Origin: a virus
Virus record (IMG/VR): IMGVR_UViG_3300045051_000275
Span: 1-42,008 of that record
Direction: 5' to 3' (one strand)
DNA length: 42,008 bases
The notes beneath the pieces were generated by a model. That model did no database searches. It had not been told where the DNA came from and saw nothing but the letters and a program-made list of their open reading frames with translations. Shown one piece after another: positions 1 to 42,008 of the stretch; the stretch's first letter is position 1, and each line of letters begins with the position of its first letter. Position numbers and translations under genes: made by a program.

Positions 1-127
1 ATTCCGCGCACGAGTTCGCGCGTGCGTCCACGGGAACCGGACCCATCTCTTCCCGTATGGCACTCACGCAGCACCTCCAGCCCCGCGGCCCACCACCTCC
101 GTCTCCTCGGGCGGCGGGGGCGCGGGG
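1..127. repeat. Terminal direct repeat, left copy (circular contig overlap)
   Basis: These 127 bases are identical to the last 127 bases of the window. The exact length of 127, a common assembler k-mer size, and the fact that the gene chain runs unbroken across the junction (a GTGA stop/start overlap at 64-67) indicate a circular or circularly permuted genome cut open by the assembler rather than a biological terminal repeat. Confidence 0.9.
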
Positions 128-318
128 ACCTCGGCGCGAACCAAGGTCCCCGCGTCTGTCTCGGGGCGGGAAGTCGGGGCGGGATTCGCCGGGTGCGAGC
201 CGGCGGTGAGGGAGAGTTCCAGCGCCCGCAGCCGCTCCCGCGATCCCCTCACACGCGAGACCGGCGGCAGCGCCGGGCCGTCGGCGGGGAGTTCGAGGAG
301 CCAGTGCGGGACGGACAC
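64..318 (-). CDS. Hypothetical protein, second gene of the leftward early operon
   Basis: An 84-residue protein read from a GTG just after the stop of the leftward RHH gene; its own TGA overlaps the GTG start of the next gene (the HTH protein whose start lies at 67 on the circle) as GTGA. This tight coupling on both sides is the main reason to believe in it. The N-terminus (VSVPHWLLELP) looks like real protein; the rest is rich in Ala, Pro, Arg and Glu with no recognised domain. It could be a partner of the RHH regulator, but no toxin motif is visible. Function unknown. Confidence 0.5.
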   Translation of the reverse strand: MSVPHWLLELPADGPALPPVSRVRGSRERLRALELSLTAGSHPANPAPTSRPETDAGTLVRAEVPAPPPPEETEVVGRGAGGAA

Positions 319-319
319 G

Positions 320-487
320 TCACGCCGCCTTCTGCGCGCGGGCGTCGAGCGCCTCGCGGAGGAGAGCGTTGACGGTCGGGGAGAAGGATCGCGGCTTGCG
401 CGCGATCCGTCTGATTTCGGCGAACACGTCGGGGGCGAACCGGACCCCCTTCGCGGTGGACTTGGCGGTGCGCTTCGGTGCTCCCAT
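320..487 (-). CDS. Ribbon-helix-helix transcriptional regulator (leftward)
   Basis: A 55-residue protein beginning MGAPKRTAKS. A basic N-terminal arm leads into a beta strand (KGVRFAP) and two helices (DVFAEIRRIARK, SPTVNALLREALDAR), the layout of a CopG/Arc-type RHH domain that binds short palindromes as a dimer. I chose the ATG at 487 because a consensus-like promoter ends 7 bases upstream, implying a leaderless mRNA; no Shine-Dalgarno is seen. It faces another RHH gene starting near 547, and the helix motif (N-x-LL-x-x-ALDA) is shared, so the two look paralogous. Likely the first early gene and an autoregulator acting on the GTGCAC sites around it. Confidence 0.8.
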   Translation of the reverse strand: MGAPKRTAKSTAKGVRFAPDVFAEIRRIARKPRSFSPTVNALLREALDARAQKAA

Positions 488-494
488 GTGCACT

Positions 495-523
495 AACGTA
501 GCGCCCGAAAGTGCACTTGTCAA
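495..523 (-). promoter_or_regulatory. Leftward early promoter (leaderless)
   Basis: On the minus strand TTGACA (bases 523-518) is followed after 17 bases by TACGTT (500-495), a good sigma-70 type -35 and a moderate -10. The -10 ends 7 bases before the ATG of the leftward RHH gene, so transcription should start at or next to the start codon. One GTGCAC palindrome lies in the spacer and another between the -10 and the ATG, placing a repressor squarely on the promoter. Confidence 0.65.
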
Positions 524-546
524 GGGTTATGTCTCGGAGGTAGGTT
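517..546 (+). promoter_or_regulatory. Possible rightward promoter of the RHH/PAS transcript
   Basis: TTGTCA (517-522) is followed after 18 bases by TAGGTT (541-546), a fair -35 and a weak -10. Use of this pair would start the RNA beside the ATG at 553. A GGAGG at 536-540 would instead serve a longer mRNA with the GTG at 547 as start, so the exact promoter is uncertain. The -35 overlaps that of the leftward promoter, so the two would compete. Confidence 0.35.
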
Positions 547-804
547 GTGCACATGAGCGACCCCACGGAACTGCTACCGCCGAAGGGGATACGTCTACAG
601 CGCGGGCTGCTCGAACGGGCCGACGCCTGGGGCCGCGCCCACAACCGGCGACGCGGGAATGCGATCAACGAACTGCTGAAGATCGCTCTCGACGCGGAGG
701 AATCGGCGACCGCTGCTCGGCCAACCGCAACAAACCACCCTCCATCGGCCCCAGCGAATCCCCCGGCGCCGGGGCGGAAGCTTCAGGGGGGCCGGGCGAG
801 CTAG
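547..804 (+). CDS. Ribbon-helix-helix regulator with Pro-rich tail (rightward)
   Basis: An 85-residue protein. Start is either GTG 547 (GGAGG 6 bases upstream) or ATG 553. Residues 13-50 hold an RHH domain: a strand (KGIRLQ) and two helices ending AINELLKIALDAEES. The remainder is a flexible Ala/Pro/Thr tail (HPPSAPANPPAPG) that reads like an interdomain linker but stops at a TAG. The slippery-looking heptamer GGGGGGC lies 10 bases before that stop, and a -1 shift there would join the RHH domain to the PAS domain encoded next. Together with the divergent RHH gene it is the best candidate for the lysogeny control locus, since no CI-like repressor with a peptidase domain is present. Confidence 0.75.
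   Translation: MHMSDPTELLPPKGIRLQRGLLERADAWGRAHNRRRGNAINELLKIALDAEESATAARPTATNHPPSAPANPPAPGRKLQGGRAS
786..792 (+). other. Candidate -1 frameshift heptamer GGGGGGC
   Basis: Read in the RHH frame as G-GGG-GGC, this matches the X-XXY-YYZ pattern for tandem -1 slippage. It lies 9 bases before the TAG of the RHH frame, and the -1 frame runs directly into the PAS domain, which has no ATG, GTG or TTG between about 660 and 837. A one-base sequencing or assembly error in the G run would create the same picture. Confidence 0.4.
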
Positions 805-836
805 TCACCGTTTCAGAGAACGGCCGGATCACATGG

Positions 837-1157
837 GTGTCCGGCTACCTGCACGACAAGCTCGGGTGGGGCTGGGATCTGATCGGCAAGCCGACCAGCA
901 CGTTCGCGATCGAAGCCGAGCCGGACGTGTCCGACCTTGTCGCCGAGTCGCTCGACCGCACCGGCCACGCCGAGGCGACGTTCCCGCTGCGGTCGGTCTC
1001 CGGCGAGATCCACGTCGCTCGGATGCGGTTCTCGCGCCGCGAGTCGCAGTCCGGAGTCTGGCGGACGTTCGCCTACGTCTTGGAGCTGTTTCCCGACCGG
1101 CGGGAGAAGGAGAGGCCGATCGGAGGCCGTGCTATGAAGTCCGGAACGGATGACTAG
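837..1157 (+). CDS. PAS-domain protein, probably the C-terminal part of an RHH-PAS regulator
   Basis: The reading frame encodes a PAS-like sensor domain: a strand (VTVSENGRITWVSG), a helix with LGWGWDLIGKP, and a Glu-rich segment leading to a final strand (FAYVLELFP), matching the usual PAS order. PAS domains bind small ligands, haem or flavin, or mediate dimer contacts. The coordinate given starts at GTG 837, the first in-frame start, but that would remove the first PAS strand, which is encoded from about 801; no Shine-Dalgarno precedes it. The domain is therefore more likely made as an extension of the upstream RHH protein by frameshifting or because of a base error. The stop is followed at once by the next ATG. 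Confidence 0.6.
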   Translation: MSGYLHDKLGWGWDLIGKPTSTFAIEAEPDVSDLVAESLDRTGHAEATFPLRSVSGEIHVARMRFSRRESQSGVWRTFAYVLELFPDRREKERPIGGRAMKSGTDD

Positions 1158-1424
1158 ATGAAGCTCCCCCTCGGCCCCGCCATCGACCTCGCGCACCTGA
1201 TGCGGACCTGCCACGGCGAGTTCGTGCCGCTCCCCGACGGCGCGGACTACCGGGGGTGCCGGACGGAGCCGGGCGTCTGGGTGCTCGTCTACCGGCTGCC
1301 GGACGGCCAGCTCGAGGAGCGCACGGTGCCGCGATGGGAGAGCGAGGAGAACCGGGCGCAGGGGTTGAGGCAGCGGTTCCGGCTGGTCACCACGTCCCCG
1401 CCGTCCAGTCGCCCGGGGCGTTGA
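1158..1424 (+). CDS. Hypothetical protein, last gene of the rightward transcript
   Basis: An 88-residue protein whose ATG directly follows the TAG of the PAS frame, so probably co-translated with it. It contains a Trp/Val-rich beta core (GVWVLVYRLPDGQLEERTVP) and a basic C-terminal helix, with no family recognised. Its 3' end overlaps by 38 bases the 3' end of the leftward tail gene, so the two transcripts converge here without a clear terminator between them. Confidence 0.6.
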   Translation: MKLPLGPAIDLAHLMRTCHGEFVPLPDGADYRGCRTEPGVWVLVYRLPDGQLEERTVPRWESEENRAQGLRQRFRLVTTSPPSSRPGR

Positions 1425-1872
1425 TTAGGTCGCGGGCCTCGAGCGTCAGGTCCAGCTCGTAGCCCGTCCGCTGCTTGCCGCCGAGCGGCCGCGGCTCCCA
1501 CGCCGACGTCGGGAACATCCCCCGCCACACAGAGCACGTCGTCGAGAAGAGGTTGAACTGTAGGGCCGCGTAGTAGCCGGCCGCGAACGCTCCCGTGTAG
1601 TACTGGTACAGGAGCGCCATCCCGCTCGCCCCGTCCGCCGCCAGGAGTGGGAACGACAGGGAGACGCTCGGTCTGTAGCCGAGGAGCGTGAGCCGCGTCT
1701 GATAGGCCAGGTTGTGCCACGGCCCGAGCAGCTCCGGCGGGTACTTGCAGTCCGCCGTGCAGATGATCCCCTGCGTGAGCGCCGCCGGCTGGTACAGGGA
1801 GAGGGGCCCGGCTATCACCGCGCCCGAGCTGTTGACGAGCCTGAGCGCCGGGGTCTTCTGGTAGAACGCCAC
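1387..1872 (-). CDS. Probable tail protein, last gene of the late operon
   Basis: A 161-residue protein starting at GTG 1872 behind GGAGGAGA. It is rich in aromatic and small residues (LYQYYTGAFAAGYYAAL) with two Cys near the middle, suggesting a beta-rich virion component. No domain is recognised. Its place right after the tail-tip gene at the end of the structural unit suggests a tail tip or host-contact component; that role is inferred from position only. Confidence 0.65.
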   Translation of the reverse strand: MAFYQKTPALRLVNSSGAVIAGPLSLYQPAALTQGIICTADCKYPPELLGPWHNLAYQTRLTLLGYRPSVSLSFPLLAADGASGMALLYQYYTGAFAAGYYAALQFNLFSTTCSVWRGMFPTSAWEPRPLGGKQRTGYELDLTLEARDLINAPGDWTAGTW

Positions 1873-1880
1873 GTCTCCTC

Positions 1881-4328
1881 CTACAGCTCGAGGCCCTGCA
1901 CGCGCACCGTGCCGGCGACGGGTCTCGGGGTGGCTTCGATGATCTGGAACGTACGGACCGCGCCGTCGATCGACGCGTTGAACCAGCGGCCGATCTCGTA
2001 CCGCCGCTCGTCGAGCTCGTGCTCGAGGTCGACTGCCTTCAGCGCGCGCCCGAGGTAGGAAAGCAGGTTCTGCGCGAGCGCCGTCGCGAAGCTCTGCGTC
2101 GAGACGTAGCGGCTCGTCAGCTCGAGGCCCTGCTCAGTGTCCTTGAAGTTCTTGTCGCCGGCCTCGCCGACGATCGACTCGTCCTTCTCGTTCTTGACCG
2201 TGACGTAGCGGTAGGACTTGTACCAGATCGACGAGCGGCGCAGGCGCAGGCAGCCTCCGTCGTCGAGCCGCGTCGAGGTGCCGGTCGTCCCGGTGATGAC
2301 GCTGCGTGTCGACGTCGTGCCGCGGCTCTTGACCCACGACGTCAGGTCACGGTCGACGTAGGCGTACGCGTCGACGAGCGTCACGGCCTGCGCGAGCGCC
2401 TCGCCGCAGGACAGCCCCTCGACGTCGGCGTACGCGATCCAGCCCGAGGCGGACTTCGAGATCCACCAGAGCTGATTCCCGAAGATCGCGAGCATCGGGT
2501 ACGTCTGCCCCGGAGGGCCGTTGACGACCGTCATGTCCACGGCGCCGAGCGCGCCGGACGGCGGGAACAGCTCCGGCGGCGTGTAGCCCGAGCGGAGCGC
2601 GAGCGTGCTGCCGGTGAACGAGAGCAGCCGGACGCCGTTCTCCTTCGACGAGGCGAGCGCGTACCAGTAGCCGTCGCCCGCGTTGTAGCGCAGCGTGTAC
2701 GGCTGGAAGTCCGCCGGGATCGGGACCGTGTTCGATACCGCCAGCGCCCCGGCTCCGTCGTCCGTCAGGATGAACGCCGTCGGGATGTCGCTGCGGGTCG
2801 TGTCGCGGCGTGCGACGAGCAAGTAGTCGAGCTTGTGCTGGAAGAGGTTCCCGCGAATCGAGACGCCGCTCGGGCCGACGTTCCGCGTCACGGCTCCCGC
2901 CGTCGTCATCTGCGAGAGGTAGTACTGGCACGGGTCGACCGTGTCGTCCGGATCCGTGAAGATGATCCGCTTCGAGCCGAGCAGCTTGAAGACCTCGATC
3001 CCGCATGCGTACGGGATCTCGTCATGTAGCCGCGCCACGGTGACGCCGTTCCTCGTCCCGTACGGCCCGCCGATCGTCGTCCAGGTGTAGCCGTCCGACG
3101 AAGATTCTTTGTAGAGCCGCGTCTCCCAGTTGTAGGCCGCGGCCCGCCCGTCGAAATTGTCCACCTCGACCTCGAGCCGGTAGCGGTAGAACGTTGCGGG
3201 CGTGAAGGTGTCGTAGTAGTCGTACGCCCAGAACGTGTAGAGCGCGCCCGTCACGTTCGGCGGCAGCTCGGCGTCGCGGATCAGCCTCCGGCGGTAGCGA
3301 CGCCCGTACTGCTCCCACTTCCCCGAGCCGTACGGCCGCCAGTCCACCGGATAGAGCGCCGTGTCCGCGTGCTCGTAGAACGTCCAGTCCCCGGTCGGCG
3401 CGTTCTCCTGCTTGTAGACGCCGACGTTCGTGCCGAGGACCGGGAACTCCCCCGGCAGCGGCGAGCCGATGATGTCGTTCGTCACCGTCGAGACGCCGAG
3501 CGGCGCGATCCCTTCGAGCCCGACCATGCTCGGCGGCGTGGCGAACGGGGCCGACGCGCCCACGAGCGGGGCCGCGAGGTACGTCGAGGCCGTCGTCGCG
3601 TTCAGCCCGGCAGCTAGGAAGAGCCGGTCGACGAACGTCTTCAGAGAGAGATTCCGAGCGTACGGCGTGATCAGCGTGACGACGGACCCGGCCTCGTACG
3701 CCTGATTCAGCCCGGTCACGGTCAGCTCGAAGTAGAGGTGCGGGCTCGTCTCTGTCGTCGGCGCGACGCCCTGGACGACGAGCTCGTCCGTCTGCCCGCC
3801 GGGCGTCTGGACCGTCACCGTGTCCCCGGCGAGGATCTCGCAGAGCGAGGTCGCGCCGGCCGTGTTCGTGATGATCACGGTCCCGAGCGACTCGTTCCCG
3901 CCCGCCTCGTGGACGCGCCAGCCCGTGTTGACCGCGCGCTTCAGCGCGGCCGACGACTCGGCCGAGGTGCGGGCCAGCTTCCCCGCCATGCCGATCGCGT
4001 TGAACGAAGCCCACCTCTCGGCGTCGTCGAACTGGAGGGTGTTCGGCAGGATGAACCCGTAGAACAGCGTCACCCCGTCGCGCTTGATCCGGACGAGGTA
4101 GTCGGTCGATTCCGGAAGCATCGAGGAGAACAGCGAGAAGGTGAAGATGCCGCTGCCGTCCTGGTGCAGCTTGATCGTCACCTCGGGGGCGACGAACGCG
4201 TTGACCTCCGTGGGGTTCTCGATCGCCTCCGTGACCTCGATCGTCGAGTCGATCGACGCGGGCCCGGACACGTCGCGCCATCCGAGGCCCGGGATGTTCA
4301 GCTCGACGGTGACGTTCGGGATCGCCAC
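1881..4328 (-). CDS. Tail tip / baseplate hub protein
   Basis: An 815-residue protein from GTG 4328, with GAGGAGG overlapping the end of the tape measure gene. The N-terminus carries a beta-rich domain with KLHQDGSGIFTFSLFSSM and a segment LVRIKRDGVTLFYGFIL like those of distal tail and hub proteins of siphophages, where a target strand followed by a feature such as FYGFI is common. The middle is a long beta-rich Trp/Tyr region; the C-terminus (VDLEHELDERRYEIGRW) resembles baseplate-hub ends. The gene follows the tape measure, where distal tail and tail-associated proteins sit. It probably organises the tail tip; no peptidase motif is seen. Confidence 0.7.
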   Translation of the reverse strand: MAIPNVTVELNIPGLGWRDVSGPASIDSTIEVTEAIENPTEVNAFVAPEVTIKLHQDGSGIFTFSLFSSMLPESTDYLVRIKRDGVTLFYGFILPNTLQFDDAERWASFNAIGMAGKLARTSAESSAALKRAVNTGWRVHEAGGNESLGTVIITNTAGATSLCEILAGDTVTVQTPGGQTDELVVQGVAPTTETSPHLYFELTVTGLNQAYEAGSVVTLITPYARNLSLKTFVDRLFLAAGLNATTASTYLAAPLVGASAPFATPPSMVGLEGIAPLGVSTVTNDIIGSPLPGEFPVLGTNVGVYKQENAPTGDWTFYEHADTALYPVDWRPYGSGKWEQYGRRYRRRLIRDAELPPNVTGALYTFWAYDYYDTFTPATFYRYRLEVEVDNFDGRAAAYNWETRLYKESSSDGYTWTTIGGPYGTRNGVTVARLHDEIPYACGIEVFKLLGSKRIIFTDPDDTVDPCQYYLSQMTTAGAVTRNVGPSGVSIRGNLFQHKLDYLLVARRDTTRSDIPTAFILTDDGAGALAVSNTVPIPADFQPYTLRYNAGDGYWYALASSKENGVRLLSFTGSTLALRSGYTPPELFPPSGALGAVDMTVVNGPPGQTYPMLAIFGNQLWWISKSASGWIAYADVEGLSCGEALAQAVTLVDAYAYVDRDLTSWVKSRGTTSTRSVITGTTGTSTRLDDGGCLRLRRSSIWYKSYRYVTVKNEKDESIVGEAGDKNFKDTEQGLELTSRYVSTQSFATALAQNLLSYLGRALKAVDLEHELDERRYEIGRWFNASIDGAVRTFQIIEATPRPVAGTVRVQGLEL

Positions 4329-4329
4329 G

Positions 4330-6135
4330 CTACCTCCTCGCCGTGGCCCGCTGGCCTTCGACCTGCGTCCCGACGATCTGCAGCGTCCGGTACAGGCGTT
4401 TCGCCATCTGCTGGTCGTTCGGGTCGATCAGGCCGCCGTGCAGGTGGACGTTGTAGGTCCGGCTCTGGTCGTACGTGTTCGTGTTCGTCGTCGCGCCGGC
4501 GGCCATCCCGGACGCCCAGCCGGAGGAGACGCCCTTGGTGAACTCGCCGATCATGTCGGCCGCCCAGCGACGGCCGCCGAGGTACGCGGCGCGGTCGTTC
4601 GAGGGGTTGTCGAAGCCTCGGCCTTGCGAGGAATCGCCCTTCGGCTCCGTGCTGGAGATCTTCGCGACGTTCGCCATGCCGGCCGCGATGACCGCAGCGG
4701 CGAGGTAGTAGTTCGGGAGGACCTTGTTCGCCGCGAGGAGCGTCGAGATGATCGCCTCGGCGATCGCCAGCTCCTTCGACTCGCCGAACAGCGCCTGGCC
4801 GATGCCGATGAGCGAGAGCGCCATTTCGCCGGCCAGCTCTCGTTTCATCTTCGCGGCTTCCTTCGCGTCCCGGAGTTCGGCATCGCGCAGCTTGTTGTAG
4901 AGATTCGAGAGTCTCTCGGCCTCCCGAGCCATGTCGGCGACGGTGTCGGCGTCGAGCTTCTTCAGCTTCGCGTGCGCCGCAGCCTCGTCCTTCAGGAACT
5001 GCTCGATCCGCTTGCGCCGCGCCTCTTCTTCCTTCTTGTAAGCCTCGTTCGAAGGACCGATGGGCTTGTCGTAGACGGACCAGTCCTGGTCGCCCTTCGG
5101 CTTGTCGCCGGACCCGGCTCCCGTCCCCTTCGGCTTCGGCGCGGCGTAGCTCGTCATGCCTCCGCCCATCGCGACGTCCCAGGCCTTCTGCGCCCTGTCG
5201 ACGATGATGTCGAAGGCCTTCTCGAAGCCGGCGGACAGCTCCTCGAGCGTCTTCGCCGCGGTCTCCTTCGCTCCGGCGAAGTCACCCGAGAGCGCCTTCG
5301 AGACGACCTCCCCGAGGCCGCGGAAGCCGGCGACGATCGTCTTGATGGAGTTGCCGGCCAGCTCGAGGGCGAGGAACAGCGGCTGCAGCCCGAGGTTGGC
5401 GACCTTCAGAAGGATCCCGAGGAGCTCCCCGCCGCCTTCGATGAAGGAGTTCCGGACGTTGCCCCACTCCTCCTTCACCTTGTCGAGGCCGACCTTCATG
5501 CCGCCGGCCGCTGCGGCCGCGCCGTTGAACCTCTCGCGGAGCGCGTCAAGCCCCTTCGCCGCGTCGATCGACTTGTCGCCGGTGGTCTCGACCGAGATGC
5601 CGAGCTCGCGCAGCACGCGGGTATTGCCGACGGAGACCGACTGGACGATCCCGAGCGCCTTCCCGAGGTCGACGTTCGCCCCGCGCGCCACGTCCGCCGC
5701 GAGCGCCGCCTGGCCCATCGCCTCGTTCACGTCGCCCGTCGCTTGGTAGACCTTGACCATGTAGTTGTAGAGGGCGTCGTCGTCGAGCCCGCTGGCCTTC
5801 TGGATGTTCCCGGCCAGGTCCTTGAACTGCCGATCGACGTCCTCCGCGCTCTGCCCGAGCCGATCGGCCGCGGCGGAGAGTCGGAGGAACGCCTGCTCTG
5901 CGTTGGCGACCTCCTCGAAGCCTTCCTTCAGCTCGGAGAGGATGGCTGCCACGGCGACGAGCTCGCCGAGCGCGGACTTCAGCTCGTTCGCGGCGGACTT
6001 CGCCACGCTCATTCCTCTGCCGGCGCCTTCGGCCGAGGCCTTCGTCCTCTCGAACGCGGTCTCGGCAGCCTTCAGCGCGTCGCCGTCGAACTTCGATTTC
6101 AGCCAGAGTTCGAAGTCGACCTTCTCAGTTGCCAT
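4330..6135 (-). CDS. Tail tape measure protein
   Basis: A 601-residue protein of mostly long Ala/Lys/Glu-rich helices, typical of tape measure proteins that set tail length and are ejected during infection. Hydrophobic stretches near residues 430-450 (MALSLIGIGQALFG) and 465-490 could insert into the host membrane. A charged, Lys-rich coiled coil lies between them and the N-terminal half. The gene sits between the tail-assembly-chaperone-like gene and the tail tip gene. At roughly 0.15 nm per residue, the usual rule, the tail would be about 90 nm. The start ATG overlaps the upstream gene by 11 bases. Confidence 0.85.
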   Translation of the reverse strand: MATEKVDFELWLKSKFDGDALKAAETAFERTKASAEGAGRGMSVAKSAANELKSALGELVAVAAILSELKEGFEEVANAEQAFLRLSAAADRLGQSAEDVDRQFKDLAGNIQKASGLDDDALYNYMVKVYQATGDVNEAMGQAALAADVARGANVDLGKALGIVQSVSVGNTRVLRELGISVETTGDKSIDAAKGLDALRERFNGAAAAAGGMKVGLDKVKEEWGNVRNSFIEGGGELLGILLKVANLGLQPLFLALELAGNSIKTIVAGFRGLGEVVSKALSGDFAGAKETAAKTLEELSAGFEKAFDIIVDRAQKAWDVAMGGGMTSYAAPKPKGTGAGSGDKPKGDQDWSVYDKPIGPSNEAYKKEEEARRKRIEQFLKDEAAAHAKLKKLDADTVADMAREAERLSNLYNKLRDAELRDAKEAAKMKRELAGEMALSLIGIGQALFGESKELAIAEAIISTLLAANKVLPNYYLAAAVIAAGMANVAKISSTEPKGDSSQGRGFDNPSNDRAAYLGGRRWAADMIGEFTKGVSSGWASGMAAGATTNTNTYDQSRTYNVHLHGGLIDPNDQQMAKRLYRTLQIVGTQVEGQRATARR

Positions 6136-6748
6136 GGGGGGCCTCCTCGGTCATGTCGCGCCCAGAGGCCGCCTCCTCCGCTGCCTTCAGCTTCTCGAGG
6201 AGCCCCGACGCGTCCGGTGCGTAGCCGAATCCTTCTGGGATCCCGCCCTGCGGCACCTGCTCCTCGCCGCTCTCGCGCTCGCGCCGGAGGGTCTCCACGA
6301 GCAGGTGGAACCCCTCGAGGCGCATCTCGACGAGGTCGCCGATCCGGTGCCCCGAGGCGCGGGCGATCGCGAGGAGGCCGGCGGCCAGGGTGACGATCGT
6401 CGGCATTTCCTCGTCGGCGTCGGCCGGTTCGCCGAAGCGGATCGCGTCGCCGATGAACGCCCAGTCGTGCCCCCGAGTGAAGAGCATGAAGAGCTTCCCG
6501 ATCGTGGCCGCCGTCGCGCCGCCCTCCCACTCCGTGCGGGAGAGGCCCGGGATGACGACCTCCGCCCACGGGAACGCAGCGGCAACGTCACCCGTGGCCA
6601 TCGCTCGGATGAACTCGGAGGACGGCAGGGCAAGCAGCCGCTGGAACCGACCGAACGTGAGCGGCGGCACGGGGACCAGACGATCCCCGAGCCGCAACTC
6701 CCCGATCGGGTCCAGCGACCACGCGTCCGCTACGCAGGAGGTCTTCAC
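6125..6748 (-). CDS. Tail assembly chaperone-like protein
   Basis: A 207-residue protein that starts with GTG overlapping the stop of the major tail protein gene (GTGA). It begins with LDPIGELRLGDRLVPVPPLTF, the substrate-like strand seen in many proteins encoded between tail tube and tape measure, followed by helices. Position and length fit a gpG-type chaperone that coats the tape measure protein during tail assembly. No second overlapping frame with a clear slippery site was found, so the usual G/GT frameshift does not seem to be used here. Assignment rests on position and general character. Confidence 0.6.
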   Translation of the reverse strand: MKTSCVADAWSLDPIGELRLGDRLVPVPPLTFGRFQRLLALPSSEFIRAMATGDVAAAFPWAEVVIPGLSRTEWEGGATAATIGKLFMLFTRGHDWAFIGDAIRFGEPADADEEMPTIVTLAAGLLAIARASGHRIGDLVEMRLEGFHLLVETLRRERESGEEQVPQGGIPEGFGYAPDASGLLEKLKAAEEAASGRDMTEEAPHGN

Positions 6749-7314
6749 GCGTCGATGATCTTGCCGACCTTGTTGGCGGTGGTGACGGTCGGGTCGGTCA
6801 GCGCCTGGAGGGTGACCTGCACGCCGGCTTCCTTCGTCTTCTCGTTCTTGACCTCGCCGGCCGTCACGGTGAAGCACTTGTAGAGCTGCCAGATGCGCGA
6901 GGTCGCCGAGGACTGCGCCGGCGCCTTGCCCTTCCAGACGACCTGGAAGTAGAGCTGCGCCGTCTCCTCGCCGAGGCCCATGCTCCCGGAGTTGTCCGTC
7001 CGGTCGCCGGCCGTGAGCGTGTTGACGCTCATGTTCAGGGCCTTGTAGAAGTTCGCGAGCGTCATGTCCTGGAGGGTCACCTTGATCGTGCAGGCCTCCT
7101 TCGTCGGGAAGGCCGCAACCGCGCCGAGGAACTGGTCGCACTCGACGGGGTGCATGTCGCGCTTGTACTCGATCGCGATGCCGCCGGAAGTCGGCCCCAT
7201 GTGCCGCAGCGCGGCCGAGTCCGCGCCGGCTGCGGCGTACGTGCCGATGTAGAGGTCACCTGCGCCGCTGATGAAGAGCGTCGCGGGGTTGGGAGCGGTC
7301 GGGAAGTTGAGCAT
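6745..7314 (-). CDS. Major tail (tube) protein
   Basis: A 189-residue protein with a strong AAAGGAG ribosome site before its ATG. The layout (LFISGAGDLYIGTY, then GGIAIEYKRDMHPVECDQFLG and a beta-rich remainder ending in a conserved-looking LTDPTV) fits the tail tube proteins of siphophages, which form the hexameric rings of the tail. It is followed by the chaperone-like gene and preceded by the tail terminator-like gene, the standard order. It is among the few genes with its own strong Shine-Dalgarno, as expected for an abundant virion protein. Confidence 0.8.
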   Translation of the reverse strand: MLNFPTAPNPATLFISGAGDLYIGTYAAAGADSAALRHMGPTSGGIAIEYKRDMHPVECDQFLGAVAAFPTKEACTIKVTLQDMTLANFYKALNMSVNTLTAGDRTDNSGSMGLGEETAQLYFQVVWKGKAPAQSSATSRIWQLYKCFTVTAGEVKNEKTKEAGVQVTLQALTDPTVTTANKVGKIIDA

Positions 7315-7326
7315 CGTGCGTCTCCT

Positions 7327-7869
7327 TTACGGGTTGAGTCGGCTGAATCGGTAGCGGATCGCGTAGTCGAGGGTCAGGAATCCGTCGGGGGCGTTGATGG
7401 CCGCCTCCGTCATCTGCTTCTGGAGGACCGTCTCGATCTCCCCGACGCGCCGACGGATCGGCTCGGGGTACTCCGCCGAGGTCCAGTAGGGGAACGCCTC
7501 GACGGCCACGATGAGATCGGCGCGGAACGCGTTGAGCTTCGCCCGCACGACGGCGTCCTTCTCATCGCCCGCGTCGTCGCTCTTGAGGTAGCCGAAGATT
7601 TGGGCCTTCATGTCGGCGAGGTACGTGTCGTCGTCCGCTACCTCGCGGATCGTGTCGTCCTCGGAGTTGTTCGTCAGGAGCTCCACGGCGGGCAGCTCCG
7701 ACGAATCGAAGCTCGCCTCGGGGCGGACCTTGGAGTAGCACCGGCCGCCGAGGTCCGTCTCGATCGGGCGGTGCGTGCGCCCGCCGGGGAACGTGTAGAC
7801 CACGCCCGGCGCGAGGGTCGCGATGCAGGCCTGAAGGCGGACGAGGATCTCCTCGCGGCTGTCGCTCAC
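7327..7869 (-). CDS. Tail terminator / head-tail joining protein candidate
   Basis: A 180-residue protein. I chose GTG 7869 because it forms a GTGA overlap with the stop of the upstream gene. It starts with a helix (REEILVRLQACIATL), then beta strands and a central helix, resembling the tail-completion proteins encoded between gp10-like proteins and the tail tube. Position is the main evidence; no signature motif allows a firmer call. Confidence 0.6.
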   Translation of the reverse strand: MSDSREEILVRLQACIATLAPGVVYTFPGGRTHRPIETDLGGRCYSKVRPEASFDSSELPAVELLTNNSEDDTIREVADDDTYLADMKAQIFGYLKSDDAGDEKDAVVRAKLNAFRADLIVAVEAFPYWTSAEYPEPIRRRVGEIETVLQKQMTEAAINAPDGFLTLDYAIRYRFSRLNP

Positions 7870-8378
7870 TTGGACTTCTCCCACGCCTGCCGGATCTGGT
7901 CGTGATGCGTTGCCTGAATGCGCTCAGCCACCTCGGCGAACGACGGCCGTGCGTACGGCCGCGCCGGGAGCTTCGTGTGCTGGGCGCGGGTGTGGGCGGA
8001 TACCTCGGCCGTCACGCCGCGGACCGGCCGTCCGAAGACCTGAACGACCTTTCGCGTGTGCGCTCGGACCATGACGTTCTGCGTCTTGTCCACGCCGAAC
8101 TCGTGCGCCGCGGCGTAAGAGCAGTTCGACCCGACGCCGCCGCGCCACCCGTCGCGCTCCTCGACTGGCGGGATGACCGCCCAGGAGCGGATGAGATTCC
8201 CCGTCCGCCGGTTCAGCGGGTTCCCGCCGACGAGCTTGACCTGCTTGATGCGGGCGAGGACGTGCGCGGACGAGTTGATGTTCGCCTTCCGGAGAGCTTC
8301 CTTCAGCCGGTCCGGAAAGCGCCGGAGCAGGTCAACCGCCCGCTCGATCGACGAGGCGTCGAGGGTGATCTCGATCAC
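7866..8378 (-). CDS. HK97 gp10-like head-tail joining protein
   Basis: A 170-residue protein from a GTG that overlaps the stop of the upstream gene. It contains a long N-terminal helix (IERAVDLLRRFPDRLKEALR), a basic strand pair with RRTGNLIRSW, and AAAHEFGVDK, the features of the HK97-gp10/gpFII-like tail completion family (typically 'TGxLxxSW' and 'YAxxxExG'). The C-terminal PARPYARPSF matches the family's conserved 'ARPFL-P' element. It would join the tail to the connector. Confidence 0.75.
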   Translation of the reverse strand: MIEITLDASSIERAVDLLRRFPDRLKEALRKANINSSAHVLARIKQVKLVGGNPLNRRTGNLIRSWAVIPPVEERDGWRGGVGSNCSYAAAHEFGVDKTQNVMVRAHTRKVVQVFGRPVRGVTAEVSAHTRAQHTKLPARPYARPSFAEVAERIQATHHDQIRQAWEKSK

Positions 8379-8920
8379 GCCTTGTCCCACCTGACGTGAG
8401 CCGCGATGACCCGCTCGAGCCACTTCGGAGGGTCTTCGGTGAACGACGTCGTCTGCCCGGCGGCGCCCGTCGAGGTCATCCCGACGCGGTCGCGCGCGCG
8501 GAAGATGCCCGCGCCCCAGCGCACGCCGGCATGGACGAGGTCGGCGGGGGGCACGTCGTAGCCGGCCGTGTAGGTCACGGTGACGTTCCCGACCCCGAGC
8601 GGCCAGAGCGAGCCGTCCGTGAAGATCAGCCCGGCCCGGTCGCGCACGATGACGCGGTCCGTCAGGTCGATCGCCAGACCGTCGATGTCGACCGACGCGA
8701 CCGAGAGGACCGGGTCCCACGGGAGGTAGAGCATCCGCCGGCCGTTGCCGTCGAGGACGTCCGTGTGGACCTGCTTGTCGAGGTGTCGGCCGATCCGCTG
8801 CTCGATCGCGGCCTGCACCGACGCGCCGATGTCGGCGAGTAGCTCGCCCCTGGTCCCGAGCGTGTCGGTCCCGAGGTTGAGGTACGCGCCGATCTTCGTG
8901 GACCAGTCGATCGAAGCCAT
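8375..8920 (-). CDS. Head-tail connector protein (gp6-like)
   Basis: A 181-residue protein with AGGAG before ATG 8920. The sequence holds elements of the phage gp6/gp15-like connector fold: an N-terminal helix with AAIEQRIGRHLD, then YLPWDPVLSVASVDIDG, and VTVTYTAGYDVPPADLV, which is the conserved 'xYxAGYxxxPxDLxxA' stretch of this family. These proteins form a ring below the portal. It sits just after the capsid gene and a hairpin terminator. Confidence 0.8.
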   Translation of the reverse strand: MASIDWSTKIGAYLNLGTDTLGTRGELLADIGASVQAAIEQRIGRHLDKQVHTDVLDGNGRRMLYLPWDPVLSVASVDIDGLAIDLTDRVIVRDRAGLIFTDGSLWPLGVGNVTVTYTAGYDVPPADLVHAGVRWGAGIFRARDRVGMTSTGAAGQTTSFTEDPPKWLERVIAAHVRWDKA

Positions 8921-8938
8921 GCGGTCTCCTGCGGAAAG

Positions 8939-8962
8939 GGCGGGGGCCCGAAGACCCCCGCC
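8939..8962 (-). terminator. GC-rich hairpin with UUCG tetraloop after the capsid gene
   Basis: On the minus strand GGCGGGGGTC-TTCG-GGCCCCCGCC forms a 10-pair stem (one U-G pair) closed by a C(UUCG)G tetraloop, followed by CTTTCC. The T tract is short, so it may be a partial terminator or an RNA-end stabiliser that lets capsid mRNA exceed that of the downstream connector genes. Confidence 0.65.
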
Positions 8963-8971
8963 ACGTCACGA

Positions 8972-10531
8972 TCAGCCGATGTTGTAGATGATCCCCATCG
9001 GGAAGCCGGCGCGGAGGGTCGGGGCGCCCTTGACGTACGTGCCGAACTCCTGCCGGAGCGAGGTCCGGGCGAAGTCGATCGACATGTACTCGTAGGCGAG
9101 GAGCATCTCGACCGGGTTCGGGATGTTCGCGTTCGGGTAGTACTGCCCGAGGTTGTCGCACCACAGGAGCGCGGTGCCGGGCGGCATGTACGGGTGGACC
9201 TCGAAGTCGACCCGCTGGTTGGTGTAGTTGTTGAGGACGCCGGAGACGCCGAGGCCGCCGGTCACGTTGAAGTCGCCGCCCTTGGCGTCGAGGCGGACGT
9301 ACGGCGCGGACGAGCCGGTGATGACGTCGATCGCCTTGCGGATGTCGGCGGGCGACATGAAGATCCGCGTCGTCCCGACCTGCGCCCCGACGAAGAGCGA
9401 CTGGAACGCCGTGTCGAACTCGGCGATGTAGTTCTTCGTGCCGGAGAGCGGGGCGCCGTCGAGCGACTTGATGTACCCGGCCTTCGTCGCGAAGAGCTTG
9501 ATGAGGCCGTCGTACCCGTTCGTGTCGACGGTGAGGTTGGCGACGTTCGGGACGTTCGTCGACCCGCCGAGGCCGGAGACCGTCGTCGCCGTGAACTTGT
9601 TCGTGGTCACGGTGCCGAGGTAGACACGGCCGTCGCCCGCGTTCGTGCCGCCGTAGACGTTGTACGCCACGGCGCCGGGGATCGCGGTCCAGCCGAAGGT
9701 GAGGGAGTCGGAGCCGGCGCCGCTGGCCTCGGTCGTGAGCGCGGTGGAGGCGGCGGCGGTGGTCTCGCCGACGGCGCTCGTGGCGCCCGTGCCGCCCTTC
9801 GAGCCCTTGCGGTAGCCGAGGAACGTGAGCGCGGAGACGGTGAACTTGTACGCCGTCGCGGCGGTCAGCGAACCGGTGCCGGCCGCGGCCTTCGTCTGCC
9901 CGGTCAGGCTGGGGGCGCCGGGGGCGGCGAGCTGCGTGAGGTTGCCGCCGAGCAGCGCGCGCTCCTCGCGCATCATCAGCGCCTGGAGGGCGGCGAGGCG
10001 GGCGACCTGGTCCGGCCGGAAGTCCATGCCGGAGTTGACGGTCGTGTTGCCGCCGTAGCGGGCGTCCTCGGTGATGTAGTTGTCGAGGCCGAGGGTCTTG
10101 AAGGCGACGAGGTCGTCGACCTCGGAGAGCTTCATGAACCCGGCGCGGCCGGCGACGCTGTTCGCCGTGGTGTCGGTGTTCTCCGCGACGAACCCGTAGT
10201 CCTGGTCGGTGTCGATCGCGGTGATGCGCTTCCAGTGGTGTCCCGTGCCGCCGATGACCTTGCGGGGGATCGCATTGCGGAGCGGGGTCACGACCGGCCA
10301 GAGGTTGAGCGCCGGGGCCTCGAGGGAGTACGGGACGAGGCCGACGGCGGTCGTCATGCCGGAGTTGCCGGTGACGTCCTTCTGGATCGGCGCGGCCATC
10401 GCCGCGTCGAGGGACTTCCGGAGGCGCTCCTTGCGCTCGGCCGGGAGGTTGTTGAGGTAGGTGCCGAAGGCCCCGACGTTCGCCGTGGGCTCGACCGCCG
10501 CCTTGGCGACGATGTTGTCGATGTCGTCCAT
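8972..10531 (-). CDS. Major capsid protein (HK97 fold) with an inserted domain
   Basis: A 519-residue protein with AGGAG upstream of its ATG. The N-terminal region (residues 1-60) is helical and could act as a cleaved scaffold arm; the body contains PVVTPLRNAIPRK, HHWKRITAID and a long helix (FRPDQVARLAALQALMMREE), features of HK97-fold capsid proteins. Residues about 203-332 are a Gly/Thr/Ala-rich segment with a fibronectin/Ig-like core (LTFGWTAIPGAVAYNVYGGT) inserted in the capsid fold, then the fold resumes (GYDGLIKLFATKAGY). Such insertions usually project from the shell. It follows the protease gene. Confidence 0.85.
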   Translation of the reverse strand: MDDIDNIVAKAAVEPTANVGAFGTYLNNLPAERKERLRKSLDAAMAAPIQKDVTGNSGMTTAVGLVPYSLEAPALNLWPVVTPLRNAIPRKVIGGTGHHWKRITAIDTDQDYGFVAENTDTTANSVAGRAGFMKLSEVDDLVAFKTLGLDNYITEDARYGGNTTVNSGMDFRPDQVARLAALQALMMREERALLGGNLTQLAAPGAPSLTGQTKAAAGTGSLTAATAYKFTVSALTFLGYRKGSKGGTGATSAVGETTAAASTALTTEASGAGSDSLTFGWTAIPGAVAYNVYGGTNAGDGRVYLGTVTTNKFTATTVSGLGGSTNVPNVANLTVDTNGYDGLIKLFATKAGYIKSLDGAPLSGTKNYIAEFDTAFQSLFVGAQVGTTRIFMSPADIRKAIDVITGSSAPYVRLDAKGGDFNVTGGLGVSGVLNNYTNQRVDFEVHPYMPPGTALLWCDNLGQYYPNANIPNPVEMLLAYEYMSIDFARTSLRQEFGTYVKGAPTLRAGFPMGIIYNIG

Positions 10532-10540
10532 GCTGGACTC

Positions 10541-11851
10541 CTATCCGCGCTCGATCGCGTTGGCCTCGTTGAGCAGGTAGTCCCGCGCGGTGGGCGGGGC
10601 TCCGGCCGCGGCCTTGCGGAGCGCGTTCGCTTCGAGGGTTGCGGTGGAGACGACCGGCTGCCCGGCCATCTCGGGGGTGATCATCCGGAGCGGTGCGCGG
10701 CCCGGGACGGGCATCGAGAGGATCTGGTCCATGCTCTTGCGGAGGGCCTTGACCTCGCCGCTCGTGTCGGCCTTGAGGTCGCCCACCGCCTTCGAGACGG
10801 ACTCGATCCCCGCGACGACGGCGTCGATTCGCGGGTCGGGCTGGGGAGCGGATTTCTGGATCGCCGCGCCGATCGCGTCGAGGACGGCCTTCTGGAAGCC
10901 GTCGATCTTCGCGGCGAGTTCGAGCATCGGCTCGGGTTCGGCCGCGGCGTTTTCGATGACCTCGCCGGCCTCGAGTGCGATGAACTCGGCGAGCGCGGCC
11001 GAGGCGCGCGCGAGCGCCGCGAGCTGCTTCGTCTCGATCTCGGGCTCGGCCCCCTCGGTCACCCGGAGGTTCTTGAGGCTGTCGAGGATGCATGCCGCGG
11101 AGAGCACGTCGGCCTCCTCGTCCTTGCGGATCTCGGTCGCCTTCTCGGACTTCTCGGGCGGGGCCTCCGCTGCCGGCGGCTGCTCGATCTTGTCCTTGGC
11201 CTTCGCCTCGATCGCGGCGAGGACCGCGTCCGTCACCTTCGTGACGATCTCGGCGAGCTGCGACTCGGAGAGCTGCGGGGCCTTCGGCTCCTCGGCAGGG
11301 GGCTCGGGCTCTTCCTTCGGAGCCTCTTCCTTCGGCTCGGGCTCTTCCCCCTCCGGCGGCGGCGGCGGCTCCTCGCCTTCCTCCTCCCGCTCCCCGATCG
11401 CCTTCGCGACGGACACCGCGGCGTCGGGGTTCGCGCCGACGTCAACGAGCGAGAGCTCCGTCATCGGCCACTCGAGGACGCGGCGGATCGGCTTGCCGCC
11501 GACCTTCTCGAGCTTCGTCTTCGTCGGGACGCCGCCGCCGACGCTGAACATCGCGAGCGTGCCGTCGATGACCTTCGCCTGCGTGTCCTGAGCGCCCGCG
11601 GAGATGAACGCCCTGACGGCGATCGTCTTCGACGTGTCGTCGGGGATCACCTCGAGGGCCTTGCCGACTGGCTTCTTCGGGTCGTGCGCTTCACGGAGGT
11701 TGCCGCGCCACTTCTCGAAGGCCTTCTTCGAGCCCTCGTAGTCGAGGATGTCGCCCTGAACGTCGAGGGCCTCTGAGGTCGCCACTCCCTCGATCAGAAG
11801 GCGACCGTCCTCCGTCTTCTCGGTCTTCGTGATGGGGAAGCTGAACCTCAT
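10541..11851 (-). CDS. Prohead protease fused to a scaffold-like domain
   Basis: A 436-residue protein with AAGGAG before ATG 11851. Residues 1-150 are a prohead serine protease of the HK97/XkdF type: GVATSEALDVQGDILDYEGS, His56 in REAHDPKKPVG, Ser103 in MFSVGGG and the closing ELSLVDVGANPDA. These His and Ser positions fit the catalytic pair of the family. Residues 155-200 are an acidic Glu/Pro linker, and the rest is Ala/Glu-rich helix typical of a scaffold that the protease later digests. It directly precedes the capsid gene, as expected. Confidence 0.85.
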   Translation of the reverse strand: MRFSFPITKTEKTEDGRLLIEGVATSEALDVQGDILDYEGSKKAFEKWRGNLREAHDPKKPVGKALEVIPDDTSKTIAVRAFISAGAQDTQAKVIDGTLAMFSVGGGVPTKTKLEKVGGKPIRRVLEWPMTELSLVDVGANPDAAVSVAKAIGEREEEGEEPPPPPEGEEPEPKEEAPKEEPEPPAEEPKAPQLSESQLAEIVTKVTDAVLAAIEAKAKDKIEQPPAAEAPPEKSEKATEIRKDEEADVLSAACILDSLKNLRVTEGAEPEIETKQLAALARASAALAEFIALEAGEVIENAAAEPEPMLELAAKIDGFQKAVLDAIGAAIQKSAPQPDPRIDAVVAGIESVSKAVGDLKADTSGEVKALRKSMDQILSMPVPGRAPLRMITPEMAGQPVVSTATLEANALRKAAAGAPPTARDYLLNEANAIERG

Positions 11852-11867
11852 GTCTTACTCCTTCGCA

Positions 11868-14800
11868 TCAGGGCCAGGTCGTGAGCGCAACGCGCTTCCA
11901 CTGGTTAGTTCCGACGGCGAGGTATAGGTAGCCGTCGACGAACCGGAGCTCGCCGGTCGTGCCCGTGTCGGCGGCCGACGATGGGGCGGTCTGTAGAGCG
12001 GAGAGGCGGAACCCGGCAGCGCGCACGTCGCCGGCGACGTCCACGTCCTGAGTCGGCGCGGCGACTCCGACGCCGAGGCGCGAGTTCGCGTCGTCCCAGA
12101 CGAGATCCGCCGAGTTCGTGACGTTGTTCGTCCCGTTGCCGACGAGCACGCGGCCCGCGGTCAGCGTCCCGGCGAGGCGGGAGGACGGATACCACTTCCC
12201 GGTGACGTCGTCGTACCAGAGCTGGATCGGGACGCCGACGGTCGCGGTCATGGCGACGGCGATGTTTCCGGCTGTTGAGAGCGCGAACGCGCCGTCGGGG
12301 ATCAGCGTGATCGGGCCGGTGGACACCGGCGCGGAGATGGTGTTGACCGTCGTCGTCCCGGTGACGTGCGTGACCGGGGCTGTGATCGAGATCGAGGCGG
12401 CCGACGCGACCGCCGTGCCGCGGAGGCTGCCCCCCGTGAATGCCGCCGTCCCGAACACGCCGTTCGTCGTGATGTTCGAGAGGTACGCCTGCGACCCAGC
12501 CCAGTTGACCCCGTACGCCGCGGCCGGGAGCGCGCTCACCGCGTGGAGGACGCCCCCGTTGTAGTAGAGGACGGCCGATGCGTTCGGGACGTAGAGGTCG
12601 GAGAACGTCGCCGCAGCGTGCCCGAGGTCGACGTCCGCGAAGACCGTCTGCCCGTCCGTGTTCAGCGAGACCGTGTGCCCGGTCGCCGTCGCGACGTTCG
12701 TGTCGTCGCTCTTGAACTGGCAGGAGGTGGCAGTCAGGTAGGACGTGCCCGTGACCTTCACGGCGTTCGTCCCGCCCCACGCCTGGGAGTTCGCGATCGT
12801 GACCGTCCCGCCCGCGATGGACAGGGCCGAGCCGGTCCCGGCGCCCATCAGGACCGAGTCCGTGATCCGCAGCCCGGCGATGCTCCCCGCGTCGACCGCG
12901 GTCCCGTTCGCGTCCATGAAGACGCCGGACGAGACGATCCGGCTCGGGGCCGTCCCGCTGCCGAACGCGATGCCGGTCCCGGCCGTCAGCGGCGCGTCCC
13001 GCGTGCCGATCGCGACCCGCTCCGCGTCGAGCGTGCCGGGCGAGACGACGTTCACCAGCGCGAGCGCCGAGGCGTCGGGCGACTCGATCGTGACGTCGCG
13101 GAGCGCCACGTCGCCCTCGGCCGAGATCGCGAGGAAGGCGTTCGTGAAGGCGACGCGGGCGATCGTCGCGGACCCGGTCACGCGCACGCTCTTCTGGCCG
13201 GCGACCGGCGTGCCGGTGACCTGCACGGAGACGTCCTCGATCCCGCAGAGCGCCGCCGAGATCAGGATCCCGGTGCCGCCCGTCGTCGTCGTCGAGAGCG
13301 TCGTCGAGCCCCACCCGGCGCCGCGGACAACCATCCCCTTCCCGCCCAGCGTGAAGGTGGAGAACTTGTACGTCCCCTTCGGGAAGTAGAGGATCCCCTT
13401 CCCCGTCCCCATCGCGGCGATCGCGGAGTTGATCGCGGTCGTGTCGTCGAACGACCCGTCGCCCTGCGCGCCGTACGCCTTGACGTTGTAGATCGCGCCG
13501 CCCTTGTCGAGGAGCGCGCCCGTCGCGTTGCCCGTCACGTTGCCGGACACGTTGCCCGTGACGTTCCCCGTCACGTCGCCCGTCAGGCTGGCCGTCACCG
13601 TGCCCGCGGCGAAGTTGCCCGAGGCGTCGCGCCGGACGATCGTCGAGGCCGTGTTCGCCGAGGTGGCCGCGTTCGCGAGGGCCGCGCCGGCCGCGACGTT
13701 CGCCGCCGTCTGCCCGCCGACCGTTGCGACCGTGGGTGCGGCAGCCGTGCCGGAGATGTCCCCGGCCAGCTGGACGATGCCCTTGGCTCCGGCGGTAGCG
13801 TCCGAGACGGCGAGGGTGCGGTTCGCGGAGAGGTCCGCGCTCGCCCCGCCGTCGATCGTGAGGGGGGCCGTCGTCGTCAGCGTCCGCGCAGCGGGCACCT
13901 TGGCGACAGCGAGCATGGCGTCCGTGACGCCCCCCGCCGCGATGCCGAGTTCGTTGCCTCCCCCGCCGAGGGTCTTCGTCAGGCCGCCCGCCGCGTTGAG
14001 CCGAAGGTCGACCGTGCCCGTCGTCGTGATCGGGCCGCCCTGGAGGCCGTTGCCCGTCGCGACGGACGTGACCGACCCGCTCGCCGGGGTCGCGTACTTC
14101 AGCCCCGTCGCCGTCGAGGCGTCCGCGACGAGCGCGAGGCCGTCGGCCCCGACCGGGAGGCGGACGTTGTCCGTCCCGTTGTAGACGATGAGGTCGCCCT
14201 TCGCCGAGGTCGGCGCGAGGGCGTCGAACGCGGCCGTCGCCGTCGTCTGCCCGGTCCCGCCGTTGGCGATGGCGACCGTCCCGGTCACGTTCGCGGCGGT
14301 CCCAGAGACGTTGCCTGTGACGTTTGCCGTGATCGTCCCGGCCGAGAAGTTCCCGCTCGCGTCCCGGCGCACGATGGCCGAGGCGGTGTTCGCGTTCGTC
14401 GCGGCGTTCGCCAGAACGGACCCGGCGGCCACGTTGGCGGCCGGCTGCCCCCCGACGTTCGCGACGGTCGGGCTCGTCGCCGTCCCGCCGAGGTCGCCGG
14501 TCAGCATGACGACGCCCTTCGCCGCGCCCGAGGCGTCCCCGACCGTCAGCGTGAGGTCGCCAGAAAGCGCCCCGCCGCCCGCCAGGGGGCTCGTCGTCGA
14601 GATCGAGCGGGAGGTCGGCACCTTCGCCGCGAGGTCGCTGACGAGCCCCGTAACGTCAGCCTCGGCGTGCGTGTGCGCGGTCGGCGTCCGGGCGTCCGTC
14701 AGGCGCGTGTCCGTGCCCTTGACGACCTCCGTGACCGCAGCGTCCCCGATGGCCGGGACGTTGAGGACGGCGGCCGTCCCGAGCCCGAGGGTCGTCCGCT

Positions 14801-16061
14801 GGTCCGCCGCGCTCGCGTCGTCGAGGAGGGCCCGGCCGGCTGCCGTGCAGACCACCTCCTCGATGGTCCCCGCGCCCGAGCTCGCCCGCCCGAGGAGCCG
14901 GTCGGTCGCGGCGACGTTCTGGATCTTCGCGTAGGTGACCGCGGCCGAGTCGATCGTGAAGACCGTCCCGCCCGAGGAAACCGTGATATCGCCGCGGTCC
15001 CCGTCCGCGAGGACGGCCGGCGGAAGCTGCGCGACCGGCACCTTGCCCGTGCCGTCGAGGCCGGCGTAGCCGCCCACGGCGCCCTTCTCGGAGATCGCCT
15101 GCTTCCCGGCGAGGTCGGAGACGAGGTTCGTGACGTCGGCTTGCGCGATGGCGTCGGCCGTGTTCCGCTTCGCCGCGAGGTCCGTGACGAGGTTCGTCAC
15201 CTGGGACTGCGCGATCCCGCCCGCGAGCTGCCCGGCGGCGATCTTCGGCGTCTCGATCGAGGCGTTGATGGCCGCGAGGACCGTGCCCGTCGCGACCGCC
15301 CCGACGTCCGAGGCCGCCGCGCCGGACTTGCTGACCTTCGTCCACGCGATGTTCGCCGCGGCGTTGACGTCGGCGTCGACGATCGCGCCGGCCGCGATCT
15401 GCGGGCTCGGCAGCGTGCCCGAGAGGTCGCCCCCGAGCGTGCCGACGTTCGACGCTGCCGCGCCCGAGGCGAGCATCCCAGCGACGACGCCGCCGCTCGT
15501 GACGGCGACGGTCGGGTTCGTCGTCCCCGTGACAGTGATCCCCTGCCCCGCCGTGACGGTCTGGACGGCGCTCGAGACGGGGAAGGACTCGAGGCGGTAG
15601 TCGCCCGATGCCGAGCGGTAGACCCAGACCTTGCCGTCGGCCGGCGTGTCGGCGTGCAGGCCCTTTCCCCGCAGCCCGACGACGGTCGGGTTCGGGGAAG
15701 AGCCGGTCAGGTCGCCGCCCATGCTCGGCCCGGTCGCCGAGATGATCGTCGCCGGGGTCAGCGTCCCGCGGGCGTAGAGCGTCAGCGTCGAGAGGTCGGC
15801 CGTCGTGAGCGCGGGGACCGTGATGTCCGAGGCGACCCCGACGATCGGGATGTCGATCTGCGCCTTCAGCCCCTGCGCGAGCGTCAGGCTCCACGTCCCG
15901 TCGGCCGCGGTGGTGGTGGTCAGGTCGTTGACCGCCGCGCCCGCCCCGTTCGACAGGAGCTGCGTGGCGATCGTGCGGACACGGACGAGCGCCCCGGAGA
16001 CGGGCGTGCTGGGGGGCGACTCGACGGTTCCCGTGAGGATGCAGGTTGCGGGTGCCGTCAT
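11868..16061 (-). CDS. Large tailspike with pectate-lyase-like beta helix
   Basis: A 1397-residue protein starting at an ATG that overlaps the endolysin stop. The N-terminal 850 residues are Ala/Gly/Thr/Val-rich fibre repeats with two related blocks of about 120 residues (each holding IVRRDASGNF) and VTNLVSDLAGK-type repeats. From about residue 850 a pectate-lyase-3 type domain begins (YNVKAYGAQGDGSFDDTTAI, ILYFPKGTYKF), a right-handed beta helix common in capsule- or LPS-degrading spikes. The C-terminus (GELRFVDGYLYLAVGTNQWK) looks like a fibre tip. It likely recognises or cleaves a surface polysaccharide. Unusually it lies between lysis genes and the capsid protease. Confidence 0.85.
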   Translation of the reverse strand: MTAPATCILTGTVESPPSTPVSGALVRVRTIATQLLSNGAGAAVNDLTTTTAADGTWSLTLAQGLKAQIDIPIVGVASDITVPALTTADLSTLTLYARGTLTPATIISATGPSMGGDLTGSSPNPTVVGLRGKGLHADTPADGKVWVYRSASGDYRLESFPVSSAVQTVTAGQGITVTGTTNPTVAVTSGGVVAGMLASGAAASNVGTLGGDLSGTLPSPQIAAGAIVDADVNAAANIAWTKVSKSGAAASDVGAVATGTVLAAINASIETPKIAAGQLAGGIAQSQVTNLVTDLAAKRNTADAIAQADVTNLVSDLAGKQAISEKGAVGGYAGLDGTGKVPVAQLPPAVLADGDRGDITVSSGGTVFTIDSAAVTYAKIQNVAATDRLLGRASSGAGTIEEVVCTAAGRALLDDASAADQRTTLGLGTAAVLNVPAIGDAAVTEVVKGTDTRLTDARTPTAHTHAEADVTGLVSDLAAKVPTSRSISTTSPLAGGGALSGDLTLTVGDASGAAKGVVMLTGDLGGTATSPTVANVGGQPAANVAAGSVLANAATNANTASAIVRRDASGNFSAGTITANVTGNVSGTAANVTGTVAIANGGTGQTTATAAFDALAPTSAKGDLIVYNGTDNVRLPVGADGLALVADASTATGLKYATPASGSVTSVATGNGLQGGPITTTGTVDLRLNAAGGLTKTLGGGGNELGIAAGGVTDAMLAVAKVPAARTLTTTAPLTIDGGASADLSANRTLAVSDATAGAKGIVQLAGDISGTAAAPTVATVGGQTAANVAAGAALANAATSANTASTIVRRDASGNFAAGTVTASLTGDVTGNVTGNVSGNVTGNATGALLDKGGAIYNVKAYGAQGDGSFDDTTAINSAIAAMGTGKGILYFPKGTYKFSTFTLGGKGMVVRGAGWGSTTLSTTTTGGTGILISAALCGIEDVSVQVTGTPVAGQKSVRVTGSATIARVAFTNAFLAISAEGDVALRDVTIESPDASALALVNVVSPGTLDAERVAIGTRDAPLTAGTGIAFGSGTAPSRIVSSGVFMDANGTAVDAGSIAGLRITDSVLMGAGTGSALSIAGGTVTIANSQAWGGTNAVKVTGTSYLTATSCQFKSDDTNVATATGHTVSLNTDGQTVFADVDLGHAAATFSDLYVPNASAVLYYNGGVLHAVSALPAAAYGVNWAGSQAYLSNITTNGVFGTAAFTGGSLRGTAVASAASISITAPVTHVTGTTTVNTISAPVSTGPITLIPDGAFALSTAGNIAVAMTATVGVPIQLWYDDVTGKWYPSSRLAGTLTAGRVLVGNGTNNVTNSADLVWDDANSRLGVGVAAPTQDVDVAGDVRAAGFRLSALQTAPSSAADTGTTGELRFVDGYLYLAVGTNQWKRVALTTWP

Positions 16062-16525
16062 GCGGCCTCCTTCGGTTCCTTCGGCAGCGCCCCGGCCCAC
16101 TCGACGTGCGGCGAGTCGCCCCAGTCCCTGCCAGCCCGCAGCCCGAGCGCGCGCGCGGCCGTCGCAAGGAGCACCCAGACCTCGTGCGAGGCCGGCGGGA
16201 TCCACACTCGGCCGTCGCCCCGCACCGGGTAGAGGTCGGCCGCGAGGCCGCTCTGGTGCCGCGAGCGGCGGGGCTTGCCGCGCTCCGAGACGACGTCGTG
16301 CGTCGGCGGCCAGAGGCCCGGCTGCCCGTCCTTCTGCGTCAGGGTCGCGCCCGGCCGGAGGCGCCCGCTGCCGTAGAGCCACGCCTGTCGCTCGGCCGAG
16401 CGGAAGCCCTCGTCGAGGCGGAACGGCACCCCGGCCCGCTGGAGGGTCTCGAGGAGCCGCTCGAGCTTCACCCGGAAGGCCGGGTGCAGGTGCAGCATGT
16501 CGCGGTCCTTGAGAGGCTCGGTCAT
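16058..16525 (-). CDS. Endolysin, M15/VanY-type peptidase
   Basis: A 155-residue protein with the zinc ligands of L-alanyl-D-glutamate or D-Ala-D-Ala type M15 peptidases: His90 and Asp97 in SRHQSGLAADLYP and His140 in WGDSPHVEW, plus the conserved GFRSAERQAWLY. These enzymes cut the peptide part of peptidoglycan. There is no signal peptide or SAR segment, so release needs a holin; two membrane-protein genes lie immediately upstream. Length fits a single-domain Gram-negative phage endolysin. Start ATG overlaps the upstream stop (ATGA). Confidence 0.88.
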   Translation of the reverse strand: MTEPLKDRDMLHLHPAFRVKLERLLETLQRAGVPFRLDEGFRSAERQAWLYGSGRLRPGATLTQKDGQPGLWPPTHDVVSERGKPRRSRHQSGLAADLYPVRGDGRVWIPPASHEVWVLLATAARALGLRAGRDWGDSPHVEWAGALPKEPKEAA

Positions 16526-17061
16526 CCCTGCCCCCTCTCGTCAGCGTGGTCGTCCCCGTCCGGGTCGCTGATGCGGCACCGGCGCGGCGAGGCGTGCGGG
16601 TCGCGCCGCCCGGTCATGGCCGCGTGGTCCTCCTCGAGCGCGCGCAGCCGCCGGTCCATCTCGGGCAGCGACTGCACCATCGCGGCGATCCGCTTCACCT
16701 CGCCGAGGACGTCCGCCATCCCGCGGTCGAGGTCGGCGAGCGCGGACTCGAGGGGCCGGTGGTTTTCGGCCGCGGCGAGCTTGTGCGCACCGGCGAGCCG
16801 GTCATGGTCCCCGACGACGCGCTCCGCCTCCCGGGTGATCCGGGTGCCGGACCAGCGCCAGAGGGCGATGAGCACGGCGACCCAGACGGTGAGGTTTGCG
16901 ATCGCGAGGTACGCCAGCCGATCGACGACGAGCGTCGCCACGTGAGCGTCGCTCCGCGCCTGGGAGACCGCCTGGGCAAGCGCCGCCGTCCCCGTCGAGA
17001 GGACGAGGAGCAGCGTCCCGAGGACGAGGACGCCGGGGGCGGCGCGGCGCATCCGCTTCAC
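16522..17061 (-). CDS. Membrane protein with coiled coil, lysis cassette (holin or spanin candidate)
   Basis: A 179-residue protein from GTG 17061 (GTGA overlap). Residues 11-29 are hydrophobic (signal anchor or signal peptide with a possible cleavage after ALA), residues 48-68 form a second membrane segment, and residues 75-148 are charged and helical, probably a coiled coil. The C-terminal end is hydrophilic and rich in Asp and Arg. It sits directly upstream of the endolysin. Its length and coiled coil could suit an inner-membrane spanin or a large holin; I cannot decide which. Confidence 0.6.
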   Translation of the reverse strand: MKRMRRAAPGVLVLGTLLLVLSTGTAALAQAVSQARSDAHVATLVVDRLAYLAIANLTVWVAVLIALWRWSGTRITREAERVVGDHDRLAGAHKLAAAENHRPLESALADLDRGMADVLGEVKRIAAMVQSLPEMDRRLRALEEDHAAMTGRRDPHASPRRCRISDPDGDDHADERGQG

Positions 17062-17354
17062 GGCTTCGGGTTCCCCTTGTCGAGCCACGGGATCCCGCTC
17101 ACGACGTCGGGCATCGCGAGTCGGACGAGGAGCCCGAGGCCCGTCAGCGCGGCCGACGCGAGCCGGGCCACGAGGAGGACCCAGGTCGGGAGCGTGATCC
17201 CGAGGGCGGCCGCCTCCGGCGCGACGAGCGTGACGAGCCAGAGGACGAGCGCTGCGCCGAGGATCCAGACGAGGCGGGAGTCCCGGGGCGACTTGACGGG
17301 GACGGAGACCGTGGCGGGAGTCGGAGGCTGCGCGCTCATCGTCGTCGCCTCCAT
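17058..17354 (-). CDS. Small two-helix membrane protein, holin candidate
   Basis: A 98-residue protein with two predicted transmembrane segments, about residues 28-51 (VWILGAALVLWLVTLVA) and 54-80, a hydrophilic N-terminus and a short charged C-terminal tail (GIPWLDKGNPKP). Size, topology and position two genes before the endolysin match class II-like holins. Its ATG overlaps the TGA of the preceding gene (TGATG), and a second ATG at codon 6 might give a dual start, as in some holins; that is speculative. Confidence 0.6.
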   Translation of the reverse strand: MEATTMSAQPPTPATVSVPVKSPRDSRLVWILGAALVLWLVTLVAPEAAALGITLPTWVLLVARLASAALTGLGLLVRLAMPDVVSGIPWLDKGNPKP

Positions 17355-17704
17355 CAGGTCCGAGGGTCCTCGACGGCAGCCCTCGCGGCCGCGATGCGCG
17401 CCGGCGTCCAGTCCTCGACCTCGGGGGCGCCGAGGATCGCCTTCTCGGCGTGGTCCAGCCCGAGCCCGAGCGCCGTCGCAGCGATGGGGATCAGCGGGCC
17501 GGTGAAGATGCCGGCGGTCTTCCCCGCGGCGAGGAGGCCCTTCAGGACGGCGATGACCGTCAGCCACGTGTGGCGGTTCGCCTTCGGCTCCTCGGACGGG
17601 ATCTCGCCCTGGGCGACGACGAGGAAGACGCCGGGGTTGGCGGCCTTCAGCGCGGCGAGGTCGGCCTCGTCGAGGCGCGGGGGGATGACGAGAGCGGTGT
17701 TCAT
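17354..17704 (-). CDS. Hypothetical protein with hydrophobic centre
   Basis: A 116-residue protein. Residues 47-88 are largely hydrophobic with Gly (TVIAVLKGLLAAGKTAGIF, then a Pro/Ala/Leu stretch), which could span a membrane once or twice; both ends are polar. It is coupled to the lipoprotein gene before it and the holin candidate after it. No family recognised; a lysis accessory role is suggested by location only. Confidence 0.55.
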   Translation of the reverse strand: MNTALVIPPRLDEADLAALKAANPGVFLVVAQGEIPSEEPKANRHTWLTVIAVLKGLLAAGKTAGIFTGPLIPIAATALGLGLDHAEKAILGAPEVEDWTPARIAAARAAVEDPRT

Positions 17705-18459
17705 CGGGGGACCCCCTGCACGTACAGGTCGCCCGCGTTGACGGTCTGGCAGTGGACGAGCGTCGACACCCACGCGCCTCCGCCCAGCGGCCGGTGCCAG
17801 TTGCACCCGTCGAAGTAGCCCTCCGGCTGGAGAACCGTCGAGTAGCGCGCGAACGGCTGCACCGCGGCGCGCCAGTCGATCTCGCCCGCGGGCTGGAGGA
17901 CGGAGACGACCGTCGGCTTCGTCAGCGGCTTCGGCGTGAGCCCCGCCCCCGCCGCCTCGAAGAAGGCCCCGATCGTGTCGGCCGTCCCCTGCGAGACGAC
18001 CCCGAGGGAGACCGCGGCGCGGAGCAGCTCGGGGAGCGCGGGGCGGACAGCGGCAGCGATCCCGGCGAGCCCGCGCCCCTCGCTCCCGGCCTTCCACGCG
18101 GAGAGCCCGTCCCACGCCGCGCGAAGGCCCGAGGCGGACGCGAGGAGGGCCGTCCGGCGCTTCGCGTGGACGTCGGCGGGTTCGGCCCCGGCCTTGGCGT
18201 CGTGAGCCCGCACGGCGGCGTTGTGGACGTCCTGGAGGACGCTCAGCGCGTCCCCGGCGATGTCCTGCGCCTGCACCGTGGCGGCCGGGACGACGGCGCC
18301 GGTGGACGTCGTGACGGGCGGGCGGGGACCGCAGCCCGGCAGGGAGAGCACCGCGAGGGCGAGAAGAAGCGCGGGCAGCGCGCGGGAGATAAGCACGCGC
18401 CGCCCGCTCCGGGACACGGACCCCGTGGGAGTGGGCACGGGGAGGGAGTTCAGGCTCAT
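17701..18459 (-). CDS. Lipoprotein
   Basis: A 252-residue protein with a long basic N-region, a hydrophobic core (ALPALLLALAVLSLPGCG) and a lipobox LPGC whose Cys is residue 43, so it should be processed by signal peptidase II and anchored in a membrane. The mature part begins with Pro/Val/Thr, has a helical middle (ALSVLQDVHNAAVRAHD) and two Cys near the C-terminus (residues 219 and 237). It is much longer than typical Rz1-type outer spanins. In a lysis-adjacent cassette it may act in outer-membrane disruption or in surface modification; function unknown. Confidence 0.65.
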   Translation of the reverse strand: MSLNSLPVPTPTGSVSRSGRRVLISRALPALLLALAVLSLPGCGPRPPVTTSTGAVVPAATVQAQDIAGDALSVLQDVHNAAVRAHDAKAGAEPADVHAKRRTALLASASGLRAAWDGLSAWKAGSEGRGLAGIAAAVRPALPELLRAAVSLGVVSQGTADTIGAFFEAAGAGLTPKPLTKPTVVSVLQPAGEIDWRAAVQPFARYSTVLQPEGYFDGCNWHRPLGGGAWVSTLVHCQTVNAGDLYVQGVPR

Positions 18460-18827
18460 CGAACCCTCACGAGCGTGTATGCGGTCGGCGTAGCGCCTTC
18501 CGCGGAGTAGATGAGGATCTCGACCGGAACCCCGTCCGGCCAGCGAAGGGTCTGCCCGACGGCTGGAGTTCCGACCAGCATCGGCGCTGGCAGCAGCCGC
18601 AGCAGCGGCGTCCGCTCGCACGCGCAGGGCGCGGCCGTAGCGGTCGGCGCCGGCGTCGAGGTCGGCGAGGGCGTCGGCAGAGCGGCGGTCGGGGTCGCCG
18701 TCGGGGCGGGCGTGACGGTCGCGGTCGGCCGTACCGTCGGGCGCGGCGTAGCCGTCGGCCGGGGCGTCCACTGCGCCTCGGCCGAGCAGCACGCCATGAC
18801 CGCGATGACCCACGCCAGCTTCCTCAC
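18456..18827 (-). CDS. Exported Pro/Thr-rich protein
   Basis: A 123-residue protein from a GTG (GTGA overlap). Residues 1-18 form a short signal sequence (MRKLAWVIAVMACCSAEA, reading the GTG as Met) with either signal peptidase I cleavage after AEA or a weak lipobox at VMAC. Residues 20-68 are PT/PA repeats resembling a mucin-like or cell-wall-spanning stalk. The C-terminal 50 residues are beta-like (GQTLRWPDGVPVEILIY). It may display a small domain at the cell surface. No homologue recognised. Confidence 0.6.
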   Translation of the reverse strand: MRKLAWVIAVMACCSAEAQWTPRPTATPRPTVRPTATVTPAPTATPTAALPTPSPTSTPAPTATAAPCACERTPLLRLLPAPMLVGTPAVGQTLRWPDGVPVEILIYSAEGATPTAYTLVRVR

Positions 18828-19324
18828 TCGGTGTCGCCGCTCGCCCCGCCGCCGCTCTGGGAGACGAGGATCTGCTCGTCAATGAACCGCTGGATCGTGT
18901 AGCCCGCGAACGAGGCCCGCGCCGCACCGTTCACGCCGAACGACGCGCCGTCGTAGTTCACCGGGCTAAAGAGACCAGTCAGCAGGCCGAAGCCAGCGAA
19001 CTCCGGGTCGAGGTAGAGGTAGAAGGCCACGAGCTTCTGGTCGCCCGCCTTGAGCCGCTCGATCTCGACCCAGGCTTCGTCGTAGGAACTGTCGGCGATG
19101 TAGCCGCCCCGCCAGTTGACACCGTGGATGGCGCGCTGGAACGCCTCCTCGGCGTCGGGCGAGGTCATGTCGCCCGTCCACTGGTTGACGTTGCGGACGG
19201 CGGGGCGCACGAAGCGGAAGAGGCCGTCGGTCGGAACCGTGGCCGGAGCCGCAGCGGGCGCGAGCTTCGCCTCGATGGCATCGAGGCGGGCGAGGATGAG
19301 GTCCAGCTTGTCGTCGTAGCTCAT
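18824..19324 (-). CDS. Hypothetical protein with N-terminal coiled coil
   Basis: A 166-residue protein. It begins with a short helix (DDKLDLILARLDAIEAKLAP) that may trimerise, an Ala/Pro linker, and then a globular region with NQWTGDMTSPDAEEAFQRAI and AFYLYLDPEFAGFG. A trimeric coiled coil followed by a compact domain is common among virion decoration or fibre-attached proteins, but nothing identifies this one. Both ends overlap neighbours by 4 bases. Confidence 0.6.
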   Translation of the reverse strand: MSYDDKLDLILARLDAIEAKLAPAAAPATVPTDGLFRFVRPAVRNVNQWTGDMTSPDAEEAFQRAIHGVNWRGGYIADSSYDEAWVEIERLKAGDQKLVAFYLYLDPEFAGFGLLTGLFSPVNYDGASFGVNGAARASFAGYTIQRFIDEQILVSQSGGGASGDTE

Positions 19325-19611
19325 TTCGACAGACTCCTGACGTTGAGCGCCGTCGCGCCGAGGCGCAGGGCGGCGAAGCACCACAGGAAGACCTGCGCGC
19401 CCGTGGGCGAGACCGTCCCGCCCCAGAGCGCGAGGCCGATGACCGCGACCGACAGCAGCGCCGACCCGAGGACGACGTGCCGCCCGAACAGCGCCGCCGC
19501 CCACGGGTTGCCCTCGCGCAGCCCGCGCCGCAGCGCGACCGCCGTGGTCACGCAGTCCGCGGCGCTGCCGAGGAGCGCGGCGGAGGCGGCGAGGAGGAGC
19601 GGCGCGGTCAT
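19321..19611 (-). CDS. Small integral membrane protein, DUF5658-like
   Basis: A 96-residue protein with three to four hydrophobic segments. The stretch ADCVTTAVALRRGLREGNPW, with Asp followed by Thr and then E-x-NP, matches the pattern of DUF5658-type membrane proteins found in bacteria. It starts right after the stop of the upstream gene. It could be a holin-like or host-derived membrane protein; position between virion-like and exported proteins does not settle the role. Confidence 0.6.
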   Translation of the reverse strand: MTAPLLLAASAALLGSAADCVTTAVALRRGLREGNPWAAALFGRHVVLGSALLSVAVIGLALWGGTVSPTGAQVFLWCFAALRLGATALNVRSLSK

Positions 19612-19881
19612 CTACGCCAGCTCGAAGAGCTTGATGACGGTCGCCTCCTTCGAGTCGACCCACGCCTTCACGGCGGCGTACGTCGAGGCGTCGGTCAGAC
19701 CCTCAAGCTGCGCCTCGATGGTCAGGAAGCGGTTGATGTCGGCGCGTCCGTCCCGGTACGCCTTGACGAGCGCCCACTGCGCGGCGGACGGCGAAGCGCC
19801 GGGGTCCGCGAAGTAGGAGCAGTAGGCGTTCATCGCCGCGCCGAGCTTCGTGCCGAGCTGTTCCGATTCGGGGAAGGCCAT
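19612..19881 (-). CDS. Hypothetical small helical protein
   Basis: An 89-residue, mostly helical protein (NAYCSYFADPGASPSAAQWA, then INRFLTIEAQLEGLTDAST). Its ATG follows the TAA of the fibre-like gene without a gap. No signal peptide and no known motif. Probably made together with the fibre-like protein. Confidence 0.55.
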   Translation of the reverse strand: MAFPESEQLGTKLGAAMNAYCSYFADPGASPSAAQWALVKAYRDGRADINRFLTIEAQLEGLTDASTYAAVKAWVDSKEATVIKLFELA

Positions 19882-21543
19882 TTAGTACCTCACCATCAGC
19901 ACGCCCGTGGACGTGCGGTAAACGTCGCCAGCGGCAAGTCCGCCGGTCGTGGCTGCTGCGTTGTCGGCGTAGGTGGGGAGGTTCGGGAGGTTCACGCCGT
20001 TCGGTCCGAAGATCGCGCGCGCCGTCGCCGTCTGCGCTCCCGTGCCCGAAGTCGTCGTCGCTGGCGTCGAGATCGTCAGCGTGGACGGCGTGCCGGTGCC
20101 GGTGCCGATGCCGGAGGTGATGGTTGCGTTCGCCCCGCCGACGTTGGTGTCCGTGCCAGAGCGGCCGTCCGCCGCGAGCGTGTGCGTGTAGGCGGTGGGG
20201 GTGCCGGAGGCTGCGCCCCAGGCGGGGTTCGCGGCGGCCTTGCGGCGGAAATAAGTGTCTCCGGTGTTGGTCTCTGTGGCCGCAGAGGAAAATCCAATGT
20301 ATCCGGTGTTCTTTACCCAGACACCGTCTACGGACAGTGTGCCAACCCAGAGACCGCCGTCGTACCAAGTAAGCGGACGGGAGGTGTTGTTGTTCCCGGC
20401 GCCGCCAATGAGCACTCCGGTCAGCGCAGATCCGAAGCCGGCGCCCCGAATGAATCCGTAAACATTGATGTACCCGCGCTGAAGCGGCCCCGTGGCCCAC
20501 GTTGCTGTGCCTACGCTCTGGCCGGCGTATAGGTTGATCGCCCCACCGTCAGCGTCACCGCTCGTGCGGTTCGCTGCGTTGCCGCCGGAAATCGTCACAT
20601 CGCCGCCGCGCGCAGAACCGTTGGTGTCCGTGCTCGCCACCGCCGGACTCGCCGTGATCGTGACCGCCTTGCCCGCCTGCGACGCGCCTGTAGTGGCCGC
20701 AGGAGCGGTCGCGGTGAGCCCGAGCGCCGTGCCCGCCGTCGTGGCTACCGCGCCAGCCGAGGCTTCCGTCAGCCCGGACGCCACGAGGTTCGTCCCGTCC
20801 GACTTCGCCAGCACGTTCGCGCCCGCGCTGTTCGTCACCCCGCCGCCCGACACCGTCTGCCAAGTCGCGTCGGCCCTGAGGTACTTGGCCTGATCCCCAG
20901 CCGACGACGCAGGCACCAGCCCAGCTGCGCCGCCGGAGCCAGCGGAAGCCGCCGTCATCGTCGCGACGCTGCCGGTCAGCGCCTTGGCCGCGAGGTTCAG
21001 CGTCAGCGGCGCGGTGCCGGAAGCAGAGGTCAGGCCGTCGGAGGCGGTCGAGGCGTTGCCGGTCAGCGCGCCCGTGAACGTCGTCGCTGAGACCGCCGGA
21101 GCCGTGATGCTCCCGTCGTGCGCGATGTGCCCGAGCGCCCCGTTCGCCGAGGTCTGCCACTGGAATATGTGATTGGTGCCGGACGAGTAGGCGCGCGCCG
21201 TCAGCGGAACGAGGTCCGTCAAGGGTGTCAGCGTGAACGGACCGACGAGGCTGAGCGACTTGCTCGCCTTCGTCCAGGTCAGCCCGTCGGTCCCTGCGAG
21301 GACGGCGCCCCCGTCGTTGAACTGCAGCTGCGTGTCCGCTCCGGCCGCGCCGGCAGCCGGGGCCGCGACCCATTCGGTGCCGGTCTCCCCGCCGTTGACG
21401 GCCAGCACCTTCCCCGTGTTCCCCGCGAGCGAGGGGAGCGAGGACGGCGGCGTCTGGATCTCCGACCAGCCGGCGACGATGTCGTCCCACTGCGCGAAGG
21501 CCGGCGCCGCGGCGAGGAGCAGCGCGGCGAGGAGCTTCTTCAC
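19882..21543 (-). CDS. Fibre-like protein with a Sec signal peptide
   Basis: A 553-residue protein from GTG 21543 (GTGA overlap). The N-terminus is a textbook signal peptide (KKLLAALLLAAAPAFAQ, cleavage after AFA). The body is a Gly/Ala/Thr-rich phage-fibre type sequence: TQLQFNDGGAVLAGTDGL, SAGDQAKYLRADATWQTV and GINLYAGQ-like elements, ending GGLAAGDVYRTSTGVLMVRY, which is typical of fibre C-termini. Virion fibres are assembled in the cytoplasm, so export is odd. It may be placed on the surface of the lysogen or infected cell. The preceding gene also has a signal peptide. Confidence 0.7.
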   Translation of the reverse strand: MKKLLAALLLAAAPAFAQWDDIVAGWSEIQTPPSSLPSLAGNTGKVLAVNGGETGTEWVAAPAAGAAGADTQLQFNDGGAVLAGTDGLTWTKASKSLSLVGPFTLTPLTDLVPLTARAYSSGTNHIFQWQTSANGALGHIAHDGSITAPAVSATTFTGALTGNASTASDGLTSASGTAPLTLNLAAKALTGSVATMTAASAGSGGAAGLVPASSAGDQAKYLRADATWQTVSGGGVTNSAGANVLAKSDGTNLVASGLTEASAGAVATTAGTALGLTATAPAATTGASQAGKAVTITASPAVASTDTNGSARGGDVTISGGNAANRTSGDADGGAINLYAGQSVGTATWATGPLQRGYINVYGFIRGAGFGSALTGVLIGGAGNNNTSRPLTWYDGGLWVGTLSVDGVWVKNTGYIGFSSAATETNTGDTYFRRKAAANPAWGAASGTPTAYTHTLAADGRSGTDTNVGGANATITSGIGTGTGTPSTLTISTPATTTSGTGAQTATARAIFGPNGVNLPNLPTYADNAAATTGGLAAGDVYRTSTGVLMVRY

Positions 21544-21890
21544 TTGAGCACCACCGTGCATCCGACCTTCCCCGTGGACATGCCGGACAGCCCGACGACG
21601 AGCTTCGTGCCGACGGGCCCGGCGAAGGTCTTGACGGTCGTCGGCGTCGCGTACTGCTTCAGGAGCACCAGCGGGCCGCCGCGGTCCGAGTCGTAGTAGA
21701 TGGACACGGTCCCGTCCGGCGAGCCCTCGGCCGCCCAGATGGTGACCTGCGCCGACTTGTACCCGGTCGTGTCGATGGTCGCGGTCGTGTTCGTCGCCTG
21801 CGCCGTCCAGACGAGGTTGACCTTGTCGCCCGCGGCGACCGGGCCGGCGAGGATGACCGCGACGAGCAGGGCGAAGAGCAGCCGCTTCAC
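21540..21890 (-). CDS. Small exported beta-rich protein
   Basis: A 116-residue protein from a GTG overlapping the upstream stop. Residues 1-20 form a signal peptide (KRLLFALLVAVILAGPVAAG). The mature part is short beta strands (VNLVWTAQATNTTATID, VTIWAAEGSPDGTVSIYYDS), suggesting a small beta sandwich. It is co-translated with the exported fibre-like protein and may be its partner at the cell surface or in the periplasm. Function unknown. Confidence 0.65.
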   Translation of the reverse strand: MKRLLFALLVAVILAGPVAAGDKVNLVWTAQATNTTATIDTTGYKSAQVTIWAAEGSPDGTVSIYYDSDRGGPLVLLKQYATPTTVKTFAGPVGTKLVVGLSGMSTGKVGCTVVLK

Positions 21891-22075
21891 GACTCCACCT
21901 CCTCGGTCTCGAGCTCGGGGAAGGCGTAGACCCGCCCGTCGGCGAAGGTGACGGACCGGGCCTCCGCGTCCACGCTCGCGACGACGCCGATGACGTTCAC
22001 GCCGTGCGGCGCGCGGAGGAGCACCTCCTGCCCCGGCGTGAGGGTGACGGACTCGAAGGTGTCGAAGGGTTCCAT
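21887..22075 (-). CDS. Small beta-barrel-like hypothetical protein
   Basis: A 62-residue protein; ATG 22075 has GAGGAG 6 bases upstream. It is a run of short strands (VTLTPGQEVLLRAPHGVNVI, VTFADGRVYAFPEL) that suggests an SH3-like or OB-like small barrel. It lies after the MuF-like gene and starts the exported-protein block. Function not evident. Confidence 0.6.
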   Translation of the reverse strand: MEPFDTFESVTLTPGQEVLLRAPHGVNVIGVVASVDAEARSVTFADGRVYAFPELETEEVES

Positions 22076-22085
22076 GCGTGTCTCC

Positions 22086-22625
22086 TCAGTCGATCGGGAC
22101 AGGGCTGGCGGACCTAACACACGAAGGGTGTTGGATGGGGTTCTCGAGGAACTCCTCGATCGTCCATGTCTGGCCGTCGACCTCGCGGCAGATGTCGCAG
22201 TCGCCGTCCTGTATGTAGACGTGGGTGAAGCCGAGTTCGCGGTACGTCTCGCCCTGCCCGTAGTTCTGCGCGATGGCGACCTCGGTGCGGGCGATGACCT
22301 CAGCCCGCGCCTCGCTGAAGAGGCCGGACTCCTCGAGGCGCTTGGCGAAGTCCTGCGGCGAGAGGCCTTCGTCCATCGCCTCCTGCAGCAGCCGGTTGAC
22401 CTCGTCGCGGGTCGTCTGCTCGACGCTCCACGCGTTGTCCTTCGTGCCGATCAGCTCGGCCCCGCGCTCCTTCGCGTACTTCTTCGCGTTCGCGTCGAGG
22501 TAGTCGAACGAGATATCGAGGCCGTTGCCCGTGCCGCTGCCGGTCGCGTCGATGGACGCTGCCGAGTAGATGCCCTCGAGGGCGGAGCCGACCTCGTCGG
22601 CGAAGGTGGCCGCGGGGTCAGGCAC
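22086..22625 (-). CDS. MuF-like minor head protein
   Basis: A 179-residue protein starting at a GTG that overlaps the portal stop by 8 bases. The C-terminal half carries the Phage_Mu_F pattern: ARTEVAIAQNYGQGETYRE, a Cys pair in DGDCDICREVDGQTW and a closing IQHPSCVRSASPV. The N-terminal half is helical. MuF-type proteins sit inside the head near the portal and may be ejected with the DNA. It is shorter than Mu gpF and carries no toxin domain. Confidence 0.85.
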   Translation of the reverse strand: MPDPAATFADEVGSALEGIYSAASIDATGSGTGNGLDISFDYLDANAKKYAKERGAELIGTKDNAWSVEQTTRDEVNRLLQEAMDEGLSPQDFAKRLEESGLFSEARAEVIARTEVAIAQNYGQGETYRELGFTHVYIQDGDCDICREVDGQTWTIEEFLENPIQHPSCVRSASPVPID

Positions 22626-24537
22626 CCAGCACCTCCCTCGCCTTCGCCATCGCCTCGCCGTACTGCTTCTCGAAGAGCTTCATCGCCGCGCTCTTGACGG
22701 TCGCGACGGCCGACTCCTTCTTCGCCTCGGTCAGCGCCTTCGCCTTCTTCTCGAAGGCGGCGAGGACGTCCTCCCGGGTTCGGGCGGAGGCGAGGGCCTT
22801 GCGGATGGGGGCGGCGTCGTGCTCGCCGATGTGGTCGCAGCGGAAGGGCTCGGTGTGCTTGCCCTTGGCGAAGCGGTTGAGGGCCCATCGGCGCCAGGCG
22901 GCGCGCTCGGCCTTGGCGGCGGGCTCGTCGGGCTCGGTGAGAAGACCGACGGCATGAGCCACGACAGCATCTCGAGTGGCATCGGGGGCTCCCATCTGGG
23001 GCGGTGCGCCGAAGGCAGGCTTTGCCCCGGCCGGCGCCGCCTCGATCTGCTCGGGCGGGGTCGCGGAGAACGCGCCGACCGTGACGTACTGGTCGCCGCC
23101 CTCCGGCGCGTCGCCGAGCCCGACCGAGCGGCGGATCTCGTTTCGCGTGACGATGCCCGCCTCGAAGATCGCCCGCGTCAGGTACTGCGGGTCGATCCGG
23201 CCGGCGACCGTCTTCTCCTGCGCCATCGGCTCGAGGCCGCGCTTCGCCCTGACCTCGTCGGCCGTCAGCACCTTGGCGGCGATCAGCTTGACGTCGTTGT
23301 CCGTCTCGGCGTCGTCCTGTCCCTGTAGCCCGTCCGTGCAGATGACCTTCAGCTCCGCGGCGCCGAGGTCTTCCTGTATGACGGTCGTCAGGTTCTCCTC
23401 GAGCCACCGGACGAGCGGCGTCAGCCCGACGTCTCCCGCGTCTTCCTGCTGCGTCTCGGCCGTCGCACGGTTGACCTGCGAGACGAGGACGTGCTTCGGG
23501 ACGCCCATGTACGCGAGCACGATCGCGGCGATGGCGTCCTCTTCCTCCTTCGAGAAGGAGAACGGCTTGGCCTGCACGTAGGTCGACCCGTGCGGGAGGA
23601 CTCGCGCCTTGCGCCGCTGCCGCGGGTCGGTCAGCTCCTCGTCGAGGAACTTCTGGAACTTGATGATCTGGTCTGCCGTCCAGCCCTCGGGCGAAGACAG
23701 GAAGGCGTCAGGGATGTTGCCGTCCGTGTACCAGCCGAGGTGCGCCTGCGTCCGCTTGATCGCGGTGAGGATGATCGGGAGGATCTCCTCGATCGCCGAC
23801 GTCCCGTAGACGCCCGTGACCCGCGGGTTGTAGACCCAGTACGCGAGCTCGCCCTTGCCGTAGTCGTCGATGACCGGCGCGCTGTACCTCGTCGTCGGCA
23901 TCCCGTAGAGGATTTGCTGGTAGCCGACGACGTGCCCCCACTGGTCGAGGACGGGCTTGATGGTCTGCCCGTCGACCTGCACGTAGGAGAGCGAGCCGTT
24001 GAAGTGCCACTGCTTGAAGAAGCAGAGCGCGTCGACGGTCAGCGCCTCTTCGATCGCCTGCCCGATCCACGTCGAGAAGCCGAGGCCGTCGACCCGGTTC
24101 GGCTTCTCGAGGAAGCCCTTGACCCGATCGATCTCGCCCTGGTGCTTGCGCCGCGCCGCCGAAGACTTCGAGTCCTCGACGGGGACGACCTCGAAACGCC
24201 GCGCGCGCACCTGCTTCTTGCGGTACTCGACGGCGAGGCGGAAGTAGCTGCAGGTGTCGGCCCAAGCCCGAAGCTGGGCGAAGCTGTACGCCTTGCCGCC
24301 CTCTGTACGCGGGGTCGGGATGAGGTTGAACCCGAGCGGGTACTGGTGCTCTCGGGGCGGGTAGCCCGCAACCGGAATGCGCGGCGGGAGCGGGTCGCCG
24401 GGCCCCATGTCGATCGGCGAGTGGAGGTCGTTGTACGTGACCGGGCGGCCGTCCCAGCCGAGGATCTGCGGGACGTGGTAGCTGCCGGTCGCGGCGTAGA
24501 CCTCGGCTGCGGTGACCTGCGTGACGCGGTCGGTCAT
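22618..24537 (-). CDS. Portal protein
   Basis: A 639-residue protein encoded between large terminase and MuF-like protein. It shows the portal plan: N-terminal segment, VEYRKKQVRARRFEVVP, a wing region with GFSTWIGQAIEEALTVDALC, and stem/crown helices (FSKEEEDAIAAIVLAYMGVP followed by HVLVSQVNRATAETQ). The last 110 residues (from PDATRDAVVAHAVGLL) are an extra helical region with a basic face, possibly an internal crown or a remnant of a longer head protein. The portal forms the dodecameric DNA gate. Start ATG overlaps the terminase stop (ATGA). Confidence 0.88.
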   Translation of the reverse strand: MTDRVTQVTAAEVYAATGSYHVPQILGWDGRPVTYNDLHSPIDMGPGDPLPPRIPVAGYPPREHQYPLGFNLIPTPRTEGGKAYSFAQLRAWADTCSYFRLAVEYRKKQVRARRFEVVPVEDSKSSAARRKHQGEIDRVKGFLEKPNRVDGLGFSTWIGQAIEEALTVDALCFFKQWHFNGSLSYVQVDGQTIKPVLDQWGHVVGYQQILYGMPTTRYSAPVIDDYGKGELAYWVYNPRVTGVYGTSAIEEILPIILTAIKRTQAHLGWYTDGNIPDAFLSSPEGWTADQIIKFQKFLDEELTDPRQRRKARVLPHGSTYVQAKPFSFSKEEEDAIAAIVLAYMGVPKHVLVSQVNRATAETQQEDAGDVGLTPLVRWLEENLTTVIQEDLGAAELKVICTDGLQGQDDAETDNDVKLIAAKVLTADEVRAKRGLEPMAQEKTVAGRIDPQYLTRAIFEAGIVTRNEIRRSVGLGDAPEGGDQYVTVGAFSATPPEQIEAAPAGAKPAFGAPPQMGAPDATRDAVVAHAVGLLTEPDEPAAKAERAAWRRWALNRFAKGKHTEPFRCDHIGEHDAAPIRKALASARTREDVLAAFEKKAKALTEAKKESAVATVKSAAMKLFEKQYGEAMAKAREVLGA

Positions 24538-25832
24538 GCGGCCCTCTCAGGCTCGCGGCGCTTCAGGGCGCTGTCGACGATGTGGAGCCATCCGCTGTAG
24601 GGCGCCCCCGTTCCCGCGTGCGCGTGCCATGCGAAGGCGAGGCTCATGACGCAGTCGTCGTGCATCCCGGCCGGCGCAGCGAAGCGGAACGACCCGCCCG
24701 GCAGCCGCTCCATCTCGAACGCCTCGAGCTCGGCGACGAGCGCCGGGTCGTCCGGTATCCGGATGTCGCCCCGCTCGAAGGCGAGGGCGAGCGCGTCGAT
24801 GACGAGGCTCTTCGAGGCGTTGCTCGTCGTGAACGGCTGCACCGGCAGGCCCGAGCGGACGAGCTCCTCGATGAGCGGTTCGCCGATGCTGTTCCGCTCG
24901 ACGACGACGGTCGACGGCCGGAACGCCTCGAAGGCCGCGACGACGCGCGCCCGCTGGATCGTGTAGTCGATCTGGTTGAAGCGGTCGACCCGGACAACCT
25001 CGCCCGTCTCGTCGTCGACGACGGTGATGACGGTGAAGTCCTCGGTCTTGCCCCAGTCGACGCCCATGACATAGCGGCGGCCGGGTTCCGCGTGGGTAAG
25101 CGTCCGGGCCGTAGCTGCCGGGCGTACGCCGCGGAACACCGAGCCGCCATCCTCGAGGAACTCGGCAAGGATCTCCTGCCGGAAGGCGCGCTCTGGCATC
25201 CGCTTGAAGAGCGCCTCGACCTCCGCGAAGGGGATGTGGGGGTTCTCATACGGGTGCGGCGCGCGCACCAGCCGCCCGTCCTCGACGCGACAGCCGAGGG
25301 TCGGGATCTGCCACGCGACCCATTCGGTCGCCGTCCGCGCCTTGTCGCTGGCCGTCGTGTGCTCGCGCCAGAACCAGTTCCGGCCCTTCGGCGTCCCCAT
25401 GAGCCACGCGCCACCGTGCGTGTCCATGAGCATCGGGAAGAGCACCTCAGTCCACGCCGTCTCGAGGACGTCGCCGGCCTCGTCGACTACGACGAGGTCG
25501 GCCGTCTTCGACCGTGCGTTGTCCGGGTTGTCAAGGGAGCGGAAGAGGCACCTGCCGGCCCCCGGGATCTCGGCGTCCATCGAGGGCGAGGTACGGAACC
25601 GAGCCACGCCACGGCATCCGCGGCGCATCTCCTCGTGCGCGGTCGCGACCTGGTCATACGTCGGGGCGCCCCAGACGACCGTCCCGCCACCCAGCATGAC
25701 CTCGACGGCGATCGGCATGACGAGGGTCGTCTTCCGCCACCGGCGGCCGGCCGAGAGGACGTTGAAGCGCCGCGCCTCCCTGCGGACGAGCTGCTGCCCC
25801 GCGTGGGGCATCGGGAGGCGGATCGTGCTCAC
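24534..25832 (-). CDS. terL: Terminase large subunit
   Basis: A 432-residue packaging motor from GTG 25832 (GTGA overlap). ATPase features: Walker A-like SAGRRWRKT at 27-35, Walker B LVVVDEA at 113-119 with the catalytic Glu, and a coupling motif GTPKGRN at 146-152. Nuclease features: Asp259 in GVDWGKTEDFT, Glu312 in VVVERNSIGEP, and the final Asp pair in GMHDDCVMS at 392-393, all consistent with an RNase H-like nuclease. Length is typical for siphophage TerL. The headful or site-specific mode cannot be told from sequence alone. Confidence 0.92.
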   Translation of the reverse strand: MSTIRLPMPHAGQQLVRREARRFNVLSAGRRWRKTTLVMPIAVEVMLGGGTVVWGAPTYDQVATAHEEMRRGCRGVARFRTSPSMDAEIPGAGRCLFRSLDNPDNARSKTADLVVVDEAGDVLETAWTEVLFPMLMDTHGGAWLMGTPKGRNWFWREHTTASDKARTATEWVAWQIPTLGCRVEDGRLVRAPHPYENPHIPFAEVEALFKRMPERAFRQEILAEFLEDGGSVFRGVRPAATARTLTHAEPGRRYVMGVDWGKTEDFTVITVVDDETGEVVRVDRFNQIDYTIQRARVVAAFEAFRPSTVVVERNSIGEPLIEELVRSGLPVQPFTTSNASKSLVIDALALAFERGDIRIPDDPALVAELEAFEMERLPGGSFRFAAPAGMHDDCVMSLAFAWHAHAGTGAPYSGWLHIVDSALKRREPERAA

Positions 25833-26260
25833 CCCTCGCCCCCCGCGTTCCTCCAGTCGTTCACCCATTCGACGCGGAGCGGGCCGCCGTCGGCACCCGA
25901 GAGCACCGTCGTGCTGGGGACCTTCCCCTCGGTCCGATCGGTGATCTCGCCCGCGGCCGCGGTCTGCCCGCGGTTCGACGGGTTCACGGCGGAGGTGAGC
26001 ATCCCGATCGCGACCATGTCGGCCGCGCAGAACTTGTCGCCGCGCCGCCGGCGGAACTCCTCGAGCTGCGCCTTGAGCGTCTCGCCCGGCGTGTCGAGGA
26101 GTTCGGCGTACGCAGTGGAAACGGGCCGCCCGACCTTGGGGCGGCCCGATGGGTTGCCAGACTGACCGGGCTTGAAGCGGGTCTCGACCGGAGGAAGCGC
26201 CCTCGCCGTGGCTTCGTGCCTGTTAGCAGGCGAGGTCGCGGCGTCCGGTCCCGTCTCCAC
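25829..26260 (-). CDS. terS: Terminase small subunit (DUF5681-type N-terminus)
   Basis: A 143-residue protein with FKPGQSGNPSGRP near residue 30, the hallmark of DUF5681-type proteins that often serve as small terminases, followed by a helical middle (AYAELLDTPGETLKAQLEEF) and a polar C-terminus. It directly precedes and overlaps terL. I chose GTG 26260: no Shine-Dalgarno precedes it, but a -10-like TATTTA ends 7 bases upstream, implying a leaderless late mRNA of the same design as the early promoter. Confidence 0.75.
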   Translation of the reverse strand: METGPDAATSPANRHEATARALPPVETRFKPGQSGNPSGRPKVGRPVSTAYAELLDTPGETLKAQLEEFRRRRGDKFCAADMVAIGMLTSAVNPSNRGQTAAAGEITDRTEGKVPSTTVLSGADGGPLRVEWVNDWRNAGGEG

Positions 26261-26277
26261 GCCTATCTAAATAGGCG
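26258..26277 (-). promoter_or_regulatory. Late promoter with palindromic operator
   Basis: A perfect inverted repeat CGCCTAT-CTAA-ATAGGCG (26260-26277) is centred on the minus-strand -10-like TATTTA (26273-26268), which ends 7 bases before the GTG of the small terminase gene. No good -35 is visible, so an activator may be needed. It lies in the only intergenic gap between the early and late leftward genes, the expected place for late control. An RNA hairpin is an alternative reading. Confidence 0.5.
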
Positions 26278-26310
26278 CATGGCGGGAGGTTCTCTAGGGG
26301 GTCTATCCGA

Positions 26311-26604
26311 TTACCCGGAGACTCGGCCCTCTCCGCGGGCCTTCAGCGGCTCGCTCAGTCTCTTGGACGCGGTGTCCGTGATGCGCGTGTAGTTCACCAG
26401 CCATTCGAGGTTCTTCCGCGCTTCGTGCGCCATCGCCCCGAGCTGGTCTATGACCTCGATGGCTACCCCCTGCCGGGACATGTAGGACAAGACCTGCTCG
26501 CGCAGGCAGCCGGGGCAATCCCTCTTCCGGAGTATCACCAGCCGCCCGTCGGCGTCCTTCGTCTTGTGGCGCTGGCACCCCTTCGCTTTCGATTTCGCTT
26601 TCAT
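26311..26604 (-). CDS. Hypothetical zinc-binding protein, end of early operon
   Basis: A 97-residue protein with a very basic N-terminus (KAKSKAKGCQRHKTK) and Cys/His pairs (C10, H13, then CPGC at 30-33) that may bind zinc, followed by a helix (VIDQLGAMAHEARKNLEWLV). It lies just before the late promoter, where a late-gene regulator would be expected, but there is no direct evidence for that. ATGA overlap with the upstream gene. Confidence 0.6.
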   Translation of the reverse strand: MKAKSKAKGCQRHKTKDADGRLVILRKRDCPGCLREQVLSYMSRQGVAIEVIDQLGAMAHEARKNLEWLVNYTRITDTASKRLSEPLKARGEGRVSG

Positions 26605-26837
26605 ACCCTCTCCCTCGTCTCGTCTTCGGCGAACTTCCTGACCCAAAGCGTCTCCGGGTTCAACTGGTCGATCGTCTCGCTCGTCATGTAGCTCCACCCG
26701 CACGGGCAAGCGTAGCTACGGATCGTGGTTACAGAGTACCGCAGCGGGCTTCCGGTCTCTCCGAGCTTCACTACGGCAGCGGAGTCCACCATCGGGATCT
26801 TCCTCTTCCCGCACACGGGGCAGAGCGGCAGGCTCAT
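26601..26837 (-). CDS. Zinc-ribbon protein (NrdR-zinc-finger-like)
   Basis: A 78-residue protein with CPVC at 7-10 and CPC at 44-46, and the order 'Cys pair - VDS - basic strand - Cys pair - T-S/T-E' (MVDSAAVVKL, TTIRSYACPCGWSYMTSE) resembles the N-terminal zinc ribbon of NrdR or Ogr-type phage activators. There is no ATP-cone, so it is not NrdR. Its position right before the late genes makes a transcription-factor role attractive but unproven. Confidence 0.6.
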   Translation of the reverse strand: MSLPLCPVCGKRKIPMVDSAAVVKLGETGSPLRYSVTTIRSYACPCGWSYMTSETIDQLNPETLWVRKFAEDETRERV

Positions 26838-27220
26838 GCCGCCCCCCGCCCGAGGATGGCGGCGTCTTCCGCGAGGATGACCGCCAGAACCTCTGGCGAC
26901 GCCCCCGCGGCCCATGCCGCCCCTACGCTGCCCGGAGCCTCCTGACGCCCGCCAGGGCCAGCAGCAGGCCCATCAGCGCGAGGGCGGGCCAGTCGAGCGT
27001 CGGGACGGTCGCCGTCGGCACGTTGGCGCAGTGACAGGTGCAGCGGCCCGTCTCCGGCGTGACGGCGCAGAACAGCGTCTGCCCCGGCCCGCACGGGACG
27101 GCCGGCATGATGCAGTCGGACGGTTTCATCGGCTCTCTCCTTGGGGGCGAACCGGCCCCCTGCCGGTCGTGTGGGGTCGAAGGTGAAGTCGGACGTGGGA
27201 CAGATGGCGTCCGGGGTCAT
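26834..27220 (-). CDS. Hypothetical protein overlapping a nested gene
   Basis: A 128-residue frame that begins with an ATGA overlap on the replication initiator stop and ends with an ATGA overlap on the next gene, exactly like its neighbours. The first 30 residues (MTPDAICPTSDFTFDPTRPA) and the last 27 (GASPEVLAVILAEDAAILGR) look like real protein, while the middle is Arg/Gly/Ala-rich and reads like an out-of-frame shadow of the nested 68-residue gene. Either the two genes share the DNA, or an older gene was interrupted. Confidence 0.4.
   Translation of the reverse strand: MTPDAICPTSDFTFDPTRPAGGRFAPKERADETVRLHHAGRPVRAGADAVLRRHAGDGPLHLSLRQRADGDRPDARLARPRADGPAAGPGGRQEAPGSVGAAWAAGASPEVLAVILAEDAAILGRGAA
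26923..27129 (-). CDS. Small Cys-rich protein with IPTL-CTERM-like sorting tail
   Basis: A 68-residue protein with a clear AAGGAG 7 bases before its ATG. Residues 1-36 hold six Cys (positions 6, 13, 21, 30, 32, 34). The C-terminus has a VPTLDWPA motif, one transmembrane helix (LALMGLLLALAGV) and a basic RRLRAA end, the three-part layout of IPTL-CTERM sorting signals recognised by exosortase-type enzymes in some Gram-negative bacteria. There is no N-terminal signal peptide, which true exosortase substrates have. It lies wholly inside another frame. Confidence 0.65.
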   Translation of the reverse strand: MKPSDCIMPAVPCGPGQTLFCAVTPETGRCTCHCANVPTATVPTLDWPALALMGLLLALAGVRRLRAA

Positions 27221-28071
27221 GCCGCCCCCTCCTCGTCCTGAGCGTCGGGGTCAGGGGGCAGTGGGTTGCCTCCCCTCAGCCACTCGTCCATCGCCAGGAC
27301 TGCGGCGTTGGAGACGTACTCCCTTGCCCGTAGCCTGCGGCGCACCTCGAGCATCCAGTCGGGCATCGGGTCGGTGCGCTCCTGCTCGGGCTGTGCCTCA
27401 CGGTGCGAGCCGACGAGGGCGCGCTGGCGCTCGATGGGGCGTGGCTGGGCCTTGCCCTGCCAGCGGTGGTAGCAGGTCTTGGCGCAGCCCTTCCAGTCCT
27501 TCACGCCGGGCCAGCCCTTCGATTCGTACCAGCCGTGGGCCGAGAGGGCGTCGGGCATGGGCCAGTCGGGGAAGGTCTCCCGGACGTACGCGACCCAGTC
27601 CCCCTCGCTGGGGGGCGTGAACACGCCACCGCTTCCCATTCCCTTTACTTTCCTTTCCTTTCCATTCCTTTCCTTTCCGCACATCGGCCGCTTCCCCACT
27701 GCTTCCCCATTGCTTCCCAGTTGCTTCACTACTGCTTCCCCGTCGCAGGGGGACGGAAATTCGGACGCAGCCATCGCTTCCTTGCCACCGATCCGCTGGT
27801 GCCGGCGGAAGGACCGGACCTCGATGTATCCGCGCCCGTCGACCGTGTACCGGGTGATGAAGCCGTGCTCGTGGAGGGCGTCGAGGAGGGCGTCGGTGTC
27901 CGCCTTGTCGTACGGCAGCACCTCGACGCCGATACGGACGGGCCTGTCCTCGAGGCGCCCTTCGCCGTCCGCCAGCCCCCAGAGGCCGACGAACAGCAGC
28001 CGGGCGAGAGGTGGGAGGGAGGCCAGCTCGTCGTCCTTGAAGAACTCGGGCTTGATGGAGCGGATCCTCAT
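27217..28071 (-). CDS. Replication initiator / replisome organiser
   Basis: A 284-residue protein. The N-terminus (MRIRSIKPEFFKDDELASLP, then ARLLFVGLWGLADGEGR) is the widespread winged-helix start of phage replication proteins, with a second strand-helix element (YIEVRSFRRHQ) to residue 92. Residues 105-150 are low-complexity and basic, encoded by iterons and a polypurine tract. The C-terminal part holds a Trp/Tyr-rich domain (YESKGWPGVKDWKGCAKTCY) that may load the host helicase. No polymerase or DnaB homologue is encoded, so host machinery is presumably recruited. The internal repeats make this a lambda O-like gene with its origin inside. Confidence 0.82.
   Translation of the reverse strand: MRIRSIKPEFFKDDELASLPPLARLLFVGLWGLADGEGRLEDRPVRIGVEVLPYDKADTDALLDALHEHGFITRYTVDGRGYIEVRSFRRHQRIGGKEAMAASEFPSPCDGEAVVKQLGSNGEAVGKRPMCGKERNGKERKVKGMGSGGVFTPPSEGDWVAYVRETFPDWPMPDALSAHGWYESKGWPGVKDWKGCAKTCYHRWQGKAQPRPIERQRALVGSHREAQPEQERTDPMPDWMLEVRRRLRAREYVSNAAVLAMDEWLRGGNPLPPDPDAQDEEGAA
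27631..27744. other. Putative replication origin: iterons plus polypurine tract inside the initiator gene
   Basis: Five tandem 11-bp units of consensus GCTTCCCCANT (plus strand) start at 27690, 27701, 27712, 27723 and 27734; a further similar unit starts at 27631. Between them, 27641-27680 is eight pentamers close to TCCTT, leaving the coding strand as a long AAGGA polypurine run and locally poorer in GC than the genome. The 11-base period is not a multiple of three, so it was kept at the DNA level. This matches the lambda arrangement of iterons beside an A-rich region inside gene O. Confidence 0.65.
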
Positions 28072-28304
28072 GCGGCCCGGTCCTCGAGGCGGTAGCGGTA
28101 GACCCGCCGACCGTTCCGCGTGCCTTCGTAGGTGCAGCCGACCTTGATGCCGTTGGCGCGCAGCTCGGCGATGTCGCTGTGGACGGCGCAGGAGCCGGTC
28201 CAGTGGACGAGCTCGAGCGTTGTCATGCCGCTGTCGGGATGGGCCTTGAGAACGTCGAGGACGCGGCGCAGGCGGGGGGAGCGGGAGAGGTCAGCCGCGT
28301 GCAT
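28068..28304 (-). CDS. Winged helix-turn-helix protein
   Basis: A 78-residue protein: helix (LRRVLDVLKAHPDSGMTTLE), HTH (LELVHWTGSCAVHSDIAELR) and a wing (KVGCTYEGTRNGRRVYRYRL). This is the compact HTH_39-like layout common in phages near replication genes. Its stop overlaps the start of the initiator (ATGA), so the two are co-translated. It may be a regulator of replication or of the early operon. Confidence 0.7.
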   Translation of the reverse strand: MHAADLSRSPRLRRVLDVLKAHPDSGMTTLELVHWTGSCAVHSDIAELRANGIKVGCTYEGTRNGRRVYRYRLEDRAA

Positions 28305-28464
28305 CGCCGCCCCGCTCCTGGCTGGTGAAGTAGGCCGCCCCGTGCTTCTCGCGCTTCGCCTTGTTGATCGCCGCCGCCCGCTTGCCCCGGCAGCGGTTGC
28401 AGATCGAGCCTCCGAAGGAGCTGCCGTACGGGATCGGCTTGCGGCACTCGATGCAGTCAGCCAT
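28291..28464 (-). CDS. Small zinc-ribbon protein
   Basis: A 57-residue protein with Cys at 4, 7, 22 and 25 (CIEC and CNRC), a four-Cys zinc ribbon, then a basic helix (RGKRAAAINKAKREKHG). Its ends overlap the genes on both sides by 8 and 14 bases. The basic helix after a ribbon suggests nucleic acid binding. Function unknown. Confidence 0.65.
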   Translation of the reverse strand: MADCIECRKPIPYGSSFGGSICNRCRGKRAAAINKAKREKHGAAYFTSQERGGDARG

Positions 28465-28651
28465 TCGTCATCTCCTCCATCGCAGCCGAGCGCACGGCGT
28501 CGGCGCGTGACGGGTCGCCCCAGGGCCTTCCGAGGAGCGTCCCGAGTGTCGTGATGTAGTCGGCCTGTCGCTGGTACTTGTCCTCGGATCGCCCGAAGAC
28601 GCGGTCGCGGACGGTGAGGACGTTGCCGAGGGTGAGCGGTTCAGGCAGCAT
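28457..28651 (-). CDS. Hypothetical small protein
   Basis: A 64-residue protein from ATG 28651, overlapping the nuclease gene by 11 bases. It has NVLTVRDRVFGRSEDKYQRQ and a short Pro-containing turn, mainly helical and charged. No family recognised. Probably a nucleotide or DNA metabolism accessory, by location only. Confidence 0.5.
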   Translation of the reverse strand: MLPEPLTLGNVLTVRDRVFGRSEDKYQRQADYITTLGTLLGRPWGDPSRADAVRSAAMEEMTNG

Positions 28652-28946
28652 CGCGCCCCTCCACGAAGGTCACGGAGCGGATGGCCTGCTCGGCGCTCTC
28701 GACGATGAAGACGGGTGCGCCCCGCCAGCGCTCGATCCAAAGCTCCTCGTCGGGTGTCAGGGCGCGGGCGCTCTTCGGCTTGGAGCCGTCCTTCACTTCG
28801 AGGAGGAACGTCCGGCCCGCGCAGCCGACGAGGAGGTCGGGGCAGCCCTTGCCGATGTCGGCGAGCGACTGGACGAACGCCCCGATCTGGCGCAGAGCGG
28901 CGACGATCTCCTTCTGGTTGGAATCGACCCTGCCGCGCCGCCTCAT
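28641..28946 (-). CDS. VRR-NUC-type nuclease
   Basis: A 101-residue protein with the core of the VRR-NUC domain: KGCPDLLVGCAGRTFLLEVK, with Asp36 in the G-x-PD motif and Glu50/Lys52 as the E-x-K of the PD-(D/E)XK superfamily, preceded by a helix with QKEIVAALRQ. These stand-alone nucleases occur in many phages and may process Holliday junctions or flaps during replication and recombination. ATGA overlap with the upstream gene. Confidence 0.85.
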   Translation of the reverse strand: MRRRGRVDSNQKEIVAALRQIGAFVQSLADIGKGCPDLLVGCAGRTFLLEVKDGSKPKSARALTPDEELWIERWRGAPVFIVESAEQAIRSVTFVEGRDAA

Positions 28947-29140
28947 TCCTGCCCCCCGAACAGCCCGAGCTGGCTGCGCATCCACTCGGCCTCCTCTGCG
29001 AGCCGCTGGCGGTAGGCTGCGAGCGCCTCGCCGGCCTCGCGGTATGTGCCGTGCTCTGAGACGACGCGGGCCTGCGGGTCGAGGAGGGCGTCGAGTTCGA
29101 CGCCGGTGCGGTCGGCGATGCGGTAGACGCACCAGCTCAT
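28943..29140 (-). CDS. Hypothetical helical protein
   Basis: A 65-residue protein with a beta-type start (SWCVYRIADRTGVELDALLD) and a long C-terminal helix (REAGEALAAYRQRLAEEAEW). It is wedged by 4-base overlaps between the methyltransferase and nuclease genes. No known domain. Confidence 0.55.
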   Translation of the reverse strand: MSWCVYRIADRTGVELDALLDPQARVVSEHGTYREAGEALAAYRQRLAEEAEWMRSQLGLFGGQE

Positions 29141-30063
29141 GCCGCACCCTCGAATAGCCCGCCCTGCACGCCATGAGCCGCCCGCAGGTTCCGCACGGCC
29201 TGCTCGTAGTAGCTGCGCTTCAGCTCGACGCCGATGAACCTGCGCCGCTCCTGAAGCGAGACGAAGCCCTCTGAGCCGATCCCCGCGAACGGCGACAGGA
29301 CGACGTCGCCGGGGTTCGACCAGAGGATCATCCCGCGCCGTATCACCTGAAGCTGAAGCGGGCAGATGTGCCGCTCGTCGGCGTTCTCGCGGGCGCTCTG
29401 ATACTGGAGCGTGTCGCTCGGGTTGATGTCCATCCATACCGGAGAGGCCCACTTCTGCCACTGCTCGACGGGGAACTCCTCGGCCGAGTGCGAGACGAAC
29501 TCCTCGTTGGCGTCCGGCTTCCGCATCGTCACGAGGTAGTCAGGTAGGCCCATCCTAGACATGGACGAGTCCTTCTTGATCTGCTTCCAGAGCAGCCCGA
29601 GCGCCTTCGTCCGCTGCATCGCCGTGACCGGGTCTTTCCAGATCGTGACCTGCGAGTGCAGCACCCATCCGTGCGCCTCGAAGGCCCGGATCAGCGCGCC
29701 CCGGAAGTCACGAATGCCGATCACTCCGTGCCGCTCCTTCGACATCGGCAGGTCCATGCAGTGAAACGACACCAGCCGGCCCGGCGCGATCACGCGGAAC
29801 AGCTCGGCAATCAGGTGGTCAAGGTGCGCGAAGAACTCGGCGTCGTCGCGGCTGTTCCCCATGTCGCGGTCGCTCGCGCTGTAGGTGTAGAGCGAGGCGA
29901 ACGGCGGGGAGAAGATCGAGTAGCCGACCGACTCGCTCGGGATGCCGCGCAGCACTTCGACGCAGTCGCCCTGGTACATTGCCCACCCGTCCTCGATGTG
30001 CTGGTCCAGAACCTTCACGTCGGCTGGGTTTGCGTCCACAGTGCTCAGGCGGCCCTTAGCCAT
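29137..30063 (-). CDS. DNA methyltransferase, amino-type (N6-adenine or N4-cytosine)
   Basis: A 308-residue protein with the beta-class permuted order: catalytic motif IV YSIFSPPF at 49-55 first, and the AdoMet-binding motif I (VVLSPFAGIGSEG) near residue 265, with a closing FIGVELKRSYYEQA. The SPPF variant of (D/N/S)PP(Y/F) is more common in N4-cytosine methylases but N6-adenine cannot be excluded. No restriction enzyme is nearby, so it is an orphan enzyme likely shielding phage DNA. ATG 30063 overlaps the helicase 3' end by 19 bases; it is the first plausible start. Confidence 0.82.
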   Translation of the reverse strand: MAKGRLSTVDANPADVKVLDQHIEDGWAMYQGDCVEVLRGIPSESVGYSIFSPPFASLYTYSASDRDMGNSRDDAEFFAHLDHLIAELFRVIAPGRLVSFHCMDLPMSKERHGVIGIRDFRGALIRAFEAHGWVLHSQVTIWKDPVTAMQRTKALGLLWKQIKKDSSMSRMGLPDYLVTMRKPDANEEFVSHSAEEFPVEQWQKWASPVWMDINPSDTLQYQSARENADERHICPLQLQVIRRGMILWSNPGDVVLSPFAGIGSEGFVSLQERRRFIGVELKRSYYEQAVRNLRAAHGVQGGLFEGAA

Positions 30064-31430
30064 TCGGGAATCCTCATCGTCTGGCGCGGCTGGTAGGCCG
30101 TGCGGCTGCTCTTGTGCCCGCGCACCTCGTCCATGACGAACGCGCGGACGTGCTCTGCCATCGCCTCGTGCATCTGCGCAGCGAGGGCTTCCTTCCGGCG
30201 CAGGTTGGCGACGACCTCTCCCTCGGCCTCGGACGTGATGACGTGGCACTCGACGGGCCGCTTCTGCCCGAACCGCCAGCATCGCCGGACGGCCTGATAG
30301 AACGCCTCGAACGAGTGCGTCACGCCAACGAACGCCATGTTCGCGGCGTGCTGCCAGTTCAGCCCGTAGCCCGCGATCGACGGCTTGGTGACGATCACGC
30401 GTGCGCGACCGGCCGCGAAGTCGGCGAGCTTCGCTTCCTTCTCTTCGATGTCCATGTCGCCGCGCACCTCGACGGCCCCACGGATCGAAGACGCGAGAGC
30501 CGCGCTCTCGGCGTTCAAGTCGCACCAGACGACCCACGGGTCCGTCGATTCGTTCGCCAGCTTCGCCGCGAGCGTCACGCGGTCGGAGAGCGACGCCCGC
30601 CGGGCCTGCCGCTGCTCCTGAAGGGTCAGGGCGTTCAGCGCGAAGAGCAGCCCCGCGTCATCCGGGCCGGACTCGACGACGTGCTGCCGGATTGTCAGCG
30701 GCGGCAGGAGGAACGCGCCGTCGTCGTATCCGAGGTCGCTCGGACGACGAAGGGTCGCAGCCCAGGACGAGAGCCACTTCCAGAACGGCGTCTGCGCGTG
30801 GCCCTTGAGCCGCCACGAGGAGGTGTCGCCTCCGTCGTGGACGAAGAACTCGGAGAGCATCTCCACCCGCGAGCAGATGCCGAGGAACTCGGCGTGGTTC
30901 CCGAGTTCGGAATGGTCGTTCGGTGCCGGGGTCGCGGTGCAGGCGAGCCGGTACGGCGTGCCCGAGAAGGTCTTGATCAGCTCCGAGCGGGTCTTGCCGT
31001 CGTAGCTCTTCAGGATCGACGACTCGTCGAGGACGATCCCGCGAAACCGCCACGTCTCGAACTTGTGGAGCCGTTCGTAATTCGTGACGACGAGGACGGC
31101 GTCCTCGGGGAACCGCCCGTCCTTCGACTCGACGGCCGGGACGCCGCAGACACGGGCCTCGTTGACCGTCTGCGCCGCGACGGCGAGCGGGGCGAGGATC
31201 AGGACGGGCCGCTCCGTGTAGGCCGCGACCTGCCGCCCCCACTCGATCTGCACGCGAGTCTTCCCGAGGCCGGTGTCGGCGAAGACAGCCCCGCGCCCGC
31301 GACGGACGGCCCACCGGACAAGGTCAGACTGGAAGTCGAAGAGCGGCGACGCGATCGGCATCGGGTCGAAGCCGGACTCGGGCTGACGCCACTGCTTCGC
31401 ACGGAGGAAGGCGGCGTAGTCGCGGCTCAC
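30045..31430 (-). CDS. SF2 (SNF2/DEAD-type) DNA helicase
   Basis: A 461-residue helicase from GTG 31430 (GTGA overlap). Motif I ADTGLGKT at 51-58, motif II LDESS at 134-138 (DE-S-S instead of DEAH), motif III TATPAPND near 165-172, and motif VI QAVRRCWRFGQ near residue 395. This set is typical of phage helicases encoded beside replication initiators, likely unwinding or remodelling DNA at the origin or during recombination. The spacing matches single-polypeptide SNF2-like phage helicases of about 450-500 residues. Confidence 0.88.
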   Translation of the reverse strand: MSRDYAAFLRAKQWRQPESGFDPMPIASPLFDFQSDLVRWAVRRGRGAVFADTGLGKTRVQIEWGRQVAAYTERPVLILAPLAVAAQTVNEARVCGVPAVESKDGRFPEDAVLVVTNYERLHKFETWRFRGIVLDESSILKSYDGKTRSELIKTFSGTPYRLACTATPAPNDHSELGNHAEFLGICSRVEMLSEFFVHDGGDTSSWRLKGHAQTPFWKWLSSWAATLRRPSDLGYDDGAFLLPPLTIRQHVVESGPDDAGLLFALNALTLQEQRQARRASLSDRVTLAAKLANESTDPWVVWCDLNAESAALASSIRGAVEVRGDMDIEEKEAKLADFAAGRARVIVTKPSIAGYGLNWQHAANMAFVGVTHSFEAFYQAVRRCWRFGQKRPVECHVITSEAEGEVVANLRRKEALAAQMHEAMAEHVRAFVMDEVRGHKSSRTAYQPRQTMRIPEWLRAA

Positions 31431-32176
31431 TCTCCCCCCTCCCGCATCGGCACGAGGTTGACGCCGGTACACTGGTTCACCTCCAGCGTCCTCAAGATCG
31501 CCCTCCCGATGGCTTCGACGACCGGAACGCAGACCGAGTTGCCGAGTGCCTTGAGGCGATGTCGGTCCAGCCGTCCGGAAAGCCCATCTGCCGCTCCCAG
31601 TTCTGCGGAGTGACGACCGCCGTCCTGCATCCCGGCCACTTCTGCATAGACGGGCAAGACTGGTTCGCGGTCGCCGTCGGCGTATGCGAGAACCCAGAGG
31701 CGCGACCGCCGATGATTGAATCCGACGGCACAAGCCGGAATTTCAAGCGGTGGCGCGACTTCGTAGCCGAGACCTTCCAGGTCAAGAACCACCTCATCGA
31801 GTGCCACCCCGTCCATGTGAGGCACGTTCTCGCCCAGGACGAAGCTAGGCCGGGCCTCGTCAACAAGGCGGCGCATCTGAGGCCAGAGGTAGCGGTCATC
31901 AGACGTGCCTCGTCTCCGACCTCGTGAAGCTGAAGAAAACGGTTGGCAAGGGAATCCGCCAGCGATGACGTCAACCGTCCCTCGAAAAGCTCGCCCGTCG
32001 AGCGAGGAGACGTCTCCGAATACCGGGACGCCCGGCCAGTGCTTCTCGAGGACCGCCCGGCAGAACCTGTCCCGTTCGCAGAACGCGACGGTGCGGAACC
32101 CGCCGGTTCGTTCAAGCCCGAGGCTGATGCCGCCGATGCCGCTGAACAGGTCGAGGACGCGGAGCGGGGCATTCAC
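31427..32176 (-). CDS. dcm: Compact DNA (cytosine-5) methyltransferase
   Basis: A 249-residue enzyme from GTG 32176. Motif I LDLFSGIGGISLG, motif IV GGFPCQPFS with catalytic Cys77, motif VI GENVPH, motif VIII NHRRSRLW and the closing KALGNSV are all present. Only about 45 residues separate motif VIII from motif IX/X, so the target-recognition region is nearly absent, much shorter than in Dcm or HhaI; the enzyme is far below the usual 330-400 residues. No partner restriction enzyme is encoded. Its last 11 residues (TGVNLVPMREG) match those of the gene before it, and the DNA ends are direct repeats. Confidence 0.85.
   Translation of the reverse strand: MNAPLRVLDLFSGIGGISLGLERTGGFRTVAFCERDRFCRAVLEKHWPGVPVFGDVSSLDGRAFRGTVDVIAGGFPCQPFSSASRGRRRGTSDDRYLWPQMRRLVDEARPSFVLGENVPHMDGVALDEVVLDLEGLGYEVAPPLEIPACAVGFNHRRSRLWVLAYADGDREPVLPVYAEVAGMQDGGRHSAELGAADGLSGRLDRHRLKALGNSVCVPVVEAIGRAILRTLEVNQCTGVNLVPMREGGE
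31436..31469. repeat. Direct repeat flanking the dcm gene, copy 1
   Basis: 34 bases matching copy 2 (32179-32212) at 28 positions, starting with an exact CCCCTCCCGCATCGG. Encodes the C-terminal TGVNLVPMREG of the methyltransferase on the minus strand. Confidence 0.7.
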
Positions 32177-32553
32177 TCCCCCTCCCGCATCGGAACCAGA
32201 TTCACCCCGGTAAGTGCGATCCGGATCTGGGCCGCGACGGTCAGCGGAGAGATCAGGTCGTGCGGGCGCGAGGCGAGGTTGGCGGCGATCCGGTCGACGC
32301 GGCGCAGGGCGTCGAGCTGGGCGAGGTTGGCGTCGGCGAGGAGGGTGAGGTGCTGCCGAAGGGTGACGGGGTTGTCGGAGGGGTGAAGGGTTCGTGACGG
32401 TGCCGTTTCGGTCGCGCACGACGCCCCCGGATGGGTCGGCGTGCCCCCGGATGGGTGATCGGGGCCGATACCTACGCTATCCTCGGATGGTGCGGTGTGC
32501 TGCTCTGACCTCTCCGAAGTGGAGGGCGAGCGCGGGTAGGTCGCGTCAGGCAT
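32173..32553 (-). CDS. Hypothetical protein between integrase and dcm
   Basis: A 126-residue protein whose ATG overlaps the integrase stop by 8 bases. The first 60 residues are Ser/Thr/Pro-rich and disordered; residues 65-110 form a helix (LRQHLTLLADANLAQLDALR); the last 12 (LTGVNLVPMREG) are almost the same as the end of the methyltransferase. It may have gained its 3' end by the duplication that flanks dcm. Function unknown. Confidence 0.55.
   Translation of the reverse strand: MPDATYPRSPSTSERSEQHTAPSEDSVGIGPDHPSGGTPTHPGASCATETAPSRTLHPSDNPVTLRQHLTLLADANLAQLDALRRVDRIAANLASRPHDLISPLTVAAQIRIALTGVNLVPMREGE
32179..32212. repeat. Direct repeat flanking the dcm gene, copy 2
   Basis: Second copy of the 34-base imperfect repeat, 743 bases from copy 1, which is almost the length of dcm. 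It encodes the C-terminal tail of the preceding hypothetical protein. Confidence 0.7.
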
Positions 32554-33739
32554 TACGGATGCTCCTCGGCCGGAAGGCGGCCGGTGCCGTGGACGGTTTC
32601 GTATCGAGAGCAGCACGGACGAGGTCGACGGTTTCGCCGCCCGGTCGTGCGTACCGCTCGGTCGTGCGCGTCGAGGCGTGCCCGAGCGCGCGGGCGATCA
32701 CCTGGAGGGGGACGCCGGCCGTCGCCAGCCGCGAGGCGAACGTGTGCCGCAGGTCGTGGAAGCGGAGCCGGCGCGTGATGCCGGCAAGGCGCTTGGCCGT
32801 CTCGAAGTGGGCCTTGATCTGCGACGTACAGACGGGCTTTCCGTGGGGACCGATGAATACGCGCTGCCCGACGACGGCGCGGGCCTTGACCTCGTCGAGA
32901 GCGGCGCGGCACGCCTCGGAGATGGGGATCACGGACTCGACGCCAGTCTTCTGCCGGGGCAGGGACAGCACCTCGCCCTCGACGTCGGCCCACGTCAACG
33001 CCTTGAGGTCGGAGAGCGACAGGCCGGTTTCGAGCGCGACGATGAAGAGCGGCTTCGACGCACGGAACAGGGCGAAGCGGACGCCCGCCGCCTCGCCGTC
33101 GGGACGGGGTACGGCGTTGACCGTAGCGCCCCGGTCGATCCTGACGACGCGCTCCTCGCCGAGCATCCGGCGGAACCCGGCCTCGTCGTCGAACGCGGCG
33201 AGGAACCGCTCGCGCTCCTCGTCGGGCATCTCCAGCGACAGCGGGTCGGCCTTGCGGGTCGGAAGCCGGCGCGACAGCGGGTAGAACGGGATCTCCCGGC
33301 GCGAGGCCGCGTCGTTCAGCACCTTGCGGAGCGTCGAGAGCGTGTGGTTGACGGTGGACGGCGCGAACTTCAGCCCGACAGCCACGTCCTTCACGTCTGC
33401 GTCGGTCAGCTTCGCGAGGGGCTTCTCCCCGATCACGGCGACGAGCCGGCGCACGTCGAGGCGGAACGCCTTGGCCGCTGCCGGGGCGAGCGTGGCGGTC
33501 AGCTTGCGGTCGAAGGCGGCGCAGTAGGTCCGAAGCGTCCAGACCGTAGCCCTGCCGTCGCGCGCCCCGAGTTCGGCCTTGAATCGGGCGTACTCCTCGA
33601 CGGCCTGCTCCCGGTCACGAACGGCGACGGTGCGCTTGCGGCGGACGCGGCCGGCGGTGCCAGGGATGCAGACGACGAAGGACGCCTTGCCTTTGCGGGA
33701 GTCGTAGTAGAAGCCGGCGGCGCGGAAGGCTTTCCTCAC
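32546..33739 (-). CDS. int: Tyrosine-type integrase
   Basis: A 397-residue tyrosine recombinase from GTG 33739 (GTGA overlap). It has an N-terminal arm-binding-like region (FYYDSRKGKASF), a core-binding domain (residues 65-160) and a catalytic domain with Lys264, His328 and Arg331 (RFHDLRHTFASR), His354 (LGHAS) and the nucleophile Tyr363 (RYARP). The first catalytic Arg, normally in TG-L/M-R, is Ser241 here (ETGLSLSDLKAL). A small excisionase-like gene lies 0.2 kb upstream. The attP site was not identified; the surrounding DNA is fully coding. Confidence 0.88.
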   Translation of the reverse strand: MRKAFRAAGFYYDSRKGKASFVVCIPGTAGRVRRKRTVAVRDREQAVEEYARFKAELGARDGRATVWTLRTYCAAFDRKLTATLAPAAAKAFRLDVRRLVAVIGEKPLAKLTDADVKDVAVGLKFAPSTVNHTLSTLRKVLNDAASRREIPFYPLSRRLPTRKADPLSLEMPDEERERFLAAFDDEAGFRRMLGEERVVRIDRGATVNAVPRPDGEAAGVRFALFRASKPLFIVALETGLSLSDLKALTWADVEGEVLSLPRQKTGVESVIPISEACRAALDEVKARAVVGQRVFIGPHGKPVCTSQIKAHFETAKRLAGITRRLRFHDLRHTFASRLATAGVPLQVIARALGHASTRTTERYARPGGETVDLVRAALDTKPSTAPAAFRPRSIRNA

Positions 33740-33927
33740 CTGGGGTACTCCTCGCACGCGCCCGGCCGGTGAGGGAACACCCAGCATACCCGCGTGTCTC
33801 GCGAGAACGAATCGTTGTCGCGCCACTTGCCGAGCCTCTTCCCGCACGACGCGCAAACGAACGTATCGGTGGCTTCGAGCGCGGTTACGGCTTGGGCCTT
33901 TGTGGGTTCAACGCGAACGATGCTCAC
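33736..33927 (-). CDS. Zinc-binding protein upstream of integrase
   Basis: A 63-residue protein from GTG 33927, with CASC at 24-27 and further Cys at 48 and 57, a possible zinc site around a Trp/Asp-rich loop (RLGKWRDNDSFSRDTRVCW). It is coupled to both the excisionase-like gene and int, so it may be an accessory of integration or excision. No homologue recognised. Confidence 0.6.
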   Translation of the reverse strand: MSIVRVEPTKAQAVTALEATDTFVCASCGKRLGKWRDNDSFSRDTRVCWVFPHRPGACEEYPR

Positions 33928-34103
33928 GCTGCCTCCCGCTCCTTGAGCCACGCCTCGACCTCATGCGCGGGATAGGCGACGGCAGACGGCGAGTAGCGGA
34001 CCCAGCCGCGAGGGCCGCGCCCCTGCTTGCGCCACTTGGCGAGCGTGGCGGTCTGGATGCCGAGCTTCTTGGCGACGACGGGGGCGAGGATGTAGTCGGT
34101 CAT
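33924..34103 (-). CDS. xis: Excisionase-like helix-turn-helix protein
   Basis: A 59-residue protein, too short for many gene finders. It starts MTDYILAPVVAKKLGIQTAT, a MerR/AlpA-type helix-turn-helix, continues with LAKWRKQGRGPRGW, the basic wing, and has YPAHEVEAWLKE, matching the 'W-x-x-x-G-x-GP-x-x-x-x-G-x-x-x-x-Y-x-x-x-x-x-x-W' layout of phage excisionases and AlpA-like regulators. Adjacent to the integrase gene, it most likely directs excision. ATG overlaps the upstream stop. Confidence 0.8.
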   Translation of the reverse strand: MTDYILAPVVAKKLGIQTATLAKWRKQGRGPRGWVRYSPSAVAYPAHEVEAWLKEREAA

Positions 34104-34204
34104 CTGCTTCGCTCCGCGTAGAACCAGCGCACGACGGCGCCCGCGAACATCCCGGCGAGGAATGCTGCGGCGAGGGCGGCGTCGAGGAGGGAGGGGGCGG
34201 TCAC
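34100..34204 (-). CDS. 34-residue single-pass membrane microprotein
   Basis: A tiny frame from GTG 34204 (GTGA overlap) ending with a TGA that overlaps the excisionase ATG. It encodes one transmembrane helix (LAAAFLAGMFAGAVVRWFY) with a short polar start and a basic-acidic tail. The two-sided 4-base overlaps support translation. Function unknown. Confidence 0.55.
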   Translation of the reverse strand: MTAPSLLDAALAAAFLAGMFAGAVVRWFYAERSR

Positions 34205-34377
34205 GGGCGCTCCTTGGCGGCGTCGTCTTGCGGCAACGCGAACCCGACCTGCTTCGGCGCGGGAACGAGCGGATGACCGTCAGGCGAGTAGAGAACGGGG
34301 CGCGGCTCTGGGTCGCGTTCGTAGAGTGTCGGCTTCGGCGGGGACGGCTCGGACCACGTCCATCCGGCGCGGCTCAC
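34201..34377 (-). CDS. Proline-rich small protein
   Basis: A 58-residue protein with many Pro (SEPSPPKPTLYERDPEPRPV) and no predicted structure except a short C-terminal helix. Overlaps both neighbours by 4 bases. Probably disordered; function unknown. Confidence 0.5.
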   Translation of the reverse strand: MSRAGWTWSEPSPPKPTLYERDPEPRPVLYSPDGHPLVPAPKQVGFALPQDDAAKERP

Positions 34378-34697
34378 GGCTTGCCTCCGGCGGCGTCGTC
34401 GAAGGCGGCGACGGCGAGCCGGAACCGGCACTCGGTGCATCTCGGATCGCGCCCCGAAGCCTCGCAACCGTTGTCGTGGCGGCAGTCCATCGCGCCGCGC
34501 TGGAAAAGCGAGGCGAACTCTTCTGCGCCCTCCCGCATCTCCACCGCCGCCCGCGCGACTGCGAGGAGGCGGGGGCCGTGCTTCTCCCAGAAGACGCTCC
34601 GGCAGAAGTGGGCCTTGTCCCACTCCTCGTTGTCCCGCGCGAACACGCACTCTTCCTGCCGCCGCTCCCCCTCTTCGATGATCTCGGCGAGCGTCAT
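34374..34697 (-). CDS. Hypothetical protein with C-terminal Cys cluster
   Basis: A 107-residue protein. The N-terminal 65 residues form charged helices (AEIIEEGERRQEECVF); the C-terminal part has Cys/His residues at CRHDNGC and CTEC that may bind zinc. Its ATG shares bases with the upstream TGA (TGATG). No family recognised. Confidence 0.55.
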   Translation of the reverse strand: MTLAEIIEEGERRQEECVFARDNEEWDKAHFCRSVFWEKHGPRLLAVARAAVEMREGAEEFASLFQRGAMDCRHDNGCEASGRDPRCTECRFRLAVAAFDDAAGGKP

Positions 34698-35299
34698 CAG
34701 CGGCCTCCCTTGGCGGCGTCGAGGGCGGCGAGCGTGGCGTTGCAGATCGAGCAGACCGAGCGGATAGCCTCCCTGACGCCGTCGCCAGCGGGCTTCGGCG
34801 CGCCGTCGAGGGCGCTCCGGAGCCTGATGACCTTCGCTGCGGTCTCCGGCGGGAGCATGTCCTCGACTCCGACGTAGTCCTCAAGCAACGCGAGCGCCGC
34901 CTCCCTGGCGCCGTCGCCAGCGGGCGGGGCGGGGGCAAACCGCAACGCCCAGTAACCGTCGGCGCGCTTCACCCAACTCCCGAACCTGATCGACCTGCCG
35001 TTCGAGTCCTCGACCTCAACGAAACGGCCGGAGGCGTGCTCGGGCGGCCCGTCGAAGACGATATCGATGAACTCGACCGCCTCCGGCTGCGGGGCGGGGG
35101 CAGTGGCGGCGAACGTCGGACGCGGTTCACAGGAGCAGACGCAGCCGCGAGGCGGGGCGTACCCGTGGACCTCGCAACGCTGCTCCGTGGCGGCGAGGAG
35201 GGCGCGGACCGCCTGCCCCAGCACGATCGGGTTGTGGACGTTGTAGGCCAGCGCCTCCTCGGCCTGACGGCGGGCGGCGGAGAGGGCGGGGCTAGGCAT
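34697..35299 (-). CDS. Hypothetical multidomain protein
   Basis: A 200-residue protein: a helical N-terminus (ARRQAEEALAYNVHNPIVLG), a Cys cluster (CEVHGYAPPRGCVCSC), a beta segment with FVEVEDSNGRSIRFGSWVKR that resembles a small SH3-like or PUA-like fold, and a C-terminal helix with CSIC. The internal PAGDG-REA repeat (residues 126-131 and 170-175) suggests a duplicated linker. Function unknown. Confidence 0.55.
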   Translation of the reverse strand: MPSPALSAARRQAEEALAYNVHNPIVLGQAVRALLAATEQRCEVHGYAPPRGCVCSCEPRPTFAATAPAPQPEAVEFIDIVFDGPPEHASGRFVEVEDSNGRSIRFGSWVKRADGYWALRFAPAPPAGDGAREAALALLEDYVGVEDMLPPETAAKVIRLRSALDGAPKPAGDGVREAIRSVCSICNATLAALDAAKGGR

Positions 35300-35526
35300 C
35301 ACCCCTCCGTCTCGCCCGTGTACCCGTCGCGCCCGTCGCCGGGGAACGCCATCCCATCGAGCGGGATAAGCTGGCAGTAGTAGCCCATCGCCGCCGAGAT
35401 GTTGCGCAGCTTCGCGGCGTGCTCCTCGCAGATCGCGGCCTCGTCCTGCCCGGCCCACGCGAAGCGGTAGGCGGGCGGGTTCAAGCACGCGGGCTTCTGG
35501 TTGCACTTCGTCAGGTCACTTCCCAT
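35299..35526 (-). CDS. Small Cys/His protein
   Basis: A 75-residue protein with C8, C14, C33 and H36 plus C51 (KCNQKPACLNPPAYRF, AAICEEHAAKL), a treble-clef-like C-x5-C...C-x2-H arrangement often seen in phage zinc-binding proteins. ATG 35526 overlaps the upstream gene by 11 bases. Function unknown. Confidence 0.6.
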   Translation of the reverse strand: MGSDLTKCNQKPACLNPPAYRFAWAGQDEAAICEEHAAKLRNISAAMGYYCQLIPLDGMAFPGDGRDGYTGETEG

Positions 35527-35695
35527 GGTCCCCCTCCTTTTCGCGCTCGGCGGCGCGGGTGCGTGCAGCGTGGTAGCCCTCTCGTTCGGTGTAGAACTTC
35601 GTCTGCCTGCCGCCGTACGGGTGGTAGCAGCACGGGATGCCGGGGCGGGAGCCGCACTTCGGGCACTCGATGGCGAGCGGGTCGCGGGCGGTCAC
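35516..35695 (-). CDS. Phage-type zinc-binding protein
   Basis: A 59-residue protein from GTG 35695 (GTGA overlap). IECPKCGSRPGIPCCYHP followed by a helix with HAARTRAAER fits the CPxCGxxxGxxC ... HaaR pattern of small phage zinc-finger proteins that are widespread in actinophages and others. Its role in those phages is unknown. Confidence 0.65.
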   Translation of the reverse strand: MTARDPLAIECPKCGSRPGIPCCYHPYGGRQTKFYTEREGYHAARTRAAEREKEGDHGK

Positions 35696-36294
35696 GGCTG
35701 GCCTCCCGCGAGGGCGGCGCGGGCGCGACACGAGGCGCACGGCCCCGCAGCCTTCATGTCAACGCACGTCCCGCCCCATCCGATCTTGATCAGCCAGCAC
35801 GGGTGCTGCCCAATCTCCCGCAGCGCCGCCTCGTAGCGGGCGGCGCGGGACTCGGCGGCGATCAGCCCGCGAAGCCTCGCCACCCCGCGCTCGAACTGCT
35901 CCTCGCCGTAGGTGTCTCCGACGCCCAGAAGCCGCTCTAGCTCGTCGCGCATCGCCCAGCGGCGATCCGCCGTGAATCGGTAGCTGTCGCGCTCGGTCTC
36001 GGCGGCTTGCAGCGCCCGGAGCCGCTCCATCCCAGCCTCGAACGCGCCGGGTTCCATCGTGTCGCTGACGCCGAGGATCTCCTCGAACTCGCGCCGCATC
36101 CCGACGCGAACGGACAGCGACGCCTCTGCGGACCACGCACGCTGGAGCGCTGCGTTCTTCTGCGCCTCCAACTCCGCGCACCGCGCCTCGGCGGCGGCGA
36201 GCCTCGCTTCGGCGTCGAGCGCGCGGTTCTGGTAGTAGGACAGGCGCGACTCCAGATCGGCGGGAGACAGGCCGTGGTCGTCAGATCGGCTCAT
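35692..36294 (-). CDS. Coiled-coil protein with internal duplication
   Basis: A 200-residue protein. Residues 12-60 form a coiled coil (ALDAEARLAAAEARCAELEA). Two similar segments follow, REFEEILGVSDTMEPGAFEA (68-87) and DELERLLGVGDTYGEEQFER (117-136), each ending in MERLRALQAAE or VARLRGLIAAE, about 49 residues apart. The C-terminus has CVDMKAAGPCASC, a possible metal site. ATG overlaps the upstream gene by 14 bases. Perhaps a structural scaffold for DNA metabolism; unproven. Confidence 0.6.
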   Translation of the reverse strand: MSRSDDHGLSPADLESRLSYYQNRALDAEARLAAAEARCAELEAQKNAALQRAWSAEASLSVRVGMRREFEEILGVSDTMEPGAFEAGMERLRALQAAETERDSYRFTADRRWAMRDELERLLGVGDTYGEEQFERGVARLRGLIAAESRAARYEAALREIGQHPCWLIKIGWGGTCVDMKAAGPCASCRARAALAGGQP

Positions 36295-36715
36295 CGTCGC
36301 TGCCCCAGCCGGACGCGGCGGTCGTCCTGCTCGGCTTCCAGCCCGACCGCAGCCGCTTCGCCCAGCCCCGCGCGCGCGAGGCGTCGAGCCGCTGGTACTT
36401 GAGTTTCTTCTGGTCCTCCTCGGTCTTGCCCTCGTTCGTCGAGCAGAAGTAGTCCAGGCGATCGGCGACCATGTCGAGGTACTCCGGCGGGCATTCGCTG
36501 AACCGCTTGCCGCGCATCGTCGGGCCGGTCCAGTCGCGGGGGTCCTTCGCCTTGACCTCGGGGTCGCCGTACTTCCCGTCGAGGTCGGCGTCGGAGGCGA
36601 CACGCTGTCCGCGCTCCGGCTCCGCGTTCCCGCCCTTGACCAGATGCAGGTCGAGGAGCGTCTTCAGCGACTCGTCGATCGACTTGAGGACGGCGAGGAT
36701 CTCGGACTCGCTCAC
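36281..36715 (-). CDS. Conserved phage recombination/replication accessory protein with acidic tail
   Basis: A 144-residue protein co-translated with the exonuclease-annealase gene (GTGA overlap). A helical start is followed by DLDGKYGDPEVKAKDPRDW and FSECPPEYLDMVADRLDYF, a pattern I associate with a conserved phage protein found near recombination genes, and an acidic C-terminal tip (GSDDEPI) similar in character to SSB tails that recruit partner proteins. It may be a single-strand DNA or RecT partner; this is inferred from location and tail. Confidence 0.6.
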   Translation of the reverse strand: MSESEILAVLKSIDESLKTLLDLHLVKGGNAEPERGQRVASDADLDGKYGDPEVKAKDPRDWTGPTMRGKRFSECPPEYLDMVADRLDYFCSTNEGKTEEDQKKLKYQRLDASRARGWAKRLRSGWKPSRTTAASGWGSDDEPI

Positions 36716-38139
36716 GCCGCCACCCGCTCGTTCTGCTCGCGCATGTCGGTCAGCTCCTCCGGCGTATAGAGGCCCGCGAGGAGGTCGGGGTAGACGAGGC
36801 GCGCGAGCCTGGCCTGCGCGCGGGCGACGAGCATGTCGGTCGGGTTCTTGCCCCAGCCGGACTTCGCCCAGGCGTCCTCGGACTTCGGCCACGCCTGCCG
36901 GGCCATCTCGATCGTGTGCGTCAGGCGGACGGGGCTCCGCGCGCCCTTGCGCTTCGTCTCGAAGGTGGCCTGCTTCTCGTCGAAGGAGATCGGCTCGAAG
37001 AACTCGGCGAGGCCGGACTTCATGACGAGCGCGGCCATGAGCGAGGCGGACAGCGTGTGCTTGCCGTCGAGGTTGTGGATCGACCGGAGCGATGCCATCG
37101 CCGGGAGACCCAGCTCGCGGCCAACCATGACCGTCGAGAGGACGCCCTGCGGCGTGCCGTAGGAGCTGAACATCCGCGAGTCGAAGAGGTCGCGGGCGAG
37201 CTTGCGGGCCTGCTCCATCGAGCGCGGGTCGAGCTGCCGCTCCCACTCGGGCGGGGCGGGGGCGAGGACTTCGGCCTCGCGCACGGCGAGGGTCGTGACG
37301 TTCTGCGGGGCGGGGGCGGGCTCCTCGACGATCTCCACGGTCTTCTCCTCCTCGGCGACGAACTCCGCCGCCTCTACGGGCACCCTCTCCTCGAGCACCT
37401 CGTCGAACGGGATCGCGGCATCGAACCGGAGCGAGACGAGCTGCTGCACGGTCTCGACGCGCGGGGCGAACTCCTTGAGCGACTCCACCTCGGACGGCTT
37501 GAGCGGCGACGGCTGCGCCTCGGCGGCGGCGTAGAGGCTCGCGATGTCGCCGTGGACGAAGAGGAGCTTGGCGGCCGTCTTGGGGCCGATGTTCCGAGCG
37601 CCCTTGATGTTGTCCGCCGCGTCCCCGACGAGGGTCAGGTAGTCACGGACCTTCGCGGGCGGCACCCCGAGCTTCGCCTCGACGGCGGCCTCGTCGTACT
37701 CCGCGCCGGTCGCCGGGGACTTCACGCGGACGGAGGGCGAGACGAGCTGGAGGAGATCCTTGTCGGCCGAGACGACGAGGACCGTCATGCCGCGCTCGGT
37801 CGCGATCTTCGTGGCGGTCGCGATGAGGTCGTCCGCCTCCATGCCGGGCTGCGCCCAGACGGGGAAGCCGTCCGCGGCGAGGCGCTCGCGGGCGACGTCG
37901 ATCTGGTGCATGAGGGTCGCGTCGCGCTCGCCGCGCTGCGCCTTGTAGGCCGGGTCGATCTCGGCGCGGAAGCTCTTGCCGGAGTCGCAGCAGACGGCGA
38001 CGTGGGGCTGGCCGGTGGCGAGGGCGCGGACCTTCGCGACGGTCGCGGTGGAGACGTGGTTCACGTCCGGATCGTTGCCGGACATGTGGAAAATGGGATA
38101 TGCGATCGAACTGAGGTCGATCAAGACGAGGTCGGGCAT
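36712..38139 (-). CDS. 5'-3' exonuclease (FEN/PolA type) fused to RecT-like single-strand annealing protein
   Basis: A 475-residue protein with AAGGAGAG before its ATG. Residues 1-245 are a FEN/PolA-type 5' nuclease with metal ligands Asp8, Asp52, Glu101/Asp103/Asp104 (MEADDLIAT), Asp126/Asp128 (SADKDLLQL) and Asp173/Asp176 in VGDAADNIKGARNIGPKTAA, which is also its helix-hairpin-helix. Residues 250-295 are an acidic Pro/Glu linker. Residues 300-465 resemble RecT-family annealases: VMVGRELGLPAMASLRSIHN, LDGKHTLSASLMAALVMKSG, WGKNPTDMLVARAQARLARL, YPDLLAGLYTPEE. One chain would both resect an end and anneal the strand. No other RecE/Exo-type nuclease is present. Confidence 0.82.
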   Translation of the reverse strand: MPDLVLIDLSSIAYPIFHMSGNDPDVNHVSTATVAKVRALATGQPHVAVCCDSGKSFRAEIDPAYKAQRGERDATLMHQIDVARERLAADGFPVWAQPGMEADDLIATATKIATERGMTVLVVSADKDLLQLVSPSVRVKSPATGAEYDEAAVEAKLGVPPAKVRDYLTLVGDAADNIKGARNIGPKTAAKLLFVHGDIASLYAAAEAQPSPLKPSEVESLKEFAPRVETVQQLVSLRFDAAIPFDEVLEERVPVEAAEFVAEEEKTVEIVEEPAPAPQNVTTLAVREAEVLAPAPPEWERQLDPRSMEQARKLARDLFDSRMFSSYGTPQGVLSTVMVGRELGLPAMASLRSIHNLDGKHTLSASLMAALVMKSGLAEFFEPISFDEKQATFETKRKGARSPVRLTHTIEMARQAWPKSEDAWAKSGWGKNPTDMLVARAQARLARLVYPDLLAGLYTPEELTDMREQNERVAA

Positions 38140-38159
38140 CTCTCTCTCCTTTGCTCTGG

Positions 38160-38399
38160 TTACGCCGCGTCACGCGGCCGGAAGCTGACGACGTTCGGCG
38201 CGTGCCACTCCTCGGGCAGCGGCGCGGGCGAGTCGTCGATGAGCGAGGACATATCTCGCTGCTCCATGCGGAGCAGGTACTCGCGGAGCGCCTGCTCGTC
38301 GCGGCGCGTGGCCTTGACGGCATCGACGAACTCGACGAGCCAGTAGCAGGCCAACATGAGAACGAAAACGAGGACGATGACCAGCGGTCCAGAGATCAC
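38160..38399 (-). CDS. Small single-pass membrane protein
   Basis: A 79-residue protein with one N-terminal transmembrane segment (PLVIVLVFVLMLACYWLVEF) and a charged cytoplasmic tail with a helix (EQALREYLLRMEQRD). GTG start overlaps the upstream stop. An early membrane protein might act in superinfection exclusion or in anchoring replication; no motif supports either. Confidence 0.55.
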   Translation of the reverse strand: MISGPLVIVLVFVLMLACYWLVEFVDAVKATRRDEQALREYLLRMEQRDMSSLIDDSPAPLPEEWHAPNVVSFRPRDAA

Positions 38400-38641
38400 G
38401 CTGCCTCCAGTCGCCCGGCGTCGGAGTAGACGCGGGCCATTTCTCGTTCGTACACGACGCGAAGAACGTCCTCGACGTGCGGCAGGAGCGGGCGCTCCTC
38501 GCGCTCGATCGCGTAGACGTACGCGACCGAGAATCCAGAGACCTCGGCGATGCGATACGCCGGGATCCAGAGCGCGAGGCGGATCTGTCGCCAGTATGCG
38601 GCGCGGGACGGGGGCTGGCCGTAGGCGCGGTAGCGGATCAC
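38396..38641 (-). CDS. XRE-like helix-turn-helix protein
   Basis: An 81-residue protein with a Cro/C1-like HTH: a helix (WRQIRLALWIPAYRIAEVSG), a recognition helix (FSVAYVYAIEREERPL) and a third helix (VEDVLRVVYEREM). GTG start, GTGA overlap. Probably an early-operon regulator. Confidence 0.65.
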   Translation of the reverse strand: MIRYRAYGQPPSRAAYWRQIRLALWIPAYRIAEVSGFSVAYVYAIEREERPLLPHVEDVLRVVYEREMARVYSDAGRLEAA

Positions 38642-38838
38642 GCGGCACCTCCGCGAGCGGCCGCGACGAGGTCGGCGATCTCGTTCCACTTGGCTACGGG
38701 GTCGCACCCGACCGCGTAGACCGTGAACCCGCACCCCGACCACAGACACTCGGACCAACCGCCTTTGCCTTCGGGGAAGGTGAACACGCGCAACGAGTGC
38801 TTGCGGCACTTCGGGCAGGCCAGCGCGTCGTTGATCAC
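38638..38838 (-). CDS. Lar-like zinc-ribbon protein
   Basis: A 66-residue protein with CPKC at 8-11 and a second Cys pair at 31 and 36 (SECLWSGCGFTVYAV), followed by AKWNEIA, close to the 'CPxCG ... C-x-x-C ... a-x-x-W-N-x-x' plan of Lar-type restriction alleviation proteins. In some phages such proteins counter type I restriction; similarity here is general. GTGA overlap at the start. Confidence 0.6.
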   Translation of the reverse strand: MINDALACPKCRKHSLRVFTFPEGKGGWSECLWSGCGFTVYAVGCDPVAKWNEIADLVAAARGGAA

Positions 38839-39044
38839 GCCGCACCCCGCTCGGATCCGAAGTCGACCTCGATCTGGTTGGCCCGGCACGCCTCGCAGTA
38901 GTCGGCAAGGAGCTTGGCGAGGACGCCCTTCGCGTGCTCGAGCTTCATCAGCCGGGCGCGTCGGGTCAGCGCCGGGGCCGGGACGATCTCGGGGCGCCCG
39001 GCGTCCGTGTAGACGATCGCGAAGAGAGGCTCGCGGTTGCTCAC
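38835..39044 (-). CDS. Hypothetical small protein
   Basis: A 69-residue protein, GTG start (GTGA overlap). A beta hairpin-like start (PLFAIVYTDAGRPEIVPAP) leads to a helix with MKLEHAKGVLAKLLADYCEA. A Cys pair at 50 and 53 might bind metal with a partner. No family recognised. Confidence 0.55.
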   Translation of the reverse strand: MSNREPLFAIVYTDAGRPEIVPAPALTRRARLMKLEHAKGVLAKLLADYCEACRANQIEVDFGSERGAA

Positions 39045-39232
39045 TTCGACACCTCCGGGTCGACCTTCATCGTCAGCCCACAGGACACCTTCGAGATCGG
39101 ACCCGTCTTCCACCCGAGGTCCGAGATGTATCGGCGCATCGAACGCGCCGCGGCCAGCGTCAGCCGTGCGTATGCCTGATAACTCCCGTCGTTACGATCG
39201 AAGGCGAGAAAGACGTAGACGTTGAATCTCAC
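39041..39232 (-). CDS. Hypothetical small protein
   Basis: A 63-residue protein from GTG 39232. Strand-helix-strand layout (FNVYVFLAFDRNDGSYQAYA, then SMRRYISDLGWKTGPI and a short C-terminal strand), suggestive of a small alpha/beta fold. Overlaps both neighbours by 4 bases. Confidence 0.55.
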   Translation of the reverse strand: MRFNVYVFLAFDRNDGSYQAYARLTLAAARSMRRYISDLGWKTGPISKVSCGLTMKVDPEVSK

Positions 39233-39429
39233 GCCGCCCCCTTCCGCGCCATGTAGGCGGCGACCCGCGCCGCGTACTCGTCGTTGCCGGCGGCGTTCCG
39301 GCGCGCCATCTCGCGCAGGGAGAGGCCGGCGCGCTCGCGGCAGGCCCGGAGGAAGGCTCCGTTGCGGACGCGCGTGGGGGCGCCGCAGTGGCGGCAGGGA
39401 GCGGTCCGGAAGGGCGGGGGAAGCGTCAT
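39229..39429 (-). CDS. Small protein with Cys pair and HTH-like helix
   Basis: A 66-residue protein: a CRHC pair at 12-15, then an XRE-type helix-turn-helix start (FLRACRERAGLSLREMARRN) and a further helix (DEYAARVAAYMARKG). It might be a truncated regulator or a zinc-stabilised DNA-binding protein. ATGA overlap. Confidence 0.55.
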   Translation of the reverse strand: MTLPPPFRTAPCRHCGAPTRVRNGAFLRACRERAGLSLREMARRNAAGNDEYAARVAAYMARKGAA

Positions 39430-39683
39430 GGGGTCTCTCCCCACTCGGCCCGCAGCACGGCCGCCCTGGCGTCGCCCGTCGCCTCCTCGGCGCGAAGCTC
39501 CGGGACGCAGCGGTCGGGGATCTCGTGCCCCGCGCGCCGGTGCTCTTCGACGTGCGCGAGCATCTCGGTCGCCGTCGGCAGGAGGACACAGCACCCGGCG
39601 AGCCCGCAGGAGCAGCATTCGTAGAGCCCCTCCGTGTTCAGGTAGATGTAGACGTCGCCTTCGAGGAACCGAGCGAATGACAT
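39426..39683 (-). CDS. Conserved phage protein with Cys/His cluster
   Basis: An 85-residue protein: MSFARFLEGDVYIYLNTEGL, then CCSCGLAGCCV and AHVEEHRRAGHEIPD. The combination 'VYIYLN ... ECCxC ... HxxxHxxAGHxIP' is one I recognise from small conserved proteins of many phages; its function is unknown. The Cys and His residues probably form a zinc site. Confidence 0.65.
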   Translation of the reverse strand: MSFARFLEGDVYIYLNTEGLYECCSCGLAGCCVLLPTATEMLAHVEEHRRAGHEIPDRCVPELRAEEATGDARAAVLRAEWGETP

Positions 39684-40162
39684 CAGCGCATCCCCCGCCT
39701 CTCGCCGAGGCTCGCGAAGAGGTCGTCCACCTCCGGGACGTCGGCGGGGCCGCCGTGCATCGCGAGCTGCGCGAGCCGCTCAAGTGCTTCATCGGGGTCG
39801 GGCGAGCGCCACTCCGGAAACGGCACCTCGGCAGAGCGGTCCCACCAGCGGTAGCGCCAGCCCTGGAAGCCGACGATCGGGTCCGGGATCGTCACGGCGA
39901 CGGCGTCGTTCCTGCGGACGAGACAGGCCCTGGAGGGCGCCAGGCGGCAGCGGAGCTCGGTCCGGACGAGGGGCGCGTAGCCGCGCAGGCGCCCGTGCGC
40001 GACGACGTAGACGCGCTCACCCGGGAGGATGGTGGGGAGGGCGTCTCGTCGGAGCCAGAAGTGGTACTCGGCCGACTGGCTCCACGGCTCGCCGGCGAGG
40101 TCGCCCTCCTCGAGCCACATGGACCAGAGCTTCTTCGGGACGGTGACGACAACGTCAGCCAC
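39683..40162 (-). CDS. Hypothetical PUA/ASCH-like protein
   Basis: A 159-residue protein from GTG 40162 behind GGAGG, overlapping the upstream stop by 8 bases. It is Trp-rich, with LPTILPGERVYVVAHGRLRG and a following beta segment that recall the 'lxxGdrvyvvxxGxlxgya' core of PUA-like (ASCH/EVE) folds, which bind modified nucleotides or RNA. The similarity is by eye only. Confidence 0.55.
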   Translation of the reverse strand: MADVVVTVPKKLWSMWLEEGDLAGEPWSQSAEYHFWLRRDALPTILPGERVYVVAHGRLRGYAPLVRTELRCRLAPSRACLVRRNDAVAVTIPDPIVGFQGWRYRWWDRSAEVPFPEWRSPDPDEALERLAQLAMHGGPADVPEVDDLFASLGERRGMR

Positions 40163-40355
40163 GGCGCGCCTCCGGGAACTCCCTGACGCGGAGGTCCTCC
40201 GGCCACTCGGAGGGGTCGGCACCGGCGCGGTCGCGGACCCGCTTGTGCTTCTGGCTCGCGCAGGGGCGGCACATCGTCTTCTCCCTGTAGCCGTGCTCGA
40301 AGCAGACGGGCGGGCGAACGATGCCGCAGGCGGCGCAGGGGCGAGGGGCGCTCAC
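40155..40355 (-). CDS. Zinc-ribbon protein
   Basis: A 66-residue protein from GTG 40355 (GTGA overlap). Cys at 7, 10, 29 and 32 (CAAC, CRPC) form a four-Cys zinc ribbon around a short loop; the remainder is basic and then acidic. No family recognised. Confidence 0.6.
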   Translation of the reverse strand: MSAPRPCAACGIVRPPVCFEHGYREKTMCRPCASQKHKRVRDRAGADPSEWPEDLRVREFPEARRG

Positions 40356-40549
40356 TTCGCGGCCCTCCTCCACATGGCGCGAGCCTTCCGGCGCGTCTTG
40401 CCGGAGACCCACACCTCGTGGTCGAGCGACTTGTTGCGGAGGCAGGCGACGGTCCACCCGTCGGGCTTGCCGTACTCGGTCTTGCACTCCCACTCGGAGG
40501 CGACGTGCCCGCAGACCGGGCAGCCGGGGAGGTCGTTCGCCTGGTTCAC
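40352..40549 (-). CDS. Lar-family-like zinc-ribbon protein
   Basis: A 65-residue protein from GTG 40549, which overlaps the upstream stop (GTG 40558 is an alternative). CPVC at 10-13, Cys22 and Cys37 (GWTVACLRNKSLDHEVWVSG), then a basic helix (KTRRKARAMWRRAAK) ending in the 'a-x-x-W-R-R' of Lar-type restriction alleviation proteins. A role against host restriction is plausible. Confidence 0.65.
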   Translation of the reverse strand: MNQANDLPGCPVCGHVASEWECKTEYGKPDGWTVACLRNKSLDHEVWVSGKTRRKARAMWRRAAK

Positions 40550-40758
40550 GCGGAACACCGCATGGAGTTCGAGACGACCTCGTGCGCTTCGAGCGTCAGG
40601 TTGGCGGTCTTGGCCTCGGCCAGCAGGCTACGCATCACGGGGATGCAGGCGAGCGCAGCGGCCATGCCCTTCTTCCAGTCACCGTCGGGCGACTTGTCGA
40701 ACTGGTCGAGCGCGACATCGGCCTGCCGGATGGCGAGGATGAGCTGGGCGCGGTTCAC
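40546..40758 (-). CDS. Hypothetical helical protein
   Basis: A 70-residue protein from GTG 40758 (GTGA overlap). Three helices are likely: AQLILAIRQADVALDQFD, WKKGMAAALACIPVMRSLLA and a short C-terminal one. No motif. Confidence 0.55.
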   Translation of the reverse strand: MNRAQLILAIRQADVALDQFDKSPDGDWKKGMAAALACIPVMRSLLAEAKTANLTLEAHEVVSNSMRCSA

Positions 40759-40940
40759 GCCGCCCTCCACTCGCGCAGCACGGCGGCGCTGCCCTCGATC
40801 CCGACCGTGACGCGGATGGCCTTCGGGCACTCTAGCCGCCCCATCTCCAGCGCCCGGTCGGCGGACTTCTCGCGGGAAACGAAGGTGCGGACGGTGCCGT
40901 CGATGTGCAGGCAGTTGGTCTCGTACCAGGGCTTCTTCAC
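40755..40940 (-). CDS. Hypothetical small protein
   Basis: A 61-residue protein from GTG 40940, with GTGGAGG 5 bases upstream and a GTGA overlap. A beta-strand start (NCLHIDGTVRTFVSREKSAD) and a strand near the end (IRVTVGIEGSAAVL). No family recognised. Confidence 0.55.
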   Translation of the reverse strand: MKKPWYETNCLHIDGTVRTFVSREKSADRALEMGRLECPKAIRVTVGIEGSAAVLREWRAA

Positions 40941-41092
40941 TTGCGCCTCCACTCCCGGTTTTCCGGGCGGTCGTACGGAGCGGTCCCGTGCGGGGCGATG
41001 GGCGACCACTTGATGACCTGCCCGAGCGCCGTCTCGTAGAGGCGCCAGTGGGCCTCGGTCATGTAAGGGGTGCTATCCTTGGGGCGGTTCAT
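40937..41092 (-). CDS. 51-residue hypothetical protein
   Basis: A short frame behind a strong AGGAGG (11 bases before ATG 41092), ending in a GTGA overlap with the next gene. It starts MNRPKDSTPYMTEAHWRLYE and contains a helix and a Trp-rich basic C-terminus (NREWRRK). The good ribosome site marks it as real in spite of its length. Confidence 0.65.
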   Translation of the reverse strand: MNRPKDSTPYMTEAHWRLYETALGQVIKWSPIAPHGTAPYDRPENREWRRK

Positions 41093-41113
41093 TTCGGTTG
41101 TTCCCTCCTAGAA

Positions 41114-41141
41114 GCGGCCCCCTGCTCCACCAGGGGGCCGC
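41114..41141 (-). terminator. Perfect 11-bp hairpin in early operon
   Basis: GCGGCCCCCTG (41114-41124) and its exact complement (41131-41141) enclose a 6-base loop. On the minus strand the stem is followed by TTCTAGGAGGG, so there is no T tract. It lies between the stop at 41157 and the next ribosome site. It may be an antitermination-sensitive terminator or an RNA processing site. Confidence 0.5.
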
Positions 41142-41156
41142 GTGGTGTCTGGACGG

Positions 41157-41561
41157 CTAGGCGGCGACCGGGTCGGCGTCCTCGATCTCCGGCTCGGCGC
41201 TGGCCGCGTCGATCGCCCAGCAGAGGTCGCGGAGGCGCGGCGCGATGTCGAGGACGTGCGAGTGCATGGCGTCGAGCCGCTCGCGGCTGGCGCGGATGCT
41301 CGCGAGCGCCTGCTCGGTCGCGCTGATGTCGGAGAGGATGCCGAGCGCGAGGGCGCCCTCGACCGGGCGGTGCTCCCCGCGCCGGTTCGCCCGGTTCTGG
41401 AGCTCCCACTTCGTGTAGTGGCGCGTCTCGGGCTTCGCGGTCGGCGTCTTCGCGAGCGTCGGGTTCGGCCGGTAGCCGGCCACGGCGACGGCGTCGACCT
41501 TCTTGCCGAAGGCGTTCTTGATGCGGGCGATCTCGCGCTTGGTGATGTCGATGAACCTCAT
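41157..41561 (-). CDS. Hypothetical early protein
   Basis: A 134-residue protein from ATG 41561 behind GAAGGAG. A basic N-terminus (ITKREIARIKNAFGKKVD), a polar middle and a long helix (LASIRASRERLDAMHSHVLD) ending in an acidic tail. No family recognised; downstream of the HTH gene in the early operon. Confidence 0.55.
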   Translation of the reverse strand: MRFIDITKREIARIKNAFGKKVDAVAVAGYRPNPTLAKTPTAKPETRHYTKWELQNRANRRGEHRPVEGALALGILSDISATEQALASIRASRERLDAMHSHVLDIAPRLRDLCWAIDAASAEPEIEDADPVAA

Positions 41562-41585
41562 GCGTCTCTCCTTCAATGGCCGGGG

Positions 41586-41948
41586 CTACCGGCCCCTGTT
41601 GAACAGGTCCAGTTGCCGCACGCCCGGCGACACCAGCTCGGCGCGCACGCGGACGCGGGTGGCGTCGTCGTGCTGCTCGCGCAGGTAGTCGGCCTCGCGG
41701 CGGTCCATCGTTGCGAGGAGCGTCGAGACCAGGACTGCGGACGGGTGCTGCGCGCCGGTGAGCTGCCTGCGGATCTGCGACTCCGACAGCCCGGTGAACG
41801 CGACGAGCGCGGGCATCATCCCGTGCCGGTAGACGTGTAGGTAAAGGAAGCGGACGAGTGCGGCTGTCTCGGGCGCGCACGATTCCGCGCACGAGTTCGC
41901 GCGTGCGTCCACGGGAACCGGACCCATCTCTTCCCGTATGGCACTCAC
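41586..41948 (-). CDS. HTH-like early regulator
   Basis: A 120-residue protein whose GTG at 41948 (67 on the circle) overlaps the stop of the upstream gene. A central segment (ALVAFTGLSESQIRRQLTGA) has the helix-turn-helix form of Cro/C1-like repressors, followed by LVSTLLATMDRREADYLREQ. The third gene from the leftward promoter, it may act as Cro or an anti-repressor. A Cys-containing N-terminal region precedes it. Confidence 0.65.
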   Translation of the reverse strand: MSAIREEMGPVPVDARANSCAESCAPETAALVRFLYLHVYRHGMMPALVAFTGLSESQIRRQLTGAQHPSAVLVSTLLATMDRREADYLREQHDDATRVRVRAELVSPGVRQLDLFNRGR

Positions 41949-42008
41949 GCAGCACCTCCAGCCCCGCGGCCCACCACCTCCGTCTCCTCGGGCGGCGGGG
42001 GCGCGGGG
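41882..42008. repeat. Terminal direct repeat, right copy
   Basis: Identical to bases 1-127. It contains the 5' end of the HTH-like early regulator, whose upstream neighbour is therefore found at the left end of the window. Confidence 0.9.

Follow-up and report, generated by a model that had tools for sequence, protein, structure and literature searches.

Can one phage gene carry both a resecting nuclease and a strand-annealing protein, and if so, how would the two halves of its product work together? The question is raised by an open reading frame on the minus strand of a 42,008-nucleotide viral stretch (IMG/VR record IMGVR_UViG_3300045051_000275, positions 1 to 42,008; hereafter the window), in which an earlier note, made from the DNA letters and their translations, had recognised a FEN/PolA-type nuclease and a RecT-like domain in a single polypeptide. 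The window derives from a temperate-type tailed phage with a tyrosine integrase, a replication initiator, a Holliday-junction resolvase, methyltransferases, a terminase and a portal protein. The replication initiator, the Holliday-junction resolvase-like endonuclease and the tyrosine integrase are encoded on the minus strand at 27220–28071, 28644–29174 and 32549–33856, respectively, and no DNA polymerase was found among the window ORFs tested. Two methyltransferase genes, also on the minus strand, lie by the integrase: one of N6/N4 type (29140–30537; PF01555, 5e-15) and one of C5 type (31430–32419; PF00145, 6e-37).

A FEN-type nuclease, an acidic linker and a RecT-type core in one gene

Our analysis confirmed that the reading frame at 36712–38139 (minus strand) is one gene encoding a FEN-type nuclease, an acidic linker and a RecT-type core. 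The coding part (36715–38139, stop codon at 36712–36714) comprises 475 open codons from an ATG and specifies a protein of 475 aa. A good Shine-Dalgarno sequence (aaaggagagagagATG) precedes the start, and the ribosome-binding site region (aaaggagagagag) was placed by sequence inspection at 38140–38153 (minus strand). Both halves matched family profiles, and homologous complete fusions occur in six other contigs, so that seven contigs bear out the single polypeptide described in the earlier note.

The nuclease half (residues 1–248; 37396–38139, minus strand) matched PF02739 over residues 3–157 (E 8e-33) and PF01367 over residues 158–245 (E 2e-17), both above the curated cut-offs, which places it among the 5'-3' exonuclease families against which a profile search had been proposed. 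Its best NCBIfam score was for the N-terminal part of DNA polymerase I, and a profile search of the PDB returned M. smegmatis PolA, ExoIX, Taq, M. smegmatis FEN and T5 FEN. In an alignment with Taq and M. smegmatis PolA as references, the nine acidic metal ligands of Taq corresponded to D8, D52, E101, D103, D104, D126, D128, D173 and D176. These residues are invariant across the six complete fusions of our alignment (A6) and are also found in the L119 sequence, in agreement with the claim that the nuclease is complete and has its metal-binding Asp and Glu residues in place. The arch motif (Y65-K66-x-x-R69) and the H3TH motif (GDxxDN...IGPKTAA) are present as well. The AlphaFold model had a pLDDT of mostly about 90 for nuclease residues of about 90–250, and the nuclease model matched ExoIX with a TM score of 0.81 over 251 columns; FENs were matched as well.

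The two halves are joined by an acidic, low-complexity linker (residues 249–296; 37252–37395, minus strand), which is variable in the alignment and has a pLDDT below 50 in the AlphaFold model. Measured between profile ends it is about 48 aa long and contains 12 D/E, 3 K/R and 7 P, in keeping with the acidic Pro/Glu linker noted earlier. Among the fusions the linker spans 38–85 aa, is variable in sequence and is either acidic or Pro/Ala-rich. It ends in a semi-conserved AVREAEVLAPAP segment, which may be a relic of the N-terminus of a stand-alone RecT. The linkers of two fusions, L091 and L093 (locus 1–837), contain a Cys/His cluster (KCDGNHGAPPCADPRCWQGH and KCDGTHVRPRCDDPQCW), possibly a zinc knuckle, that is not seen in the window protein.

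The C-terminal half (residues 297–475; 36715–37251, minus strand) was assigned to the RecT/Redβ family of annealing proteins. PF03837 (RecT) matched residues 390–470 at 24.3 bits against a cut-off of 24 (27.9 bits for the domain alone), a match in the C-terminal half only; L119 taken alone fell below the cut-off. The PHROG RecT families 4171 and 561 matched the domain at about 7e-16. With these matches in PF03837 and PHROG, the one outcome named beforehand as refuting the RecT assignment, a domain without any RecT or annealase profile match, did not occur. A PDB search using the fused RecT domains alone gave no relevant match; only the broader profile, built from fused and stand-alone relatives, found λ Redβ177 (7ujl, E 9e-5), in an alignment that spans Redβ W143 to R161 plus the AGIY/AGLY end of the core. 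The contacts of Redβ with the template strand are made by R128, W143, H153, K154 and R161, of which R161 is critical (PMC9512822). W429, R440 and R447 of the window protein align with Redβ W143, K154 and R161 and do not vary among the complete A6 fusions; the position of H153 is taken by Ala. In the AlphaFold model, obtained from eight sequences, the RecT half is of low confidence (pLDDT about 30–70); the order of its helices and three strands would be compatible with a Rad52-like fold.

Proposed activity of the fused protein

The RecT core has stand-alone relatives in actinophages at about 26–33% identity (Propionibacterium Anatole gp38, Gordonia Twinkle gp58, Arthrobacter Kukla gp53 and Thermobifida P1312_078). 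Unlike the fusions, in which only 1–6 aa follow the core, these proteins are unfused, carry a C-terminal tail of 59–152 aa and have a gene for RecE or exodeoxyribonuclease VIII adjoining or nearby. In the six loci examined (Anatole, Twinkle, Kukla, P1312, MenE and BIM BV-113), the RecT gene lies directly or one gene downstream of RecE, exodeoxyribonuclease VIII or a Cas4-type exonuclease, and the order of nuclease, then annealase, is common to the fusion and to all six. Another setting was seen in Salinibacter phage 12_10, where gene 57 (L086, 4923–5936; annotated as hypothetical) encodes a stand-alone RecT homologue that ends in EDADGELPF, an acidic, SSB-like tip; no annotated nuclease adjoins it, and about 185 records of Salinibacter phages contain relatives.

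In Redβ, residues 1–177 are enough for annealing, and residues 178–261 bind λ Exo and possibly other proteins (PMC9512822). Redβ truncated at its C-terminus keeps annealing activity but loses recombination altogether (PMC5052646), and in LiRecT the disordered C-terminal residues are believed to make up a partner-binding domain of this kind (PMC9772228). The simplest reading of the tail-less core is that a covalent tether has replaced the docking domain of the annealase.

We consider it probable that the gene encodes a single-chain phage exonuclease/annealase recombinase with a tether in place of docking. At the ends of phage DNA, at gaps or at forks, the PolA-like FEN nuclease would degrade the 5' strand; the RecT core, attached by a flexible acidic linker, would take up the 3' strand laid bare in this way and anneal it to a homologous one. 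In two-gene systems a separate C-terminal docking domain holds the annealase to the exonuclease; here the covalent tether would do so. An overlapping small gene, described below, probably supplies the remaining contact, for instance with host SSB-binding proteins or the fork, by means of its acidic tail. Both activities, the direct hand-over of resected DNA and the role of the partner are what we infer from sequence.

The nuclease may instead act after annealing, removing 5' flaps or RNA primers at the replication fork or in crossover intermediates, with the single-stranded DNA being supplied by host nucleases. The flaps and primers would arise when the RecT domain anneals strands, and their removal would resemble nick translation by PolA. 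We regard this as the main rival because PolA-type nucleases are flap-specific, and rate it as possible, if rather unlikely. FEN/PolA nucleases favour flaps, PolA-type enzymes also trim flaps and remove primers, and we know of no long processive resection by this family. The closest relatives of the nuclease half, namely the PolA N-terminal domains, M. smegmatis FEN and ExoIX, are structure-specific flap enzymes, and Redβ and RecT can act on the lagging strand at the fork (PMC5052646). Against a trimming role, the fusion occupies the position that recE-recT pairs have in relatives, and no other end-resecting exonuclease of the families tested was found in the records. The profiles of YqaJ/λ-Exo (PF09588) and DUF3799 (PF12684) were without a match in the window, as the earlier note had read it, and in the seven fusion records; the absence of a second nuclease is not absolute because IMG/VR contigs are of uncertain completeness. 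Moreover, FEN-family nucleases double as 5'-3' exonucleases, and resection and trimming can coexist in one protein.

Distribution of the fusion and its partner gene

Scans of IMG/VR yielded six further complete fusions (L004, L003, L090, L091, L102 and L119) and two that are cut by contig ends: L093/L096, with a fused RecT and the end of the nuclease, and L103, with the start of the nuclease. Identity to the window protein ranges from 51 to 75% in the nuclease and from 58 to 86% in the RecT core. A Foldseek search against predicted viral structures matched the UniProt protein A0A6J5MUB0 of an uncultured Caudovirales phage over its full length (472 columns, 41% identity). This protein is named for its PIN_53EXO half, the RecT half being absent from the name, and is, to judge from its predicted structure, very probably the same fusion. 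The search for the same fusion in other phages, as suggested in the earlier note, was thus successful. Among cultured-phage and plasmid records none carried the fusion over 80% of the query length, and two scans of GTDB genomes with peptide motifs of the RecT domain found no fusion; these motifs were exact and eight residues long, and prophages may be missed by them.

In the loci retrieved, all RecT domains of this clade that belong to complete genes are fused. The fusions score at least 214 bits, whereas the next-best RecTs reach at most 79 bits and are unfused, and in the tree the fused RecT domains cluster as a single clade (support 99/99). Divergence of the nuclease and of the RecT domain is correlated across pairs (r = 0.65 for pairwise identities, from few members). 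When the window was compared with L004, dN/dS was about 0.22 (0.108/0.480) in the RecT core, 0.36 (0.209/0.583) in the nuclease and 0.73 (0.453/0.617) in the linker. Purifying selection acts on both domains and far more weakly on the linker, which is a tether.

An exposed linker of low complexity might also be a place at which two products arise, the full-length protein and a free RecT core made from an internal start or by proteolysis, in which case the fusion would serve co-expression, not coupling. GTG268 of the window and ATG269 of L004 follow a few bases after runs of the GGAGGAG type. The Shine-Dalgarno-like run, however, is a by-product of Glu codons in the acidic linker, and the five other complete fusions lack it. 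In the loci retrieved a stand-alone gene of this RecT clade was not found, and we consider this explanation improbable. A frameshift or base error at the junction of two genes, the second refuting outcome named in the earlier note, is excluded, and misassembly is rejected with it: six further contigs, from different metagenomes, are fused in frame with diverged sequences and linkers that differ in length and sequence, and A0A6J5MUB0 has the same layout.

Downstream of the fusion lies a partner gene of 144 aa (36281–36715, minus strand), whose GTG start overlaps the fusion stop codon (GTGA). It is kept in all eight fusion loci with downstream sequence, directly after the fusion in seven and one gene further in the eighth (G007). 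In that locus (L136, 12915–14732, minus strand) the fusion is followed by a 300-aa protein without a Pfam family, the partner and then a NinB/λ Orf-like protein, which scored 22.5 bits with PF05772, just under the cut-off of 23.8. The C-terminal domain of Redβ has been reported to resemble λ Orf.

The partner has a conserved core (D-L-D-x-x-Y-G-(D/N)-P...P-R-D-W...S-x-C-P...A-R-A-R-G-W-A) and matched no family in Pfam, NCBIfam or PHROG. Its predicted fold is helical, of low confidence (AlphaFold pLDDT 64), and the model had no significant match in the PDB. The earlier note had seen an SSB-like acidic tail and a possible third partner. The acidic part of this description holds: the window copy ends in GWGSDDEPI, and most copies end in, or close to, an acidic stretch. 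The exact tip of bacterial SSB, DDDIPF, is confined to L090 (5556–6038), whose partner protein ends in RDDDIPF. Co-occurrence in eight of eight loci agrees with a third partner, but one that is predicted to be helical and is not an SSB by profile. A classical SSB was ruled out for the partner by its lack of PF00436 and other Pfam matches, and PF00436 had no match in the seven fusion records. A speculative role for the partner is that of a helper in contact with the fork or with host proteins that bind SSB.

Thirty-one ORFs of the window were compared with four long fusion-bearing contigs at an E-value threshold of 1e-4. G003 and G007 have only the fusion and the partner gene in common with the window; G005 adds a weak methyltransferase stretch, and G006 a methyltransferase and a small ORF. 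The methyltransferase encoded at 29140–30537 has a 46% relative in G006. At this threshold the window has none of its terminase, portal, tail, integrase and replication genes in common with the four contigs. As almost nothing else is shared, the fusion gene and the partner gene seem to be transferred together between unrelated phages, as far as incomplete contigs and the 1e-4 threshold allow this to be judged.

The fusion among known recombination systems

Taking these observations together, we lean towards a natural recombinase that resects and anneals with one chain: a repair-type FEN nuclease, in place of RecE, would be covalently linked to a minimal RecT core that lost its docking domain. 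A dedicated small helper protein would accompany it, the two genes forming a recombination cassette that unrelated phages have in common. The parts belong to known families; a FEN nuclease and a tail-less RecT in a single chain were not found described. The earlier note knew of no well-described single-chain system, and the open-access literature searched likewise held no account of an exonuclease and an annealase in one chain, whether FEN-RecT or another; a description elsewhere may exist.

It has long been asked why a phage annealase has to bind its own exonuclease physically: the mixed pairs RecE/Redβ and Redα/RecT do not work (PMC5052646). A protein with a tether for docking allows a direct test, by cutting, lengthening or swapping the linker, and makes the hand-over from exonuclease to annealase amenable to study in one chain. 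The fusion also suggests that a FEN/PolA-type nuclease can replace the λ-Exo fold, and it may offer a way to recombineer double-stranded DNA with one compact gene.

λ Exo/Redβ and Rac RecE/RecT (SynExo, EATR) likewise couple a 5'-3' nuclease to an annealase of the RecT/Redβ family. They consist of two polypeptides, whereas the fusion is one ORF in seven contigs; λ Exo and RecE have the PD-(D/E)XK fold and the fusion nuclease the FEN/PolA fold; and the annealase of the two-gene systems has a C-terminal exonuclease-docking domain that the fused annealase is without. A FEN-type 5' nuclease works with an annealing protein in phage recombination in T7, as gp6 exonuclease and gp2.5. Those are two proteins, and gp2.5 is an OB-fold SSB and not a RecT, in contrast to the single chain with RecT seen here. 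The N-terminal 5' nuclease of PolA, ExoIX (Xni), M. smegmatis FEN and T5 FEN share with the fusion the H3TH motif and the ligand set of Taq PolA. In PolA this nuclease domain is joined to a polymerase, and ExoIX, M. smegmatis FEN and T5 FEN stand alone; in the fusion it is joined to an annealase.
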